52,250 nucleotides of DNA, taken from Flavobacteriales bacterium. Lineage in GTDB: Bacteria > Bacteroidota > Bacteroidia > Flavobacteriales_D > Sanyastnellaceae. The position numbers were made by a program, and so were the translations under genes. Positions within the stretch are counted from its first letter, which is position 1, and every line of letters begins with the position of its first letter. The notes beneath the pieces are model-generated. The model did no database searches. It was given only the letters and a program-made list of their open reading frames with translations, and was not told the origin of the DNA. The DNA is taken from contig PKDZ01000027.1 in NCBI GenBank assembly GCA_002862785.1, forward strand, positions 1 through 52,250. Reading direction: 5' to 3'. Positions 1-52,250 of the stretch are shown in pieces.

Positions 1-381
1 CAGTTTGTCCTCAAGGTCACCGACTGGAAGGATGCCGGGAAACGTCAACGGCGCTGCGCCGAGGTGCTCGAAGCCGTCGGCCTGGAAAACAAGGGCTACA
101 AGCGGCCCCATGAACTCAGCGGTGGGGAGTGCCAGCGCCTGGCCATCGCCCGGGCTCTGCTCAATGCTCCCGAACTCATTCTCGCCGACGAGCCCACCGG
201 CAACCTCGACCCCCAGACCGCCGAGGGCATCCTGCAGCTCCTGCACGGACTCGCGGCGGAAGGTCGCTGCGTCCTCATGGCCACCCACAACCACGACATC
301 CTGCGCCGCAGGCCGGGCCGCATCCTCCGATGCGACCAGGGCAAGCTGAACGAACTCAGCGCACCACCGGTGCTCGTCTGA
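1..381 (+). CDS. ftsE: Cell-division ABC transporter ATPase FtsE, C-terminal part (5' truncated by window)
   Basis: The frame is open from base 1 and ends at TGA 379-381, so the N-terminus with Walker A lies outside the window. What remains carries the ABC signature LSGGECQRLAIARALL, then Walker B and D-loop ILADEPTGNLDP and the switch histidine in MATHNHD. The phrase FVLKVTDWKD before the signature is typical of Bacteroidota FtsE, which works with FtsX at the inner membrane to control peptidoglycan hydrolases during division. LolD-type lipoprotein exporters share the same core motifs and are the main alternative. The glycosyltransferase gene starts on the last base of the stop codon (TGATG), so translation is probably coupled. 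Confidence 0.8.
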   Translation, partial: QFVLKVTDWKDAGKRQRRCAEVLEAVGLENKGYKRPHELSGGECQRLAIARALLNAPELILADEPTGNLDPQTAEGILQLLHGLAAEGRCVLMATHNHDILRRRPGRILRCDQGKLNELSAPPVLV

Positions 382-1145
382 TGGCCTCTTCCATCCCCCT
401 CCTCACGCTCGCCATTCCAGTTGGCCAGTCTGCCGATGCTACGGCACTTCGGGCCACCTTCGACTCCATTGCGCGGACCTGCAGCGGTTTGCCCATCGAC
501 GTACTCGTCCAAGTGGGACAAGCCGACCACGCGGGATTCCCTGCCGAGGTCCTCGACCACCCTTGCTCTCCGCAGTGGGCCTTCGAACCGGACGGGGGCA
601 TCTACCCCGCCATGAACCGGCTACTCGAACGCGCCGCCGGACAGCGCATCCTCTTCCTCGGGGCCGGCGACCGGGTGCTCTCCGGCCTCACCGGAGCCAT
701 CGTGCGCTGGTCAGGGGGAGATGAGAAATCACAGCTGGAACTGGGAGGCGTTCGGCTCCCAGATGCCGAACCGAAGGTGCCCCGTCACTATCCCGCCCGT
801 TGGGACGGCTCCCTGCTCTGGCGCAACACCACCCACCACCAAGGCATCGCGTACCCAACCGCCCTCCTCCGTGATCTCGGCGGATTTCCCGAGGAATACC
901 GCATCCTGGCCGACTATGCCGTCAACCTGCGCTTGTGGTCGGCCAAGGTCAACGCCAATTGGCAAGCGGAAGAGGACTGGGTGACGGCCGCTGCAGAGGG
1001 AGTCTCCCGGCAGTTCACCCCAGCCCTCTACGACGAAGAGCGCCGCTTGAAGCAAAAGGAACTGCCGTTGGGACTGGCCCGCTGGATTCAGCCATTCTGG
1101 ATCCGTCTCAAGTCCACCTGGAAGCGGGCGGGTCAGCCCGGCTGA
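381..1145 (+). CDS. Glycosyltransferase family 2-like protein
   Basis: This 254-residue protein begins at the ATG that overlaps the ftsE stop. The N-terminus has the opening GT-A beta strand (PLLTLAIP). Residues 69-79 read EPDGGIYPAMN and residues 92-97 FLGAGD, the pattern of WcaA-like family 2 glycosyltransferases in which acidic residues bind the nucleotide-sugar and metal. An EYRILADYAVNLRLW stretch later matches the acceptor-side region of such enzymes. It probably adds a sugar to a surface polysaccharide, but donor and acceptor cannot be read from the sequence. Its last 13 bases overlap the tail of the convergent glycosyltransferase gene on the other strand. Confidence 0.75.
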   Translation: MASSIPLLTLAIPVGQSADATALRATFDSIARTCSGLPIDVLVQVGQADHAGFPAEVLDHPCSPQWAFEPDGGIYPAMNRLLERAAGQRILFLGAGDRVLSGLTGAIVRWSGGDEKSQLELGGVRLPDAEPKVPRHYPARWDGSLLWRNTTHHQGIAYPTALLRDLGGFPEEYRILADYAVNLRLWSAKVNANWQAEEDWVTAAAEGVSRQFTPALYDEERRLKQKELPLGLARWIQPFWIRLKSTWKRAGQPG

Positions 1146-2269
1146 TGGATGGCCCAGAGCAAGGTCTCCGCATGGGCATCCCAATGGTGACGCGCAGCCA
1201 CCTCGGCCAAATGGTCCTCGTCCGGAGGAGAGGTCAAAACCCGTCGGACGGCCTCCGCAATTTCCCGTGCAATGGCCTCATCTCCCTCGGCATGCGACGC
1301 CACCTCCCCAGTGGCCTCGTCCCGAACGAAACGGCCGGCCACCGGCAGGTCCGAGCAAACCACAGGCAACCCCGCGTGCAAGAAGTCAAACAACTTGTTG
1401 GGCAGGCTGAACCGGAAATTGTCGACGGTGGGGCGGTCCAGTGACAACCCGACGTCGGCCGCCGCGGTGCACCGCCGGAGCTGATCGTAGGGCATCCGTT
1501 CGTGAACATGGACCCGATCCGCCACCCCGAGGCGCTCAGCCAACGGCCCCGCCTCGGCATGTTCCGGACCAGCCCCGATCAGAGCAAGATGCAGCTCCGG
1601 CAGGTGGACCATGGCCCTGACTGCGTCCAAGGCTCCGCGGTCCCGGTCCATGAAGGCCCCCTGCATCAGCAGCATCGTCGCGCCCTCCGGCCACCCCAGT
1701 TCGGCCCTGGGCATCGGCTGGGCAGGGTCGAGCCGTTCCGGAACGTTGGGCACGACCTCCACCGTCGGTCCGAGGGCGGCATAGGCTTCGGCAATGGCGT
1801 CATTGACTGTCAACATCCGGGTGATCGCACGGAAACAGCGACGCTCCCACCACCGCCAGACCGCCTTCTTCAGAGGCTGTCCCTTCAGGCCTTCCGCTTC
1901 GGTGAACCATTCGTGGCTGTCGTACGCCACGGCCCACCCATATCGGCGACTCGCCTCCACGGCCGGCCCCAACGTGTCGAGGTCGTTAGCCCAGACCGCC
2001 GTCACCCCCCCTTCCTTCTGGAGGCGGAGCAACGCCCGACGGAGTCCAAGCTGGAGCGACAGGTAGAACAGGGGCCCGGTGTGGAATTGGAGCCACAGCC
2101 GTTCCGTTCGATACGGCCGGTCAATGCTGACCGCATCCGCCCGGTTCATCCGCCGTCCGATCAGGACCGGCTCCCAGCCCGCCCGTTGCAGGATGGCACA
2201 GGTCTTCCTCACCCGCTGGTCGAAGGTGAGATCATTGGAAACGAGGACCGCGATGCGCCCCCGGTCCAT
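1133..2269 (-). CDS. GT4-type glycosyltransferase
   Basis: The product has 378 residues and the GT-B layout: an N-terminal Rossmann half starting RIAVLVSNDLTFDQRVRK, a middle YDSHEWF motif common in Bacteroidota family 4 enzymes, and a C-terminal nucleotide-sugar half containing LPNKLFDFLHAGLPVV and GEVASHAEGD. The start chosen is the ATG whose A is the last base of the exonuclease stop (TGATG at 2267-2271). A longer in-frame version begins 14 codons upstream but runs into the exonuclease gene. It is probably co-transcribed with the exonuclease. The sugar specificity is not visible. Confidence 0.8.
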   Translation of the reverse strand: MDRGRIAVLVSNDLTFDQRVRKTCAILQRAGWEPVLIGRRMNRADAVSIDRPYRTERLWLQFHTGPLFYLSLQLGLRRALLRLQKEGGVTAVWANDLDTLGPAVEASRRYGWAVAYDSHEWFTEAEGLKGQPLKKAVWRWWERRCFRAITRMLTVNDAIAEAYAALGPTVEVVPNVPERLDPAQPMPRAELGWPEGATMLLMQGAFMDRDRGALDAVRAMVHLPELHLALIGAGPEHAEAGPLAERLGVADRVHVHERMPYDQLRRCTAAADVGLSLDRPTVDNFRFSLPNKLFDFLHAGLPVVCSDLPVAGRFVRDEATGEVASHAEGDEAIAREIAEAVRRVLTSPPDEDHLAEVAARHHWDAHAETLLWAIHQPG

Positions 2270-3114
2270 CAGGCGTTCTTGAGTCCGTCGTGGATTTCCT
2301 GGAGCACCCACTTGGTGTTGCGTGGGAAATCAGCGTCCATCATCCACCGGAAGTACCCGCTGTCGTTGCGCAGGATGTCCTTCAGAAGACGGCCACGGTG
2401 CTTCCCGAAGTTGATGACAGGTTCATCATCGTCGTTGTAGACGAAGCGTCCAGCGAGGTCCACATTGCGGTTGCGCCGACCGAACTCCGCAATCCCGGGC
2501 ACGTCCTGCGGCAGGGGGCCCACCGTCTCCCCCCGGGAATCGAGGATGGTCTTCTCTTTGTAACGGGTCAATTGGCTCGCAAAGACCTTGATGGTCGCCA
2601 GAATGTCGGGCAGGGCCTCATGGGCATCATCGAGGTCCTCATCACAATAGAACTTGAGCGCCGCGCGGAGGGTGCGCTGCTCCATCTTGTGGAAGATGTT
2701 CTGGACATCGACAAGGTGGCGGTCCTCCACCCGGAAGGCGATGTTGCTCCGCAGAAACTCTTCGGCGAGCAGCGGCACATCGAATCGATTGGAATTGAAA
2801 CCAGCGAGGTCACACCCGTCGAGCCAGCGGTAGAGCCGGTTGGAGAGGGAAGCGAACGTCGGGGCCTCTTTCACGAGCTCATCGGTGATGCCGTGGACCG
2901 CCGAAGACTCGGCCGGAATGGGCATCTCGGGATTGATGAGCAGGCGATCCTGTCCATTGGCCTTGTCCGGGCGCACATGCCACTGGCCATCGGGCATGAC
3001 CTTCACGAACGCCATCTCGACGATGCGGTCCTTGGCCACATCCGTGCCGGTGGTCTCGAGGTCGAAGAAGACAAGGGGCCGCTCCAGCGGCAGGTTCAAG
3101 GCAATCCGGTCCAT
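2269..3114 (-). CDS. DEDDh 3'-5' exonuclease, DNA polymerase III epsilon-like
   Basis: This 281-residue protein carries the three exonuclease motifs: FFDLETTGTD (Exo I, the first two acidic ligands), FNSNRFDVPLLAEEF (Exo II) and DAHEALPDI (Exo III, histidine and final aspartate). It therefore belongs to the DnaQ-like DEDDh fold that removes nucleotides from 3' ends using two metal ions. The last 60 residues contain NFGKHRGRLLKDI and YFRWMMDADFPRNTKWVL, a small C-terminal domain commonly seen on Bacteroidota exonucleases of this type. It may proofread or act in repair; a role as the replicative epsilon subunit is not demonstrated. A box one mismatch from TAnnTTYG lies four bases before the ATG. 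Confidence 0.85.
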   Translation of the reverse strand: MDRIALNLPLERPLVFFDLETTGTDVAKDRIVEMAFVKVMPDGQWHVRPDKANGQDRLLINPEMPIPAESSAVHGITDELVKEAPTFASLSNRLYRWLDGCDLAGFNSNRFDVPLLAEEFLRSNIAFRVEDRHLVDVQNIFHKMEQRTLRAALKFYCDEDLDDAHEALPDILATIKVFASQLTRYKEKTILDSRGETVGPLPQDVPGIAEFGRRNRNVDLAGRFVYNDDDEPVINFGKHRGRLLKDILRNDSGYFRWMMDADFPRNTKWVLQEIHDGLKNA

Positions 3115-3118
3115 GGCA

Positions 3119-3126
3119 CGAAGATG
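3119..3126 (-). promoter_or_regulatory. Candidate -7 box (CATCTTCG) of the exonuclease gene
   Basis: On the minus strand the sequence reads CATCTTCG, then TGCC, then the ATG at 3114. It differs from TAnnTTYG at the first base. The four-base spacing equals that of several better matches in this window, which is the main reason to list it. Confidence 0.35.
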
Positions 3127-3133
3127 CGTCCAA

Positions 3134-5458
3134 TCACCGTCGTTTCTCCACGAGTTGACGGCCGAGGGAGAACTTGGCGTATTGGAAGTTGCGGTACGTG
3201 GACTGCCCCTTCACTGCATCCCCTTTGAATTCGGGACCGGCCACCCTCCAATCCAGCACGATTTGGAAGTCGATTCCGACCTCCAATCCTTCAGCGGACA
3301 GAGCGGTGATGATGGCGTCCCGTGCCCGTTGCGCCCGCATCTTGGCCAACTGCTCATTGGATTCGTAAGCCCGCTTGTTCTTGACCGGCACAAAGGAGGC
3401 ACTGCCTTCAATCTCGAGGACCGGCACCTCACCCATGGCGGAACGGGCCAGGATCTCGGCCACCATGCCCTGCACCTCGGACGATCCCGACTGGGTCAAA
3501 TACCGGCCATAGCCGAATTCCACCGTGGCACTGACGGCCTCAAACTCCACGTACGCCATGGCCGTGGGCTCGGCGGCCACCGGCACCACACCCTCGCTTT
3601 CCGATGCATCGCGCTCGACTTCGGCAGAATCAGCTCCTTCCTGCACACGGTCAAAGCTGTGACTCGGGACGGGTTTGGATTCGGAACTCGACGGAGCATC
3701 CGACTTGATGGAGGCCTCCACATAGGTGCCCGCCTTCATGGCCCCCGTTCCCGAATCGGTCCTCGGCTTCCGGTTGGGCATCTCCCTCGGCAAGACCGGC
3801 TTCTTCTCGTCCTTTCCAAAGGGGTCGAGCCGGCCGACCTCCCGGTCATTGCCGTAAGCGGCATCACATGGGATGAATTCCGAACGGGACTCGAGGGTCT
3901 TCCCACGACGCACCCAAGACATCCGGTATTCCCGACAAGGAGGCAAAGCCGCCACGAAGTCACCGTTGCCCAGCCGAGCCCGAAAGACCCGGAAGACGGC
4001 GGGTCCTTCGTCGATCGATTTGACCTCGATGATGTCGCCCTCCCGCCAGCTGTTGACCTTTCCCAGGTACACGGCGAGCACCTCCTCGGGCTCTCCCAAG
4101 ATGTCCACCCGATAGATGTCGAGGTCCAATCCACCCTCCCGTTTGCTCGAGAGGTAGCCCGACTGTCCTGAAGCGTCGAGGGTCACCATGGCCTCATCGC
4201 CCGGCGTATTCAACGGATGCCCCATGTGCTCCGGTTCACTCCAACTCCCGTTGTCCAAGCGCACGCAGCGGAAGAGGTCGAAGCCGCCCATTCCCTGATG
4301 TCCATTGGAGGAGAACACGAGGAACCGACCGTCTGCGCTCAGCACGGGACTCTCCTCTTCCCCCGGCGTGTTGATCCGGGTGCCCAGGTTGAGCGGCTCG
4401 GACCACGTGCCATCCGGCAGAAGAACCGTCCGGTGCAAATCACGTCCACCTTGGCCCCCAGGACGGTCCGAAACGAAGACGCGCTCGCGGCCATCGAACC
4501 GCTCCGTGAGCGACGTCTCCCAGTGCCTCGAATCAATGGGATACCCCAGCTTCTCATCGAAGGCCCACCGTCCGGTGACGTCCTTGGTCACCTTCCAGAC
4601 AGCCCCCTCATTCCGTTGACTCTGGTAGACCAGCAGCGTTTCCTCATCCCCGAGGATGCCCACCGTGGTGACATCCTTTCCGCCATGGCCCAACACGACC
4701 TCCGTCGGAGAGGACCAGCCGCGAGTGGTTCGATGCGCACGGAAGATGCGCCCCCGCTTTTTGTCCTCCGCTCCGGTCTGACCGCGGTAAGACGTGAAGT
4801 AAACGGCCTCTCCATCCGGAGACAACATGGGAGCATAGTCCGCACTCCCACTGTTGAGCGCCCCTTCTTCCTGAATGTCCATCCGCTGGGGGTCCGCGAT
4901 GCACTTCATGGCGAAGACACAATCCGCCAGGGCACGCTTGGCCTTATTGTGGAGATAATCCCGCTCAGGATACCGGTCCATCATGGACTTGGCCACCGCC
5001 TGCGCCTCGGGAAAATGTCCACTGAACTGGAGCACCTCGAGCGCCATGTCGAGGGCCGTCTCCGGCGGCAGGGTCATCTCCACGTCAAATGGATTGTACC
5101 GTTTGGCGAACTCCCCATGGATGGCTTGCATTGCGAGGGGCACCGCTTCTTCCAATCGCCCTTTGATGGCCCGAAGACAGAGCGCGCGCTTGTATGCGAA
5201 ATTCCGATTGTCGGGGTCGGCCGCCATCATCGCCTCGAGGATGGCCTCGGCCTCCACCCAGTTTTGCTCGATGATCAGCCGGTTGGCCTCGGTGTATGCC
5301 TCATAGGCACTCAGCTCCTCCTCTCCGACGAGGATGTCGGGCAACTCCACGCCATCCGCCAACTCCACCAACGAGGGCCAACGCCCATCGAAGGTCATCT
5401 GGGCCCCACCGGCCGAGTACACGGCGAGCAGAAGAACGAGGAAGCGAATCCGAAACAT
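3134..5458 (-). CDS. PD40-repeat / OmpA-like surface protein with TPR region
   Basis: The ATG at 5458 gives 774 residues with a clear signal peptide (FRIRFLVLLLAVYSAGGA); an upstream in-frame start would bury it. After the signal comes a TPR-like helical region (about 40-170), then repeated PD40 beta-propeller blades with phrases such as YAPMLSPDGEAVYFTS, ESPVLSADGRFLVFSS and MVTLDASGQSGYLSS. A low-complexity Ser/Pro/Glu linker follows, then a C-terminal segment (from about 640) with the LEIEGSASF and RAQRARDAI pattern of a divergent OmpA-like peptidoglycan-binding domain. Such proteins in Bacteroidota are outer-membrane or periplasmic anchors, some linked to gliding or type IX secretion. No partner is visible here, so the exact role stays open. 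Confidence 0.8.
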   Translation of the reverse strand: MFRIRFLVLLLAVYSAGGAQMTFDGRWPSLVELADGVELPDILVGEEELSAYEAYTEANRLIIEQNWVEAEAILEAMMAADPDNRNFAYKRALCLRAIKGRLEEAVPLAMQAIHGEFAKRYNPFDVEMTLPPETALDMALEVLQFSGHFPEAQAVAKSMMDRYPERDYLHNKAKRALADCVFAMKCIADPQRMDIQEEGALNSGSADYAPMLSPDGEAVYFTSYRGQTGAEDKKRGRIFRAHRTTRGWSSPTEVVLGHGGKDVTTVGILGDEETLLVYQSQRNEGAVWKVTKDVTGRWAFDEKLGYPIDSRHWETSLTERFDGRERVFVSDRPGGQGGRDLHRTVLLPDGTWSEPLNLGTRINTPGEEESPVLSADGRFLVFSSNGHQGMGGFDLFRCVRLDNGSWSEPEHMGHPLNTPGDEAMVTLDASGQSGYLSSKREGGLDLDIYRVDILGEPEEVLAVYLGKVNSWREGDIIEVKSIDEGPAVFRVFRARLGNGDFVAALPPCREYRMSWVRRGKTLESRSEFIPCDAAYGNDREVGRLDPFGKDEKKPVLPREMPNRKPRTDSGTGAMKAGTYVEASIKSDAPSSSESKPVPSHSFDRVQEGADSAEVERDASESEGVVPVAAEPTAMAYVEFEAVSATVEFGYGRYLTQSGSSEVQGMVAEILARSAMGEVPVLEIEGSASFVPVKNKRAYESNEQLAKMRAQRARDAIITALSAEGLEVGIDFQIVLDWRVAGPEFKGDAVKGQSTYRNFQYAKFSLGRQLVEKRR

Positions 5459-5560
5459 CGAAGGGCGGAAAATAGGCCCCACTGGGCATGGAAAACGTCA
5501 ACCAGAGGCTGGAATTGGCGTCAGGTCATTCCGACCTATCCACAGGCCATGTGTCCAACT

Positions 5561-6928
5561 TCAGACCACCGGCCGATTCGGGTCGAAGGACTCGAGGTGG
5601 TCCGCCACACGGCGGACGAAGCTGCCGCCCAATTGGCCATCCACCACACGGTGGTCGTAGCTGTGCGACAGGAACATCATGTGGCGCACGGCAATCATGT
5701 CTCCCTCATCCGACTCGACCACAGCTGGTTTCTTCCGAATGGCTCCCAGAGCGAGGATGCCCACCTGAGGCTGGTTGATGATGGGCGTTCCAAAGACATT
5801 GCCAAAGGTGCCCACATTCGACACTGTGTAGGTCCCTCCCCTGATTTCATCGGGCTTCAAAGCCCCTTGTCGAGCGCGGGCCGCGAGGTCATTGACGATG
5901 GTCGCGAGACCGTTCAGGTTGTACCGGTCTGCATTTCGAATGACCGGCACGATCAGGTTGCCCTCTGGAGTGGCCGCCGCCATGCCGATGTGGATGCCCT
6001 TCTTCAGAATGATGCGGTCGCCGTCCACACTGGCGTTGACCCCGGGAAATTCACGGAGCGCCTTCGCCACGGCCTCGATGAAGAACGGGGTGAAGGTCAG
6101 TTTCTGTCCCGTCTGGGCCTGAAAAGCAGACTTGTTGCGGTTCCGCCAATCCACAATCCGCGTCACATCCGCTTCCACGAAGGACGTCACGTGAGGGCTG
6201 GTCTGGACGCTGCGCACCATGTGGTCTGCAATGAGCTTGCGCATGCGGTCCATCTCCACGATCTCGTCTTCGCCATCCATGGACACCGCCACTGGTTGGG
6301 GAGCTGGTGATGGCGCCGGACGCGGAGCCACGGGTGCCGGAGCCGAAGCTCCAACGGCTGATTGACCTCGGTCGGCCAAATGGGCCATCATGTCCTTCTT
6401 GGTGACCCGCCCCCCCTTGCCAGAGCCGGGGATGGCATCGAGCTCGGCCTGACCGATGCCCTCCTTCGCCGCAATGCTCCGGACGAGCGGGCTGTAGAAT
6501 CGCCCACCACTCTCCCGGCTCGGAAGGCTGCCAGGCTGGGAAGGCGAAGACACCGGAGCCGGGGTCGGGGCCAACGGCGCGGACACTTCAGCCAACACAG
6601 CTTCGCTTGGAACGGCCGGGGACTCTTCTTCTACCGTGGCGGGCGCACTCTCCTGCGCGGGTGGTGTCTCCGCCGCGACCGCAGTTGTCTCCTCCCCATT
6701 CATGGAGAAGACCGCAATGGGTTGACCGACCTGGACCACATCCCCTTCTGCCACGAGGTGCTTCACAAGCACACCGTCTTCCGGCGCCGGCACCTCCGAA
6801 TCCACCTTGTCGGTGGCGATTTCAATGATGGGCTCGTCAGCCGCCACGCTCTGGCCTTCTTCAACGACCCATCGGATGATGGTCGCTTCGGCCACGCTCT
6901 CGCCCATTTTCGGTAGCAGGATCTCCAT
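5561..6928 (-). CDS. Dihydrolipoamide acyltransferase (E2 of a 2-oxo acid dehydrogenase)
   Basis: This 455-residue protein has the full E2 architecture. An N-terminal lipoyl domain carries lysine 41 within ATDKVDSEV as the lipoylation site. An Ala/Pro linker follows, then a peripheral-subunit-binding domain (about 142-185, FYSPLVRSIAAKEGI to GRVTKKDM), a second Pro/Ala linker, and the acyltransferase domain ending with HSYDHRVVDG, where His426 and Asp430 are catalytic. It transfers an acyl group from lipoyl-lysine to CoA. Whether the complex is branched-chain, pyruvate or 2-oxoglutarate dehydrogenase cannot be settled, because no E1 or E3 gene lies in the window. Confidence 0.9.
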   Translation of the reverse strand: MEILLPKMGESVAEATIIRWVVEEGQSVAADEPIIEIATDKVDSEVPAPEDGVLVKHLVAEGDVVQVGQPIAVFSMNGEETTAVAAETPPAQESAPATVEEESPAVPSEAVLAEVSAPLAPTPAPVSSPSQPGSLPSRESGGRFYSPLVRSIAAKEGIGQAELDAIPGSGKGGRVTKKDMMAHLADRGQSAVGASAPAPVAPRPAPSPAPQPVAVSMDGEDEIVEMDRMRKLIADHMVRSVQTSPHVTSFVEADVTRIVDWRNRNKSAFQAQTGQKLTFTPFFIEAVAKALREFPGVNASVDGDRIILKKGIHIGMAAATPEGNLIVPVIRNADRYNLNGLATIVNDLAARARQGALKPDEIRGGTYTVSNVGTFGNVFGTPIINQPQVGILALGAIRKKPAVVESDEGDMIAVRHMMFLSHSYDHRVVDGQLGGSFVRRVADHLESFDPNRPVV

Positions 6929-6960
6929 GGATGTATTGCCCGGAGGGTGTTTTAGATGGA

Positions 6961-6968
6961 CAAATTTA
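6961..6968 (-). promoter_or_regulatory. -7 promoter box TAAATTTG upstream of the E2 gene
   Basis: On the minus strand the box reads TAAATTTG, an exact match to the Bacteroidota -7 element TAnnTTTG. It lies 32 bases upstream of the E2 start at 6928, so this transcript should have a leader of about 28 bases, unlike the boxes that abut their start codons elsewhere in the window. A TTTG occurs 15 bases further upstream, somewhat too close for the usual -33 element. Confidence 0.55.
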
Positions 6969-7001
6969 CAGCGCGAACACCCCCAAACAGGGCACCGCCT
7001 A

Positions 7002-8897
7002 TCAATCCATTCTCAACGTCATCAACAATTCGAGATCCCTCACCCACCCGAAATCGAAAGCATACCTGAGGTCCAACCGTTTGGCCTCCTCCACCGAATC
7101 CACTGCATCACCGGATCCCACTTTGAAGACACCGGGCAGCAGGGCCGGCAAACGCTCCTCACCGGACCACCCTCCATGGAACCCGAGCCACGTCTTGTCT
7201 CCGTTCAGCACAGCCCAAGCATGCCTGCGAGACAGGGCATCAGCATGACGACCGCGTCCGCCCCCGACCATCAGAATCCACAGGGACCACAACACATCCA
7301 CCCGACGCTTCGCCCGCCTGCGCTCGATCCTCCCGAGCCCATCAGCCCCCCACGGCAGGAGCTCACCGGGACCCGAATCCCGCCTTGCACCACCCAATGC
7401 CAGCCACAGTGATACCGGAATCACCCGCACATCCACACCGCCCTTGTGACCCGCTTGGATCGCAGCCAACACAGCCGTGCCCCCCAGTGAGGAGTCGCAC
7501 AACACCAGTTCGTGACGCCTGGAAAAGGTCGCACCACTCCTTTCATTGTGTGGATTTACAATGCTCACATTCAAAGAACTACCGTACGAAGACTCAACCC
7601 ATCTCTGAACAGGGTCCAACCGATGTTCAGACGCCATCAAGGCCACGGCTGCCCGCGCAGGGCGCCATCTGAATCGCCTGGGCAACCAAGCCACGAGAAC
7701 CATGCGCAGGAGCAGCGGCAGAATCAGAAGACCCACAACCAGCATCCCCACCACTGCCCGGCTCACCCTCAGCCCTTCCGGCATGACCGCATACAGAGCC
7801 ACGGCCGCCACTCCCGCGGCCAAACCAGCGAGAAGCACCCGGACCCGAACAAACGGACGGTCCGTCGCCCCGAACCACGCAGCACCAAGGCCCGCAGACC
7901 ACCCGGCAATGGCCATGAGAACAAGGGTCGGCCACCACGGGTGCCCAATGCCACTGGACCACTCGTGAAGGCGCACAAGAACGAACGCCATAATCATGGA
8001 AACTCCGACATCCAACAAGGTGAGCGCATGACGTCGGACTCGCCCCTGAAGAAAGGCCGACACGGCCCTGGCCCGGATGCCAAGCTCAATCATGATACGC
8101 ATGGCAAGTGCCTGTCCGCCAGCAAAGTGCTTCCCCGAGAAGATGCGCATCGCATCATGGAACACCCGGACGTATGCCAGGCTCCCCCTCTTCGTGCTTT
8201 CCCCCTTAAAGTGGACAATGGGAGCCTCACTGCAGTAATGGTTGACCCACCCGGCACGTTGAATCCTGACGCTCAGATCAATATCCTCCCCGTACATGAA
8301 GAAATCCTCATCGAGCAGACCCGCCTGATCCAGGGCCTCGCGGCGGAGCCACATGAACGCACCGCTGAGCACCTCCACCTCAGCCGTCTCATCCGGGGCA
8401 ATGTGACCGCAGTAGTAGCGGTTCAACCATTGGCTCCGAGGCGCCAGCCTCCAGAGACCGCTGAGCCGGCAAAACGAGGCCCATGGAGTCGGCAATCCCC
8501 GTTTGCTCTCAGGCAACCACTGTCCGGCCCCATCAAACATGGGCACGCCCACCGCCCCCACGTCGAGGTGGGCTTCCGCGTGAGCCAGCACCCGTTCGAA
8601 GGTGTCCTCTGGGACGACGGTATCGGGATTCAAGAGCAGGACCCAGCGCCCATGTGATTGCCGAATGGCCGCATTGTTTCCCGCGCTGAACCCCAGGTTC
8701 TCCTCGGATCGAATCACCTGTACTGACGGGTAATTTTCAGACACCCAATCAGCTGACCCGTCGGCACTTGCATTATCAAAGACCAAGAGTTCAGCTTGCC
8801 CTTCTCCCAGTCTATCCATGGCCGCAAGGGCCGAATCAAGACACAAGGAGAGGTACCCTTTGACGTTGTAGCTGACGACGATGACGGAAAGGGTCAT
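7002..8897 (-). CDS. GT2 glycosyltransferase fused to membrane segment and degenerate sugar-transferase-like tail
   Basis: The 631-residue product starts with a complete family 2 glycosyltransferase (about 1-270): LSVIVVSYN, the LVFDNASADGS strand, NLGFSAGNN, LLLNPDTVV as the metal-binding DxD-like site, and FFMYGEDIDLSVR near the catalytic base. About 300-410 is hydrophobic with several predicted membrane spans. The C-terminal 200 residues end LLPGVFKVGSGDAVDSVEEA and LDLRYAFDFGWVRDLELL, reminiscent of the end of bacterial polyprenyl-phosphate sugar-1-phosphate transferases (normally a KPGITG region and YD..R...LDL.Y) but without the usual catalytic motifs. It is probably a surface polysaccharide assembly enzyme. 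The ATG overlaps the recR stop by 4 bases. Confidence 0.75.
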   Translation of the reverse strand: MTLSVIVVSYNVKGYLSLCLDSALAAMDRLGEGQAELLVFDNASADGSADWVSENYPSVQVIRSEENLGFSAGNNAAIRQSHGRWVLLLNPDTVVPEDTFERVLAHAEAHLDVGAVGVPMFDGAGQWLPESKRGLPTPWASFCRLSGLWRLAPRSQWLNRYYCGHIAPDETAEVEVLSGAFMWLRREALDQAGLLDEDFFMYGEDIDLSVRIQRAGWVNHYCSEAPIVHFKGESTKRGSLAYVRVFHDAMRIFSGKHFAGGQALAMRIMIELGIRARAVSAFLQGRVRRHALTLLDVGVSMIMAFVLVRLHEWSSGIGHPWWPTLVLMAIAGWSAGLGAAWFGATDRPFVRVRVLLAGLAAGVAAVALYAVMPEGLRVSRAVVGMLVVGLLILPLLLRMVLVAWLPRRFRWRPARAAVALMASEHRLDPVQRWVESSYGSSLNVSIVNPHNERSGATFSRRHELVLCDSSLGGTAVLAAIQAGHKGGVDVRVIPVSLWLALGGARRDSGPGELLPWGADGLGRIERRRAKRRVDVLWSLWILMVGGGRGRHADALSRRHAWAVLNGDKTWLGFHGGWSGEERLPALLPGVFKVGSGDAVDSVEEAKRLDLRYAFDFGWVRDLELLMTLRMD

Positions 8898-9526
8898 GGT
8901 GCAGGGGAAACGTCCCCGGTGGAAGCCGAGTATGGAAGGCGCTGCTGCAGGGACCGGATCAGCGTCAATTCATCAGCATACTGAAGCTCATCCCCGACGG
9001 CCACACCACGGGCCAGGGTGGTCACCTCCACACCGCATTCCCGAAGCCGTTTGTCGAGGTAGAACGCGGTGGTGTCCCCCTCCATCGTGGTGGGCAATGC
9101 GAAGATGATCTCTTGGCAGTCTTTCGAAGATGCCCGGGTGACGAGAGATTCGACCCGCAAGTCGGCAGGGCCGACGCCATCCATGGGGCTGATCACACCG
9201 CCGAGGACATGGTAGCGCCCCCGGAAATGCCCAGTGGCCTCGATGGCCAGCAGGTCCCGAAGATCCTCGACAACGGCAATCCGGCCCTCTTCACGACGGG
9301 CATCCCGGCAAATGCCACAGACGTCCTCTTCCCCGAGGTTGCCGCAGACCGTGCAGGCCTTGACCCCCTCCTTCATGTCCTGGATGGCCTCGGTGAAGCG
9401 ACGGACGTCCTCCTCATTTCGGGCGAGCAGGTGCAACGCCAGTCGGAGGGCCGTCCTCCGGCCCACGCCCGGCAACCCCGCAATCTGGTCCACGGCGCGG
9501 TCAATGAGTCTCGAAGGCAATTCCAC
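8894..9526 (-). CDS. recR: Recombination mediator RecR
   Basis: This 210-residue protein shows the RecR pattern: helix-hairpin-helix GLPGVGRRTALRLA at 18-31, a four-cysteine zinc finger (Cys58, Cys61, Cys70, Cys73), then a Toprim domain (IAVVEDLRDLLAIE onward) and the C-terminal VEVTTLARGVAVGDELQYAD region. RecR loads RecA on gapped DNA together with RecO and, where present, RecF. The start is a GTG at 9526 preceded after four bases by the promoter-like box TAACTTCG. The gene is divergent from the symporter with only 31 bases between the two start codons, and overlaps the downstream glycosyltransferase gene by 4 bases. Confidence 0.95.
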   Translation of the reverse strand: MELPSRLIDRAVDQIAGLPGVGRRTALRLALHLLARNEEDVRRFTEAIQDMKEGVKACTVCGNLGEEDVCGICRDARREEGRIAVVEDLRDLLAIEATGHFRGRYHVLGGVISPMDGVGPADLRVESLVTRASSKDCQEIIFALPTTMEGDTTAFYLDKRLRECGVEVTTLARGVAVGDELQYADELTLIRSLQQRLPYSASTGDVSPAP

Positions 9527-9530
9527 GAAA

Positions 9531-9538
9531 CGAAGTTA
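9531..9538 (-). promoter_or_regulatory. -7 promoter box TAACTTCG of recR, 4 nt from the GTG
   Basis: The minus strand reads TAACTTCG, TTTC, then the GTG of recR. If transcription begins about four bases after the box, as in the Bacteroidota consensus, the recR mRNA starts at or next to its start codon and has no room for a Shine-Dalgarno site. Confidence 0.55.
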
Positions 9539-9545
9539 CGCGGTG

Positions 9546-9552
9546 TAGTTTG
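9546..9552 (+). promoter_or_regulatory. Candidate -7 box TAGTTTG of the symporter gene
   Basis: The plus strand reads TAGTTTG followed by CCGCC and the ATG at 9558. It is the TAnnTTTG element with one base missing from the spacer. It sits seven bases from the oppositely directed recR box. Confidence 0.35.
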
Positions 9553-9557
9553 CCGCC

Positions 9558-11045
9558 ATGGAAGCTCCCCTGCTGGCCGGCTTGGCCGTGATCGCCTACC
9601 TCGGACTGCTGCTCTGGATGGGCAACCGCTCCAACGGCGGACAAGACATGGCGGACTTCACCCTTGGAGGCAACCGCAGCCCTTGGTGGGCCGTGGCCTT
9701 CGGCATGATCGGAACCAGCCTGAGCGGCGTGACCTTCCTCTCCGTTCCCGGTTGGGTTGGGGACCAGCAATTCGGATATATGCAAATGGTGCTGGGCTAC
9801 CTCGTCGGCTATGGCGTCATCCTTGGCGTTCTCCTACCCCTGTACTATCGACTCGAACTGACGAGCATCTACCGCTTCCTCGGCGACCGCATCGGTCCGC
9901 GGGCCCACACCACCGGCTCAGCATTCTTTTTGCTCTCCCGAAGCATCGGAGCCGCTTTCCGACTCTATCTGGTCGCTCTGGTGATCCAGGAAACCGTCCT
10001 GCCCCCCGCAACGGGGGCCTGGAGCTGGATCCGGTTCTCGCTGCTCATCGCAGGCATTCTCGCCCTCATCTGGGCCTACACCCGCAAGGGCGGCATCTCC
10101 ACGGTGGTCTGGACCGACACCCTTCAGACAGCCTGCATGCTCCTGGCGGCCGGCACGGCCGTCGCCCTGCTCGGACAGGAGCTCGGGCTTTCGCTGACGG
10201 ACATCCCGGGCGCCGTGGCCGACTCCGGCCACGCCCAGTGGTGGTTCCTTGACGACTGGGGCGCCCCCAATCATGGGGTGAAACAGTTCATCGCAGGGGC
10301 CTTCATCGCCCTGTGCATGACCGGTCTGGACCAGGACATGATGCAGAAGAATCTGAGTTGCCGTTCCCTGCGGGACGCCCAATTGAACATGGCCAGCTTC
10401 TCCCTGGTGCTGGTCGCGGTCAATCTGCTCTTCCTCGGGTTGGGCGCTCTGCTCTTGCTCCACACAGAAGCCGCCGGAATTTCCGTGGAGCGGGCGGACC
10501 TCCTCTTCGCCACCGTGGCTCTGGACAGCACCATGGGGACCCTCCTCCCAATTTTGTTCCTCCTCGGCCTCGTTGCCGCCGCCCTGTCCAGCGCCGATTC
10601 GGCCCTGACCGCGCTGACCACCTCCGTGTGTGTGGACTTCCTCGGGATGTCCAGCGGGGGCACCCGGCCAGAGGAGAACCGCCGACGGCAACGCGTGCAT
10701 TTCGGCGTCTCTGTGCTGGTGGGCCTGCTCATTCTCGCCTTCCACGCAGTCAACGACACATCGGTGATCGCCGCCCTGTTCAAGGTGGCCAGCTACACCT
10801 ACGGCCCCCTGCTCGGTCTGTTTGCCTTCGCCCTGCTTCGACGCGAACCCCTCGGCACGGGAATGGACCGCCTCATCCCAGCCGTGGCCGTTTTTGCCCC
10901 CCTCTGTGGCTGGGCCCTGGAACACTGGACGGCCTCCTCCGGGTTCAGCTTCGGCTTCGCCCTCCTTCCGGTCAACGGGCTCCTCACATGGGCCGGTGCA
11001 AGCTTGGCCGTCCGATTTGCCACAAACCGGGAGGCTCGGGTGTAA
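9558..11045 (+). CDS. Sodium:solute symporter (SSS family)
   Basis: A 495-residue integral membrane protein with about 13 hydrophobic spans. The N-terminal half contains GNRSPWWAVAFGMIGTSLSG and VTFLSVPGW, characteristic of SSS transporters. Further on, MTGLDQDMMQKNLSCRSLRDAQ and ALSSADSALTALTTSVCVDF match the conserved loops and the helix that contributes to the Na+2 site (the serine-rich SSADS). It should couple inward sodium flow to uptake of a small organic solute; the substrate could be a sugar, amino acid or organic acid and cannot be read out. It is followed after 24 bases by the aminotransferase, whose promoter-like box overlaps this gene's stop codon. Confidence 0.88.
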   Translation: MEAPLLAGLAVIAYLGLLLWMGNRSNGGQDMADFTLGGNRSPWWAVAFGMIGTSLSGVTFLSVPGWVGDQQFGYMQMVLGYLVGYGVILGVLLPLYYRLELTSIYRFLGDRIGPRAHTTGSAFFLLSRSIGAAFRLYLVALVIQETVLPPATGAWSWIRFSLLIAGILALIWAYTRKGGISTVVWTDTLQTACMLLAAGTAVALLGQELGLSLTDIPGAVADSGHAQWWFLDDWGAPNHGVKQFIAGAFIALCMTGLDQDMMQKNLSCRSLRDAQLNMASFSLVLVAVNLLFLGLGALLLLHTEAAGISVERADLLFATVALDSTMGTLLPILFLLGLVAAALSSADSALTALTTSVCVDFLGMSSGGTRPEENRRRQRVHFGVSVLVGLLILAFHAVNDTSVIAALFKVASYTYGPLLGLFAFALLRREPLGTGMDRLIPAVAVFAPLCGWALEHWTASSGFSFGFALLPVNGLLTWAGASLAVRFATNREARV

Positions 11046-11050
11046 TTTTG
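11043..11050 (+). promoter_or_regulatory. -7 promoter box TAATTTTG overlapping the symporter stop codon
   Basis: TAATTTTG is an exact TAnnTTTG match, and its first three bases are the TAA stop of the symporter gene. It lies 19 bases before the aminotransferase ATG. A TTTG at 11016-11019 is 23 bases upstream, roughly where a -33 element would be. It probably drives the seven-gene run that follows. Confidence 0.55.
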
Positions 11051-11069
11051 CCCCAGAACCCCGCTTCCT

Positions 11070-12269
11070 ATGGAAACCCGCACGTCCCAACTGCTCGGTC
11101 GCCTCAGCGAATCCGCCACGATTGCCATGAGCCGGAAGGCTCGTGAACTCAAGGCAGCCGGCCGGGACATCATCAGCCTGTCCCTCGGCGAACCGGACTT
11201 CGATACCCCAGAACCGGTCAAACTCGCCGGCATCCAAGCCATCGAGGACAACTTCACACACTACCCACCGGTTCCTGGCTACCCTGAAGTCCGACAGGCC
11301 GTCTGCAACAAGCTCAAGCGCGACAATGGCCTCGATTATGCCGCGGACCAGATTGTGATTTCCACCGGAGCCAAGCACAGCCTGATGAACGTGGTGCTGA
11401 GCCTCGTGGACACAGGGGATGAAGTCATCCTTCCTGCCCCCTATTGGGTCAGCTACGCCGACATGACCAATTTGGCCGGAGGCCGGGTGGTGACCGTCGA
11501 AACGGGCATCGAACAGGACTTCAAAATGACCGCGGACCAGTTGCGCTCCGCGCTCACAGACCGCACCCGCGTCGTCATGGTGAACTCCCCGAACAATCCC
11601 TCGGGCAGCGTTTACACCGAGGAGGAGATGGCCGCGCTCGCCGCCGTGCTGCGGGAACACCCCCATGCCATCGCCATCAGCGACGAGATTTACGAGTACA
11701 TCAACTTCACCGAAGCGCATGCCAGCCTCGCCGCACAGCCGGGCATGATGGAGCGGACCGTCACCGTCAACGGCGTGTCCAAAGGATTCGCCATGACCGG
11801 ATGGCGCATCGGCTACATCGCAGCACCTCAATGGATTGCGGCGGCCTGCACCAAGTTGCAAGGTCAATTCACCAGCGGCGCCAGCGGCATTTCCCAAAAG
11901 GCCACTGAGCATGCCATGAATGGCGGAGGAGCCCTGGCTACCGACATGAAGGCCGCCTTCCTGAAGCGCAGAGATTTCATGATTGACGGCCTCCGCGCCA
12001 TCGACGGCTTTGAAGTCAACGTGCCGCAGGGCGCTTTTTACATCTTCCCCGATGTCTCGGCGCTATTTGGACGCACCCATGCCGGTGGCACCATCTCCAG
12101 CGGACACGATTTGGCCATGTACCTCCTCGAGGCGGCCGAAGTGGCCACCGTGGGAGGCGACGCCTTTGGATCCCCCAACTGCATCCGACTCAGCTACGCT
12201 GCTTCGGACGAGCAGTTGGCCGAGGCCCTGCGCCGCATCGAGCGGGCCGTGGGCGAATTGAGCGCATGA
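11070..12269 (+). CDS. PLP-dependent class I/II aminotransferase, aspartate aminotransferase-like
   Basis: The 399-residue sequence is a fold-type I aminotransferase of the AspAT Ib group: SLGEPDFDTPEPV near the N-terminus, NSPNNPSGSVY, the cofactor-binding AISDEIYEYI with its aspartate, the Schiff-base lysine in NGVSKGFAMTGWRIGY, and the substrate-carboxylate arginine in CIRLSYA. It probably moves the amino group between aspartate and 2-oxoglutarate, although several related donor/acceptor pairs share these motifs. It is the first gene of a seven-gene run, and its stop overlaps the start of the kinase gene by 4 bases. Confidence 0.88.
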   Translation: METRTSQLLGRLSESATIAMSRKARELKAAGRDIISLSLGEPDFDTPEPVKLAGIQAIEDNFTHYPPVPGYPEVRQAVCNKLKRDNGLDYAADQIVISTGAKHSLMNVVLSLVDTGDEVILPAPYWVSYADMTNLAGGRVVTVETGIEQDFKMTADQLRSALTDRTRVVMVNSPNNPSGSVYTEEEMAALAAVLREHPHAIAISDEIYEYINFTEAHASLAAQPGMMERTVTVNGVSKGFAMTGWRIGYIAAPQWIAAACTKLQGQFTSGASGISQKATEHAMNGGGALATDMKAAFLKRRDFMIDGLRAIDGFEVNVPQGAFYIFPDVSALFGRTHAGGTISSGHDLAMYLLEAAEVATVGGDAFGSPNCIRLSYAASDEQLAEALRRIERAVGELSA

Positions 12270-13309
12270 ACAAGACCACTACCATCTGGACGGCTGCCTC
12301 GCGCCGATCGGTCCTCGACGGACTCGCCGGCGCTTCATCTCTGCGCATCCTCGTGCTGGGCGACCTGATGGTGGACCAGTACCTGCTGGGCAAGGTGGAC
12401 CGCATCAGCCCGGAAGCACCGGTTCCCGTGCTCAATGCGAGCGAGCGAGACCGCCGCCCGGGAGGCGCGGCCAATGTCGCCTTGAACTTGCGTGCCCTCG
12501 GGTGCGAAGTCAGTCTCGCCGGACTTGTCGGAGACGATGACCATGGGCGACACCTCATCGCCCAGCTGGGCATGGAGGGGATGGACACCCGGGGCATCCT
12601 GACCTCGGACACCCGCCCCACGACTGTCAAGACGCGCATCATGAGCGGAGGGCAACACCTCATGCGGGTTGATGAAGAAGTCGATGCTGACCTCAGCGCA
12701 GGGGAATCCACCCGCATGCTCGATGGCATTCGCCAATGTTTGGACGCCGAGACGGTCCACGCCATCCTCATCGAGGACTACGACAAGGGCGCCCTCTCTC
12801 CCACTGTCATCGAAGGATTGCTGGCCGAAGCCGGCAAGCGGAACATTCCCGTCACCGTCGACCCGAAGTTCCGTCACTTCGACCTGTACCGCGGTGTGGC
12901 GCTGTTCAAGCCAAACCTCAAGGAGCTCAAAGAGGGCCTCGGCCTCCAATGGGAACCCGGCGACCGAAAAGCCCGTGCAAAAGGCATTGCCCAGGGACTG
13001 GACCAACTTGAAGACCAGATGCGTCCTGAAGCCATCCTCCTGACCCTCAGCGAGGACGGTGTGCGCATCCGGCACCAGGGCCAAGACGATCATCATCAAG
13101 CCCACCCCCGGGAAATCCTCGACGTGTCAGGCGCCGGAGACACCGTCATCGCCGTGGCCACGGTGCTGCTCGCCCAAGGCGTGCCTCCTTCCGACCTCGC
13201 CGCCGCCGCCAACCTGGCCGGCGGGCTGGTCTGCGAGAAACCGGGTGTGGTGCCAATCCACCCCGCTGATCTCGTGAGGGAAATCGAACACCTGCCCCTC
13301 CACGCATGA
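12266..13309 (+). CDS. hldE: D-glycero-beta-D-manno-heptose-7-phosphate kinase (RfaE1 / HldE kinase domain)
   Basis: A 347-residue PfkB-family kinase. The N-terminal stretch ILVLGDLMVDQYLLGKVDRI with SPEAPVPVL, and the following GGAANVALNLRALG, are the signature of the ADP-heptose pathway kinase rather than of fructokinases. The C-terminal DVSGAGDTVIAV holds the anion hole and catalytic aspartate. It phosphorylates heptose-7-phosphate at C1. The nucleotidyltransferase half found in bifunctional HldE proteins is absent, so that activity must come from a separate gene outside the window. It overlaps both neighbours by 4 bases. Confidence 0.87.
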   Translation: MNKTTTIWTAASRRSVLDGLAGASSLRILVLGDLMVDQYLLGKVDRISPEAPVPVLNASERDRRPGGAANVALNLRALGCEVSLAGLVGDDDHGRHLIAQLGMEGMDTRGILTSDTRPTTVKTRIMSGGQHLMRVDEEVDADLSAGESTRMLDGIRQCLDAETVHAILIEDYDKGALSPTVIEGLLAEAGKRNIPVTVDPKFRHFDLYRGVALFKPNLKELKEGLGLQWEPGDRKARAKGIAQGLDQLEDQMRPEAILLTLSEDGVRIRHQGQDDHHQAHPREILDVSGAGDTVIAVATVLLAQGVPPSDLAAAANLAGGLVCEKPGVVPIHPADLVREIEHLPLHA

Positions 13310-15132
13310 CGCTTTCGAAGTTTCGAGAACGCATCAACGTCTTCCTGCACCCCCACCGGGACCGGATCCTCTCGACCATGAAGGCGGTCAACGTCCTCGT
13401 TTCCCTGACCGCGTTTGCCTGTCTCGTGGCGTACTATGGGTACCCGCTGGAATCCGACACCGCACAGCGCCTCATCGGGGTGATCAAGGTCAGTTTTGGA
13501 TTCTATGTCGTGCACTTCCTCGTGCGCTGGTTCTTCGACTACCATCCACTGCAGTTCCTCCGGCGCAGCGCCTTCGAAGCCAGTCTCATGGGGCTCCTGG
13601 TGGTCGAAGGCATCAGTGACGTCCTCACGGGCAAAGTTTTTCTCGGACGGGCGCTGGACCCCTTGGGCATCGAGTCGGTGGAAGATTGGACCGTGTGGAT
13701 GGTCCAGGCTTACTTCCTGGTCGTCGTCCTCATGGAACTTTCAGAACGGGCCCGCACCCTCCCGCGGTTCCGCTTCCACCCGGCCACCCTCTTCATCAGC
13801 AGCTTCCTCTTCCTCATCCTCGCGGGAACCGGCCTGCTCATGCTGCCGGAAATGACGGTGAACCCTGAGGGGATGCCCTTTTTCGACGCCCTCTTCACCT
13901 CGACGAGCGCCACCTGTGTCACCGGCCTGATGATCGAGGATGCCGAAACCTTCTTCACGCACAAAGGCCACGTCGTCCTAATGGTCCTGATCAAGCTGGG
14001 CGGACTGAACATCATCGCCTTTGGCTCGCTCCTGGCCCTGCTCGCCCGGTTTGGCGTGGGCGTCCGCCAGCACGATGTGATCGAGGACTTCGTGAACCGC
14101 GGAAGCATCCTGGGCAGCCGGGGCACCCTCGGCCGGGTCATCCTCTGGAGCATCGGCATCGAGGTCCTCGGGGCCATCGCCCTGTTCCTCCTCTGGCCCG
14201 GAGGACTGTTCGAGACGACGGGCGACCGACTGTTCAACAGTGCCTTCCTGTCCATCAGCGCCTTCAACAATGCCGGCATTTCCCTCTTCACCGGGGGGCT
14301 GGCGGACCCGCGCGTTTCCAGCGCCTGGCTCGTCCACTGGGCCGTGACGCTCCTCGTCTTCTTCGGTGCACTCGGCATGGTCGCCATCTTCGACCTCTTC
14401 TCCCGGGAAGCCCTGCGGGACCGCATGAAGAATCCGTGGCGTCAGATCGGCTTCCCCACCAAGATCGCCCTCTACTACAGCCTCGGTCTGGTGGCCTTCG
14501 GCGCGATCGCTTACTTGATGTTGGAGTCCGGGGCGGGTGGCACGTTGGACGGCATGGGATGGACCGGACGCATCACCACCTCGTTCTTCCAAAGCGCCAC
14601 CCGGACCAGCGGATTCAACACGGTCAACATCGGCGCCATCGGCACTCCGATGCTGTTCCTGTTCATCATCCTGATGTTCATCGGGGCCTCCAGCTCTTCG
14701 ACCGGAGGCGGGATCAAGACCAGCACCTTTGCCGTGGTCTTCGCCGACCTCATCGGCACCATCCGCGGTCTGCAGCATCCCCACCTGTTCCGGCGGACCA
14801 TCGGCAAGACCCTGCGCAGCCGCGCATGGGGCATCCTGATGTTTTTCATCCTGTTCAACCTCGTGGGAACCTTCGCCCTGACCCTCACCGAGCCCCACCT
14901 GCTCGCCGAGGACCGGGGCTTCCTCAACCTCTTCTTCGAACAGGTAAGCGCACTGGGAACGGTGGGGCTGAGCACCGGCATCACCGCGGACATCAGCCCG
15001 GTTGGACGCGGCATCCTGATCGCCAGCATGATCATCGGCCGGGTCGGAATCTTGACCGTGGCCTTCGCCTTTGCCCGTTCAGTCGTCAGCAGGAACTACA
15101 AATACCCCGAAGGGCACACGATGGTGGGCTGA
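13306..15132 (+). CDS. trkH: TrkH/KtrB-family potassium uptake protein
   Basis: The 608-residue membrane protein contains the four pore-loop repeats expected of TrkH/KtrB subunits: SATCVTGL, ISAFNNAGISLF, ATRTSGFNTVNIG and VSALGTVGLSTGI. Each supplies a glycine to the potassium selectivity filter. An extra N-terminal membrane part (about 1-150) precedes the first M1-P-M2 unit, making it longer than a minimal KtrB. Such channels normally need a cytoplasmic RCK regulator (TrkA or KtrA), and none is encoded in the window. The gene overlaps the kinase gene by 4 bases, and its TGA shares one base with the next ATG. Confidence 0.9.
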   Translation: MTLSKFRERINVFLHPHRDRILSTMKAVNVLVSLTAFACLVAYYGYPLESDTAQRLIGVIKVSFGFYVVHFLVRWFFDYHPLQFLRRSAFEASLMGLLVVEGISDVLTGKVFLGRALDPLGIESVEDWTVWMVQAYFLVVVLMELSERARTLPRFRFHPATLFISSFLFLILAGTGLLMLPEMTVNPEGMPFFDALFTSTSATCVTGLMIEDAETFFTHKGHVVLMVLIKLGGLNIIAFGSLLALLARFGVGVRQHDVIEDFVNRGSILGSRGTLGRVILWSIGIEVLGAIALFLLWPGGLFETTGDRLFNSAFLSISAFNNAGISLFTGGLADPRVSSAWLVHWAVTLLVFFGALGMVAIFDLFSREALRDRMKNPWRQIGFPTKIALYYSLGLVAFGAIAYLMLESGAGGTLDGMGWTGRITTSFFQSATRTSGFNTVNIGAIGTPMLFLFIILMFIGASSSSTGGGIKTSTFAVVFADLIGTIRGLQHPHLFRRTIGKTLRSRAWGILMFFILFNLVGTFALTLTEPHLLAEDRGFLNLFFEQVSALGTVGLSTGITADISPVGRGILIASMIIGRVGILTVAFAFARSVVSRNYKYPEGHTMVG

Positions 15133-15881
15133 TGCCGACCTTGCACCCCATGGGCACCCCGATCACCCCGTACGGCAGTGGAGACGCCAAGAAGGCGCAG
15201 GTTGCGCAGATGTTCGACAACATCGCGCACCGCTACGATTTCCTAAACCATTTCTTCTCCCTTGGCATCGACAAACTGTGGCGGCGCAAGGCGGTCCGCA
15301 TGCTCTTGTCTGAAGGGCCCGAAGAGATCCTCGACGTGGCCACCGGCACGGCGGACTTCGCCATCGAAGCCGCGCGGAAAGCCCCGGAATTGACGGTCAT
15401 CGGGGTCGACATCTCGGCCGGCATGCTCGACATCGGGCGGACCAAGGTGACCCGGGCCGGACAAGACGGCCGCGTTGAACTCGTGCTGGGAGACGGGGAG
15501 TCCCTCCCTTTCGCAGACGGTCGATTCGACGCCTTTACCGTGGCCTTCGGTGTCCGGAACTTCGAGAACCTCACAGCGGGGTTGAAGGAAATGCAGCGCA
15601 CCCTCCGCTCCGGCGGAAAGGGCTACATCCTGGAGTTCTCCAAACCGCGCCTGTTCCCGATGAAACAGCTGTTCTGGCTTTACTTCCGGTACATCATGCC
15701 TGCGGTCGGCAAATGGTTCTCCAAGGATGCCTCCGCCTACACCTACCTGCCGGAATCCGTCAAGGTCTTTCCAGAAGGAGAGGATCTGAAGCGCATCCTT
15801 CTCGAGTGTGGATTTGCCTCTTGCCAGTTGCACCCCTTGACCGGAGGCATCGCCACCCTGTACGTCGTCGACAAGGCATGA
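15132..15881 (+). CDS. ubiE: Demethylmenaquinone methyltransferase MenG/UbiE
   Basis: The ATG at 15132 overlaps the TrkH stop and gives 249 residues. The N-terminal VAQMFDNIAHRYDFLNHFFS and GIDKLWRRKAV, the SAM-binding motif ILDVATGTADFAIEAA, GVDISAGML, and the C-terminal LPESVKVFPEGE and GGIATLYVVDKA are diagnostic of UbiE/MenG. It transfers a methyl group from SAM to demethylmenaquinone, the last step of menaquinone synthesis; Bacteroidota normally use menaquinone. Further in-frame start codons upstream fall inside trkH and are not needed. Its stop overlaps the aroA start by 4 bases. Confidence 0.93.
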   Translation: MPTLHPMGTPITPYGSGDAKKAQVAQMFDNIAHRYDFLNHFFSLGIDKLWRRKAVRMLLSEGPEEILDVATGTADFAIEAARKAPELTVIGVDISAGMLDIGRTKVTRAGQDGRVELVLGDGESLPFADGRFDAFTVAFGVRNFENLTAGLKEMQRTLRSGGKGYILEFSKPRLFPMKQLFWLYFRYIMPAVGKWFSKDASAYTYLPESVKVFPEGEDLKRILLECGFASCQLHPLTGGIATLYVVDKA

Positions 15882-17140
15882 ATCTCGTCGCCCACCCCTC
15901 TGCCCTCTCGGGACGGCTGACCGCACCGCCCTCGAAGAGTCACATGCAACGGCTCGTCGCCGCCGCCTTGCTGGCCGAAGGAGAAAGCTGGATCCGCAAT
16001 CCATCGGATGCGGCAGACTGCTGGGCAGCGCTCTCCGTCGCAGCCGGCCTCGGCGCCGAGGTCGAGGTGGGGTCCAACGCCATCCGCATCGAAGGCGGCC
16101 TCCGCCCGCGGACCGACACCCTCGAAATCGGGGAAAGTGGACTGGGCATTCGCATGTTCTCCTCCATCGCCGCCCTCCACGATGGTCCCCTGACCCTCGT
16201 CGCGGACGGGACACTCCAAGAGCGTCCAATGCACATGGTGTCCGACGCCTTGACGCCGGCCGGGGTGAACGTCCAACTGGCCGACGGTCATGCCCCCGTC
16301 ACCCTGCACGGACCGCTGCGCGGAGGTGAATTCCACCTGGATGGCGGACTCTCGAGCCAATTTCTGACAGGCCTCCTGATGGCCTTGCCCGTTGCCCCAA
16401 GCGACAGCCTGATTCACGTGAAGGATTTGAAGAGCCGCCCATACGTGGACATGACCATGGACGTCATGCAGAGCGCCGGCATCAGCCTTCGCCACGAAGA
16501 GCATGCCCGCTTTCACGTGCCGGGCGGACAGGCCTACACTGCCTTCGACCAGACGGTCGCTGGAGATTGGAGCGCGGGGGCCTTCCAGCTGGTCATTGCC
16601 GCATTGACCGGCGACCCCTTCGTCGAAGTCGACGGGCTGGGCAACACGCCCACACAGGCGGACCAAGCGGTCACCGGAGCCATGCTCCTGAGCGGGGCGA
16701 AGCTCATGAGGACGGAAACGGGCATCCGTGTGGACTGCGGCCGCCGCAAGGGGTTCCGCTTTGACGCCACCCATTGTCCCGACTTGTTCCCTCCGCTGGC
16801 GGCCTATGCGGCCTTTTGCAAAGGCCCCACCACCATCACCGGACTGAATCGCCTGCAGCACAAGGAAAGTGACCGGGGCGAAGCCATTGCCACGGAATTC
16901 GGCAAAGCCGGCATCCGCGTCGAACTGAAGTCCGAGGAGGACAGCATGATCATCCATCCGGGCCCCGTTCAATCCGCCACGCTCGATGGCCGCGGGGACC
17001 ACCGGATGGTCATGGCCGCCGCTGTCCTCGGCTTGGCGGGTGCCCCCATCGAAATCGACGGCATCGAAGCCGTGGAGAAGAGCTATCCAGCTTTCTTCGA
17101 CGACCTGTCGGAAGTTGGCGCGTCCTTCGGTCGGGCCTGA
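15878..17140 (+). CDS. aroA: 3-phosphoshikimate 1-carboxyvinyltransferase (EPSP synthase), divergent form
   Basis: The ATG at 15878 gives 420 residues, usual for AroA, with the phosphate-binding APPSKSHMQR at the N-terminus, GLSSQFLTGLLMALP, CPDLFPPLAAYAAF, HKESDRGEAIATEF and DGRGDHRMVMAAAV at the C-terminus. It joins shikimate-3-phosphate to PEP. The usual GNAGTAMRP segment, which lies in the PEP/glyphosate site, reads GESGLGIRM at 85-93: the glycine and arginine are kept, while the positions equivalent to Thr97 and Pro101 of the E. coli enzyme are Leu and Met. The gene overlaps ubiE by 4 bases; 31 bases separate it from the next gene. Confidence 0.9.
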   Translation: MNLVAHPSALSGRLTAPPSKSHMQRLVAAALLAEGESWIRNPSDAADCWAALSVAAGLGAEVEVGSNAIRIEGGLRPRTDTLEIGESGLGIRMFSSIAALHDGPLTLVADGTLQERPMHMVSDALTPAGVNVQLADGHAPVTLHGPLRGGEFHLDGGLSSQFLTGLLMALPVAPSDSLIHVKDLKSRPYVDMTMDVMQSAGISLRHEEHARFHVPGGQAYTAFDQTVAGDWSAGAFQLVIAALTGDPFVEVDGLGNTPTQADQAVTGAMLLSGAKLMRTETGIRVDCGRRKGFRFDATHCPDLFPPLAAYAAFCKGPTTITGLNRLQHKESDRGEAIATEFGKAGIRVELKSEEDSMIIHPGPVQSATLDGRGDHRMVMAAAVLGLAGAPIEIDGIEAVEKSYPAFFDDLSEVGASFGRA

Positions 17141-17171
17141 TCGGTCACCGCCGAACTTGGGCAACAGACCC

Positions 17172-18032
17172 ATGGCCGCTACCTCCCCTCGACCCCTTGG
17201 CTCCCTCTCCCTGTTCACGTCCGCAGTCCGCGGGTGGTGGAAGGCCTTCGGATACATGTCGGAGCACCGCCTGCGAACCTACCATCTCGCCGGCCCTGCG
17301 GCCATCCTCGCCATCGCAGTCGCCGGCCTGAGCCTGACCGGATGGCTCACCACCACAATTCGGGATGGCCTGGACCGCGGCCTCATCGCCATTGGCCTCG
17401 ATCTGAACGCCTTGGCTGCGTCCGAGGAGGCATGGTGGACGGACACCCTCCTCTGGGGTGCCTCCCGGTTGGACTGGGTCCTCGAATGGGGCGTGGCGCT
17501 GCTGGTCCTCTGGCTCAAGGTCAAAGTGACCAAATACCTCCTGCTGACCCTGATGGCCCCCTTCATGAGCGCCTTGGCCGGACGGGTTCGACAGCTGGAG
17601 ACCGGCTCCTCCCTGCCCTTGACAACCGGGCAACTCCTTCGTGACCTGATGCGGGGCCTGCGCACCGCCGCCAGTCTGCTCGCCGCGGAATTGGTTCTGA
17701 CCCTTGCACTGAGCCTAACGGGATTGTTGCTGACCGTCTTTGCCGCCCCCCTGGCCATTCTCCTGTCGCCGGTTTTGCTCACCCTCAGTGGGCTGGTGGG
17801 CGCCTACTTCTATGGCGCGGCCATTTTCGACGCCGTCCACGAGCAGTCGGGAATGGACTGGAAGACGTCGATTCGCCAAGGCTGGCGAGACCGGTTCAGC
17901 CTGCTGGGCATCGGGACCGTGTTCTCCCTGCTCATCGCTGTCCCCTTCATCGGCGTGTTCCTCGCTGCCTTCCTCGGCCCGATGCCTTGTACCGTCGCCG
18001 CCGCGCGGTTGACCTTCACACGAACTCCATGA
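17172..18032 (+). CDS. EI24-domain (CysZ-like) membrane protein
   Basis: The 286-residue product has a positively charged N-terminus and about five hydrophobic helices (for example YHLAGPAAILAIAVAGLSLTG, one residue shortened here, and LLLTVFAAPLAILLSPVLLTL). The stretch KYLLLTLMAPFMSALAGRV followed by a loop is the recognisable EI24/CysZ feature, as is the late LIAVPFIGVFLAAFLGPM. CysZ proteins in proteobacteria take up sulfate. In Bacteroidota the EI24 family is widespread without a proven substrate, so sulfate uptake is only a possibility. The start is the ATG at 17172, and the stop overlaps mpl by 4 bases. Confidence 0.75.
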   Translation: MAATSPRPLGSLSLFTSAVRGWWKAFGYMSEHRLRTYHLAGPAAILAIAVAGLSLTGWLTTTIRDGLDRGLIAIGLDLNALAASEEAWWTDTLLWGASRLDWVLEWGVALLVLWLKVKVTKYLLLTLMAPFMSALAGRVRQLETGSSLPLTTGQLLRDLMRGLRTAASLLAAELVLTLALSLTGLLLTVFAAPLAILLSPVLLTLSGLVGAYFYGAAIFDAVHEQSGMDWKTSIRQGWRDRFSLLGIGTVFSLLIAVPFIGVFLAAFLGPMPCTVAAARLTFTRTP

Positions 18033-19408
18033 ACGTCCACTTCATCGCCATCGGAGGTGCTGCCATGCACAACCTCGCCCTGGCCCTGCACCATCAAGGC
18101 CACACCGTCACCGGGTCTGATGACGCCATCCACGATCCCAGCCGGAGCCGACTCGAGGCCGCTGGACTCCTCCCGGACTCCATGGGGTGGCATCCGGATC
18201 GCCTCCACTCCGGAATCGACAACGTCATCCTCGGCATGCACGCCCATCCGGACAATCCCGAACTGGCCCGCGCCCAGGAGCTGAAGCTGGACGTGGTCAG
18301 TTACCCGGAATACCTCTTCCAGGCCGCCCGGGACAAACAGCGCGTCGTGGTGGGAGGCAGCCACGGCAAGACCTCCATCACGGCCATGCTGCTGCACGTG
18401 ATGCACCGGATCGGCTGCACCCCGGACTTCATGGTGGGAGCCCAGCTCACCGGATTCGACCGGATGGTCCAGATCACAGACGCTCCGGATATGTTGCTCG
18501 AGGGGGACGAATACTTGAGTTCCCCCATCGACCGGACCCCCAAGTTCCACTGGTATCGTCCACATCTGACCATCCTGACCGGCGTGGCCTGGGACCACAT
18601 CAACGTGTTCCCCAATCCGGATTTCTACCGTGAGCAATTCTGCGAATACCTGCGCAAAGTCGAGCCCAACGGGACGGTGGTCTGGTGCGAGGAGGACGCC
18701 GAACTCCGGCGCGCCGTGGACAAGGTCCGACCCGAGCGCCCCGATCTCCGATGGATCCCCTACCGCACCCCGGAGTTCACCATGGGGGACGGCAAACTCG
18801 AGGTTCACCTCGCAGGCCGAACGACGCCTCTGAAACTGGTCGGGACGCACAACGCGCTGAATCTCGCTGGAGCCATGAAACTGGCCGAAGCGTGGGGCGT
18901 TCGACCGACCGACTTCCTCGACGCCGTCCAAGATTTCACGGGGGCAGCCGGCCGACTCGAACGGGTCCTTGACGCGGCAGACCGGCGGTGCACGGTGTTC
19001 CGCGATTTCGCCCATGCCCCCTCCAAGGTCCAGGCCACCACGCAATCGGTTCGTGACCAGTTCCGGGACCGGAAGCTGATCGCCGTCCTCGAACTGCACA
19101 CGTTCTCCAGCCTGAATCCGGACTTCCTGCCCACCTATGCAGGCGCTTTGGACGCTGCCGATGAGGCCTGGGTGTGCTATTCGCCTTCCGTACTGGAGCA
19201 CAAGCGGCTCCCACCGCTCGATGAAGACACGGTGAAGCAGGCCTTCCGGAGAGAAGATCTCCATGTGGTGCCGGACCACAACACATTGTCCGAAGCAGTC
19301 CGAGCGGGAGCGGGGGACGGAACCGTCTTTCTGCTGATGAGCTCGGGACGGTTCGGCGGGGTTGATCTGATCGGAACCATCGACTCCGCCTTACACACGG
19401 GTGGATGA
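18029..19408 (+). CDS. mpl: UDP-N-acetylmuramate:L-alanyl-gamma-D-glutamyl-meso-diaminopimelate ligase Mpl
   Basis: The 459-residue protein opens with MNVHFIAIGGAAMHNLALAL, the Mur-ligase N-terminal domain in the form typical of Mpl, followed by VTGSDDAIHDPS. The ATP-binding loop is VVGGSHGKTSITAM. The central domain keeps LLEGDEYLSSPID and GVAWDHINVF, and the C-terminal domain has RDFAHAPSKVQATT. Mpl re-attaches the recycled murein tripeptide to UDP-MurNAc. It is the last gene of the seven-gene run, and its TGA abuts the stop of the ZIP gene on the other strand (TGATCA), leaving no intergenic base. Confidence 0.92.
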   Translation: MNVHFIAIGGAAMHNLALALHHQGHTVTGSDDAIHDPSRSRLEAAGLLPDSMGWHPDRLHSGIDNVILGMHAHPDNPELARAQELKLDVVSYPEYLFQAARDKQRVVVGGSHGKTSITAMLLHVMHRIGCTPDFMVGAQLTGFDRMVQITDAPDMLLEGDEYLSSPIDRTPKFHWYRPHLTILTGVAWDHINVFPNPDFYREQFCEYLRKVEPNGTVVWCEEDAELRRAVDKVRPERPDLRWIPYRTPEFTMGDGKLEVHLAGRTTPLKLVGTHNALNLAGAMKLAEAWGVRPTDFLDAVQDFTGAAGRLERVLDAADRRCTVFRDFAHAPSKVQATTQSVRDQFRDRKLIAVLELHTFSSLNPDFLPTYAGALDAADEAWVCYSPSVLEHKRLPPLDEDTVKQAFRREDLHVVPDHNTLSEAVRAGAGDGTVFLLMSSGRFGGVDLIGTIDSALHTGG

Positions 19409-20230
19409 TCAGCCGAGCACCACGTCGAGCACCATCATCAGGACGAAGCCGAGGATGAAACCGAGGGTGGCCACGTCCGTGTACTTGTCCCGCTGCGTCT
19501 CGGGAATGACCTCCTCCACGACGACATAAATCATCGCGCCCGCCGCAAAGGCCAGCGCGTAGGGCAACATGGGCTCAATGGTCAAGACGGCCACGGCTCC
19601 AATCACACCCGCAACGGGCTCCACGATGGCGCTGAGTTGACCGAACCAGAAGGACCGACCGCGCGAAACACCCTGACGCCTCAGCGGCATGCTCACCGCA
19701 ATGCCCTCAGGAAAGTTCTGGATGCCGATGCCCAACGCCAGAGCAATCGCCCCGCCAATGGTCGCGCCTTCCAGCCCTGCGGCGGCCCCACCGAACAGGA
19801 CGCCGACAGCGAGCCCCTCCGGGATGTTGTGCAACGTGATGGCCATAACGAGCAAGGTGGTACGGTGCCAATCCGTCTTGGGGCCTTCTGCCTCCTTCTC
19901 ATCGAAGTTGATGTGCAGGTGGGGCGTGAGTTTGTCGAGGGCAAAGAGAAACAGGGCGCCCACGATGAATCCGATGGCGGCCGGCGCCACACTGGTGATG
20001 CCCTCGCCCCCCGTCATGTCCATGGCCGGGATGAGCAACCCGAAACAGCTGGCCGCCACCATCACCCCACCGGTGAAGCCCAGCATGCCATCGAGGAGAC
20101 GGCGATGGAGTTCCTTGAAAAAGAAGACCAGAGACGCCCCTGCCGCGGTCATCAACCAGGTGAAGATGGTCGCCAGCAAGGCCGACGTCACGGGGCCCAG
20201 CCCCACAAAGAAGGTTTCTATGGCTTCCAT
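19409..20230 (-). CDS. ZIP-family divalent metal transporter
   Basis: A 273-residue membrane protein with about eight spans. The two metal-coordinating helices are clear: ITLHNIPEGLAVGVLFGG (HNxPEG) and GIGIQNFPEGIAVSMPL followed by FWFGQLSAIVEPVAG. The cytoplasmic loop contains LTPHLHINFDE, the usual histidine-containing metal loop. ZIP proteins bring zinc, iron or manganese into the cytoplasm; the metal cannot be assigned. It lies 7 bases downstream of the DtxR/MntR-type regulator and is probably transcribed with it, which suggests control by the same metal. Confidence 0.88.
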   Translation of the reverse strand: MEAIETFFVGLGPVTSALLATIFTWLMTAAGASLVFFFKELHRRLLDGMLGFTGGVMVAASCFGLLIPAMDMTGGEGITSVAPAAIGFIVGALFLFALDKLTPHLHINFDEKEAEGPKTDWHRTTLLVMAITLHNIPEGLAVGVLFGGAAAGLEGATIGGAIALALGIGIQNFPEGIAVSMPLRRQGVSRGRSFWFGQLSAIVEPVAGVIGAVAVLTIEPMLPYALAFAAGAMIYVVVEEVIPETQRDKYTDVATLGFILGFVLMMVLDVVLG

Positions 20231-20237
20231 GTCTTGA

Positions 20238-20966
20238 TCATTTGTTCGATTCAGGGGTCTCCGATTCGTCGAGGTCCGGGAAGACGATGATCGGTTCGGG
20301 ATTGCTCTGGTCCACCCACAAACGGGTGGTCACGGACGGCGTCAGCATTTGGGCCTCTCCTCCTTCCGAATAGGTCACCTCGACACTCCCGTCGAATGCG
20401 TGGCGAGTCTGCAACGTCATCCGGGTCCCGAGCGAAATGCCGAGAACCCCGAGGTGCCGCAGGAAGGAATCGCGTCCATCCACGACACCGACCACCACCA
20501 ATTCAAGTCCCTTGGGCGCCTCAGACAGCAGGGTCCGGGCAGCGACCGAGCGGAAACGGCCGTTGGGCCCGGGAATCGCATCTCCGTGCGGATCCAGCTT
20601 GGGAAACCCGAGGAAGGCATCGAGTCGGTTGGTCAAATCCCGGCTGTCCACGTGCTCCAGCTCTTCGGCGATCTCATGAACCTCGTCCCAATCGAACCCC
20701 AGATGGTCGACCAGAAAGCACTCCCAGAGGCGATGTCGACGCAGGATGTCCATGGCGATGCGGTGGCCCTCCTCCGTCAATCTGACCCCGCGATACGGCC
20801 GGTGCTCCACCCAGGCGCGCTCCCCCAGCTTCCTCAGCATGGCCGATGTGCTGGCCGGAGTCGCCTGCACGCGACCCGCCAATTCGGTGGTGCTCACCTG
20901 CTCCTTCCCCTCTTCGTGGAGATAGAGGATGGCCTTGAGGTAATTCTCGACGGACATCGTGGGCAT
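20238..20966 (-). CDS. DtxR/MntR-family metal-dependent transcriptional regulator
   Basis: The 242-residue protein starts with the DtxR winged helix (SVENYLKAILYLHE, VSTTELAGRVQATPASTSAM, then LTEEGHRIAMDILRRHRLWE), continues with the dimerisation and metal-binding domain containing HEIAEELEHVDSRDLTNRLD, and ends with an SH3-like FeoA domain (about 160-225). Proteins of this family bind DNA when loaded with iron or manganese and repress metal uptake genes. The regulator precedes a ZIP transporter in the same direction, a natural target. The start at 20966 is chosen because a promoter-like box lies four bases upstream; a second in-frame ATG lies three codons in. Confidence 0.9.
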   Translation of the reverse strand: MPTMSVENYLKAILYLHEEGKEQVSTTELAGRVQATPASTSAMLRKLGERAWVEHRPYRGVRLTEEGHRIAMDILRRHRLWECFLVDHLGFDWDEVHEIAEELEHVDSRDLTNRLDAFLGFPKLDPHGDAIPGPNGRFRSVAARTLLSEAPKGLELVVVGVVDGRDSFLRHLGVLGISLGTRMTLQTRHAFDGSVEVTYSEGGEAQMLTPSVTTRLWVDQSNPEPIIVFPDLDESETPESNK

Positions 20967-20970
20967 CGGG

Positions 20971-20978
20971 CGAAATTA
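20971..20978 (-). promoter_or_regulatory. -7 promoter box TAATTTCG of the metal regulator, 4 nt from the ATG
   Basis: The minus strand reads TAATTTCG, CCCG, then ATG. It matches TAnnTTYG exactly, and the spacing predicts a leaderless regulator-transporter mRNA. Confidence 0.55.
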
Positions 20979-20997
20979 GGCCAGGACAATTCAATTT

Positions 20998-21011
20998 TTA
21001 GTCTTGTCTAA
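20998..21011. promoter_or_regulatory. Candidate DtxR/MntR operator TTAG-N6-CTAA
   Basis: The dyad TTAGTCTTGTCTAA has perfect outer arms TTAG/CTAA and an internal C/G pair. DtxR-type operators share TTAG...CTAA ends, although this spacing is shorter than the classic DtxR site. It lies about 30 bases upstream of the regulator's -7 box, where it would cover the -33 region, and in the same AT-rich intergenic stretch as the sixA upstream region. Autoregulation of regulator and ZIP gene is an inference. Confidence 0.4.
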
Positions 21012-21062
21012 TAATTAAATCAGAGGAAGTTGATTCTATTTTCAACCTCGATTGATTATTCA

Positions 21063-21566
21063 ATGAGCACCCGTCAACTTTTTCTCATGCGCCACGGCAA
21101 GGCCGAAGCCGGCACGTCCGGGCAGCGGGATCACGAGCGCGCCCTCGCCCCCCGGGGACTGCTGAGCGCCGCAGATCAGGCCCGTTGCTTTCCGCCCGCA
21201 GCCGGAGACGCCATGCTGGTCAGCGATGCCGTGAGGACCCAACAGACCGCCGATGTACTGTACAGCACCTGGCGGGACCTCGGCATCGAGGAGGCCGACC
21301 TCCCCTTGCGGCGAGACACCGCCAGCGGTTACCTGGCCACCGCCGGCCAGTGGATGGACCTCATCGTCATGCAATCCGGACACCCGCGGCTCTGGATTGT
21401 CGGGCACAATCCGGGCATCAGCCACCTCGTGATGGAGCTCACGGGCGACTACATCGGGATGACCACCGCCGACATCGTCTCCATCGCCCTCGACATTCCA
21501 GGCTGGCCGGACATCGCCGCGGGCAGCGGCCGGGTCCTGCACCACCGCACCGGCCGCGGCGTTTAA
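21063..21566 (+). CDS. SixA-like histidine phosphatase
   Basis: The ATG at 21063 gives 167 residues starting STRQLFLMRHGKAEAG, where the RHG histidine is the phospho-acceptor of the phosphoglycerate-mutase superfamily. The short length, DHERALAPRG and LVSDAVRTQQTADVL follow SixA, and the second catalytic histidine is in IVGHNPGISHLVMEL. SixA removes phosphate from phosphohistidine proteins in some bacteria. The true substrate here is unknown; a small-molecule phosphate ester is equally possible. A longer version from a TTG at 21030 exists but adds no recognisable sequence. Confidence 0.82.
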   Translation: MSTRQLFLMRHGKAEAGTSGQRDHERALAPRGLLSAADQARCFPPAAGDAMLVSDAVRTQQTADVLYSTWRDLGIEEADLPLRRDTASGYLATAGQWMDLIVMQSGHPRLWIVGHNPGISHLVMELTGDYIGMTTADIVSIALDIPGWPDIAAGSGRVLHHRTGRGV

Positions 21567-21571
21567 CTTCA
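21564..21571 (+). promoter_or_regulatory. Candidate -7 box TAACTTCA before the AI-2E family gene
   Basis: TAACTTCA begins with the stop codon of the SixA-like gene and is followed by CCGC and the ATG at 21576. It misses the consensus only at the final G, and the spacing matches the other start-proximal boxes. Confidence 0.35.
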
Positions 21572-21575
21572 CCGC

Positions 21576-22724
21576 ATGTCCGACACCTCCCCAGCCCTTG
21601 ATTCCGAGGACCTGATGTCCATGACGCCCTTGGAGGCCAGGTTCTGGACGGTGCGCCGGCTGGCCGGTTTGCTCGGCGTGGCCCTGCTCATCGGCGGCCT
21701 CATCCGGTTCTCGGACCTCACGGCCTACCTCATCATCTCCATTGCACTGAGTTTCATCGGCCGACCGCTGGTCGGGCTCTGCGACCGCATCCGCATTGCG
21801 GGACGCCCCATCGGGTCCACCATCGGGGCCATCCTCACCCTCATGGTGCTCTTCACCGCCCTCAGTCTGCTCGTGAGCCTGTTTGCTCCGCTCATCTCTG
21901 CCGAGGCGAGTGCCCTGGCCGGACTGGATTTCCAGGGGACAGCGAGAGAACTCGAAATGCTGCTGGTCGAATGGCTGCCCCTCCTCGAGGCACAAGGCGT
22001 CGACCCAACCACATGGATCGACACAGCCAGCCTCGGAAGCGCCCTGTCCGCCGCCCTGGGGGAAAACGGACTCGGCGGCGCCCTCTCCGGTCTCTTCTCC
22101 ATAGCCGGAAACATGGTGGTGGCCCTGTTCAGCATTGCCTTCATGACCTTCTTCTTCCTGAAGGACCGACACCTGTTCCCCAGCATCCTTCACGCCCTGA
22201 CCCCCGACCGCCACATGGAGCGGATGCAAAGCGTCCTGGACAATTCCACCGCCCTGCTCACCCGATACTTCATCGGCCTCGCGGCCCAGGTGGCCATCAT
22301 CACCACCGTCATCACCAGCGGATTGCTCATTTTGGGCGTGCCCAACGCCTTCCTCATCGGCTTCCTGGCCGGGCTCCTCAACCTCATTCCCTACGTCGGC
22401 CCCCTGGTTGGAGCGGGGCTCGGCCTCAGCATCATCCTGACCACCCATCTGCAGGCCCCGGAACTGGGCAGCTTGCTCGGCAAGGCAGGCCTGGTGTTTC
22501 TGCTCGCCCAGGTGGTGGACAACCTCTTCACGCAGCCCGTCATCTTCGCCGGAAGTGTCAAGGCCCACCCATTGGAGATCTTCCTGCTCATCTCCATCGC
22601 CGGCAGTCTGGCCGGCATCACAGGCATGATGCTGGCCATCCCCGCCTATTCGCTCCTGCGGGTCGTGGCCAAGGAATTCCTCGGAGGATTCAAGGTCGTC
22701 CAGTCGCTCACGGACGACCTCTGA
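21576..22724 (+). CDS. AI-2E family transporter (PerM/YdiK-like)
   Basis: A 382-residue membrane protein with paired N-terminal helices, a soluble middle part (about 100-165), then five further hydrophobic helices. The late FLAGLLNLIPYVGPLVGAGL and LAQVVDNLFTQPVIFAGSVK motifs are the best-conserved regions of this family, ending with GITGMMLAIPAYSLLRVVAKEF. Family members export autoinducer-2 or act as sodium/proton antiporters in different bacteria, so the substrate is undetermined. It starts 9 bases after the SixA-like gene. The last 80 bases before pyrG contain no other gene. Confidence 0.85.
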   Translation: MSDTSPALDSEDLMSMTPLEARFWTVRRLAGLLGVALLIGGLIRFSDLTAYLIISIALSFIGRPLVGLCDRIRIAGRPIGSTIGAILTLMVLFTALSLLVSLFAPLISAEASALAGLDFQGTARELEMLLVEWLPLLEAQGVDPTTWIDTASLGSALSAALGENGLGGALSGLFSIAGNMVVALFSIAFMTFFFLKDRHLFPSILHALTPDRHMERMQSVLDNSTALLTRYFIGLAAQVAIITTVITSGLLILGVPNAFLIGFLAGLLNLIPYVGPLVGAGLGLSIILTTHLQAPELGSLLGKAGLVFLLAQVVDNLFTQPVIFAGSVKAHPLEIFLLISIAGSLAGITGMMLAIPAYSLLRVVAKEFLGGFKVVQSLTDDL

Positions 22725-24482
<1,758 letters not shown>

Positions 24483-24507
24483 TTACGCCTCAGGCAGCCG
24501 CCATTGC

Positions 24508-24531
24508 CCCGCTTCATTGAAGCAATGCGGG
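24508..24531. other. Inverted repeats between convergent pyrG and the ligase-like gene
   Basis: CCCGC (24508-24512) pairs with GCGGG (24527-24531), and inside it GCTTC-ATT-GAAGC (24511-24523) can form an alternative hairpin. It fills most of the 52 bases between the two convergent stop codons, where a shared terminator would be expected, but no run of T follows on either strand. Confidence 0.25.
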
Positions 24532-24534
24532 CAG

Positions 24535-25770
24535 TCACCCTGCAACACCTCCTTGAGGAAATTCAAGGGCAACGTCAATTCCACGACGCCTGATTCGCGC
24601 TCCCTCTTCCACGATGGCCATCCACAGCCAGAGAAGGAAGACCACACCGCGCTGAACCTCGAGAACGGATTCCACACCGGAATGGAGAAGAAAGAGAGAA
24701 CCACACAGGAATCCGATGAGCGACCGACGTTGCCATGCTGACGATAGCCAAGACCACATGATGAAAGAAAACACCAGCACACCGGGCCATCCGAAGGCAA
24801 CTCCTGCCTGAAGCCATTGGTTGTGGGGATTCAATTTGCGGGTCCGGGCGTAGTGAATGCCTTCCCGCGCATACACGTCGGCCAGTTCATCCGTGACGTC
24901 CCCGGTGCCAACGCCGAAAGGGTGGTCCAGCATCACATCAAGAGAAGACCGCCACACCGCCACTCGGCCTGCACTGCTGCTGGCCACGGGGGCAGCTTCA
25001 GACTGAATTGCCGCCACCGCCGTGGTCATTTCACCAAACCGAGACCCGGAGCTCCACAGGGAACTGCCCAACAGAACCGCGCAAAACGCCAGAGACACCC
25101 ACTTGGTTCTGACTGTGTCGTGCAGACCGGGCCATCTGGACTTGAGAACAGGCTCCACCAGCGCCACGGTCATGGCGGCCAGAATGCCGGCCTTCGACCC
25201 CATCAGACCAATGCAGAGTGCAAACAGGATCGTCAGCGGCCACAGGACCTTCGCACCTCCCCACTGTTTGGACAATCCGACCCAGGCCACGGCCGCATGC
25301 AAACTCAGATACGTGGGGTGCACATCCCCTGAAAACCCGGCATAGGTCCAGAAACCGGAATCATCCAATACGGCATGATGCCATGCAGCATGGAGGAGAC
25401 GCCAAGACAGGAACACCGTCAGCCCCCACCCCACAGACCACCAGAAGTCCCGCCCGAGGGGGCGGCCGGGAATGCCGGCCGCCAAGGGCAGAAACAGCAA
25501 GGACGCTTTGACCTCGAGGCTGAAGGCCCACGCCTCCAAATTGGCACTCCACAGCCCGCCCATCAGCTGAAGGGCATAATAGGCCAGCCACGGCCATGCC
25601 CCTCCGGGCAAGCTCCAATGGGCCTCTGGTGCGTTGAACCGCCAATTCCACAGCCGGATCAGGACCGCCACAAGCAACACCCATCCAGCCATCACCCCGC
25701 CCAGAAGAAGAGCCGGCATCACCAATCGCCACACCCACGATTCAGCGCGTTGCATGGCTGTGTCCCTCAT
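24535..25770 (-). CDS. O-antigen ligase / Wzy-type polymerase-like membrane protein
   Basis: The 411-residue protein is strongly hydrophobic, with about ten spans and one large periplasmic loop. The Wzy_C pattern is present: RVAVWRSSLDVMLDHPFGVG, followed some 40 residues later by LNPHNQWLQAGVAFGWPGV, where the arginine and the HN pair match conserved positions of O-antigen ligases and related polymerases. It should join or polymerise undecaprenyl-linked glycans at the outer face of the inner membrane. It overlaps the GT2 gene by 4 bases, which fits a shared polysaccharide pathway. The start could also be the internal ATG four codons later. Confidence 0.78.
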   Translation of the reverse strand: MRDTAMQRAESWVWRLVMPALLLGGVMAGWVLLVAVLIRLWNWRFNAPEAHWSLPGGAWPWLAYYALQLMGGLWSANLEAWAFSLEVKASLLFLPLAAGIPGRPLGRDFWWSVGWGLTVFLSWRLLHAAWHHAVLDDSGFWTYAGFSGDVHPTYLSLHAAVAWVGLSKQWGGAKVLWPLTILFALCIGLMGSKAGILAAMTVALVEPVLKSRWPGLHDTVRTKWVSLAFCAVLLGSSLWSSGSRFGEMTTAVAAIQSEAAPVASSSAGRVAVWRSSLDVMLDHPFGVGTGDVTDELADVYAREGIHYARTRKLNPHNQWLQAGVAFGWPGVLVFSFIMWSWLSSAWQRRSLIGFLCGSLFLLHSGVESVLEVQRGVVFLLWLWMAIVEEGARIRRRGIDVALEFPQGGVAG

Positions 25771-26819
25771 CGGGTCAATCGCTTGGATTCAGCCGAAGGA
25801 GACCGGCGAAGCATCAGGAAATCCAGAACACCTTGCCAATATCCCCATCCATAGGCCACGTGCAAGATGAGGAAGGCCCGCATCACGCCGATCGCGTCGC
25901 GCCAGCCCACGCCAGACAGGATGACCGACCCGATGGCCCCGAGCATCCAGGTTCCCAGCACCGTTGCCAAGGCGGGAGCGGCGAGATTGGTCCATCGGTC
26001 CGCCTCAGGCAACCCGAGGTCCACGAGGGCCCCGACGGTCAATGCGACCAGAACGAGCAAAAAGGCCGCAGGCGCCAGTTGCCTCCATGTCGTGACCGTT
26101 CTGTGCTTGCGGTTCACAAACACCTTCCAGTAGCCGTACTGGCGGTATTGACGGAACAGCTTGCCGTAGCTGGACCGCGCATGGTAGACCGAGCGAATTC
26201 GGGAGTCGAACCAGATGCGCCAGCCGGATTCCGTCAGCCGGTAATTCAATTCATCGTCCTGGTTGCGAACCAAGGCCTCATCCAGTCCCCCAACTTCCCC
26301 AAAGACGGACTTGCGGTACGCCCCAAAGGCCACCGTGTCCACGTGGCCTGCCAATCCTCCGGTGCGGAAACGGGCGTCCCCGACGCCGAATGGTGACGAC
26401 ATGGCCAGCCCGATCCGCCGGCTTCGCTCGTCCCCGTGGACCTGCTCAACCACCCCGCCCACACAGCCTGACTCGGGGTGCGCCTTGAGGGCATCGAGGT
26501 TTCGCCGGATGAAATCCGTGGCCACCTCGGCATGAGCACCGAGAATGACGATGACATCCGACAACGCCGCCTGAATCCCGAGGTTCATGGCCACGGGGGT
26601 GATTCGCAGCGGATTGTCCATCACGCGCAAATCCAAGCCCTCAGGGTGCCGGGAATTCAACAATTCTCGGGTTCCATCATCACTCCCTCCGTCCACCACG
26701 AGCACCTCCAACCGACCGGAAAGGCCGGTCTGGCCCTCCAGCGCATCGAGGCAGGGACCGATGTGGCGGACCTCATTCAGACAGGGAATGACCACCGAGG
26801 CACAAGGCGGTTCGGACAT
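25767..26819 (-). CDS. GT2 glycosyltransferase with C-terminal membrane helices (ExoA-like)
   Basis: This 350-residue enzyme has a complete family 2 catalytic domain: ASVVIPCLNEVRHIGPCLDA, EVLVVDGGSDDGTREL, ILGAHAEV in place of the usual DxD strand, then VRNQDDELNYRLTESGWRIW, where NQDDE/YR is typical of ExoA-like proteins. After residue 250 come about three hydrophobic helices. ExoA-type enzymes add glucose to a lipid-linked succinoglycan intermediate in rhizobia; here only a glycan-building role at the inner membrane can be claimed. A TATCTTCG box lies five bases before the ATG. It is translationally coupled to the O-antigen-ligase-like gene. Confidence 0.82.
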   Translation of the reverse strand: MSEPPCASVVIPCLNEVRHIGPCLDALEGQTGLSGRLEVLVVDGGSDDGTRELLNSRHPEGLDLRVMDNPLRITPVAMNLGIQAALSDVIVILGAHAEVATDFIRRNLDALKAHPESGCVGGVVEQVHGDERSRRIGLAMSSPFGVGDARFRTGGLAGHVDTVAFGAYRKSVFGEVGGLDEALVRNQDDELNYRLTESGWRIWFDSRIRSVYHARSSYGKLFRQYRQYGYWKVFVNRKHRTVTTWRQLAPAAFLLVLVALTVGALVDLGLPEADRWTNLAAPALATVLGTWMLGAIGSVILSGVGWRDAIGVMRAFLILHVAYGWGYWQGVLDFLMLRRSPSAESKRLTR

Positions 26820-26824
26820 GGCTG

Positions 26825-26832
26825 CGAAGATA
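26825..26832 (-). promoter_or_regulatory. -7 promoter box TATCTTCG of the GT2 gene, 5 nt from the ATG
   Basis: The minus strand reads TATCTTCG, CAGCC, then ATG. The box fills the 16-base gap between the GNAT stop and the GT2 start, so GT2 and ligase probably have their own leaderless promoter. Confidence 0.55.
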
Positions 26833-26835
26833 GGC

Positions 26836-27336
26836 TCAGGGCCGGCCGGCCGGCCGTGTCATCGCCACATGAGGGATGCCGTCCTCCAAATAGGATGCGC
26901 CCACCGTTTCAAACCCGAAACGGGCGTAGAAACGCTCGAGGTATTGCTGGGCGGACAGGCGGATCGGCTCTCCGGGCCACGCGTCGTGCAGGGCCTCGAG
27001 ACTCCGAACCATGAGCTCCTTGCCCAATCCAGAACGCCGCACCTCCCCAGCAGTGACCACCCGGCCAATGCTGACCTCACCCGCATAGGACACCCCCGCC
27101 GGCAACAACCGCGTCACGGCCAGAACCCGACCACCGCTGGCGGCCGGTGCAGACGAGCGCTCCGCCCACAGGTGCAGGCCCTTCCTGTCCTTGTCATCGA
27201 GGTCCTGGTAGGGACAGTCCTGCTCGACCACGAAGACCTCAGCCCGCAACTGCAACAAGGCGTACAGCTCATCCCGGCCCAGTTCTTCCCAGCGTTTGCA
27301 ATGCCACGTGATCCCTTCGCCGGCCGAGTCATTCAT
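26836..27336 (-). CDS. GNAT N-acetyltransferase, ElaA-like
   Basis: A 166-residue acetyltransferase with the ElaA pattern: LYALLQLRAEVFVVEQDCPYQDLDDKD near the start, VSIGRVVTAGEVRRSGLGKELM as the acetyl-CoA-binding motif A, and YARFGFETVGASYLEDGIPHVAM at the end. ElaA proteins are small GNATs of uncertain acceptor. It is divergent from the ABC-F gene with 39 bases between the ATGs, each preceded by its own promoter-like box. A role in the adjoining polysaccharide genes is possible but not indicated by the sequence. Confidence 0.85.
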   Translation of the reverse strand: MNDSAGEGITWHCKRWEELGRDELYALLQLRAEVFVVEQDCPYQDLDDKDRKGLHLWAERSSAPAASGGRVLAVTRLLPAGVSYAGEVSIGRVVTAGEVRRSGLGKELMVRSLEALHDAWPGEPIRLSAQQYLERFYARFGFETVGASYLEDGIPHVAMTRPAGRP

Positions 27337-27341
27337 GCGGG

Positions 27342-27348
27342 CAAATTA
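27342..27348 (-). promoter_or_regulatory. Candidate -7 box TAATTTG of the GNAT gene
   Basis: The minus strand reads TAATTTG, CCCGC, then ATG. As at the symporter, the box has one base fewer than TAnnTTTG. It lies back to back with the ABC-F box, 15 bases away. Confidence 0.35.
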
Positions 27349-27363
27349 GCGCCTCTCGGCCTC

Positions 27364-27371
27364 TACTTTTG
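27364..27371 (+). promoter_or_regulatory. -7 promoter box TACTTTTG of the ABC-F gene, 4 nt from the ATG
   Basis: TACTTTTG is an exact TAnnTTTG match, followed by CGCC and the ATG at 27376. Transcription is predicted to begin at or next to the start codon. Confidence 0.6.
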
Positions 27372-27375
27372 CGCC

Positions 27376-29271
27376 ATGGCAGGCGGGAACGTGCTTTCTG
27401 TGGAAGGGTTGACCAAGCGGTTCGGCGAACGGCTCATCTTCGAGGACCTGCATTTCGGCCTCGACCAGGGCCAGAAGTCGGCGCTCGTGGCCCGGAACGG
27501 CACGGGCAAGAGCACCCTGATGAAGGTCCTCCTTGGCATCGAGGGTGCCGACGGGGGAACGGTCACCTTCAACGGCCAAGCCCGGGTGGCTCACCTCGCC
27601 CAGGACCACGGCCTCGACCTCGACCGCACCATCCTCGCCAACCTCTTCGAGGCCGACAACGACGCCATGCGCGCCATCCGGCAGTACGAGGAGGCCACAA
27701 AGCGCGACGACACCGAAGCCCTTCAAGCGGCCTACGACGCCATGGACCGGGCCGACGCTTGGAGCTACGAGGCGCAGGCCAAGGAGATCCTCGGCAAACT
27801 GGGCCTGCACGACACGGACCGGTTCGTCGACGAGTTGAGCGGCGGCGAAAAGCGCCGGGTGGCCCTAGCCAAATGCCTCATCGAACAGCCGGACCTTCTC
27901 TTGCTCGACGAGCCCACCAATCATCTCGACCTCGGCATGATCGAGTGGCTGGAGGGGTTCCTCGCCCGGACGAAGACCACCCTGCTTATGATCACCCACG
28001 ACCGGTTCTTCCTCGAAGTCGTGTGCGACACCATTTTTGAGCTGGATGGATTCGGATTGCACAAATACCCGGGCAATTGGAGCGATTTCCTCGAGATGAA
28101 ATCCGAGCGCTCAAGCAATGAACATGCCCAGCGTGACCGGGCCCGGTCCATCATGCGGCGGGAGCTCGAATGGGTTCGCGCCACCCCCCAAGCCCGCACC
28201 GGAAAGAGCAAATCCCGCCTCGACGCCTTCAAAGACCTCAAGGCCCGCGCCAACGTGCGGCTAGAGGAGGACGACGTCCGACTGGAACTCGATCCCGCCC
28301 GCCTCGGCGGCAAAATCCTGGAATTGCACCGCGTGCGGAAGGCCTATGGTGAACGTGTCATTCTCGACGGATGGACGTACCACTTCAAACCGGGCGAACG
28401 TGTGGGCCTCGTTGGGGACAACGGAGCCGGAAAAAGCACCCTCATCCGCCTCATCACAGGGGAAGACACGCCCGACGGTGGCAAAGTCGTCATCGGGGAC
28501 ACCGTCGTCTTCGGTCACTTCAGCCAGGAACCCCCGGTGTTTGACGAGGGCATGAAGGTGATAGAAGCCCTCTACGAGATCGCCGAGTTCATGCCCCTCA
28601 AAAAGGGCAAGAAGCTGTCTGCAGGGCAACTGTTGGAGCGCTTTCTGTTTCCGAGGAGCCGGCACCATGACTTCATCCACAAGCTGAGCGGAGGCGAACG
28701 CAAACGACTGCACTTGCTGCGCGTGCTGATGGCCAACCCGAACTTCCTCGTCTTTGACGAGCCCACCAACGACCTCGACGTCTTCACACTGGGCATCCTC
28801 GAGGAATTCCTGCTGGACTTCACCGGCTGTCTGCTACTGGTCAGCCACGACCGCTATTTCATGGACAAGCTCGTGGATCACGTCTTCGTCCTCGACGGCG
28901 CCGGCGGCGTGCGGGACTTTCCCGGCAACTACACCCAGTACCGCACGGCGGCCGATGCCGAAGACAAGGCGGCGGTGTCCCACCGCGCGGCCGAAGCCAA
29001 AGCCGCGGCGGCCCGCGCAGCGGAGGAAGGCCCCGCCGCTCCCAAGGGCGACTATAGCCAGCGACTCAGCTACAACGAAAAGCGGGAGTACGAGGGGTTG
29101 GAGGACGTCATCGCCGGGCTCGAGGCCCGCAAGGCCGAATTGGAGACGGCCATGGGCGCATCGGACATCGACCACGAGAAACTGACGGAACTGGCCACGG
29201 AACTGGGCACGGTCACAGCCGACATCGAAGCCAAAACCGAACGATGGATCGAGCTGGACGAACGAGCCTAG
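27376..29271 (+). CDS. ABC-F family ATPase, Uup-like
   Basis: The 631-residue protein has two ATP-binding domains and no membrane segment, the ABC-F arrangement. Domain 1 has ARNGTGKSTLMK, LSGGEKRRVALAKCL and LLLDEPTNHLD. Domain 2 has GDNGAGKSTLIR, LSGGERKRLHLLRVL and FDEPTNDLD. Between them is the helical linker containing RRELEWVRATPQARTGKSKS, typical of Uup. The last 90 residues form a coiled coil (SYNEKREYEGLEDVIAGLEA), also a Uup feature. ABC-F proteins act at the ribosome E site or, for Uup, in DNA or ribosome quality control. The start is the ATG right after the promoter-like box; in-frame sequence upstream belongs to the GNAT region. Confidence 0.9.
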   Translation: MAGGNVLSVEGLTKRFGERLIFEDLHFGLDQGQKSALVARNGTGKSTLMKVLLGIEGADGGTVTFNGQARVAHLAQDHGLDLDRTILANLFEADNDAMRAIRQYEEATKRDDTEALQAAYDAMDRADAWSYEAQAKEILGKLGLHDTDRFVDELSGGEKRRVALAKCLIEQPDLLLLDEPTNHLDLGMIEWLEGFLARTKTTLLMITHDRFFLEVVCDTIFELDGFGLHKYPGNWSDFLEMKSERSSNEHAQRDRARSIMRRELEWVRATPQARTGKSKSRLDAFKDLKARANVRLEEDDVRLELDPARLGGKILELHRVRKAYGERVILDGWTYHFKPGERVGLVGDNGAGKSTLIRLITGEDTPDGGKVVIGDTVVFGHFSQEPPVFDEGMKVIEALYEIAEFMPLKKGKKLSAGQLLERFLFPRSRHHDFIHKLSGGERKRLHLLRVLMANPNFLVFDEPTNDLDVFTLGILEEFLLDFTGCLLLVSHDRYFMDKLVDHVFVLDGAGGVRDFPGNYTQYRTAADAEDKAAVSHRAAEAKAAAARAAEEGPAAPKGDYSQRLSYNEKREYEGLEDVIAGLEARKAELETAMGASDIDHEKLTELATELGTVTADIEAKTERWIELDERA

Positions 29272-29286
29272 GTCCTGCCCCTCAGC

Positions 29287-30369
29287 TTATTGCTGGTCGA
29301 AATCCACCACGAATCGCGACGATCCCGGCTTGGGCTTGGTCTGACAGGTGAGCACAAACCCTTGCTCCACCTCTCCGGGCTCGAGGGCATAGTTGACCTC
29401 CATCTCCCCCTCCCCTTCCGTGACGAGGGCCCGACAAGTACAACAGACCCCTCCGCAACAGCTGTAGGGCAAGTCCAGACCGGCATCCAACCCCGTGTCT
29501 AGGATGCTCTTGCTGCCGTCATAGTCCAGCTTGTGAGTGGACCCGTCAATGATGACAAAGACTTCCTGACCAGCATCCACCTCCACCGGAGCGACGTCTG
29601 TTCCGGAATCCGCCGAGGCCTTGGCCGTCGGGGACGTGAAGAGCTCGAAATGGATGTTGGCTTCCGGGACGCCCGCCGCCGCCATCCGCTCCCGAACAGC
29701 GTGGATCATCGGCTCCGGACCACAGGAAAACACCTCATCGATGGCCGCACCGCCCAGCAGGGAGGCCACGACGGCATCCACCTTGTCGGCATCCATTCGG
29801 CCGGCATACAGCGGCGTATCGACCGGTTCACGGGTGAAGAAGTGGAAGAGGCGCAACCGATCGAGAAAACGGTCCTTGAGGTCGTCGAGCTCGGATTTGA
29901 AGATGACGCTTGCCTGGTCCTTATTGGTGTACAGCAAGGTGAATCGGCTCTGCGGCTCGGTGGCCATCACCGTCTTGATGTGGGACAGGATGGGCGTGAT
30001 GCCGGAGCCCGCGGCAAACGCCACATAGTGCTTGCTCTGTCCAGCGTCCAATTCCGTGTAGAATCGACCATTGGGCGGCATGGTCTTCAACGTATCGCCA
30101 GCCTTGAGCTCGCCATTGGCCCACGTACTGAAGCGGCCTTCCGGCACCCGCTTGACCGCCACCCTCAGCTCCTCGCCGACGCCGGCACAGATGCTGTAGC
30201 TGCGGCGAACCGCTTCACCCTGAATCTCCTGATCGAACGTCAAATATTGACCCTGCTTGAAGGCGAAGGCCTCCGTCAGGTCGGCGGGCACATCGAGGAC
30301 GATGGACACGCAATCGGCAGTCTCGCGGCGCACTTCGGCCACGCGCAAATCATGGAAACGGTCAGACAT
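29287..30369 (-). CDS. paaE: Phenylacetyl-CoA epoxidase reductase subunit PaaE
   Basis: The ATG at 30369 gives 360 residues. The N-terminal ferredoxin-reductase half has RSYSICA for flavin binding, [14 protein letters not shown] for the nucleotide and FSCGPEPMI near the end. The C-terminal plant-type ferredoxin domain has the cysteine cluster [15 protein letters not shown] and the distant fourth cysteine in VLTCQTKP. PaaE passes electrons from NADPH through FAD and a 2Fe-2S centre to the PaaA diiron site. It is transcribed away from paaABCD with 94 bases between the start codons. Confidence 0.93.
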
Positions 30370-30375
30370 AGGGTG

Positions 30376-30383
30376 CGAATCTC
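30376..30383 (-). promoter_or_regulatory. Candidate -7 box GAGATTCG of paaE
   Basis: The minus strand reads GAGATTCG, CACCCT, then the paaE ATG. It differs from TAnnTTYG at the first base only. Confidence 0.3.
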
Positions 30384-30449
30384 GGAATGAATGGGCTTGG
30401 GTGGAGAACCCCTTCCACACCCCATCGGTTCTCTCCGTCCACACCGACG

Positions 30450-30457
30450 TATTTTTG
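30450..30457 (+). promoter_or_regulatory. -7 promoter box TATTTTTG of the paaABCD operon, 6 nt from the ATG
   Basis: TATTTTTG is an exact TAnnTTTG match, followed by GGGAGC and the paaA ATG at 30464. The GGGGAG run could also act as a weak ribosome-binding site if transcription starts earlier, so two readings are possible. Confidence 0.55.
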
Positions 30458-30463
30458 GGGAGC

Positions 30464-31417
30464 ATGGAAATGGACCTGTTGCAGCGATTCGAGGCTTACA
30501 TCGCCTCGGACAAGAAAATCGAGCCGAAGGATTGGATGCCCGACGCGTATCGGAAAACGTTGATTCGTCAAATCAGCCAACACGCGCATTCCGAGATTGT
30601 CGGCATGCTGCCAGAGGGCAATTGGATCAGCCGCGCACCCAGCCTGAAGCGCAAGGCCATCCTGATGGCCAAAGTCCAAGATGAGGCGGGCCACGGACTC
30701 TACCTCTACAGCGCGTGCGAAACGCTGGGCGTGCAACGGGATGACACCATCGCCGACCTCCACAGCGGCAAGGCGAAATACAGCAGCATCTTCAACTATC
30801 CCACCCTGAACTGGGCGGACATCGGCGCCATTGGCTGGCTGGTGGACGGTGCAGCCATCATGAATCAGGTGCCGCTGTGCAAGTGCAGCTACGGGCCCTA
30901 CGCCCGGGCCATGGTCCGCGTGTGCAAAGAGGAGAGCTTCCACCAACGCCAAGGCTTCCAGATCATGATGACGATGGCCGGCGGCACCGAGGACCAGAAG
31001 GCCATGGCGCAGGATGCGCTCAACCGCTGGTGGTGGCCGTCCCTGATGATGTTTGGTCCGCCGGACGACGACAGCCCCAACAGCGCTCAGTCCATGGCGT
31101 GGAACATCAAGCGGTTCTCCAACGATGAACTCCGCGAGAAGTTCGTCGACCTCACCGTCCCGCAGGCGGACCTGCTCGGACTGACCATCCCGGACCCCGA
31201 CCTGAAATGGAACGAGGAGACCGGGCATTACGAGTTCGGTGAAATCGACTGGTCCGAATTCAAGCGCGTGGTTTCCGGCCACGGCCCGTGCAACAAGGAG
31301 CGCATCGAGACACGCCGAACCGCCTGGGACAACGGAGAATGGGTCCGGGACGCCGCCAATGCCCACGCGGAAAAGCGCGCCGCCCGCCGCGCTGCGGCCG
31401 ACACCGCCGCCGCCTAA
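30464..31417 (+). CDS. paaA: Phenylacetyl-CoA epoxidase catalytic subunit PaaA
   Basis: The ATG at 30464 gives 317 residues. The ferritin-like helices carry the diiron ligands: a glutamate in the [15 protein letters not shown] region, [17 protein letters not shown] (ExxH) and [17 protein letters not shown] (second ExxH). The phrases [19 protein letters not shown] and [17 protein letters not shown] are hallmarks of PaaA. The enzyme inserts one oxygen atom into the ring of phenylacetyl-CoA. The C-terminal tail is Ala/Arg-rich. The gene heads paaABCD, with paaE diverging upstream. Confidence 0.96.
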
Positions 31418-31427
31418 CCCCGAGCCC

Positions 31428-31715
31428 GTGGACAAGAAGAACTGGCCCCTCTGGGAAATCTTCATCCGCAGCCGTCAGGGTCTATCCCACCGCCACGTGG
31501 GCAGCCTGCACGCGGCCGATGCGGAGATGGCCGTGGAGAACGCCCGCGACGTCTACACCCGCCGTCAGGAAGGCGCGAGCATCTGGGTGGTGCCCGCCAA
31601 TGCCATCACCGCCTCCTCACCCGACGAGAAGGATGTGCTTTTTGACCCGGCCGACGACAAGGTGTACCGCCACCCGACCTTCTACGACCTCCCCGACGAA
31701 GTCAAGCACATGTGA
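31428..31715 (+). CDS. paaB: Phenylacetyl-CoA epoxidase subunit PaaB
   Basis: This 95-residue protein begins at a GTG (31428) directly before KKNWPLWEIFIRSRQGLSH, which is where PaaB proteins start. LHAADAEMAVENARDVYTRR and the C-terminal DDKVYRHPTFYDLPDEVKHM complete the match. In the family, PaaB is a small structural subunit that bridges the PaaA-PaaC complex. A longer in-frame version would overlap paaA and lacks support. No Shine-Dalgarno sequence is evident before the GTG. Confidence 0.92.
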   Translation: MDKKNWPLWEIFIRSRQGLSHRHVGSLHAADAEMAVENARDVYTRRQEGASIWVVPANAITASSPDEKDVLFDPADDKVYRHPTFYDLPDEVKHM

Positions 31716-31719
31716 TCCG

Positions 31720-32469
31720 GTGGACGCGCGATTCGATTACCTCCTCCGCCTCGGCGACGACGCCCTCATCCTCGGCCAGCAACTCGGCCTGTGGACAGGC
31801 CACGGTCCGGCCCTCGAAGAGGACATCGCCCTGACCAACATCGGACTCGACCAGATTGGCCAGGCCCGCGCTTGGTTGACCCTCGCCGGCCGAATCGAAG
31901 GCCAGGGCCGCGACGAGGACCGACTCGCCTACTTCCGCGACCAGGCCGAATTCCGCAACGCGCTTCTCTGCGAACGCCCCAACGGCCACTTCGGAGACAC
32001 CATTGTCCGCCAGTTCCTTTTTGACACCTACGCCGTCGGCCTGCATGAAGGCCTGAGCCGCTCGAGCGACCCCGAGATCGCCGCCATTGCCCGCAAGAGT
32101 GCCAAGGAAAGCGCTTACCACTTGCGCCACAGCCGGGCCTGGATGGTCCGCCTCGGCGACGGCACGGAAGAGAGCCACGCCAAAGTCCAACAAAGCCTCG
32201 ACGACCTCCTCCCCTATGTTGGCGACCTCTTCCACTCGGACGAGGCAACCCAAAACGCAGCGGTGGAAGGATGGGGCGTCGATCCTGCCGAACTCCGCGA
32301 GGGCTGGGAAGCGCGATTCAACGAAATGCTGGACGAAAGTGGCCTGACCTGCCCGGAATCCGTTCCGGAACAGACCGGCGGGCGCGTCGGGCGCCACACT
32401 GAGCAGCTCTCCTTCCTGCTCGCGGAGATGCAGGTCCTGCCCCGCACCTACCCCGACGCCCAATGGTGA
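31720..32469 (+). CDS. paaC: Phenylacetyl-CoA epoxidase subunit PaaC
   Basis: The GTG at 31720 lies four bases after the paaB stop and gives 249 residues starting MDARFDYLLRLGDDALILGQ. EEDIALTNIGLDQIGQAR and AKESAYHLRHSRAWMVRLGDG, with GDLFHSD later, are characteristic of PaaC, the non-catalytic ferritin-like partner that stabilises PaaA. The stop region overlaps paaD. Earlier in-frame codons lie in the paaB region and are not needed. Confidence 0.93.
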   Translation: MDARFDYLLRLGDDALILGQQLGLWTGHGPALEEDIALTNIGLDQIGQARAWLTLAGRIEGQGRDEDRLAYFRDQAEFRNALLCERPNGHFGDTIVRQFLFDTYAVGLHEGLSRSSDPEIAAIARKSAKESAYHLRHSRAWMVRLGDGTEESHAKVQQSLDDLLPYVGDLFHSDEATQNAAVEGWGVDPAELREGWEARFNEMLDESGLTCPESVPEQTGGRVGRHTEQLSFLLAEMQVLPRTYPDAQW

Positions 32470-32960
32470 TGCGCAGTCCGGACGACTGGCTGGCCATCCT
32501 CGAGACCGTTCCCGACCCGGAAATTCCTGTCCTCAACGTGGTCGAAATGGGCATCGTGCGCGGGGTCGATTGCACCGAAGGTGGGCTCACCGTCCGCATC
32601 ACCCCCACCTACATGGGCTGTCCGGCCATGGACGCCATCGCGGACGACATCCGGACCACCCTCGGCCCCTTTGCTCGGGAAGAATCCCGAAGCCTCACCG
32701 TGGAACTCGTTTATTCGCCAGCCTGGACCACCGACTGGCTGGACGACAAGGCCCAGGCCAAGCTGGAAGCCTACGGCATCGCCCCACCCGGTAAGACCTC
32801 GGACAAGCGCGCCCTCAATGGCGAAGCCCCCGATATCCGATGCCCCAAATGCAAAAGCACCGAAACGGAATTGGTCAGTCTGTTTGGCTCCACCGCCTGC
32901 AAAGCCCACTACACGTGCGGATCCTGCGGTGAGCCATTCGACCACTTCAAGTGCATCTGA
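32463..32960 (+). CDS. paaD: PaaD, iron-sulfur/metal maturation factor of the epoxidase
   Basis: The product of up to 165 residues has an N-terminal MIP18-like domain (DPEIPVLNVVEMGIVRGV, PTYMGCPAMDAI with its conserved cysteine) and a C-terminal zinc ribbon with two CxxC pairs (CPKCKS and CGSCGEPFDHFKC). PaaD is required for assembly of the epoxidase, probably for the cluster in PaaE. The start may be 32463 or, more in keeping with the TGATG junctions in this window, the ATG at 32469. It ends the paa operon; the following 58 bases show no clear terminator. Confidence 0.9.
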   Translation: MVMRSPDDWLAILETVPDPEIPVLNVVEMGIVRGVDCTEGGLTVRITPTYMGCPAMDAIADDIRTTLGPFAREESRSLTVELVYSPAWTTDWLDDKAQAKLEAYGIAPPGKTSDKRALNGEAPDIRCPKCKSTETELVSLFGSTACKAHYTCGSCGEPFDHFKCI

Positions 32961-33018
32961 CACCCAATATACTGACTATCATCACCTTAAACCCTTCGCG
33001 TGCCGGTAGCGTGACGAA

Positions 33019-33477
33019 GTGGAAAACTTTGACACATGGCCAGCCCTGCTGACCCGCGTCCCATCGGCCCAATGGGGCACAGCAGAAAATCTCAGAACCT
33101 CGGTCTACAGGAATGGCGACTCAACTCGATCCAATTTGAATAATCAAGAATGGGGCGTCTATCTAGATGGCTCTATGATTTATGGCGAGGGCCAAAGCTT
33201 CTGTGAAAGTTTTGCCCCATCATTCGATGCTTGCAACGAGCCTTTGTCCCTGGTGGAATATGGCCGTTTATACAATTGGTTTGAGATGAATGATGATCGT
33301 GGCTTGTGTGCTCAAGGCTGGCATATTCCATCTGATGATGAATGGAAAGAGCTTGAACTAGAGATTGGCATGAATATCGATGAGGTTCAGATTTGCCCCG
33401 AGCCCAATCCCATTGTCTTCATCGATCTCAACCAAAAAGCCATTTTGCCAATTTGCTCAGTTGAACACCATGAGTGA
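33019..33477 (+). pseudogene. FISUMP-domain fragment in AT-richer accessory patch
   Basis: The 152-codon frame contains the core of a Fibrobacter succinogenes major paralogous (FISUMP) domain: GTAENLRTSVYRNG, then EYGRLYNWFEM and GLCAQGWHIPSDDEWKELEL. Full-length FISUMP proteins are secreted, have a signal peptide and continue well past the DDEW motif. Here both the signal peptide and the C-terminal half are missing, and the frame starts only at a weak GTG. The sequence is markedly richer in A and T than its neighbours. I read it as a decayed or transferred remnant; a short functional protein cannot be excluded. Confidence 0.5.
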
Positions 33478-33691
33478 TTCCTGACTCCGCGCTGTAACCA
33501 CCAGACACAGAAGCGTGGAAAGGACCAGAAGGTCCCGAGCACGGAGAGGCGCAAGGTGGAACACGGCACTAAAAAAAGTTAGGCGTTTGCGCCATCATTC
33601 TTGTCCCATTCAGGCTACACATAGTAGCGTTCTGACGAGTTTACATACGCTTATATGGAGTTGTGTCTCCAAATCGACTGAGCCACGCGAT
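33478..33691. other. Non-coding AT-richer stretch after the FISUMP fragment
   Basis: No convincing gene is visible here. It includes an A-run followed by GTTAGGCGTTTGCGCC (about 33575-33595), in which GGCG and CGCC can form a four-base hairpin, and it leads into the stop of the exporter gene on the other strand. It shares the low-GC character of the fragment upstream. Confidence 0.4.
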
Positions 33692-35458
33692 TCAGGCGTC
33701 GAATTGGAGCTCGAAGAGCCTGTGGTACGCCCCCTTGGCAGCGAGCAATTCGTCGTGGGTGCCTTGCTCCACCACCTCGCCGGCGTCGAGGCAGAGAATG
33801 CGGTCCGCGTCGCGAATGGTGGAGAGGCGATGGGCGACGAGGACGCTGGTGCGGCCTTGGGTCAGGCGCTCGGTGGCTGCCTGAATGAGCTGTTCGCTCT
33901 CCGGGTCAATGCTACTGGTGGCCTCATCGAGAATGAGGATGCCCGGCTGTTGAGCGTAGGCGCGGACGAAGGCGATGAGCTGCCGCTGGCCCGTGCTGAG
34001 CATCACGCCCCTCTCCTTCACGTCATAGGCCAAGCCGCCCGGAAGTTGGTCCACAAGGTCCCGGACGCCGACCGCGTCCACCGCCTCCTCCACCCTCTCA
34101 TGGGGGATGTTGGGGTCGTACAGCGTGATGTTGTCCTTCAGTGAACCGGTGAAGAGGAAGACGTCCTGGAGAACCACCCCGATGGAGGCCCGGAGTCGAT
34201 CGAGCGGGATGGTGCGGATGTCGTCGCCATCGATGGTGATGCGGCCTTTTTGGAATTCATAGAGGCGGCTCAGGAGGTTGATGATGCTCGATTTTCCAGC
34301 ACCGGTGGCCCCGACAAAGGCCACCCGTTGGCCAGCCTGCACCTCGAAGCTTACCCCCTTGAGTACCCAATCCTCATCGGTGTAGGCGAACCAGACGTCC
34401 TCGAACACAATGTGGCCCTTCAACGGTTCGGAATTGGAGGGCGCCGAAGCGCCGGATGGCTCTGGCATCCGCTCATCGAGATCGAGCAAGTGGAAGACCC
34501 GGTTGGCGTTGACGATGCCCATTTGCAGCACGTTGAACCGGTCCGCAAGCTGACGGATCGGGCGGTACAGCATGAAGACGTACAGGATAAATTGCAGGAC
34601 GACACCGAGGGTCAGATCCCCATTGGCCACCCCATCCACCCCGAGCCAGAGCAGCAGGGCAACGCTCGTGGCCGAGAGCATCTCCACCACCGGAAAGAAG
34701 ATGGAGAAGGCCCAGATGGAGCGGATGTTGGCCGCGCGGTGGGCCGCGTTGTGCACCGCGAACTTCTCCCGTTCAGCGGCCTCCCGGCCGAAGGCCTGGA
34801 TGATGTTCATGCCCGTGACGTGCTCCTGCACGAAGACGTTGATGCGCGCCACCTCATTGCGGACGCTGACGAACGCCGTTTTGATGGCCTTCTGGAAGAT
34901 GCGGGTGGCCACGAGGAGAACCGGAATGGGCAGAAGGACGATGATCGTCAAAACCGGGTCAATCCAGAGCATGGCGCCGATTACGACGACCAGCCGAAGG
35001 ATGTCGCCGACCGCATTGAGGAGACCGTTGGAGAAGACGTCCGCGATGCCGTCAATGTCACTGATGTGGCGCGTGACCAATTGCCCCACGGGCGTCTGGT
35101 CGAAGTACTTGAGGCGGAAGCGCGTTACGTGGCGGAACAGGGCGGCGCGCAGGTCGAGCGTCACGCTCTGGGCCACCCAGTTGGCCCAATAGGTCTGCCA
35201 GAACTGCAGCAGGGCCTCGACCACGATGAGGCCGACCACCATCAGGAAAATGCGCAGCAGGCCGGGCCCATCGCCGACAGCAATGTGGTCGTCCAGGGCC
35301 ACCCGGATCAGGTAGGGCCGCACCCAGCTCAGGCCGGCGAGCAGGACCACGAGAACACCTGTCCACAGGAAGCGCCGGCGGTACGGGGCGACCTGCTTCA
35401 AGATGCGACGGAGGACCTTGCCATCGAAGATCTTGCCTTTGGTTTCTGGGGCGCTCAC
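33692..35458 (-). CDS. ABC transporter, fused membrane and ATPase domains (MsbA-like)
   Basis: A GTG at 35458 overlapping the truA stop (GTGA) gives 588 residues beginning SAPETKGKIFDGKVLRRIL, like other Bacteroidota homologs; an ATG further upstream would sit inside truA. Six membrane helices (about 30-310) include RFRLKYFDQTPVGQLVTR, the coupling-helix region. The ATPase domain has Walker A FVGATGAGKSSIINLL, the Q-loop VLQDVFLF and Walker B ILILDEATSSID. The signature is LSTGQRQL rather than LSGGQRQ. It probably exports a lipid or drug-like molecule as a dimer. Confidence 0.87.
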   Translation of the reverse strand: MSAPETKGKIFDGKVLRRILKQVAPYRRRFLWTGVLVVLLAGLSWVRPYLIRVALDDHIAVGDGPGLLRIFLMVVGLIVVEALLQFWQTYWANWVAQSVTLDLRAALFRHVTRFRLKYFDQTPVGQLVTRHISDIDGIADVFSNGLLNAVGDILRLVVVIGAMLWIDPVLTIIVLLPIPVLLVATRIFQKAIKTAFVSVRNEVARINVFVQEHVTGMNIIQAFGREAAEREKFAVHNAAHRAANIRSIWAFSIFFPVVEMLSATSVALLLWLGVDGVANGDLTLGVVLQFILYVFMLYRPIRQLADRFNVLQMGIVNANRVFHLLDLDERMPEPSGASAPSNSEPLKGHIVFEDVWFAYTDEDWVLKGVSFEVQAGQRVAFVGATGAGKSSIINLLSRLYEFQKGRITIDGDDIRTIPLDRLRASIGVVLQDVFLFTGSLKDNITLYDPNIPHERVEEAVDAVGVRDLVDQLPGGLAYDVKERGVMLSTGQRQLIAFVRAYAQQPGILILDEATSSIDPESEQLIQAATERLTQGRTSVLVAHRLSTIRDADRILCLDAGEVVEQGTHDELLAAKGAYHRLFELQFDA

Positions 35459-36216
35459 GCGAGGAAGGGGTAATCGACCCTCGAAAGGTACAGGCCGCAC
35501 GCCGGCGCGGAGGTCCCGGCCCGGCTGCGGTCCTTGGAGGCGATGACCTCCGCCATGGCCTCAGGCGCCATCCGGCCCTTGCCGATGTCGAGCAAGGTCC
35601 CAACGATGGCGCGCACCATGTTCCGAAGGAAGCGGTCCGCCGTGATGTCGAAGCGGAGACGGTGGGGTTCGGTCCGCGTCCACTGGGCATGGCGCACGTC
35701 GCAAATCGTGGTCTTTTGGCCACCCCCCGTCTTCTGGAAGGCATCGAATTCGCCGTGGAACACCAGCATGGAGGCCGCGGCGTTCATCGCCTCGAGGTCC
35801 AAATCCTCATAGATGCGCGCACTGCGGCCATCAAGGAAGGGGTCCTTTCCCGTGTGGACCCAATAGGTGTAAGCCCGCTCGGCTGCACTGAACCGCGCAT
35901 GGTTCTGCTCACCCACCTCGAAGATGCGGCGCACCCCAATGTCCGGTGGCAACATGCCGTTGAGCTTCCAGCAGGCCTGCTCCCAATTGGCGAAGCGGGA
36001 GCCGAACTCCCCCTCCCACTCGAAATGCGCGTAGAACGCCGAGGCGTGTACGCCCGTATCTGTCCGGCCGCAGCCGATGACTGTGGTGTCCAATCCGAGG
36101 AGGCTGGACAGCTTCTCCTCGAGCACCTGTTGGACGGAAATCGATTCCGGCTGGCGCTGCCAGCCATGGTAGGCCGTGCCGTCGTAGCTCAGGTCAAGGA
36201 AGCAACGAACGGCCAC
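35455..36216 (-). CDS. truA: tRNA pseudouridine(38-40) synthase TruA
   Basis: This 253-residue protein carries LDLSYDGTAYHGWQRQP, the active-site aspartate 53 in GCGRTDTGVHASAFYAHF, and the C-terminal FLRNMVRAIVGTLLDIGKGR, all diagnostic of TruA. It isomerises uridines 38-40 in the anticodon arm of tRNAs. It starts 10 bases downstream of the alpha-oxoamine synthase gene and overlaps the exporter gene by 4 bases. Confidence 0.95.
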   Translation of the reverse strand: MAVRCFLDLSYDGTAYHGWQRQPESISVQQVLEEKLSSLLGLDTTVIGCGRTDTGVHASAFYAHFEWEGEFGSRFANWEQACWKLNGMLPPDIGVRRIFEVGEQNHARFSAAERAYTYWVHTGKDPFLDGRSARIYEDLDLEAMNAAASMLVFHGEFDAFQKTGGGQKTTICDVRHAQWTRTEPHRLRFDITADRFLRNMVRAIVGTLLDIGKGRMAPEAMAEVIASKDRSRAGTSAPACGLYLSRVDYPFLA

Positions 36217-36226
36217 GGTCGGTGGA

Positions 36227-37471
36227 TCAGGCCCAGTCGGTGATGCCCTCTCCGACGTAGCCGCCGGCAGCCAACTTGGTCTGGACCTTCTTGAACGTCT
36301 CGATCGTGTAGTTCACGTCCTCCAGCGTGTGCACCGCCGTTGGGATCAATCGGAGCATGATGACGTCCTTCGGCACCACCGGGTACACCACAATGGAGCA
36401 GAAGATACCGTAGTTCTCGCGGAGGTCGAAGGTGAGGTTGGTCGCCTCGCCAAGTCCACCTTGGAGGAAGACCGGCGTCACGCAACTGTTGGTGTCTCCG
36501 ATGTCGAAGCCCGCTTCACGCAGGCCCCGCTGCAAGGCACTGGCTACCGTCCAGAGGCGCTCCTTGTGCTCGGGCTGGGTCGCCATCATCTCGAGTCGCT
36601 TGATGGCACCGACCACCAGCGGCATCGGCAGCGACTTGGCGAATGTCTGGCTCCGCATGTTGTAGCGGAGGAAGTCGATGACGTCCTGATCTCCCGCCAC
36701 GAAGGCCCCAATGGTGGCCATGGCCTTGGCAAACGTGCCGAAATACACGTCGATTTCGTCGTGACACCCTTGCTCATCTCCAGCGCCGCGGCCGTTTTCG
36801 CCGACCGTACCGAAGCCGTGGGCGTCGTCTACGAACAGACGGAACCCGTATTCCTCCTTGTGCTTGACAATCTCGGCGAGCTTGCCCTGATCCCCGGCCA
36901 TGCCAAAGACACCCTCGGTGACGACGAGGATACCGCCGCCCGTCTGCTCCGTCAAGGCGCGGGCGCGGTCGAGCTGCTTGACGAAGCTCTCCATGTCGTT
37001 GTGGTTGAACACAAAACGCTTGCCCTGGTGAAGCCGAACCCCATCGATCATGCAGGCGTGGCTCTCGCTGTCATAGACGATGACATCGTGGCGGCTCACG
37101 AGCGCCTCGATCGCACTCTGGCACCCTTGGTACCCGTAGTTGAGCAGGAAGGCGTCCTCCTTCTGCATGAACTCGGCGAGGTTGCGCTCGAGCTGCTCAT
37201 GATGGGAGGTCTGACCACTCATGATGCGGGCGCCCATCGGGTAGCCCATGCCCCACTCCTTGGCGGCCTCGGCGTCGATGGCGCGGACTTCGGGGTGATT
37301 GGCCAGGCCGAGGTAGTTGTTGATGCTCCAGACCAAGACCTCCTTTCCCCTGAAGGTCATGCGATTGGAGATGTCTCCCTCGAGCTTGGGGAAAGTGAAG
37401 TATCCGTGGGTCTCCTTGGCGTGCTGCCCGAGGGGCCCCCGGTTGTTGCGGATGCGGTCGAAAATGTCCAA
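36227..37471 (-). CDS. Alpha-oxoamine synthase family PLP enzyme (serine palmitoyltransferase / KBL-like)
   Basis: From a TTG at 37471 the product has 414 residues beginning DIFDRIRNNRGPLGQHAKET, which is where Bacteroidota homologs begin. SESHACMIDGVRL supplies the histidine that stacks on PLP (138), VDDAHGFGTVG the cofactor aspartate and histidine, and FGTFAKAMATIGAF the Schiff-base lysine 249. The family condenses an amino acid with an acyl thioester. Annotations vary between 2-amino-3-ketobutyrate ligase, serine palmitoyltransferase and, in gliding Bacteroidota, cysteate acyltransferase for sulfonolipids; the sequence alone does not decide. It precedes truA on the same strand. Confidence 0.82.
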   Translation of the reverse strand: MDIFDRIRNNRGPLGQHAKETHGYFTFPKLEGDISNRMTFRGKEVLVWSINNYLGLANHPEVRAIDAEAAKEWGMGYPMGARIMSGQTSHHEQLERNLAEFMQKEDAFLLNYGYQGCQSAIEALVSRHDVIVYDSESHACMIDGVRLHQGKRFVFNHNDMESFVKQLDRARALTEQTGGGILVVTEGVFGMAGDQGKLAEIVKHKEEYGFRLFVDDAHGFGTVGENGRGAGDEQGCHDEIDVYFGTFAKAMATIGAFVAGDQDVIDFLRYNMRSQTFAKSLPMPLVVGAIKRLEMMATQPEHKERLWTVASALQRGLREAGFDIGDTNSCVTPVFLQGGLGEATNLTFDLRENYGIFCSIVVYPVVPKDVIMLRLIPTAVHTLEDVNYTIETFKKVQTKLAAGGYVGEGITDWA

Positions 37472-37599
37472 AACGTGGGTGTTCCGTTGAGAAATCGAAG
37501 CCGCGAAGGTATTGCAAGCCACATTGACCCTTCGCGATTGTGCAACAAGTGTTGGCACTTCGCGGTGCAAAAGCCCCTTCGGAGTCCTTCGGCTCCCGC

Positions 37600-37607
37600 T
37601 ATTTTCG
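37600..37607 (+). promoter_or_regulatory. -7 promoter box TATTTTCG of bamD, 5 nt from the ATG
   Basis: TATTTTCG is followed by CCGCA and the bamD ATG at 37613. It matches TAnnTTYG and predicts a leaderless start of the bamD-recN operon. Confidence 0.55.
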
Positions 37608-37612
37608 CCGCA

Positions 37613-38449
37613 ATGTCCGCACCGCGCTCCATCCGCCCCTTGATCCTCCCCGGCCTCGCCTCGGTGGTCATCCTTGCGGGAGTCGCAGGATGTGGGGACT
37701 ACCAGAAGGTTCTGAAGAGCACCGATCCCGAGCTGAAGTGGACCCGGGCGCAGGAGTACTTCCACGATGACCGCTGCATGCAGGCCATGCCCCTTCTGCA
37801 AGAGCTCATCGGCCTGTTCCGTGGCACCCAGCGCATGGAGGACGTGTACTACATGTATGCGGAGGCCAACCTCTGCATCGAAGATTGGTACATGGCCCGA
37901 TACACCATGCGGAACTTCGCCAAGACCTTCCCGAATTCCGAACGGACGGAGGAGGCTGAATACCAGGCGGCCCTTTGCAGCTACCGCCTCTCCCCGGAGT
38001 CCAACCTCGATCAAAGCGACACCCGCACGGCCATGGACGACCTCCAGCTCTATCTGGACCGCCACCCGGAATCAGACCGGCGGGACACGTGCAATTCCAT
38101 GATTGCCAGGCTCCGGGACAAGCTGGAAACCAAGGCGTGGGAAGGTGCCAAGCTCTACTACACCACGGGCAAGTATCAGAGCGCATCCAGGGCGCTGAAC
38201 CACTTCATGGATGACTGGCCGGCCAGCGGGTACGCGGAGGAGGCCCAATTCCTCATCCTCAAATCGCAATTCCTTTATGCCGAACGGAGTACGGAACGGC
38301 GCCAGGCCGAGCGGTATGCTGATGCCATTGAATCCTACTTTACCTTTGCGGCCCGCTTTCCCGAAAGTGCGTGGCTCAGAGAGGCGGAGCAATTCCACCG
38401 GAAGAGTCGTCAAGGCCTCGAGCGCGCATCGAAGGAAAAGGACATCTGA
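37613..38449 (+). CDS. bamD: Outer membrane protein assembly factor BamD (lipoprotein)
   Basis: The 278-residue protein has a lipoprotein signal: a hydrophobic stretch then LAGVAGC with the lipidated cysteine at 27. It continues with DYQKVLKSTDPELKWTRAQEYF, the standard opening of Bacteroidota BamD. TPR helices follow (YYMYAEANLCIEDWYMARYT, TFPNSERTEEAEYQAALC, LYYTTGKYQSASRALNHF). BamD works with BamA to insert beta-barrel proteins in the outer membrane. It heads the conserved block with the omega-like subunit, coaBC, DUF4835 and recN. Confidence 0.93.
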   Translation: MSAPRSIRPLILPGLASVVILAGVAGCGDYQKVLKSTDPELKWTRAQEYFHDDRCMQAMPLLQELIGLFRGTQRMEDVYYMYAEANLCIEDWYMARYTMRNFAKTFPNSERTEEAEYQAALCSYRLSPESNLDQSDTRTAMDDLQLYLDRHPESDRRDTCNSMIARLRDKLETKAWEGAKLYYTTGKYQSASRALNHFMDDWPASGYAEEAQFLILKSQFLYAERSTERRQAERYADAIESYFTFAARFPESAWLREAEQFHRKSRQGLERASKEKDI

Positions 38450-38467
38450 ACACGAGCACACGCGCCC

Positions 38468-38875
38468 ATGAACGCCAACAAGAACCTCCAGGCTGCCCGC
38501 AACACGGTCACCCGCGACACCCACGCCATCGACCAGCAGGTCAACGGCAACCTCTTCGAGGCCATCGTCGTCATTTCCAAGCGGAGCACCCAACTCGGCC
38601 AGGAGATCAAGGAGGAGCTGAACAGCAAGCTCGAAGAGTTCACCACCGTGACGGACAGCCTCGAGGAGGTGTTCGAGAACCGGGAGCAAATCGAAATCTC
38701 CAAGCATTACGAGCGCCAGCCGAAGCCGCACAGCATCGCCATCAAGGAGCTCGAAGAGGAGAAGGTGTACTTCCGCATGCCCACCGAGGAGGAGTTGGCC
38801 GCTGAAGTCGCCCGTCAGGAGGAAATCCGCCGGGAGCGCGAGGAGCGCCGCAACCGCCGGTTCAACCGCGACTGA
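38468..38875 (+). CDS. rpoZ: RNA polymerase omega-like (Rpb6) subunit, Bacteroidota type
   Basis: A charged 135-residue protein 18 bases after bamD. QVNGNLFEAIVVISKRSTQLGQ matches the core helix of the omega/Rpb6 fold in the divergent Bacteroidota form, which sits between bamD and coaBC in many genomes of this phylum. The C-terminus is Glu/Arg-rich (EEELAAEVARQEEIRREREE) and probably an extended helix. Omega helps fold and hold the beta-prime subunit. The call rests on both sequence and position. Confidence 0.85.
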   Translation: MNANKNLQAARNTVTRDTHAIDQQVNGNLFEAIVVISKRSTQLGQEIKEELNSKLEEFTTVTDSLEEVFENREQIEISKHYERQPKPHSIAIKELEEEKVYFRMPTEEELAAEVARQEEIRREREERRNRRFNRD

Positions 38876-38883
38876 TCTCGCCC

Positions 38884-40131
38884 ATGGCGATGTTGAAGGG
38901 CCGAAGGGTCGTCCTGGGTGTCACCGGGAGCATCGCCGCCTACAAATCCGCTTTTCTCGTCCGCGAACTGGTCAAGGCCGGTGCGGAAGTCCGCGTCGTC
39001 ATGACGCCCGGCGCTAAGGAGTTCATCACCCCCTTGACCCTCGGCACGCTCAGCGGCCATCCGGTCCACAGTGAGCTGACGGATGACCGCGAGGCCGGGA
39101 CCTGGACCGATCACGTCGAACTCGGCCTCTGGGGAGACGTCGTCCTGGTTGCGCCCGCCACTGCACACACCCTCGCCGGCATGGTCGAGGGCCGCGGGGA
39201 CAGCCTCCTGCTGACGGTCCTGCTCAGCGCCAAATGCCCCGTGGTTGTGGCCCCGGCCATGGACCGCGACATGTTCACCCATCCGGCCACCACCGCCAAC
39301 CTCGACGCGCTCCGCAGCCGGGGTGTGCACGTGATTGAACCCGAAGAGGGCGAGCTGGCCAGCGGGCTCGAGGGCAAAGGTCGCCTGGCCGACCCGGTCC
39401 GCATCCGGGAGGAACTCACCGCCTGGTTCCGCAACCACGCCCCCCTGCTCGGTTATCGGGCCCTCATCACCGTGGGCCCCACCCATGAGCCGGTGGACGC
39501 TGTCCGCTTCATCGGCAACCGCTCTTCTGGTCGGCAAGGTGTCGCGATCGCCATGGAGCTGGCCCGCCGTGGCATGACAGTGGACCTCATCGCCGGCCCG
39601 ATCGACCTGGCCACCGACCATCCCGGAATCGACCGCCGCGACGTTGGCACCGCGCTCGAGATGAACGCCGCCGCACAGGAGGCCGCCCGTGCCCACGCCC
39701 CCGACGTGGTCATCGGCACGGCCGCCGTATCCGACGTCCGGCCTTCGGCGCCCATCGACGGCAAGGCCGCCAAGGGCGACCTCCCCGACCACCTCGGCCT
39801 GACCGAGAATCCGGACATCCTCGCCGGCCTGAATGCCTCCGTGCCAGCCGATTGCTTCAAGGTCGGATTCGCCCTCGCCCACGACGACGGACTCGAAGCT
39901 GCCCTGCGGAAGAAGGACCGAAAAGGCTGCGACCTGATGGTCCTGAATTCCCTCGCAGACCAAGGCGCCGGCTTCGGACACACGACGAACCGGGTTCGGT
40001 TCGTTCATGGACCCGACAGGATTGATAGTTTTGAATTGAAGTCCAAAGACGCGGTGGCGGTGGATCTCGCCGAGGTCATCCAGGCCCGGTTGCTCCAACG
40101 CCCCCCGATTGAACCGGACAGCACACTTTGA
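38884..40131 (+). CDS. coaBC: Bifunctional phosphopantothenoylcysteine decarboxylase / phosphopantothenate-cysteine ligase
   Basis: This 415-residue protein joins the CoaC flavoprotein half (LGVTGSIAAYKSAFLVREL, the catalytic His77 in TDHVEL, VAPAMDRDMF) with the CoaB ligase half (VTVGPTHEPVDAVRFIGNRS, KDRKGCDLMVLNS). It makes 4'-phosphopantetheine from phosphopantothenate, cysteine and CTP in CoA synthesis. Two CoaC motifs deviate from the E. coli pattern: PxMN reads PAMD, and the loop with the catalytic cysteine (near 158 in E. coli) reads LASGLEGKGRL with serine 160. This may be normal for the phylum. It starts 8 bases after the omega-like gene. Confidence 0.92.
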   Translation: MAMLKGRRVVLGVTGSIAAYKSAFLVRELVKAGAEVRVVMTPGAKEFITPLTLGTLSGHPVHSELTDDREAGTWTDHVELGLWGDVVLVAPATAHTLAGMVEGRGDSLLLTVLLSAKCPVVVAPAMDRDMFTHPATTANLDALRSRGVHVIEPEEGELASGLEGKGRLADPVRIREELTAWFRNHAPLLGYRALITVGPTHEPVDAVRFIGNRSSGRQGVAIAMELARRGMTVDLIAGPIDLATDHPGIDRRDVGTALEMNAAAQEAARAHAPDVVIGTAAVSDVRPSAPIDGKAAKGDLPDHLGLTENPDILAGLNASVPADCFKVGFALAHDDGLEAALRKKDRKGCDLMVLNSLADQGAGFGHTTNRVRFVHGPDRIDSFELKSKDAVAVDLAEVIQARLLQRPPIEPDSTL

Positions 40132-40135
40132 CCCC

Positions 40136-41071
40136 ATGACGCCACCTTTTGCGCCCCTGACTCGAGGAATCCTCCGGAACTTCCTGACCGTTCTGCTCGC
40201 CGCGGTGGCCGCGGCGCCACTCTCCGCCCAAGAATTGGACTGCCAGGTGAGCGTCATCGCCCCGACCGTCAACAACGTCGAGACCTCGGTTTTCGAGCAA
40301 CTCGAAACGGCCATCACCGAGTTCATGAATGGTCGGCGCTGGACAACGGATGAGTTCACCTTGACCGAGCGCGTGACCTGCACGATGCAGATCACCATCA
40401 ACAAGGCCAACTCCCAAACCAACTTCGAGGGCACCATTCAGGTGCAGAGCAGCCGTCCAGTGTACAACAGCAACTACAACGCCCCGTTGCTGATGGTCAA
40501 TGACAACGACTTCGACTTCACCTACGCTCCGGGCACCATGCTGCAGTACAGCCCCGACCAGTTTCGGGACAACCTGACCAGCGTCCTCGCCTTTTATGCC
40601 TACCTCATTCTCGCGATGGATTACGACTCCTTCGCGCTCGAAGGTGGGACCAACTGGTACACACAGGCCCAGACCGTGGTGACCAATGCACAGGGCCTCT
40701 CCTCCCCGCCTGCCGGGTGGAGCGCTGCGGACGGTAAGCAGTCTCGCTACGCCCTGATCGACAACATCCTCAGCCAGACCTTCCGCCCCCTGCGCCGCTG
40801 CTACTACGAGTATCATCGGATTGGGCTCGACAACGCCTTCGACGACCCGGCCTCCTCCCGCCAAGCCATGTCGGACGCCCTCATCAGCCTCCGTAACGTC
40901 CACCGCATCCGGCCGGCGAACTACAATCTGCAGACCTTCTTCCAGGCCAAGAAGGACGAAATCGTCAAGATGTTCGGTGTTGCCCCGGACGGCGAACGCG
41001 CCCGCCTCCTGCCCGTGCTGAAGCTCATCGATCCGGGCAACATCCCCGTCTACGACCAAGGTCTCGGCTGA
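40136..41071 (+). CDS. DUF4835 family secreted protein
   Basis: The ATG at 40136 gives 311 residues with a signal peptide ending ...AAAPLSAQELD. FEQLETAITEFMNGRRWTTD, RPVYNSNYNAPLLMVNDND and AFYAYLILAMDYDSFALEGG are hallmarks of the DUF4835 family, found almost always between coaBC and recN in Bacteroidota. Its function is unknown; the conserved position beside bamD and the signal peptide suggest an envelope role. Its last base is the first base of recN. Confidence 0.88.
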   Translation: MTPPFAPLTRGILRNFLTVLLAAVAAAPLSAQELDCQVSVIAPTVNNVETSVFEQLETAITEFMNGRRWTTDEFTLTERVTCTMQITINKANSQTNFEGTIQVQSSRPVYNSNYNAPLLMVNDNDFDFTYAPGTMLQYSPDQFRDNLTSVLAFYAYLILAMDYDSFALEGGTNWYTQAQTVVTNAQGLSSPPAGWSAADGKQSRYALIDNILSQTFRPLRRCYYEYHRIGLDNAFDDPASSRQAMSDALISLRNVHRIRPANYNLQTFFQAKKDEIVKMFGVAPDGERARLLPVLKLIDPGNIPVYDQGLG

Positions 41072-42708
41072 TGCTCCGCCGCCTCGCCATCCATCACTAT
41101 GCGCTCATCGACCACATCGAATGGGATGTGGAACAAGGATGGACCGTACTGACCGGCGAAACGGGCAGCGGAAAGTCCATCCTGCTCGGCGCCCTTGGCC
41201 TTGTGCTCGGTGCCCGGGCCGAAGGCGTGGAGACCCGGGAAGAAAAATGCATCGTGGAAGCCGAGTTCGCCCCGTCCGATGCCGCCCGTTCCAAATTGGG
41301 GCCGCTCGATGAAGGCGGCACCGTGATCCTGCGACGGAGCATTGCCCCTGGCGGCCGTTCCCGGGCCTACGTCAATGACGAACCGGTCAAGCTGCATTTT
41401 CTGAAGGAACTGGCGCCCCTCCTCGTCGATCTGCACGGACAACAGGACGGACAGCGCCTCCTGACCCGTGAGGGGTTGATGGATGCCGTGGATGCCTTCA
41501 GTGCATCGGCAAGGGAACACGCCACCCGGTGGCAAGACGCCCATGGCGCGTGGGCTGAGGCTCTCCGAGAACGGGACGCCCTGAAAGCCGAAGGGCATCT
41601 CCCCGATGCCGACGTCGACTATCTGACCTATCAAATCAAGGAGCTCAATGGCCTCGATTTCGAGGATGCTGGACTCCGGGATTTGCCCGCGCGACTCGAG
41701 ACCCTTTCGCACGCCCGCGAAATCCAAGAGGCGCTCCACCTGGCCCACCAGGTCCTGTCCTCGGAAAACGGGGCACTGGATCGGCTTCACGACGCCGAGC
41801 GCGCCCTTGAAGGAGCGGCCGGAGTCCATCCGGAAAGCCAGGCCCTGCTCGATCGCTTACGCAGCGTCCGCATCGAACTCGACGACCTCGCCCGCGAGGC
41901 GGAAGGGAAGGCCGAGGGCATCGATCTCGATCCCGAAGCCCTCGCGCGGGCAGAGGCCGACCGGGACCAGCTCAACCGTCTGTTCGACAAGCACCGTGCC
42001 TCGACACTCGATGAGCTCGCCGTCACCCTCAGCGCCATGGAGGAACGGCTCGACGCCGCCCGGAACCGAGACCGGAGGCTAGAAGAGTGGAACGCGGAAA
42101 TCGACCGACGCCGGGAGGCTCTGGACGCGATTGGGCTCGAACTTCAAGCCGCCCGGAAGCAGGCCGCGGACACCATGTGTACTTCGCTCTCCAACCATCT
42201 GGCCCATCTGAAGATGCCCAACGCTTCCCTCCACGTGGTCTGGGAATCGACCGATCGGCCCGAGGAGGCCGGCCCCTGCCGTCCCGGACTCATGTTCACT
42301 GCCAATGCCGGCCTGTCGCCTCAGCCGATGTCCAAGGTGGCATCCGGAGGGGAACGCAGCCGCGTGATGTTGGCCCTCAAGGCGGCCCTGTCCCGTCACC
42401 TCGCCGTTCCCACCCTCATCCTGGACGAAATCGACGCAGGCGTGAGCGGTGATGTCGCCGCCCGCATGGCGGATCTGATGGCAGAGATTGCCTCGCGCAG
42501 TCAGGTCATCACCATTTCCCACCTTCCGCAGGTCGCCAGTCGAGCCGACCACCACATGAAGGTGTCCAAATCCGATCAGGGAGGCCGCGTCAGCACCCAC
42601 CTGCTCCGACTCGACGAGTCGGGCCGTGTGGAAGAATTGGCCGCCATGCTCAGCGGCTCGGAAATCGGAGAGGCGGCCCGGCAGCAGGCCCGCAGCCTGA
42701 TGGGCTGA
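41071..42708 (+). CDS. recN: DNA repair protein RecN
   Basis: The 545-residue SMC-like ATPase begins LRRLAIHHYALIDHIEWDVE with Walker A GETGSGKSILLGALG at 29-43. A central coiled coil contains many Asp/Glu/Arg heptads (about 150-350). The C-terminal half has the signature VASGGERSRVMLALKAAL, Walker B TLILDEIDAGVSG and the switch region VITISHLPQVASRADHHMKV. RecN gathers DNA ends and sister molecules during double-strand-break repair. Its stop (TGA) directly abuts the stop of the TonB-dependent receptor on the other strand within TGATCA. Confidence 0.95.
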   Translation: MLRRLAIHHYALIDHIEWDVEQGWTVLTGETGSGKSILLGALGLVLGARAEGVETREEKCIVEAEFAPSDAARSKLGPLDEGGTVILRRSIAPGGRSRAYVNDEPVKLHFLKELAPLLVDLHGQQDGQRLLTREGLMDAVDAFSASAREHATRWQDAHGAWAEALRERDALKAEGHLPDADVDYLTYQIKELNGLDFEDAGLRDLPARLETLSHAREIQEALHLAHQVLSSENGALDRLHDAERALEGAAGVHPESQALLDRLRSVRIELDDLAREAEGKAEGIDLDPEALARAEADRDQLNRLFDKHRASTLDELAVTLSAMEERLDAARNRDRRLEEWNAEIDRRREALDAIGLELQAARKQAADTMCTSLSNHLAHLKMPNASLHVVWESTDRPEEAGPCRPGLMFTANAGLSPQPMSKVASGGERSRVMLALKAALSRHLAVPTLILDEIDAGVSGDVAARMADLMAEIASRSQVITISHLPQVASRADHHMKVSKSDQGGRVSTHLLRLDESGRVEELAAMLSGSEIGEAARQQARSLMG

Positions 42709-45054
42709 TCAGAACTTCATGTCCAGGCCAATCGACGGCAGGAACGGCAGCTGATCCACTCGCTCTCCCGTCACCCGGTTGATGTAGAAGATGTTGGCCC
42801 GCGAGTACACGTTGGTGATCGAGGCGTTGGCATCCAATTCAATGCGCTCCCCCAGCTGGAACGTCCGGCGCACGCTCAAATCGAGGCGGTGGTACACCGG
42901 CAGTCGGCCCGCATTCAGGTCGGCATAGACGATGCCCAAATCGATGGGGTTGCTGCTGACATAGTTCTCGTCGATGCCTTCGGAGATGCCGATCGGCTGG
43001 AAGTACCCCTGCGTCTGTGTGAAGGGCAGGCCGGAGCCGAGGTTCCATCGGGCGGACACCTCCGTCTTGTGCTGCTTGCCCATCTTCCGGGAAGCGAGCA
43101 AGTTGATGTTGTGCCGGCGGTCAAAGACCGGATCGTACCAGCGGAACCCGTCCCAACGGTCCACGTTTCCAAGGGAATACACCACCCACAGGTAGTTGAA
43201 CTTGTCCTCATACTTGACCACGAGGTCCACGCCCTCGGCTCGCCCCGTCTCCACAATGAAGTCCTTGCGCTGGCTCTCCGGCACACTGGCGAACTCGTAG
43301 GTGTCGGGGAAGAGTTTGTTCCGGTTCTGGTTGGTGAGCTGGGTGAACCACTTCGTGTAGCCCTCCACATTCACGTTGATCCGCTCGGTCAGGTCAAACT
43401 CGAATCCCCCCACGGCGTGCGCCGCCGTCTGCAGACTGTGTGTGATCTCCTGGACCTCCCCGTCCGGGCCGATGAGCTGGTCCTGGAGGTTCGAGGGACC
43501 GGACAGGAACCCGTAGAACAGGTTGACCACGTCCCGGTCCGAGTTGGCGGAAATGAGGTTCTGGCTGTAGAGGCCACCCGCAGCCTTCAGGCGGAGGCGC
43601 TCCGAGGCCTTGTACTTGATGCCGAGGCGGGGCTCCGGCCGGAACTCGGCGAGCGAACTGTAGTACTGGATGCGCAGCGACGGATTGACGATCCACGGGC
43701 CGCGCTGCCGCTTGTAGTCGAAGTAGCCGGCGAGCTCGGTGGTGTTTTCGGCCTGCTCCACGGACACCCCGAGGGCGTTGAACGTCCGGAAATCCGTCCG
43801 GAGGCCCACGGCCTGAATGCCGTACCGCGCCTCATCGTCGCCGAGGACATACTTGAAGTTGAGCCCGAAATTGAAGCCGTTGACCTGGCTGAAGCGGTCT
43901 GGCAGGCCTTCCTCCCGAAGGTCGATGCGGTAGCGGGAGCTGGCGAAGTTGCCCTTGATGAGCACCGCGCTGCCCGTGGGCACCACGATGAACTGGCCGC
44001 CGCCCCCGACGTTGCTCCAATCGAGGTTGCTCAGCGCCTGATAGCTCACATCGTCGTTGAAGGAGAAGCCAAACAGGCTGGCCCGGCTGCCCGCGCCACC
44101 GGCGAAGGTGATCTTGCCATAGAGGTCGGTGAAGTTGAACGGCAACCCCTCCTCGTCGATGTAGCTGTACAGGACCTTTGAGCTCTGCTCGAGATAGCTG
44201 CGCTTGCCACTGAGGATAAAGGAGGTGCCACCGCCCCGCTCGTTGCGCTTGCCCAATGGGCCCTCAATCAGGAGCTTGCTGCCGAACGGGCTGGCCCCGA
44301 TGCGGCCGCTCAGCCCGGCGAGGCTACCGTCCCGGGTCGAGATGTCCATGATCGAGCTGATCCGCCCGCCATACCGTCCGCTGAAGCCGCCGGTGTAGAT
44401 GTCCGCATTGGAGATGATGTCCGTATCGAAGACGCTGAACAGACCGATGCTGTGGAAGGCGTTGTAGATGATCATGCCGTCCAGCAGCACCTTGTTCTGG
44501 ACGGGCGAGCCTCCGCGGATGTACAGCTGACCGCCTTGGTCCCCTGTGGAAACGAAGCCGGGCAGGGTCTGCAGGACCTGAACGAGGTCCGGCGTGCCCC
44601 CGAGGCTGGGAATGCGCTTGATGTCCGCCGGCTGGATGGATTCGACCGACATGCGGACCGTGTTGAGCTGTTCGCCCCGTTCCGTGGAAATGACCGCGCT
44701 CTCCAGCTCAATGAGGCCAGCCTCGAGCGTGATGTTCTGGGTCAACACCCGGTCATCCCGCACCACCACTTCCGTCCGAAAAGGCTTGTATTCCACGCTG
44801 GAGACGACCAGCGTGTAGGTGCCGGCGGGCACCTTGGACAGGCTGTAGTAGCCCTGAATGTCCGTGGAGACTCCATAGGTGGTTCCCTCGAGGACAACGG
44901 CAGCGAACAGCACCGGGGCACCGTCCTTTTCCGCGCGGACAAAGCCCTTCACCGTTCCCTGGGCGAGCGCCATGCCTTGCCATCCTAAGAGGGCGAGCAC
45001 CATACACCAGCCCCACCGCGACGGCCTTGACGACCGGGGAGTCCATCCTTGCAT
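42709..45054 (-). CDS. TonB-dependent outer-membrane receptor with N-terminal carboxypeptidase-regulatory-like domain
   Basis: The ATG at 45054 gives 781 residues with a signal peptide ending ...GWQGMALAQG. Residues about 30-115 form the CarboxypepD_reg-like beta domain (VKGFVRAEKDGAPVLFAAVV, DIQGYYSLSKVPAGTYTLVV). The plug domain follows (LVQVLQTLPGFVSTGDQGGQ, LYIRGGSPVQNKVLLDGMII, GGFSGRYGGRISSIMDIS), then a 22-strand-type barrel ending LPSIGLDMKF with the terminal phenylalanine used by the BAM machinery. No SusD-like gene accompanies it, so it may take up iron complexes, cofactors or peptides rather than act as a SusC. A TACCTTCG box lies four bases before the ATG. Confidence 0.9.
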   Translation of the reverse strand: MQGWTPRSSRPSRWGWCMVLALLGWQGMALAQGTVKGFVRAEKDGAPVLFAAVVLEGTTYGVSTDIQGYYSLSKVPAGTYTLVVSSVEYKPFRTEVVVRDDRVLTQNITLEAGLIELESAVISTERGEQLNTVRMSVESIQPADIKRIPSLGGTPDLVQVLQTLPGFVSTGDQGGQLYIRGGSPVQNKVLLDGMIIYNAFHSIGLFSVFDTDIISNADIYTGGFSGRYGGRISSIMDISTRDGSLAGLSGRIGASPFGSKLLIEGPLGKRNERGGGTSFILSGKRSYLEQSSKVLYSYIDEEGLPFNFTDLYGKITFAGGAGSRASLFGFSFNDDVSYQALSNLDWSNVGGGGQFIVVPTGSAVLIKGNFASSRYRIDLREEGLPDRFSQVNGFNFGLNFKYVLGDDEARYGIQAVGLRTDFRTFNALGVSVEQAENTTELAGYFDYKRQRGPWIVNPSLRIQYYSSLAEFRPEPRLGIKYKASERLRLKAAGGLYSQNLISANSDRDVVNLFYGFLSGPSNLQDQLIGPDGEVQEITHSLQTAAHAVGGFEFDLTERINVNVEGYTKWFTQLTNQNRNKLFPDTYEFASVPESQRKDFIVETGRAEGVDLVVKYEDKFNYLWVVYSLGNVDRWDGFRWYDPVFDRRHNINLLASRKMGKQHKTEVSARWNLGSGLPFTQTQGYFQPIGISEGIDENYVSSNPIDLGIVYADLNAGRLPVYHRLDLSVRRTFQLGERIELDANASITNVYSRANIFYINRVTGERVDQLPFLPSIGLDMKF

Positions 45055-45058
45055 GCCG

Positions 45059-45066
45059 CGAAGGTA
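45059..45066 (-). promoter_or_regulatory. -7 promoter box TACCTTCG of the TonB-dependent receptor, 4 nt from the ATG
   Basis: The minus strand reads TACCTTCG, CGGC, then ATG, inside the 25-base gap after the helicase gene. It matches TAnnTTYG and suggests independent transcription of the receptor. Confidence 0.55.
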
Positions 45067-45079
45067 ACATGAGGAAGTC

Positions 45080-47515
45080 CTAGCCCGTTGCACGCGCCAT
45101 GCGCTTGATTCTCGCCTCGAGCTGCTCGCTGGAGAGCTTCTCCCGCAACCGGTCGACGAGGATCGGAAACGAGAACGGCGTTGGGCGTTCCGGATGGGTG
45201 ATGACCCATTTGCCCGCATTCAACCGGTCAAGAACCTCGCGCAGCCGATCAAACTCAATCTGGTGGTGGGTCATCTCATCAAAAGCTTGCCGGTACAGCA
45301 GGTTGACGGGGTCGTGGTCGGCGAGGACATCGAAGAGCAGGGAACTCGAACCCTGGAGGTGTCGGTCCTTCACTGGCTGCCCCGGGTAGCCGCGGAAGAC
45401 GAGGCCGGCAATCACAGCGATGTCCCGGAACTGGCGCCGGGCCAATTCGGCCCCATTGACCGTCGCCTCGAGATCATCCATGAGGTGGGCGGTGCTGAAC
45501 AGGTCGCTGTCGAAGGCCTGGGTGATGGGAATCGGCTGGTCGCTCAGCAACTCGAATCCATAGTCGTTGTAGGCCATGGAAAACGTCATGGGCTGCAACA
45601 AGCTCATGCGATACGCCATCAGGGCAGCAACCCCTTCGTGGACCATTCGCCCTTCCATGGGAAAGACAAACAGGTGGTGGCCCTCCCGGCTCTCCATGAC
45701 CTCCATGAGGACCTGACCTGAAATGGGAAGGTGACTCCGCTCGGACTGGAGCTCGAGCATGGGCGTGATGCGCTCCAGCTCGGGGCTGATCCGGCGACCG
45801 TGAGCATAATCGTCGAGGGTCTCCCGCAGGATTCGGCTCACCATCGAGGTCCAGGGCAAGCGACCGCCCTGCCACGTGGGAATGCGGCCCTTGGGCGATT
45901 TCGCGGGCTTCACCTGCGCGATGAGGTTCTTGAACCGGATGAGCTCGAGACAGCGGCCTCCAAACCGGAAGACATCCCCCGGATTCAGGCTGCTCACAAA
46001 GTACTCTTCGACATGGCCGACGAGTCCCCCACTGCGCCATTTCACGGCGATCATGGTGTCGCCCACAATGGTGCCGATGGACATTCGGTGGCGGCGGGCG
46101 GCCCGGCGGTCCACGATGCGGTAAACCCCGTCTTCGCCCTTCTCCACCCGGTTGAATTCGTCGTACGCCGCGAAGGCCCGCCCCCCGGTCGTGACCATGG
46201 CCAAGACGTCCCCCCACTCCTGCTCATCCATGGTGGCAAACGCATGGGTCGTCAGGATACGCTCCCGCAAAGCCTCCGCCCGGAATCCATCCCCGACGGC
46301 CAACGTGCACAGGAACTGGACGAGGACATCAAACGACCGGACCATGGGCCGACGGGGCTCGATTTCACCCGTTTCCACGGCCTTGCGGAGGGCCGCTGCC
46401 TCGAGGAGCTCCAGCCCGAAGGTGGGCAGGAAATGAATCTTGCTCTCCGCACCCGGTTGGTGTCCGCTCCGGCCCGCGCGCTGCACGAAGCGGGCCACTC
46501 CCTTCGGTCCTCCAATCTGGACGATGGCCTCGACTGGCCGAAAATCGACCCCCAGGTCCAGCGAACTGGTACAGACCACCGCTTTGAGCCGCCCGTCGTA
46601 CAAGGCGTCCTCGACCCAGAAGCGAAGCTCCTTGCTGATGCTCCCGTGATGGAGCGCGATGGCCCCCGCCAGATCGGGATTGGCCGCGAGGATCTTTTGA
46701 TACCAGATCTCGGACTGCGACCGGGTGTTGGTGAACACGAGCGTGCTGGCGTGGCGCCGGATGATGTCCACAACCTGATCGAGAAGCTGAACCCCGAGGT
46801 GGCCCGACCACGGCAACTTTTCGAAGGTCTCGGGCATGAGGCTGTCCACGGCGATGCGCTTCTGGATGGCCGACCGGATGATCCGGGCATCGTTGAGTCG
46901 ATCCTGACCCACCAGGGTTTCCAACGCCTCGTCGAGGTTGCCGATGGTCGCGGAGATGCCCCAGACCCGCATGGACGGGGACAACGCCTTCAACTGGGCA
47001 ATCGCCAACTCCACCTGCACGCCCCGCTTGTTCCCCAGCAGGTCATGCCATTCATCCACCACGATGGCACTCAGGCCTCCGAACCGCTTCTCCCCCCCTT
47101 TCTTGGCCAGCAGGACGTGCAGGCTCTCCGGTGTTGTGATCAGGATTTCCGGCATGCGACGGTCCTGTTTCTGCTTCTGTGCGGCGGGCGTGTCCCCGGT
47201 GCGGACCTCGACCCTCCAGCCGTTGTCCAGAAAGTCGAGAAGACGCGATGCCGAGCCGTGAATCTCCTTGGCCAACGCACGAATCGGTGTGATCCAGAGT
47301 ACCCTCAAGCCTCCCGGCTCTCCGCCATGGACCGTGGCGGGGATGAGGCAACTGTAGGTCTTGCCACTTCCTGTGGGCGCATTGACCAAGCCATCCCCTC
47401 CCGATGCGAAATGCCCCCATGTCTCGGACTGAAAGGCAAATGGCGACCAACCCCGATTTGCAAAGAAGGCAAGACCGGATTCAGAGATGTTGACATGCTT
47501 TGGCGGACGTTCCAC
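45080..47515 (-). CDS. Lhr-like DEXH helicase of the ligase-associated DNA damage response type
   Basis: The 811-residue protein has the superfamily 2 motifs: NAPTGSGKTYSCLIPA (I), LWITPIRALAKEI (Ia), TTPESLHVLL, VDEWHDLLG (DEWH, II), WGISATIGNL (III), VFTNTRSQSE (IV) and VQRAGRSGHQPG (VI). A winged-helix and a large C-terminal Lhr-type region follow. The set best matches the family normally encoded beside an ATP-dependent DNA ligase, an MBL-fold exonuclease and a phosphoesterase; none of those is in this window. The start is a GTG at 47515, with no better in-frame ATG upstream of the QSETW motif. Confidence 0.85.
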   Translation of the reverse strand: MERPPKHVNISESGLAFFANRGWSPFAFQSETWGHFASGGDGLVNAPTGSGKTYSCLIPATVHGGEPGGLRVLWITPIRALAKEIHGSASRLLDFLDNGWRVEVRTGDTPAAQKQKQDRRMPEILITTPESLHVLLAKKGGEKRFGGLSAIVVDEWHDLLGNKRGVQVELAIAQLKALSPSMRVWGISATIGNLDEALETLVGQDRLNDARIIRSAIQKRIAVDSLMPETFEKLPWSGHLGVQLLDQVVDIIRRHASTLVFTNTRSQSEIWYQKILAANPDLAGAIALHHGSISKELRFWVEDALYDGRLKAVVCTSSLDLGVDFRPVEAIVQIGGPKGVARFVQRAGRSGHQPGAESKIHFLPTFGLELLEAAALRKAVETGEIEPRRPMVRSFDVLVQFLCTLAVGDGFRAEALRERILTTHAFATMDEQEWGDVLAMVTTGGRAFAAYDEFNRVEKGEDGVYRIVDRRAARRHRMSIGTIVGDTMIAVKWRSGGLVGHVEEYFVSSLNPGDVFRFGGRCLELIRFKNLIAQVKPAKSPKGRIPTWQGGRLPWTSMVSRILRETLDDYAHGRRISPELERITPMLELQSERSHLPISGQVLMEVMESREGHHLFVFPMEGRMVHEGVAALMAYRMSLLQPMTFSMAYNDYGFELLSDQPIPITQAFDSDLFSTAHLMDDLEATVNGAELARRQFRDIAVIAGLVFRGYPGQPVKDRHLQGSSSLLFDVLADHDPVNLLYRQAFDEMTHHQIEFDRLREVLDRLNAGKWVITHPERPTPFSFPILVDRLREKLSSEQLEARIKRMARATG

Positions 47516-47549
47516 CCTGCAATAATCCCTCGAATCCCGTTCGTGTTCC

Positions 47550-47557
47550 TACCTTTC
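47550..47557 (+). promoter_or_regulatory. Candidate -7 box TACCTTTC of the TPR protein gene
   Basis: TACCTTTC is followed by CCAAC and the ATG at 47563. It deviates from the consensus only at the last base. It lies in the 47 bases between divergent helicase and TPR genes. Confidence 0.35.
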
Positions 47558-47562
47558 CCAAC

Positions 47563-48351
47563 ATGAAAGGAAACCTGCACCTCTTTTCCCTGCTGGCCCT
47601 CGTTTTCGCCCTGTTCGGCTCCATCTCGGACGCCGAAGCCCAGGACCCGAAATACAGCCGAATGCTCGAAGACCTTGTCGATGGGAAATACGAGCGCGTC
47701 CTCTTCCGGGCGATCGGATTCACCGAAAAGGAGAACACCAAGAAGCACCCGGAGCCTTACGGATACATGGCCCGGGCCTATCTGAAGATTCACCAAAGCG
47801 ATGATCCGGAGCTCAAGGAGAATTATCCCAAAGCCCTGAAGGAGAGCCTGAAATACTGCACCAAGTTCATCAAGAAGGACAAGGAAATGGAGTACGTTCC
47901 GGACCAACTCGACTTCATTGAAGAGCTCCGCTTCGAGACCATCGCGCAGGCCGACACCGAGATGGACGCCGAGAAATACACCCGCGCCAAGAGTCTCTAC
48001 AGCTATCTGACGAAACTGGACAAGAGCGATCCGGCCGCCTATGTCATGCTCGGCCTGGCGAACTACTACGCCCGAGCCACCCGCGATGCGACCGAACATT
48101 GGGGCGTCGCCATCGAACTCATGGGCAGCATGACCGGCCGCATTCCGGCCAGCGAGGAAATCGAGAATTTCCGAGACGAGCCCTTGACGGAGTCCATGGA
48201 GAACCTTCTGAAAACCGGCATCATCCGGGCCTCCGAACAACTCGATGCCGATGGCCAGCGCACCCAGGCCATCGAACTGCTTGAGAGCGGCTTGCCCATC
48301 TTCGAAGGGGAACGCAGCTTCATGGTGACCTACGGCTCCATCGTCGGCTGA
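47563..48351 (+). CDS. Secreted TPR-like protein of unknown function
   Basis: The ATG at 47563 gives 262 residues with a typical signal peptide (HLFSLLALVFALFGSISDAEA). The mature part is helical and repeat-like: YSRMLEDLVDGKYERVLFRA, YGYMARAYLKIHQSDDPELK, AEKYTRAKSLYSYLTKLDKS and AAYVMLGLANYYARATRDA look like TPR units. I do not recognise a specific family. It probably lies in the periplasm. Its TGA shares one base with the ATG of the following kinase gene, so the two are likely translated together, which hints at a sensory or scaffold role for this protein. Confidence 0.72.
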   Translation: MKGNLHLFSLLALVFALFGSISDAEAQDPKYSRMLEDLVDGKYERVLFRAIGFTEKENTKKHPEPYGYMARAYLKIHQSDDPELKENYPKALKESLKYCTKFIKKDKEMEYVPDQLDFIEELRFETIAQADTEMDAEKYTRAKSLYSYLTKLDKSDPAAYVMLGLANYYARATRDATEHWGVAIELMGSMTGRIPASEEIENFRDEPLTESMENLLKTGIIRASEQLDADGQRTQAIELLESGLPIFEGERSFMVTYGSIVG

Positions 48352-49499
48352 TGCAGCAAAAGGGCGGTGCTTCCTTGCCAGACCGCAGGAGACACCCCCT
48401 GCTGAATCGGGATTCCAACACCCCCCTCGACCTCCTTCATCTGGAGGACAATGACATCGATGCCACCATTTTCATGGGGGCCGCCGCACAGTGCAGACGC
48501 AACCTGGTTGTCCGGAGGGTCGAAAACCTCGTCGATTTCGAGGCGGCATTGGTGACTCGATTGCCCGATGTCATTTGCGCGGACCACCTGCTGCCCGACG
48601 GAAGCGCAACCGAAGCTCTTCGATTGCGGAACGAATTCAGTCCCCAATCTCCTTTCATTGTCATCACGGGCGCCGGTGAAGAGGAGGTCGCGGTCGACTA
48701 CATGCGAAACGGCGCCTCAGATTATCTGTCCAAACGGCGTCTGGACCAATTCCCTCTCGCCCTCGACAATGTCCTCGAAGCCTACCGCAACCGAGCGCTG
48801 AGGCACATCGCCGAACAGGAAACTGAACGGCTCAATGAAGAACTGCTGGCCTTGATCCGACACGTGGAAGGTGAGCGCGACGAAGAGAAGAGAAGCCTGT
48901 CCAGGGACATCCACGACCAACTCGGCCAGGAACTGACCGCTTTGAAATTGGGGCTATTCTGGATCGACCGTCAGCTGGGAATGGACGAGTTGGATCGGGA
49001 CGGAACCCGCAGCAAGCTCCTCGAATTGGTCGACCTCAATACCGAAATCATCCAGCAAGTCCGCAACATCGCCCGCGCCTTGCGGCCGGTCGTGCTCGAC
49101 CAAGTGGGACTTTCGGCCGGCATCGAAACCCTGGTTCAGGACTTCAACAGGCGGGAAAAGACGCTCTGCGGTCTGCACATCAAAGACTTGCCGGATTTGG
49201 AAGAAGAAATGCGAACCGATTTGTTCCGCATCGTGCAAGAGGCCCTCACGAACATTGCGCGACATGCCGAAGCGGATTTCGCTTATGTGCGTTTGTCTCC
49301 GAAGGAAGGCCAATTGGTTCTTGAAATCGGGGACAATGGCAAAGGCATGCCAGGAGGCGTCACCTCCGAAACGGCCGGTCTAGGCATGGTCGGCATCCGC
49401 GAGCGCGTGCGCAACCACAAGGGCGCCTTTCACGTGAGTTCACAAACCGGAGGTGGCACTTCCATGCTCGTGACCATGCCCCTGACCACAAAACCGTAA
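48351..49499 (+). CDS. Hybrid sensor with N-terminal receiver domain and HisKA_3 histidine kinase
   Basis: The 382-residue protein begins with a receiver domain (about 25-145): acidic pair Glu32/Asp33, phospho-acceptor Asp78 in VICADHLLPDG, Thr106 and Lys128 in SDYLSKRRL. All key residues are present. A helical linker (about 150-180) leads to a HisKA_3 domain with the phospho-acceptor His188 in SRDIHDQLGQELTALKLGL, then a GHKL ATPase domain (FRIVQEALTNIARHAEA, LEIGDNGKGMPGG, GLGMVGIRERVRNHKG). No membrane span or periplasmic sensor is present, so input must come through the receiver or a partner. The NarL-type regulator follows after 9 bases. Confidence 0.88.
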   Translation: MQQKGGASLPDRRRHPLLNRDSNTPLDLLHLEDNDIDATIFMGAAAQCRRNLVVRRVENLVDFEAALVTRLPDVICADHLLPDGSATEALRLRNEFSPQSPFIVITGAGEEEVAVDYMRNGASDYLSKRRLDQFPLALDNVLEAYRNRALRHIAEQETERLNEELLALIRHVEGERDEEKRSLSRDIHDQLGQELTALKLGLFWIDRQLGMDELDRDGTRSKLLELVDLNTEIIQQVRNIARALRPVVLDQVGLSAGIETLVQDFNRREKTLCGLHIKDLPDLEEEMRTDLFRIVQEALTNIARHAEADFAYVRLSPKEGQLVLEIGDNGKGMPGGVTSETAGLGMVGIRERVRNHKGAFHVSSQTGGGTSMLVTMPLTTKP

Positions 49500-49504
49500 A
49501 TTCC
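49497..49504 (+). promoter_or_regulatory. Candidate -7 box TAAATTCC before the response regulator
   Basis: TAAATTCC overlaps the kinase stop codon and is followed by CAAC and the ATG at 49509. It misses the consensus at the last base. It could be an internal leaderless promoter for the regulator. Confidence 0.3.
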
Positions 49505-49508
49505 CAAC

Positions 49509-50177
49509 ATGGCAAAGAAAACCGTCGTCCTGTGCGATGACCACAACATCGTCCGGGCAGGTCTCCGCCAGATTGTGGAATCCTTCGGAGACTTCGAAGT
49601 CCTCGATGACGTGGCCAGCGGAGAGGCCCTCTTCCCCTTGTTCCGGAAACAGACCCCGAACATTCTTTTGCTCGACATCAGCCTTCCAGGGCGGAGCGGA
49701 CTCGAGGTCCTCAAGCAAATCCAATCCCTGTACCCGGAAGTGGCCGTGCTCGCTCTCAGCATGTATCCCGAGGATCAGTTCGCCATCCGGATGATCAAAG
49801 CCGGAGCCCGGGGCTACTTGCACAAAGACAGCGCTCCGAAGATTCTCGAGGACGCCATGCGGACCATCGTCGAGGGCAAGCAGTACATCAGTGCCGACTT
49901 GACCCGCCTCATGATCGAGGAGATGGCCAAGGACGACAACGACCTGCCGCACAAGAGCTTGTCGGACCGCGAATATGAAGTCCTCCTCTACATCGGGGAA
50001 GGCAAGACGATGACCGAAATTGCGAACCAGCTCAGCCTGAGCATCAAGACGGTCAGCACCTACCGGAGCCGAATCCTGGAAAAGATGAGGCTGAAGAGCA
50101 ATTCCGACCTCGTCAAATACATTCTGCTCCACGATCTCTCCCCGGGCGGAAGCGACCCCGTTCACAAGGTTGACTGA
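49509..50177 (+). CDS. NarL/LuxR-family response regulator
   Basis: The 222-residue protein has a standard receiver domain (Asp10/Asp11 in LCDDHNIVRAG, phospho-acceptor Asp56 in LLLDISLPGRSG, Lys106 in YLHKDSAP) and a C-terminal LuxR helix-turn-helix (about 150-215, LSDREYEVLLYIGEGKTMTE, then LSLSIKTVSTYRSRILEKM). It is the natural partner of the HisKA_3 kinase encoded just upstream, since this kinase class pairs with NarL-type regulators. Its target promoters are not visible. An inverted repeat follows at 50216-50249. Confidence 0.93.
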   Translation: MAKKTVVLCDDHNIVRAGLRQIVESFGDFEVLDDVASGEALFPLFRKQTPNILLLDISLPGRSGLEVLKQIQSLYPEVAVLALSMYPEDQFAIRMIKAGARGYLHKDSAPKILEDAMRTIVEGKQYISADLTRLMIEEMAKDDNDLPHKSLSDREYEVLLYIGEGKTMTEIANQLSLSIKTVSTYRSRILEKMRLKSNSDLVKYILLHDLSPGGSDPVHKVD

Positions 50178-50215
50178 CAAGGCCATCAGACGAATCCCAC
50201 CACATCGCATCGGCC

Positions 50216-50249
50216 ATGACCGACACGGAGTGAACGACCATCCGGTCAT
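50216..50249. repeat. Inverted repeat ATGACCG-N20-CGGTCAT
   Basis: Perfect 7-base arms at 50216-50222 and 50243-50249 flank a 20-base loop in the 84-base gap between the response regulator and the phosphatase gene. A smaller GACC-ATCC-GGTC hairpin lies across the right arm. No T-run follows, so it is not a standard terminator; it could be a binding site for the NarL-type regulator or chance. Confidence 0.3.
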
Positions 50250-50261
50250 CTTGAGGTCGTC

Positions 50262-52061
50262 ATGCGCCCTGAGGCCTTCCTCACCACACCCTCCCCGTCC
50301 ATGCTGAAAACCGATGTTCTTCGCGTCGGTCTCCTGCATGCCTCTCTTGCTGCGCGGTCCAAATGGCCGGATGCGCTGCCTGGTGGTCGACCAATGGAGT
50401 GGAACGTGGTGCAAGGAGATCTCGACCAAGTCGAGCCCGATGTGTGGGTACTCGGAACCTCAGGGACCGTCAAGCAGCGCCTTGCCAGCTTTGCCTCCAT
50501 CCAGACTGGCGGACCACTCGACATTCCCATCTTGGTCCTTCTCAACCCACGAGAAGACCAGACTCCCTGGCTGTCACTCAATGCGGACGGATACCACGAA
50601 ATCAGCAGCAGTGCCGCCTTGATGGCCCAGAGAATCGGGGCCATGCTCCCCTCCCCGGGAACCAAAACACGCCAAGATTTCCCGAGCTCCCGAAACCTGC
50701 TCGCCATGGAAGAAGCCGCCCGATGGCAGGCCACATTCAACGCAGCCGGGGCCGGAATTCTGACCGGCCGCACCTCAAGGTTCTTTGACGCCTTGCCCAC
50801 ACTCGGCAAAAAGACCTCGTCCGCCTCGTCCGAAGCGCTCCTCGAACTCAGCCGAGGCCTCCTTCGTACCATTGATTGGGAACTGAACAACCAACAAGCC
50901 AAGGCCCTTTTGGAACTCCGAGAGCCAATTGCCCTCGATTCCGGCTTCATCGACCGGCTGACTCCGCTCCACGGTGGCCAATTCCTCTCCGACGTCATGT
51001 CGCTGGGACGAGGAGCTTCCCGTAGCCAGAGCGAATGGATCTGTCGAAACCCAAACGGCAACCGCTATCTCAGTCTCGAAATCACAGTGCCCAACAGCCT
51101 CGAGGATTGCCTCTTTGTAACGCTGCTCGACATCTCGGAACGCATGCGCCTCGAGCAGGAACTCCGCGATCACGTCCAAACCTTGGAGGACCGGGTTGAA
51201 AAACGGACACGAGACCTCCAGGTCGTCAACCAGCGACTCAATGCGGAAGCCACGCAGAGACAGCGCCTGGCCCAACAGGTACGCGAAAGCCTGGTTCACA
51301 TCACACAGGGTGTCATCACCGCCAAGCAAATCCTAGAAGTGGCGTTGCCCGGCAAGGCCAAGCTCAAGTCCATCTTCTCCAAGTCCATGGTTATTGAACG
51401 TCCCCGGGACATCCTCGGTGGCGACTTCCTTCATGTCCAAGGCAACGATACATTCGACACGCTCGCCCTTGTGGACAGCACCGGACACGGAATTCCGGGA
51501 GCGATGGTCTCTTTGATGGGGTACACCCTGCTCCAGGAAGCCATCAGTTCCACCCCGGACCAGAGTCCCAAATGCATCCTCGAAGTCTTTCATGCCGCCT
51601 TCGTGGAACGCATGAAGAGTCAATCCGAAGACCCACAGATGTATGGCTTTGACGCTGGCATCGTCACCTTCGAACGGTCAACGGCCGTGCTTCGCTTCGC
51701 CGGAGCCAGAGAAGATCTGTATCTCGTTCGCGATGGAGAGTGCATCATTCACCGCGGATCCCGCTGCAGCATCGAACTCGCCACCTTCGCCGGTGTGCGG
51801 AGCCGCTGCCCTGAATTCGAAGAGTCCACCATCCCTTTGCGTTCGGGAGACCAGATCTACCTCAGCACGGATGGCGTCCGGGACCAGTTCGGAGGACCGA
51901 ACAACCGGAAACTGGGACGCAAGCGGTTCGCCGACATCTTGGTCCGCCATGCGGCCTTGCCGTTGAAACAGCGCAAGAAGGCCATCCAAAAGGACTTGCT
52001 GCTGTGGAAAGGAGCCAACGCCAAGGTGGACGACGCGACGCTCGTTGGTTTCGACGTGTGA
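50262..52061 (+). CDS. SpoIIE/PP2C-type phosphatase with receiver-like N-terminus, PAS-like domain and coiled coil
   Basis: The 599-residue cytoplasmic protein has four parts. Residues 15-130 alternate strands and helices like a receiver domain (VLRVGLLHAS, WVLGTSGTV, IPILVLLNP, GYHEISSSAAL) but lack the phosphorylatable aspartate. Residues about 205-295 resemble a PAS domain ending FVTLLDISERM. A coiled coil spans 295-345. The rest is a SpoIIE phosphatase with metal aspartates in RDILGGDF (388), LALVDSTGHGIPGAMVS (405) and DDATLVGF (590-591). Such enzymes dephosphorylate anti-sigma-factor antagonists. The start may also be the ATG at 50301, which better fits the first strand. Confidence 0.85.
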   Translation: MRPEAFLTTPSPSMLKTDVLRVGLLHASLAARSKWPDALPGGRPMEWNVVQGDLDQVEPDVWVLGTSGTVKQRLASFASIQTGGPLDIPILVLLNPREDQTPWLSLNADGYHEISSSAALMAQRIGAMLPSPGTKTRQDFPSSRNLLAMEEAARWQATFNAAGAGILTGRTSRFFDALPTLGKKTSSASSEALLELSRGLLRTIDWELNNQQAKALLELREPIALDSGFIDRLTPLHGGQFLSDVMSLGRGASRSQSEWICRNPNGNRYLSLEITVPNSLEDCLFVTLLDISERMRLEQELRDHVQTLEDRVEKRTRDLQVVNQRLNAEATQRQRLAQQVRESLVHITQGVITAKQILEVALPGKAKLKSIFSKSMVIERPRDILGGDFLHVQGNDTFDTLALVDSTGHGIPGAMVSLMGYTLLQEAISSTPDQSPKCILEVFHAAFVERMKSQSEDPQMYGFDAGIVTFERSTAVLRFAGAREDLYLVRDGECIIHRGSRCSIELATFAGVRSRCPEFEESTIPLRSGDQIYLSTDGVRDQFGGPNNRKLGRKRFADILVRHAALPLKQRKKAIQKDLLLWKGANAKVDDATLVGFDV

Positions 52062-52073
52062 ATCTGTTTGGGA

Positions 52074-52250
52074 TCAGCCCTTCAGGCCTCGGTCCGCCGA
52101 CGCGTAGATGCGCTCGATGATGTCCACCACCTTGAGTCCCTCGAGCGCATTTGTGGTGATCCGCCCCTCCCCCTTCAACGTATCGTGGACATTGTCGAAA
52201 ATGTACCCGTGGTTGGCCGCACTGCCCTTGTAGGCTCCGTAATCGTTCGC
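52074..52250 (-). CDS. Gfo/Idh/MocA-like oxidoreductase, C-terminal end (5' truncated by window)
   Basis: Reading the minus strand from the window edge gives 58 residues and a TGA at 52074-52076. NHGYIFDNVHDTLKGEGRIT followed by TNALEGLKVVDIIERIYASA matches the end of Gfo/Idh/MocA dehydrogenases, where the last helix follows a T-x-EGLKVV turn. These enzymes oxidise or reduce sugars or related alcohols with NAD(P). The catalytic part is outside the window, so the assignment is provisional. It converges on the phosphatase gene with 12 bases between the stops. Confidence 0.6.
   Translation of the reverse strand, partial: ANDYGAYKGSAANHGYIFDNVHDTLKGEGRITTNALEGLKVVDIIERIYASADRGLKG

Follow-up and report, generated by a model that had tools for sequence, protein, structure and literature searches.

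The locus at 47563-52061 of the window, i.e. the entire 52,250 nucleotide stretch of Flavobacteriales DNA that was analysed, raises the question whether a TPR protein, a histidine kinase, a NarL-type response regulator and a SpoIIE/PP2C phosphatase are the products of one signalling operon and, if so, whether a two-component phosphorelay is therein connected to a partner switch. Four open reading frames do lie head to tail on the plus strand (47563-48351, 48351-49499, 49509-50177 and 50262-52061) with intergenic gaps of -1, 9 and 84 bases, and the first two genes have, as described in the initial annotation, one base in common, the A at 48351 that belongs to the TGA of gene 1 as well as to the ATG of gene 2 (TGATG). 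As order and orientation are conserved and the dN/dS values against the nearest relative (G008) amount to 0.03-0.13 for the four genes, the arrangement is not due to chance. A promoter and terminator scan of the locus retrieved nothing exceeding shuffles, and the contig terminates at 52250, with the downstream neighbour of the phosphatase visible in relatives only.

Comparison with relatives, for which the counts rest on best-hit ORFs, greedy longest-ORF calls having picked shadow ORFs in GC-rich genomes, shows that the four genes are a conserved signalling operon in Flavobacteriales. Within the genus of the window, the kinase gene adjoins the TPR gene in 17/17 loci, all four genes are found on one contig in 14 of these, the other three being severed by contig ends, and the phosphatase gene follows the regulator in all 15 genomes where that position is visible. 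Six further genera of the family possess a larger cassette consisting of the TPR gene, a solo receiver, a receiver-PAS-kinase, two NarL regulators and a receiver-phosphatase. Among the 39 family loci inspected outside the genus, 11 display this TPR-REC-HK-RR-RR-PP2C order, one is without REC and PP2C, 23 have no cassette and four are uninformative; the phosphatase gene stands directly after the regulator(s) in 11 of the 12 loci that have regulators, which together with the genus of the window makes seven genera in all. Phosphatase orthologues are found at the cassette locus wherever the contig permits a view, and none was found in G015. The four genes stay together in relatives; their splitting up, which the initial annotation had named as evidence against its proposal, is not what is seen. 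In a PP2C tree that omitted four PP2Cs without the trimming motif, G016 and G013 of the window's genus and the genome's own C17 paralogue, a single branch (99/97) separates the 20 cassette phosphatases from 14 other PP2Cs of the family and order.

With respect to the first gene (47563-48351), its putatively secreted product of 262 aa has a hydrophobic N-terminus resembling a signal peptide (19-residue Kyte-Doolittle maximum of 1.81 at residue 3) and weak TPR matches under the Pfam cut-offs. The gene is matched in 104 of the 114 family genomes and is also present in the 23 loci without any cassette; the 1-4 base overlap of TPR and kinase gene is specific to the window's genus, and in six other-genus cassettes the gene after the TPR gene begins 58-105 bases downstream. 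That the TPR protein is functionally coupled to the kinase, as had been deduced from the shared base, is therefore not borne out, and the TPR protein is a long-standing neighbour with a putative role in signalling. The same 23 of 39 loci would suit a situation where the genes are co-directional neighbours only, the phosphatase being co-transcribed with the two-component pair but serving a separate circuit, with the TPR gene as a bystander. Likewise, G060 (g18, a family species) and both f5 loci keep the TPR and two-component genes with the phosphatase absent, and the 84-base gap could house a promoter of the phosphatase's own, though a consensus scan found no promoter-like site. The recurrent position of the phosphatase gene after the regulator, in 11/12 other-genus and 15/15 same-genus cases and across seven genera, renders mere neighbourhood improbable.

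A helicase tree places g9, g11 and g19 (contig stops at the TPR gene) among the cassette genera and g3, g5 and g10, which have no cassette, as well as g13 (too short) outside; this suggests that the cassette was lost at least once, a conclusion not relied on as the tree has long branches and midpoint rooting only. Downstream of the cassette, a Pfam scan identified a GFO/IDH/MocA oxidoreductase in L074 of the window's genus and FemAB/GNAT, glycosyltransferase and flippase genes in L084 (g6), to the first two of which the other cassette genera show BLAST matches.

The second gene (48351-49499) codes for a soluble histidine kinase of 382 aa that, in agreement with the initial annotation, has no hydrophobic stretch that could span the membrane. 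It consists of a receiver (around aa 26-139, 48426-48767) with five of five catalytic residues, a HisKA_3 phosphoacceptor domain (aa 179-249, 48885-49097; 40.9 bits) with the conserved His and a HATPase_c domain (aa 289-379, 49215-49487; 51.8 bits), the latter two scoring above the Pfam cut-off; all five catalytic residues of the kinase's own receiver are present in 14 of 17 genomes of the genus. The third gene (49509-50177) encodes a NarL-type regulator of 222 aa with REC and GerE domains according to Pfam, Asp56 and Lys106 of the REC domain being invariant across 17 aligned regulators. Its identity is 61-67% to the first and 59-63% to the second regulators of the other genera, and it is closer to the first in each of six other-genus genomes. 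Judged from domains and adjacency, kinase and regulator presumably form an ordinary two-component pair.

The fourth gene (50262-52061) encodes a PPM serine/threonine phosphatase of 599 aa without a membrane span, for which Pfam, structure model and Foldseek indicate the succession pseudo-receiver, PAS-like domain, helical linker and PP2C, all on the plus strand. Its catalytic domain (51345-52058) is recognized by PF07228 with 61.3 bits vs a cut-off of 25 as well as by alignment and PDB/Foldseek matches, and D388, D405, D464, D537, D590 and D591, which we take to be the metal ligands of the PP2C site, are invariant in 22 aligned orthologues. The PAS-like domain (around aa 143-290, 50688-51131) is called on weak Foldseek matches of the model to PAS domains, the Pfam scan of the phosphatase having given no PAS match. 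In the monomer model, which at full length has a pTM of only 0.46, a predicted 70-residue helix (aa 292-361, 51135-51344), a putative coiled-coil linker, sits between the PAS-like and PP2C domains.

At the N-terminus of the phosphatase (around aa 18-130, 50313-50651) no Pfam receiver model matched; the label 'receiver-like' is supported by alignment with the L084 orthologue, whose receiver Pfam detects, and by a predicted receiver-like fold, albeit without helix alpha-2 and with Foldseek receiver matches that are weak in E-value (5dcl, 0.021, TM-score of 0.72 over the target). The phosphatase receiver of other genera has all five catalytic residues in 6/6 sequences examined. The copy in the window has 0/5 phosphorylation residues, with Gly at the phospho-Asp position; the lysine is present in 0/14 sequences of the genus that have the region, G009 retains three acidic residues and the domain is absent from two of 16 phosphatases (G002 and G004). 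By sequence, the window phosphatase carries a pseudo-receiver, a receiver fold without phosphotransfer residues. Since none of the five residues is left, the link from phosphorelay to phosphatase through the receiver that had been envisaged is not supported and is probably broken in the genus of the window, being plausible only for the other-genus relatives.

The pseudo-receiver is, with a dN/dS of 0.13, under purifying selection, which along with the conserved gene order and the intactness of the kinase receiver but not of the phosphatase receiver would be compatible with docking of the pseudo-receiver to the NarL regulator or the kinase receiver, the phosphorylation of which would switch the phosphatase. 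The activation of bacterial pseudo-receivers is still termed a mystery in the abstract of a review (PMC12632262). However, the interface is putative, the pseudo-receiver aligns poorly in some congeners, seven species sharing only 17-24% identity with the window copy, and G002 and G004 dispense with the domain altogether; we consider docking to be quite unlikely. A more far-reaching scenario, which is to be seen as speculative, is that one syntenic operon keeps the stages of a rewiring, with a kinase-controlled receiver-PP2C in other genera, a pseudo-receiver as docking or regulatory module under selection, read by the intact receiver of kinase or regulator, in most of the genus, and a linker-only PP2C in two species, whereby a phosphorelay would have turned into protein-contact control. 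If the overall interpretation of the operon is right, the window's genus and its sister genera would provide a natural series in which orthologous phosphatases from orthologous operons carry a receiver, a pseudo-receiver or neither. Such a series would directly test the proposal that PPM sensor domains are modular and act through the linker helix, as well as the function of pseudo-receivers, and a two-component pair would be connected with partner switching in Flavobacteriales. No prior report on these points was found in titles or abstract starts of open-licence PubMed Central.

As to the partner switch itself, the locus, as far as it is visible, indeed contains neither an anti-sigma nor an antagonist gene, and among the matches listed no SiaC or STAS match lies inside any cassette stretch. 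The same cannot be said of the genome, where, away from the locus, a STAS protein scores above the TIGR00377 cut-off, an RsbW-like protein above PF13581 and a SiaB-family protein above NF038262. The STAS gene occupies L229:5855-6250 and the RsbW-like gene the minus strand of L239:5974-6402; the RsbW-like protein is far under the equivalog cut-offs with 41.4 of 145 bits for RsbW and 40.3 of 135 bits for SpoIIAB.

A PDB sequence search with the window phosphatase gave SiaA as its sole match at E <= 0.001 (1.2e-31), and SiaA is also the top Foldseek match of the PP2C domain (29-30% identity, TM-score of 0.88-0.89 over the SiaA domain). The phosphatase might thus act as SiaA to a SiaB-SiaC pair encoded elsewhere, with SiaB, for which the genome has a family gene, phosphorylating and the window PP2C dephosphorylating SiaC, a protein present in 14 of 16 congeners and unlinked to the cassette. 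The own genome shows no SiaC match. As the equivalent site lies at the extreme end of contig C67, the absence could reflect a gap in the assembly, and true loss of SiaC was rejected as unproven. Membership in SiaABCD was rejected with 150.5 bits (catalytic part only) vs the NF038263 SiaA equivalog cut-off of 700, a model on which the own C49 PP2C paralogue scores equally high (152.3). Furthermore, siaB, siaC and siaD are absent at the locus, a GGDEF match was found in 0/17 genomes of the genus (several incomplete), whereby the SiaD output seems missing, and SiaC adjoins a different PP2C in G017 and G021. A SiaA-type role is a less likely option.

The reading we prefer, at a probability of about 0.5, is a reduced lineage-specific operon with lost phospho-control, whose phosphatase is governed by PAS-like domain and linker and acts in trans on a partner switch, likely of the STAS type. 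The phosphatase is a PPM of the SiaA/RsbU class that in related genera bears a phosphorylatable receiver and is there probably kinase-controlled as in RsbK-RsbY or RsfS-RsfR. As the receiver became a pseudo-receiver in the genus of the window, direct phospho-control by the kinase was probably lost. Activity would then depend on the PAS-like domain, on a helical linker that dimerises and on the phosphatase being expressed along with the two-component pair. The phosphatase would dephosphorylate a partner-switch protein in trans, most likely the single-domain STAS antagonist, the putative counter-kinase of which is the RsbW-like protein, both genes being present elsewhere in the genome. Against this preferred reading, the genes of the locus give no pointer to the substrate, either of the at least two further PP2Cs of the genome could serve the STAS protein, and the catalytic domain resembles SiaA, whose substrate is SiaC. 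The low RsbW-like score, the weak pseudo-receiver alignment, the acidic residues of G009, the PAS call and pTM of the model and the phosphatase-free G060 and f5 loci weigh in the same direction.

The designation as an undescribed system is not supported, as pairs of a kinase and a receiver-PP2C have already been described. RsbK is encoded together with sigB. RsbK of Bacillus cereus is a transmembrane hybrid kinase that together with the REC-PP2C RsbY controls RsbV/RsbW/sigma-B, so that a kinase plus an N-terminal-receiver PP2C serve as a module feeding a partner switch (PMC4574943); the same layout recurs in the related genera. In the window, however, the kinase is soluble, a NarL regulator is co-encoded, the receiver of the phosphatase is judged inactive from its sequence, and the STAS and RsbW-like genes lie at other places in the genome. 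In Mycobacterium smegmatis, RsfS-RsfR equally combines a kinase and a receiver-PP2C; RsfR acts on an anti-sigma antagonist and is phosphorylated on Asp74, which lowers its activity (PMC10950880). The window phosphatase differs in the Gly at the phospho-Asp site and its extra PAS-like domain. Kinase and PP2C are encoded together as in both systems, while a phosphorylatable receiver on the PP2C is a feature of the other genera and not of the window.

Pairs of a kinase and a NarL regulator, in some cases accompanied by a solo receiver, are found in many phyla and resemble the two-component part. Their regulators are 41-49% identical in 51 loci (Deltaproteobacteria, Verrucomicrobia and others), 46 of which contain a match to these kinases within the flank retrieved, but they have a PP2C or TPR match in 0/51 (flanks up to 6 kb). 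SiaA of Pseudomonas aeruginosa, the closest solved PP2C domain, has a membrane span, unlike the window phosphatase, which also differs by lacking linked siaBCD and a GGDEF match in the genus and by scoring under the equivalog cut-off. RsbU/RsbP and the coiled-coil-linker PPM phosphatases have different N-terminal domains and operons, and for the window phosphatase the mechanism is deduced from one monomer model, but they share the succession of sensor domain, long helix and PP2C, and linker-driven dimer activation has been proposed as a common principle of PPM phosphatases with PAS or receiver domains (PMC12143880).

The cassette comprises four plus-strand genes (47563-52061) in a window that is the entire contig G000:C13 (52250 bases) of a 2.44 Mb genome in 92 contigs. 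Divergent to a gene for an Lhr-like DEAD helicase, the first gene encodes a 262-aa protein whose N-terminus resembles a signal peptide and whose TPR matches are weak; the gene overlaps by one base with the gene for a 382-aa REC-HisKA_3-HATPase kinase without a membrane span, which is followed after 9 bases by the gene for a 222-aa REC-GerE regulator and after another 84 bases by the gene for a 599-aa phosphatase with a C-terminal SpoIIE/PP2C domain. The 11-mer TTCCCAACATG is found at 47555-47565 and 49501-49511 (2 matches versus 0.04 expected), its end being the start codon of the TPR and the regulator gene, respectively. In the window's genus g1, a GTGTTCCTACCTT block is located upstream of 9 of the 10 TPR starts caught by a motif scan and is a candidate for the operon promoter.

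Conservation in g1 was assessed on 17 TPR loci found in a set of 60 relatives plus the own genome. The kinase gene directly follows the TPR gene in all 17 loci, with an overlap of 1 or 4 bases in 15; the remaining two values deviate because the ORF call took earlier start codons. Kinase, regulator and phosphatase genes share one contig in 14 of the 17 loci. In the three others the contig stops before the cassette is complete, the phosphatase gene sitting on a separate contig in G009 and, in G004, on a second contig that opens with the end of the regulator gene; in the searched genome of G015, where the contig at the locus ends early, a phosphatase orthologue was not found. The kinase reading frame is broken in G016, and the phosphatase gene of G013 carries an in-frame TAA.

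In the family f1, a TPR match is present in 104 of 114 genomes, of which the inspected loci are a part. Among 39 loci from its other genera (G023, with a fragmentary TPR match, left out), 11 from six genera display the order TPR - solo REC - kinase - NarL - NarL - REC-PP2C, with every gene reading in the same direction as TPR; FemAB-like and glycosyltransferase genes come next, on the opposite strand. The Pfam domain check covered L084, with a REC-PAS-HisKA_3 kinase and a REC-PP2C phosphatase, and the remaining ten were assigned by BLAST and alignment. One locus, in G060 of genus g18 (L271; L173 is probably the same locus), reads TPR-kinase-regulator-regulator without solo REC and PP2C, an intermediate or a loss inside the family; 23 loci have nothing cassette-like behind TPR and four are too short to judge. 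In one g12 species the first NarL regulator is split over two open frames of 139 and 87 aa (L166:5938-6627; also L258), and therefore may be broken or mis-assembled.

Outside f1, 19 TPR loci from 17 genomes in ten other families of the order were considered (G053, G057 and G059, with a TPR match, left out): two, both of family f5 (compare L174 and L176, also f5), show TPR - PAS-HisKA kinase - REC - gene-2-like kinase - NarL without PP2C, 13 are without cassette genes and four are short. Searching named GTDB genomes with the regulator profile gave 79 loci (best 80 of 101 stretches), which overlap with and are not independent of the unnamed set; 28 of these are Flavobacteriales with this locus type, with PP2C next in 24 (L152 ends earlier; L173, L174 and L176 are without PP2C), and the flanks of the remaining 51, from many phyla, gave no PP2C or TPR match. 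Among named records sharing this locus, the nearest are Flavobacteriales MAGs, one of which carries the label Crocinitomicaceae bacterium TMED114.

The cassette phosphatases of the different genera appear to be orthologues. A midpoint-rooted tree built from their catalytic portion, after removal of four other PP2Cs and without two of the g1 PP2Cs, sets the 20 cassette PP2Cs included apart from 14 non-cassette ones on a single branch (support 99/97), with G002 and G004 branching apart from the other g1 phosphatases. The g1 regulator is closer to the first than to the second of the two regulators in all six genomes compared.

The phosphatase receiver of g1 has lost its catalytic residues. Read against the intact receiver of G021 (acidic pair, phospho-Asp, Thr, Lys), the five positions are E, D, D, T and K in all six other-genus phosphatases examined (of 11 known), and H, S, G, L and S in the window. 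The receiver region is absent from two of 16 g1 phosphatases, and the Lys is missing in all 14 that have the region; G009 retains three acidic residues, and Glu occupies the phospho site in G010 and G003. By contrast, the receiver of the kinase displays all five residues in 14 of 17 g1 genomes, the exceptions being G015 (four visible residues present), G002 (degenerate) and G004 (domain lost). The pseudo-receiver is not debris, since its dN/dS against G008 of 0.13 is on par with the rest of the phosphatase gene (0.10-0.15); in seven congeners its identity to that of the window is 17-24%, so that the alignment is uncertain there.

AlphaFold2 models were built on a 22-sequence alignment (full phosphatase: mean pLDDT 79.7, pTM 0.46; residues 1-299: pLDDT 83.5, pTM 0.52). 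In the models, residues 20-128 follow a receiver-like strand/helix order with helix alpha-2 missing, residues 143-290 look PAS-like, and a single helix (292-361) precedes the PP2C domain. Foldseek matches of the N-terminal model to receiver and PAS structures are weak (924 hits, two of them with E <= 0.001). The top whole-protein match is the PP2C domain of SiaA (29-30% identity, TM-score 0.88-0.89 over the SiaA domain), also the sole PDB sequence match at E <= 0.001; the SiaA equivalog cut-off is not reached (150.5 vs 700 bits).

Partner-switch proteins are encoded elsewhere in the own genome: a 131-aa STAS protein (66.0 bits; TIGR00377 cut-off 53.45) with a DSSGL motif, which we take to hold the phosphorylated serine, its gene adjoining a probable ribonuclease Z gene; a 142-aa RsbW-like ATPase, which scores 83.9 bits (PF13581 cut-off 27.4) but reaches 41.4 of the 145 bits required for the RsbW equivalog; and a SiaB-family kinase with 92.1 bits against the NF038262 cut-off of 85. 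The genome also has eight sigma-70 region 2 matches. SiaC, present in 14 of 16 congeners, was not found in the own genome, where the equivalent site falls at a contig end: in G007 the SiaB-SiaC pair lies between a methyltransferase-like gene (labelled by eye) and a gene for an ABC transporter of 956-1000 aa (L230/L231), G008 has at least SiaC at that site, and own contig C67 stops right behind the transporter. GGDEF matches were found in none of the 17 g1 genomes, several of them incomplete, nor in G017. A single open frame (368-403 aa) carries two SiaB-family (DUF6272) matches in each of G017:C135, G021:C23, G022:C12, G024:C24, G040:C48 and G051:C164, adjoining SiaC and an opposite-strand PP2C gene in G021 and G017.

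We propose that the kinase transfers phosphate to the NarL regulator. In the sister genera it would also control the phosphatase directly, by analogy to RsbK-RsbY (PMC4574943) and RsfS-RsfR (PMC10950880), a control that would have been lost in the window's genus. There the phosphatase may be controlled via PAS and linker, in analogy to the mechanism described in PMC12143880. Its substrate would be STAS and not SiaC, on which SiaA acts according to PMC7647112; this choice is the weakest step of the proposed mechanism. With respect to known systems, all parts belong to known kinds, and modules that combine a kinase with a receiver-PP2C have already been described; new, as far as literature searches show, are this operon of Flavobacteriales and, within it, the series running from receiver over pseudo-receiver to no receiver.
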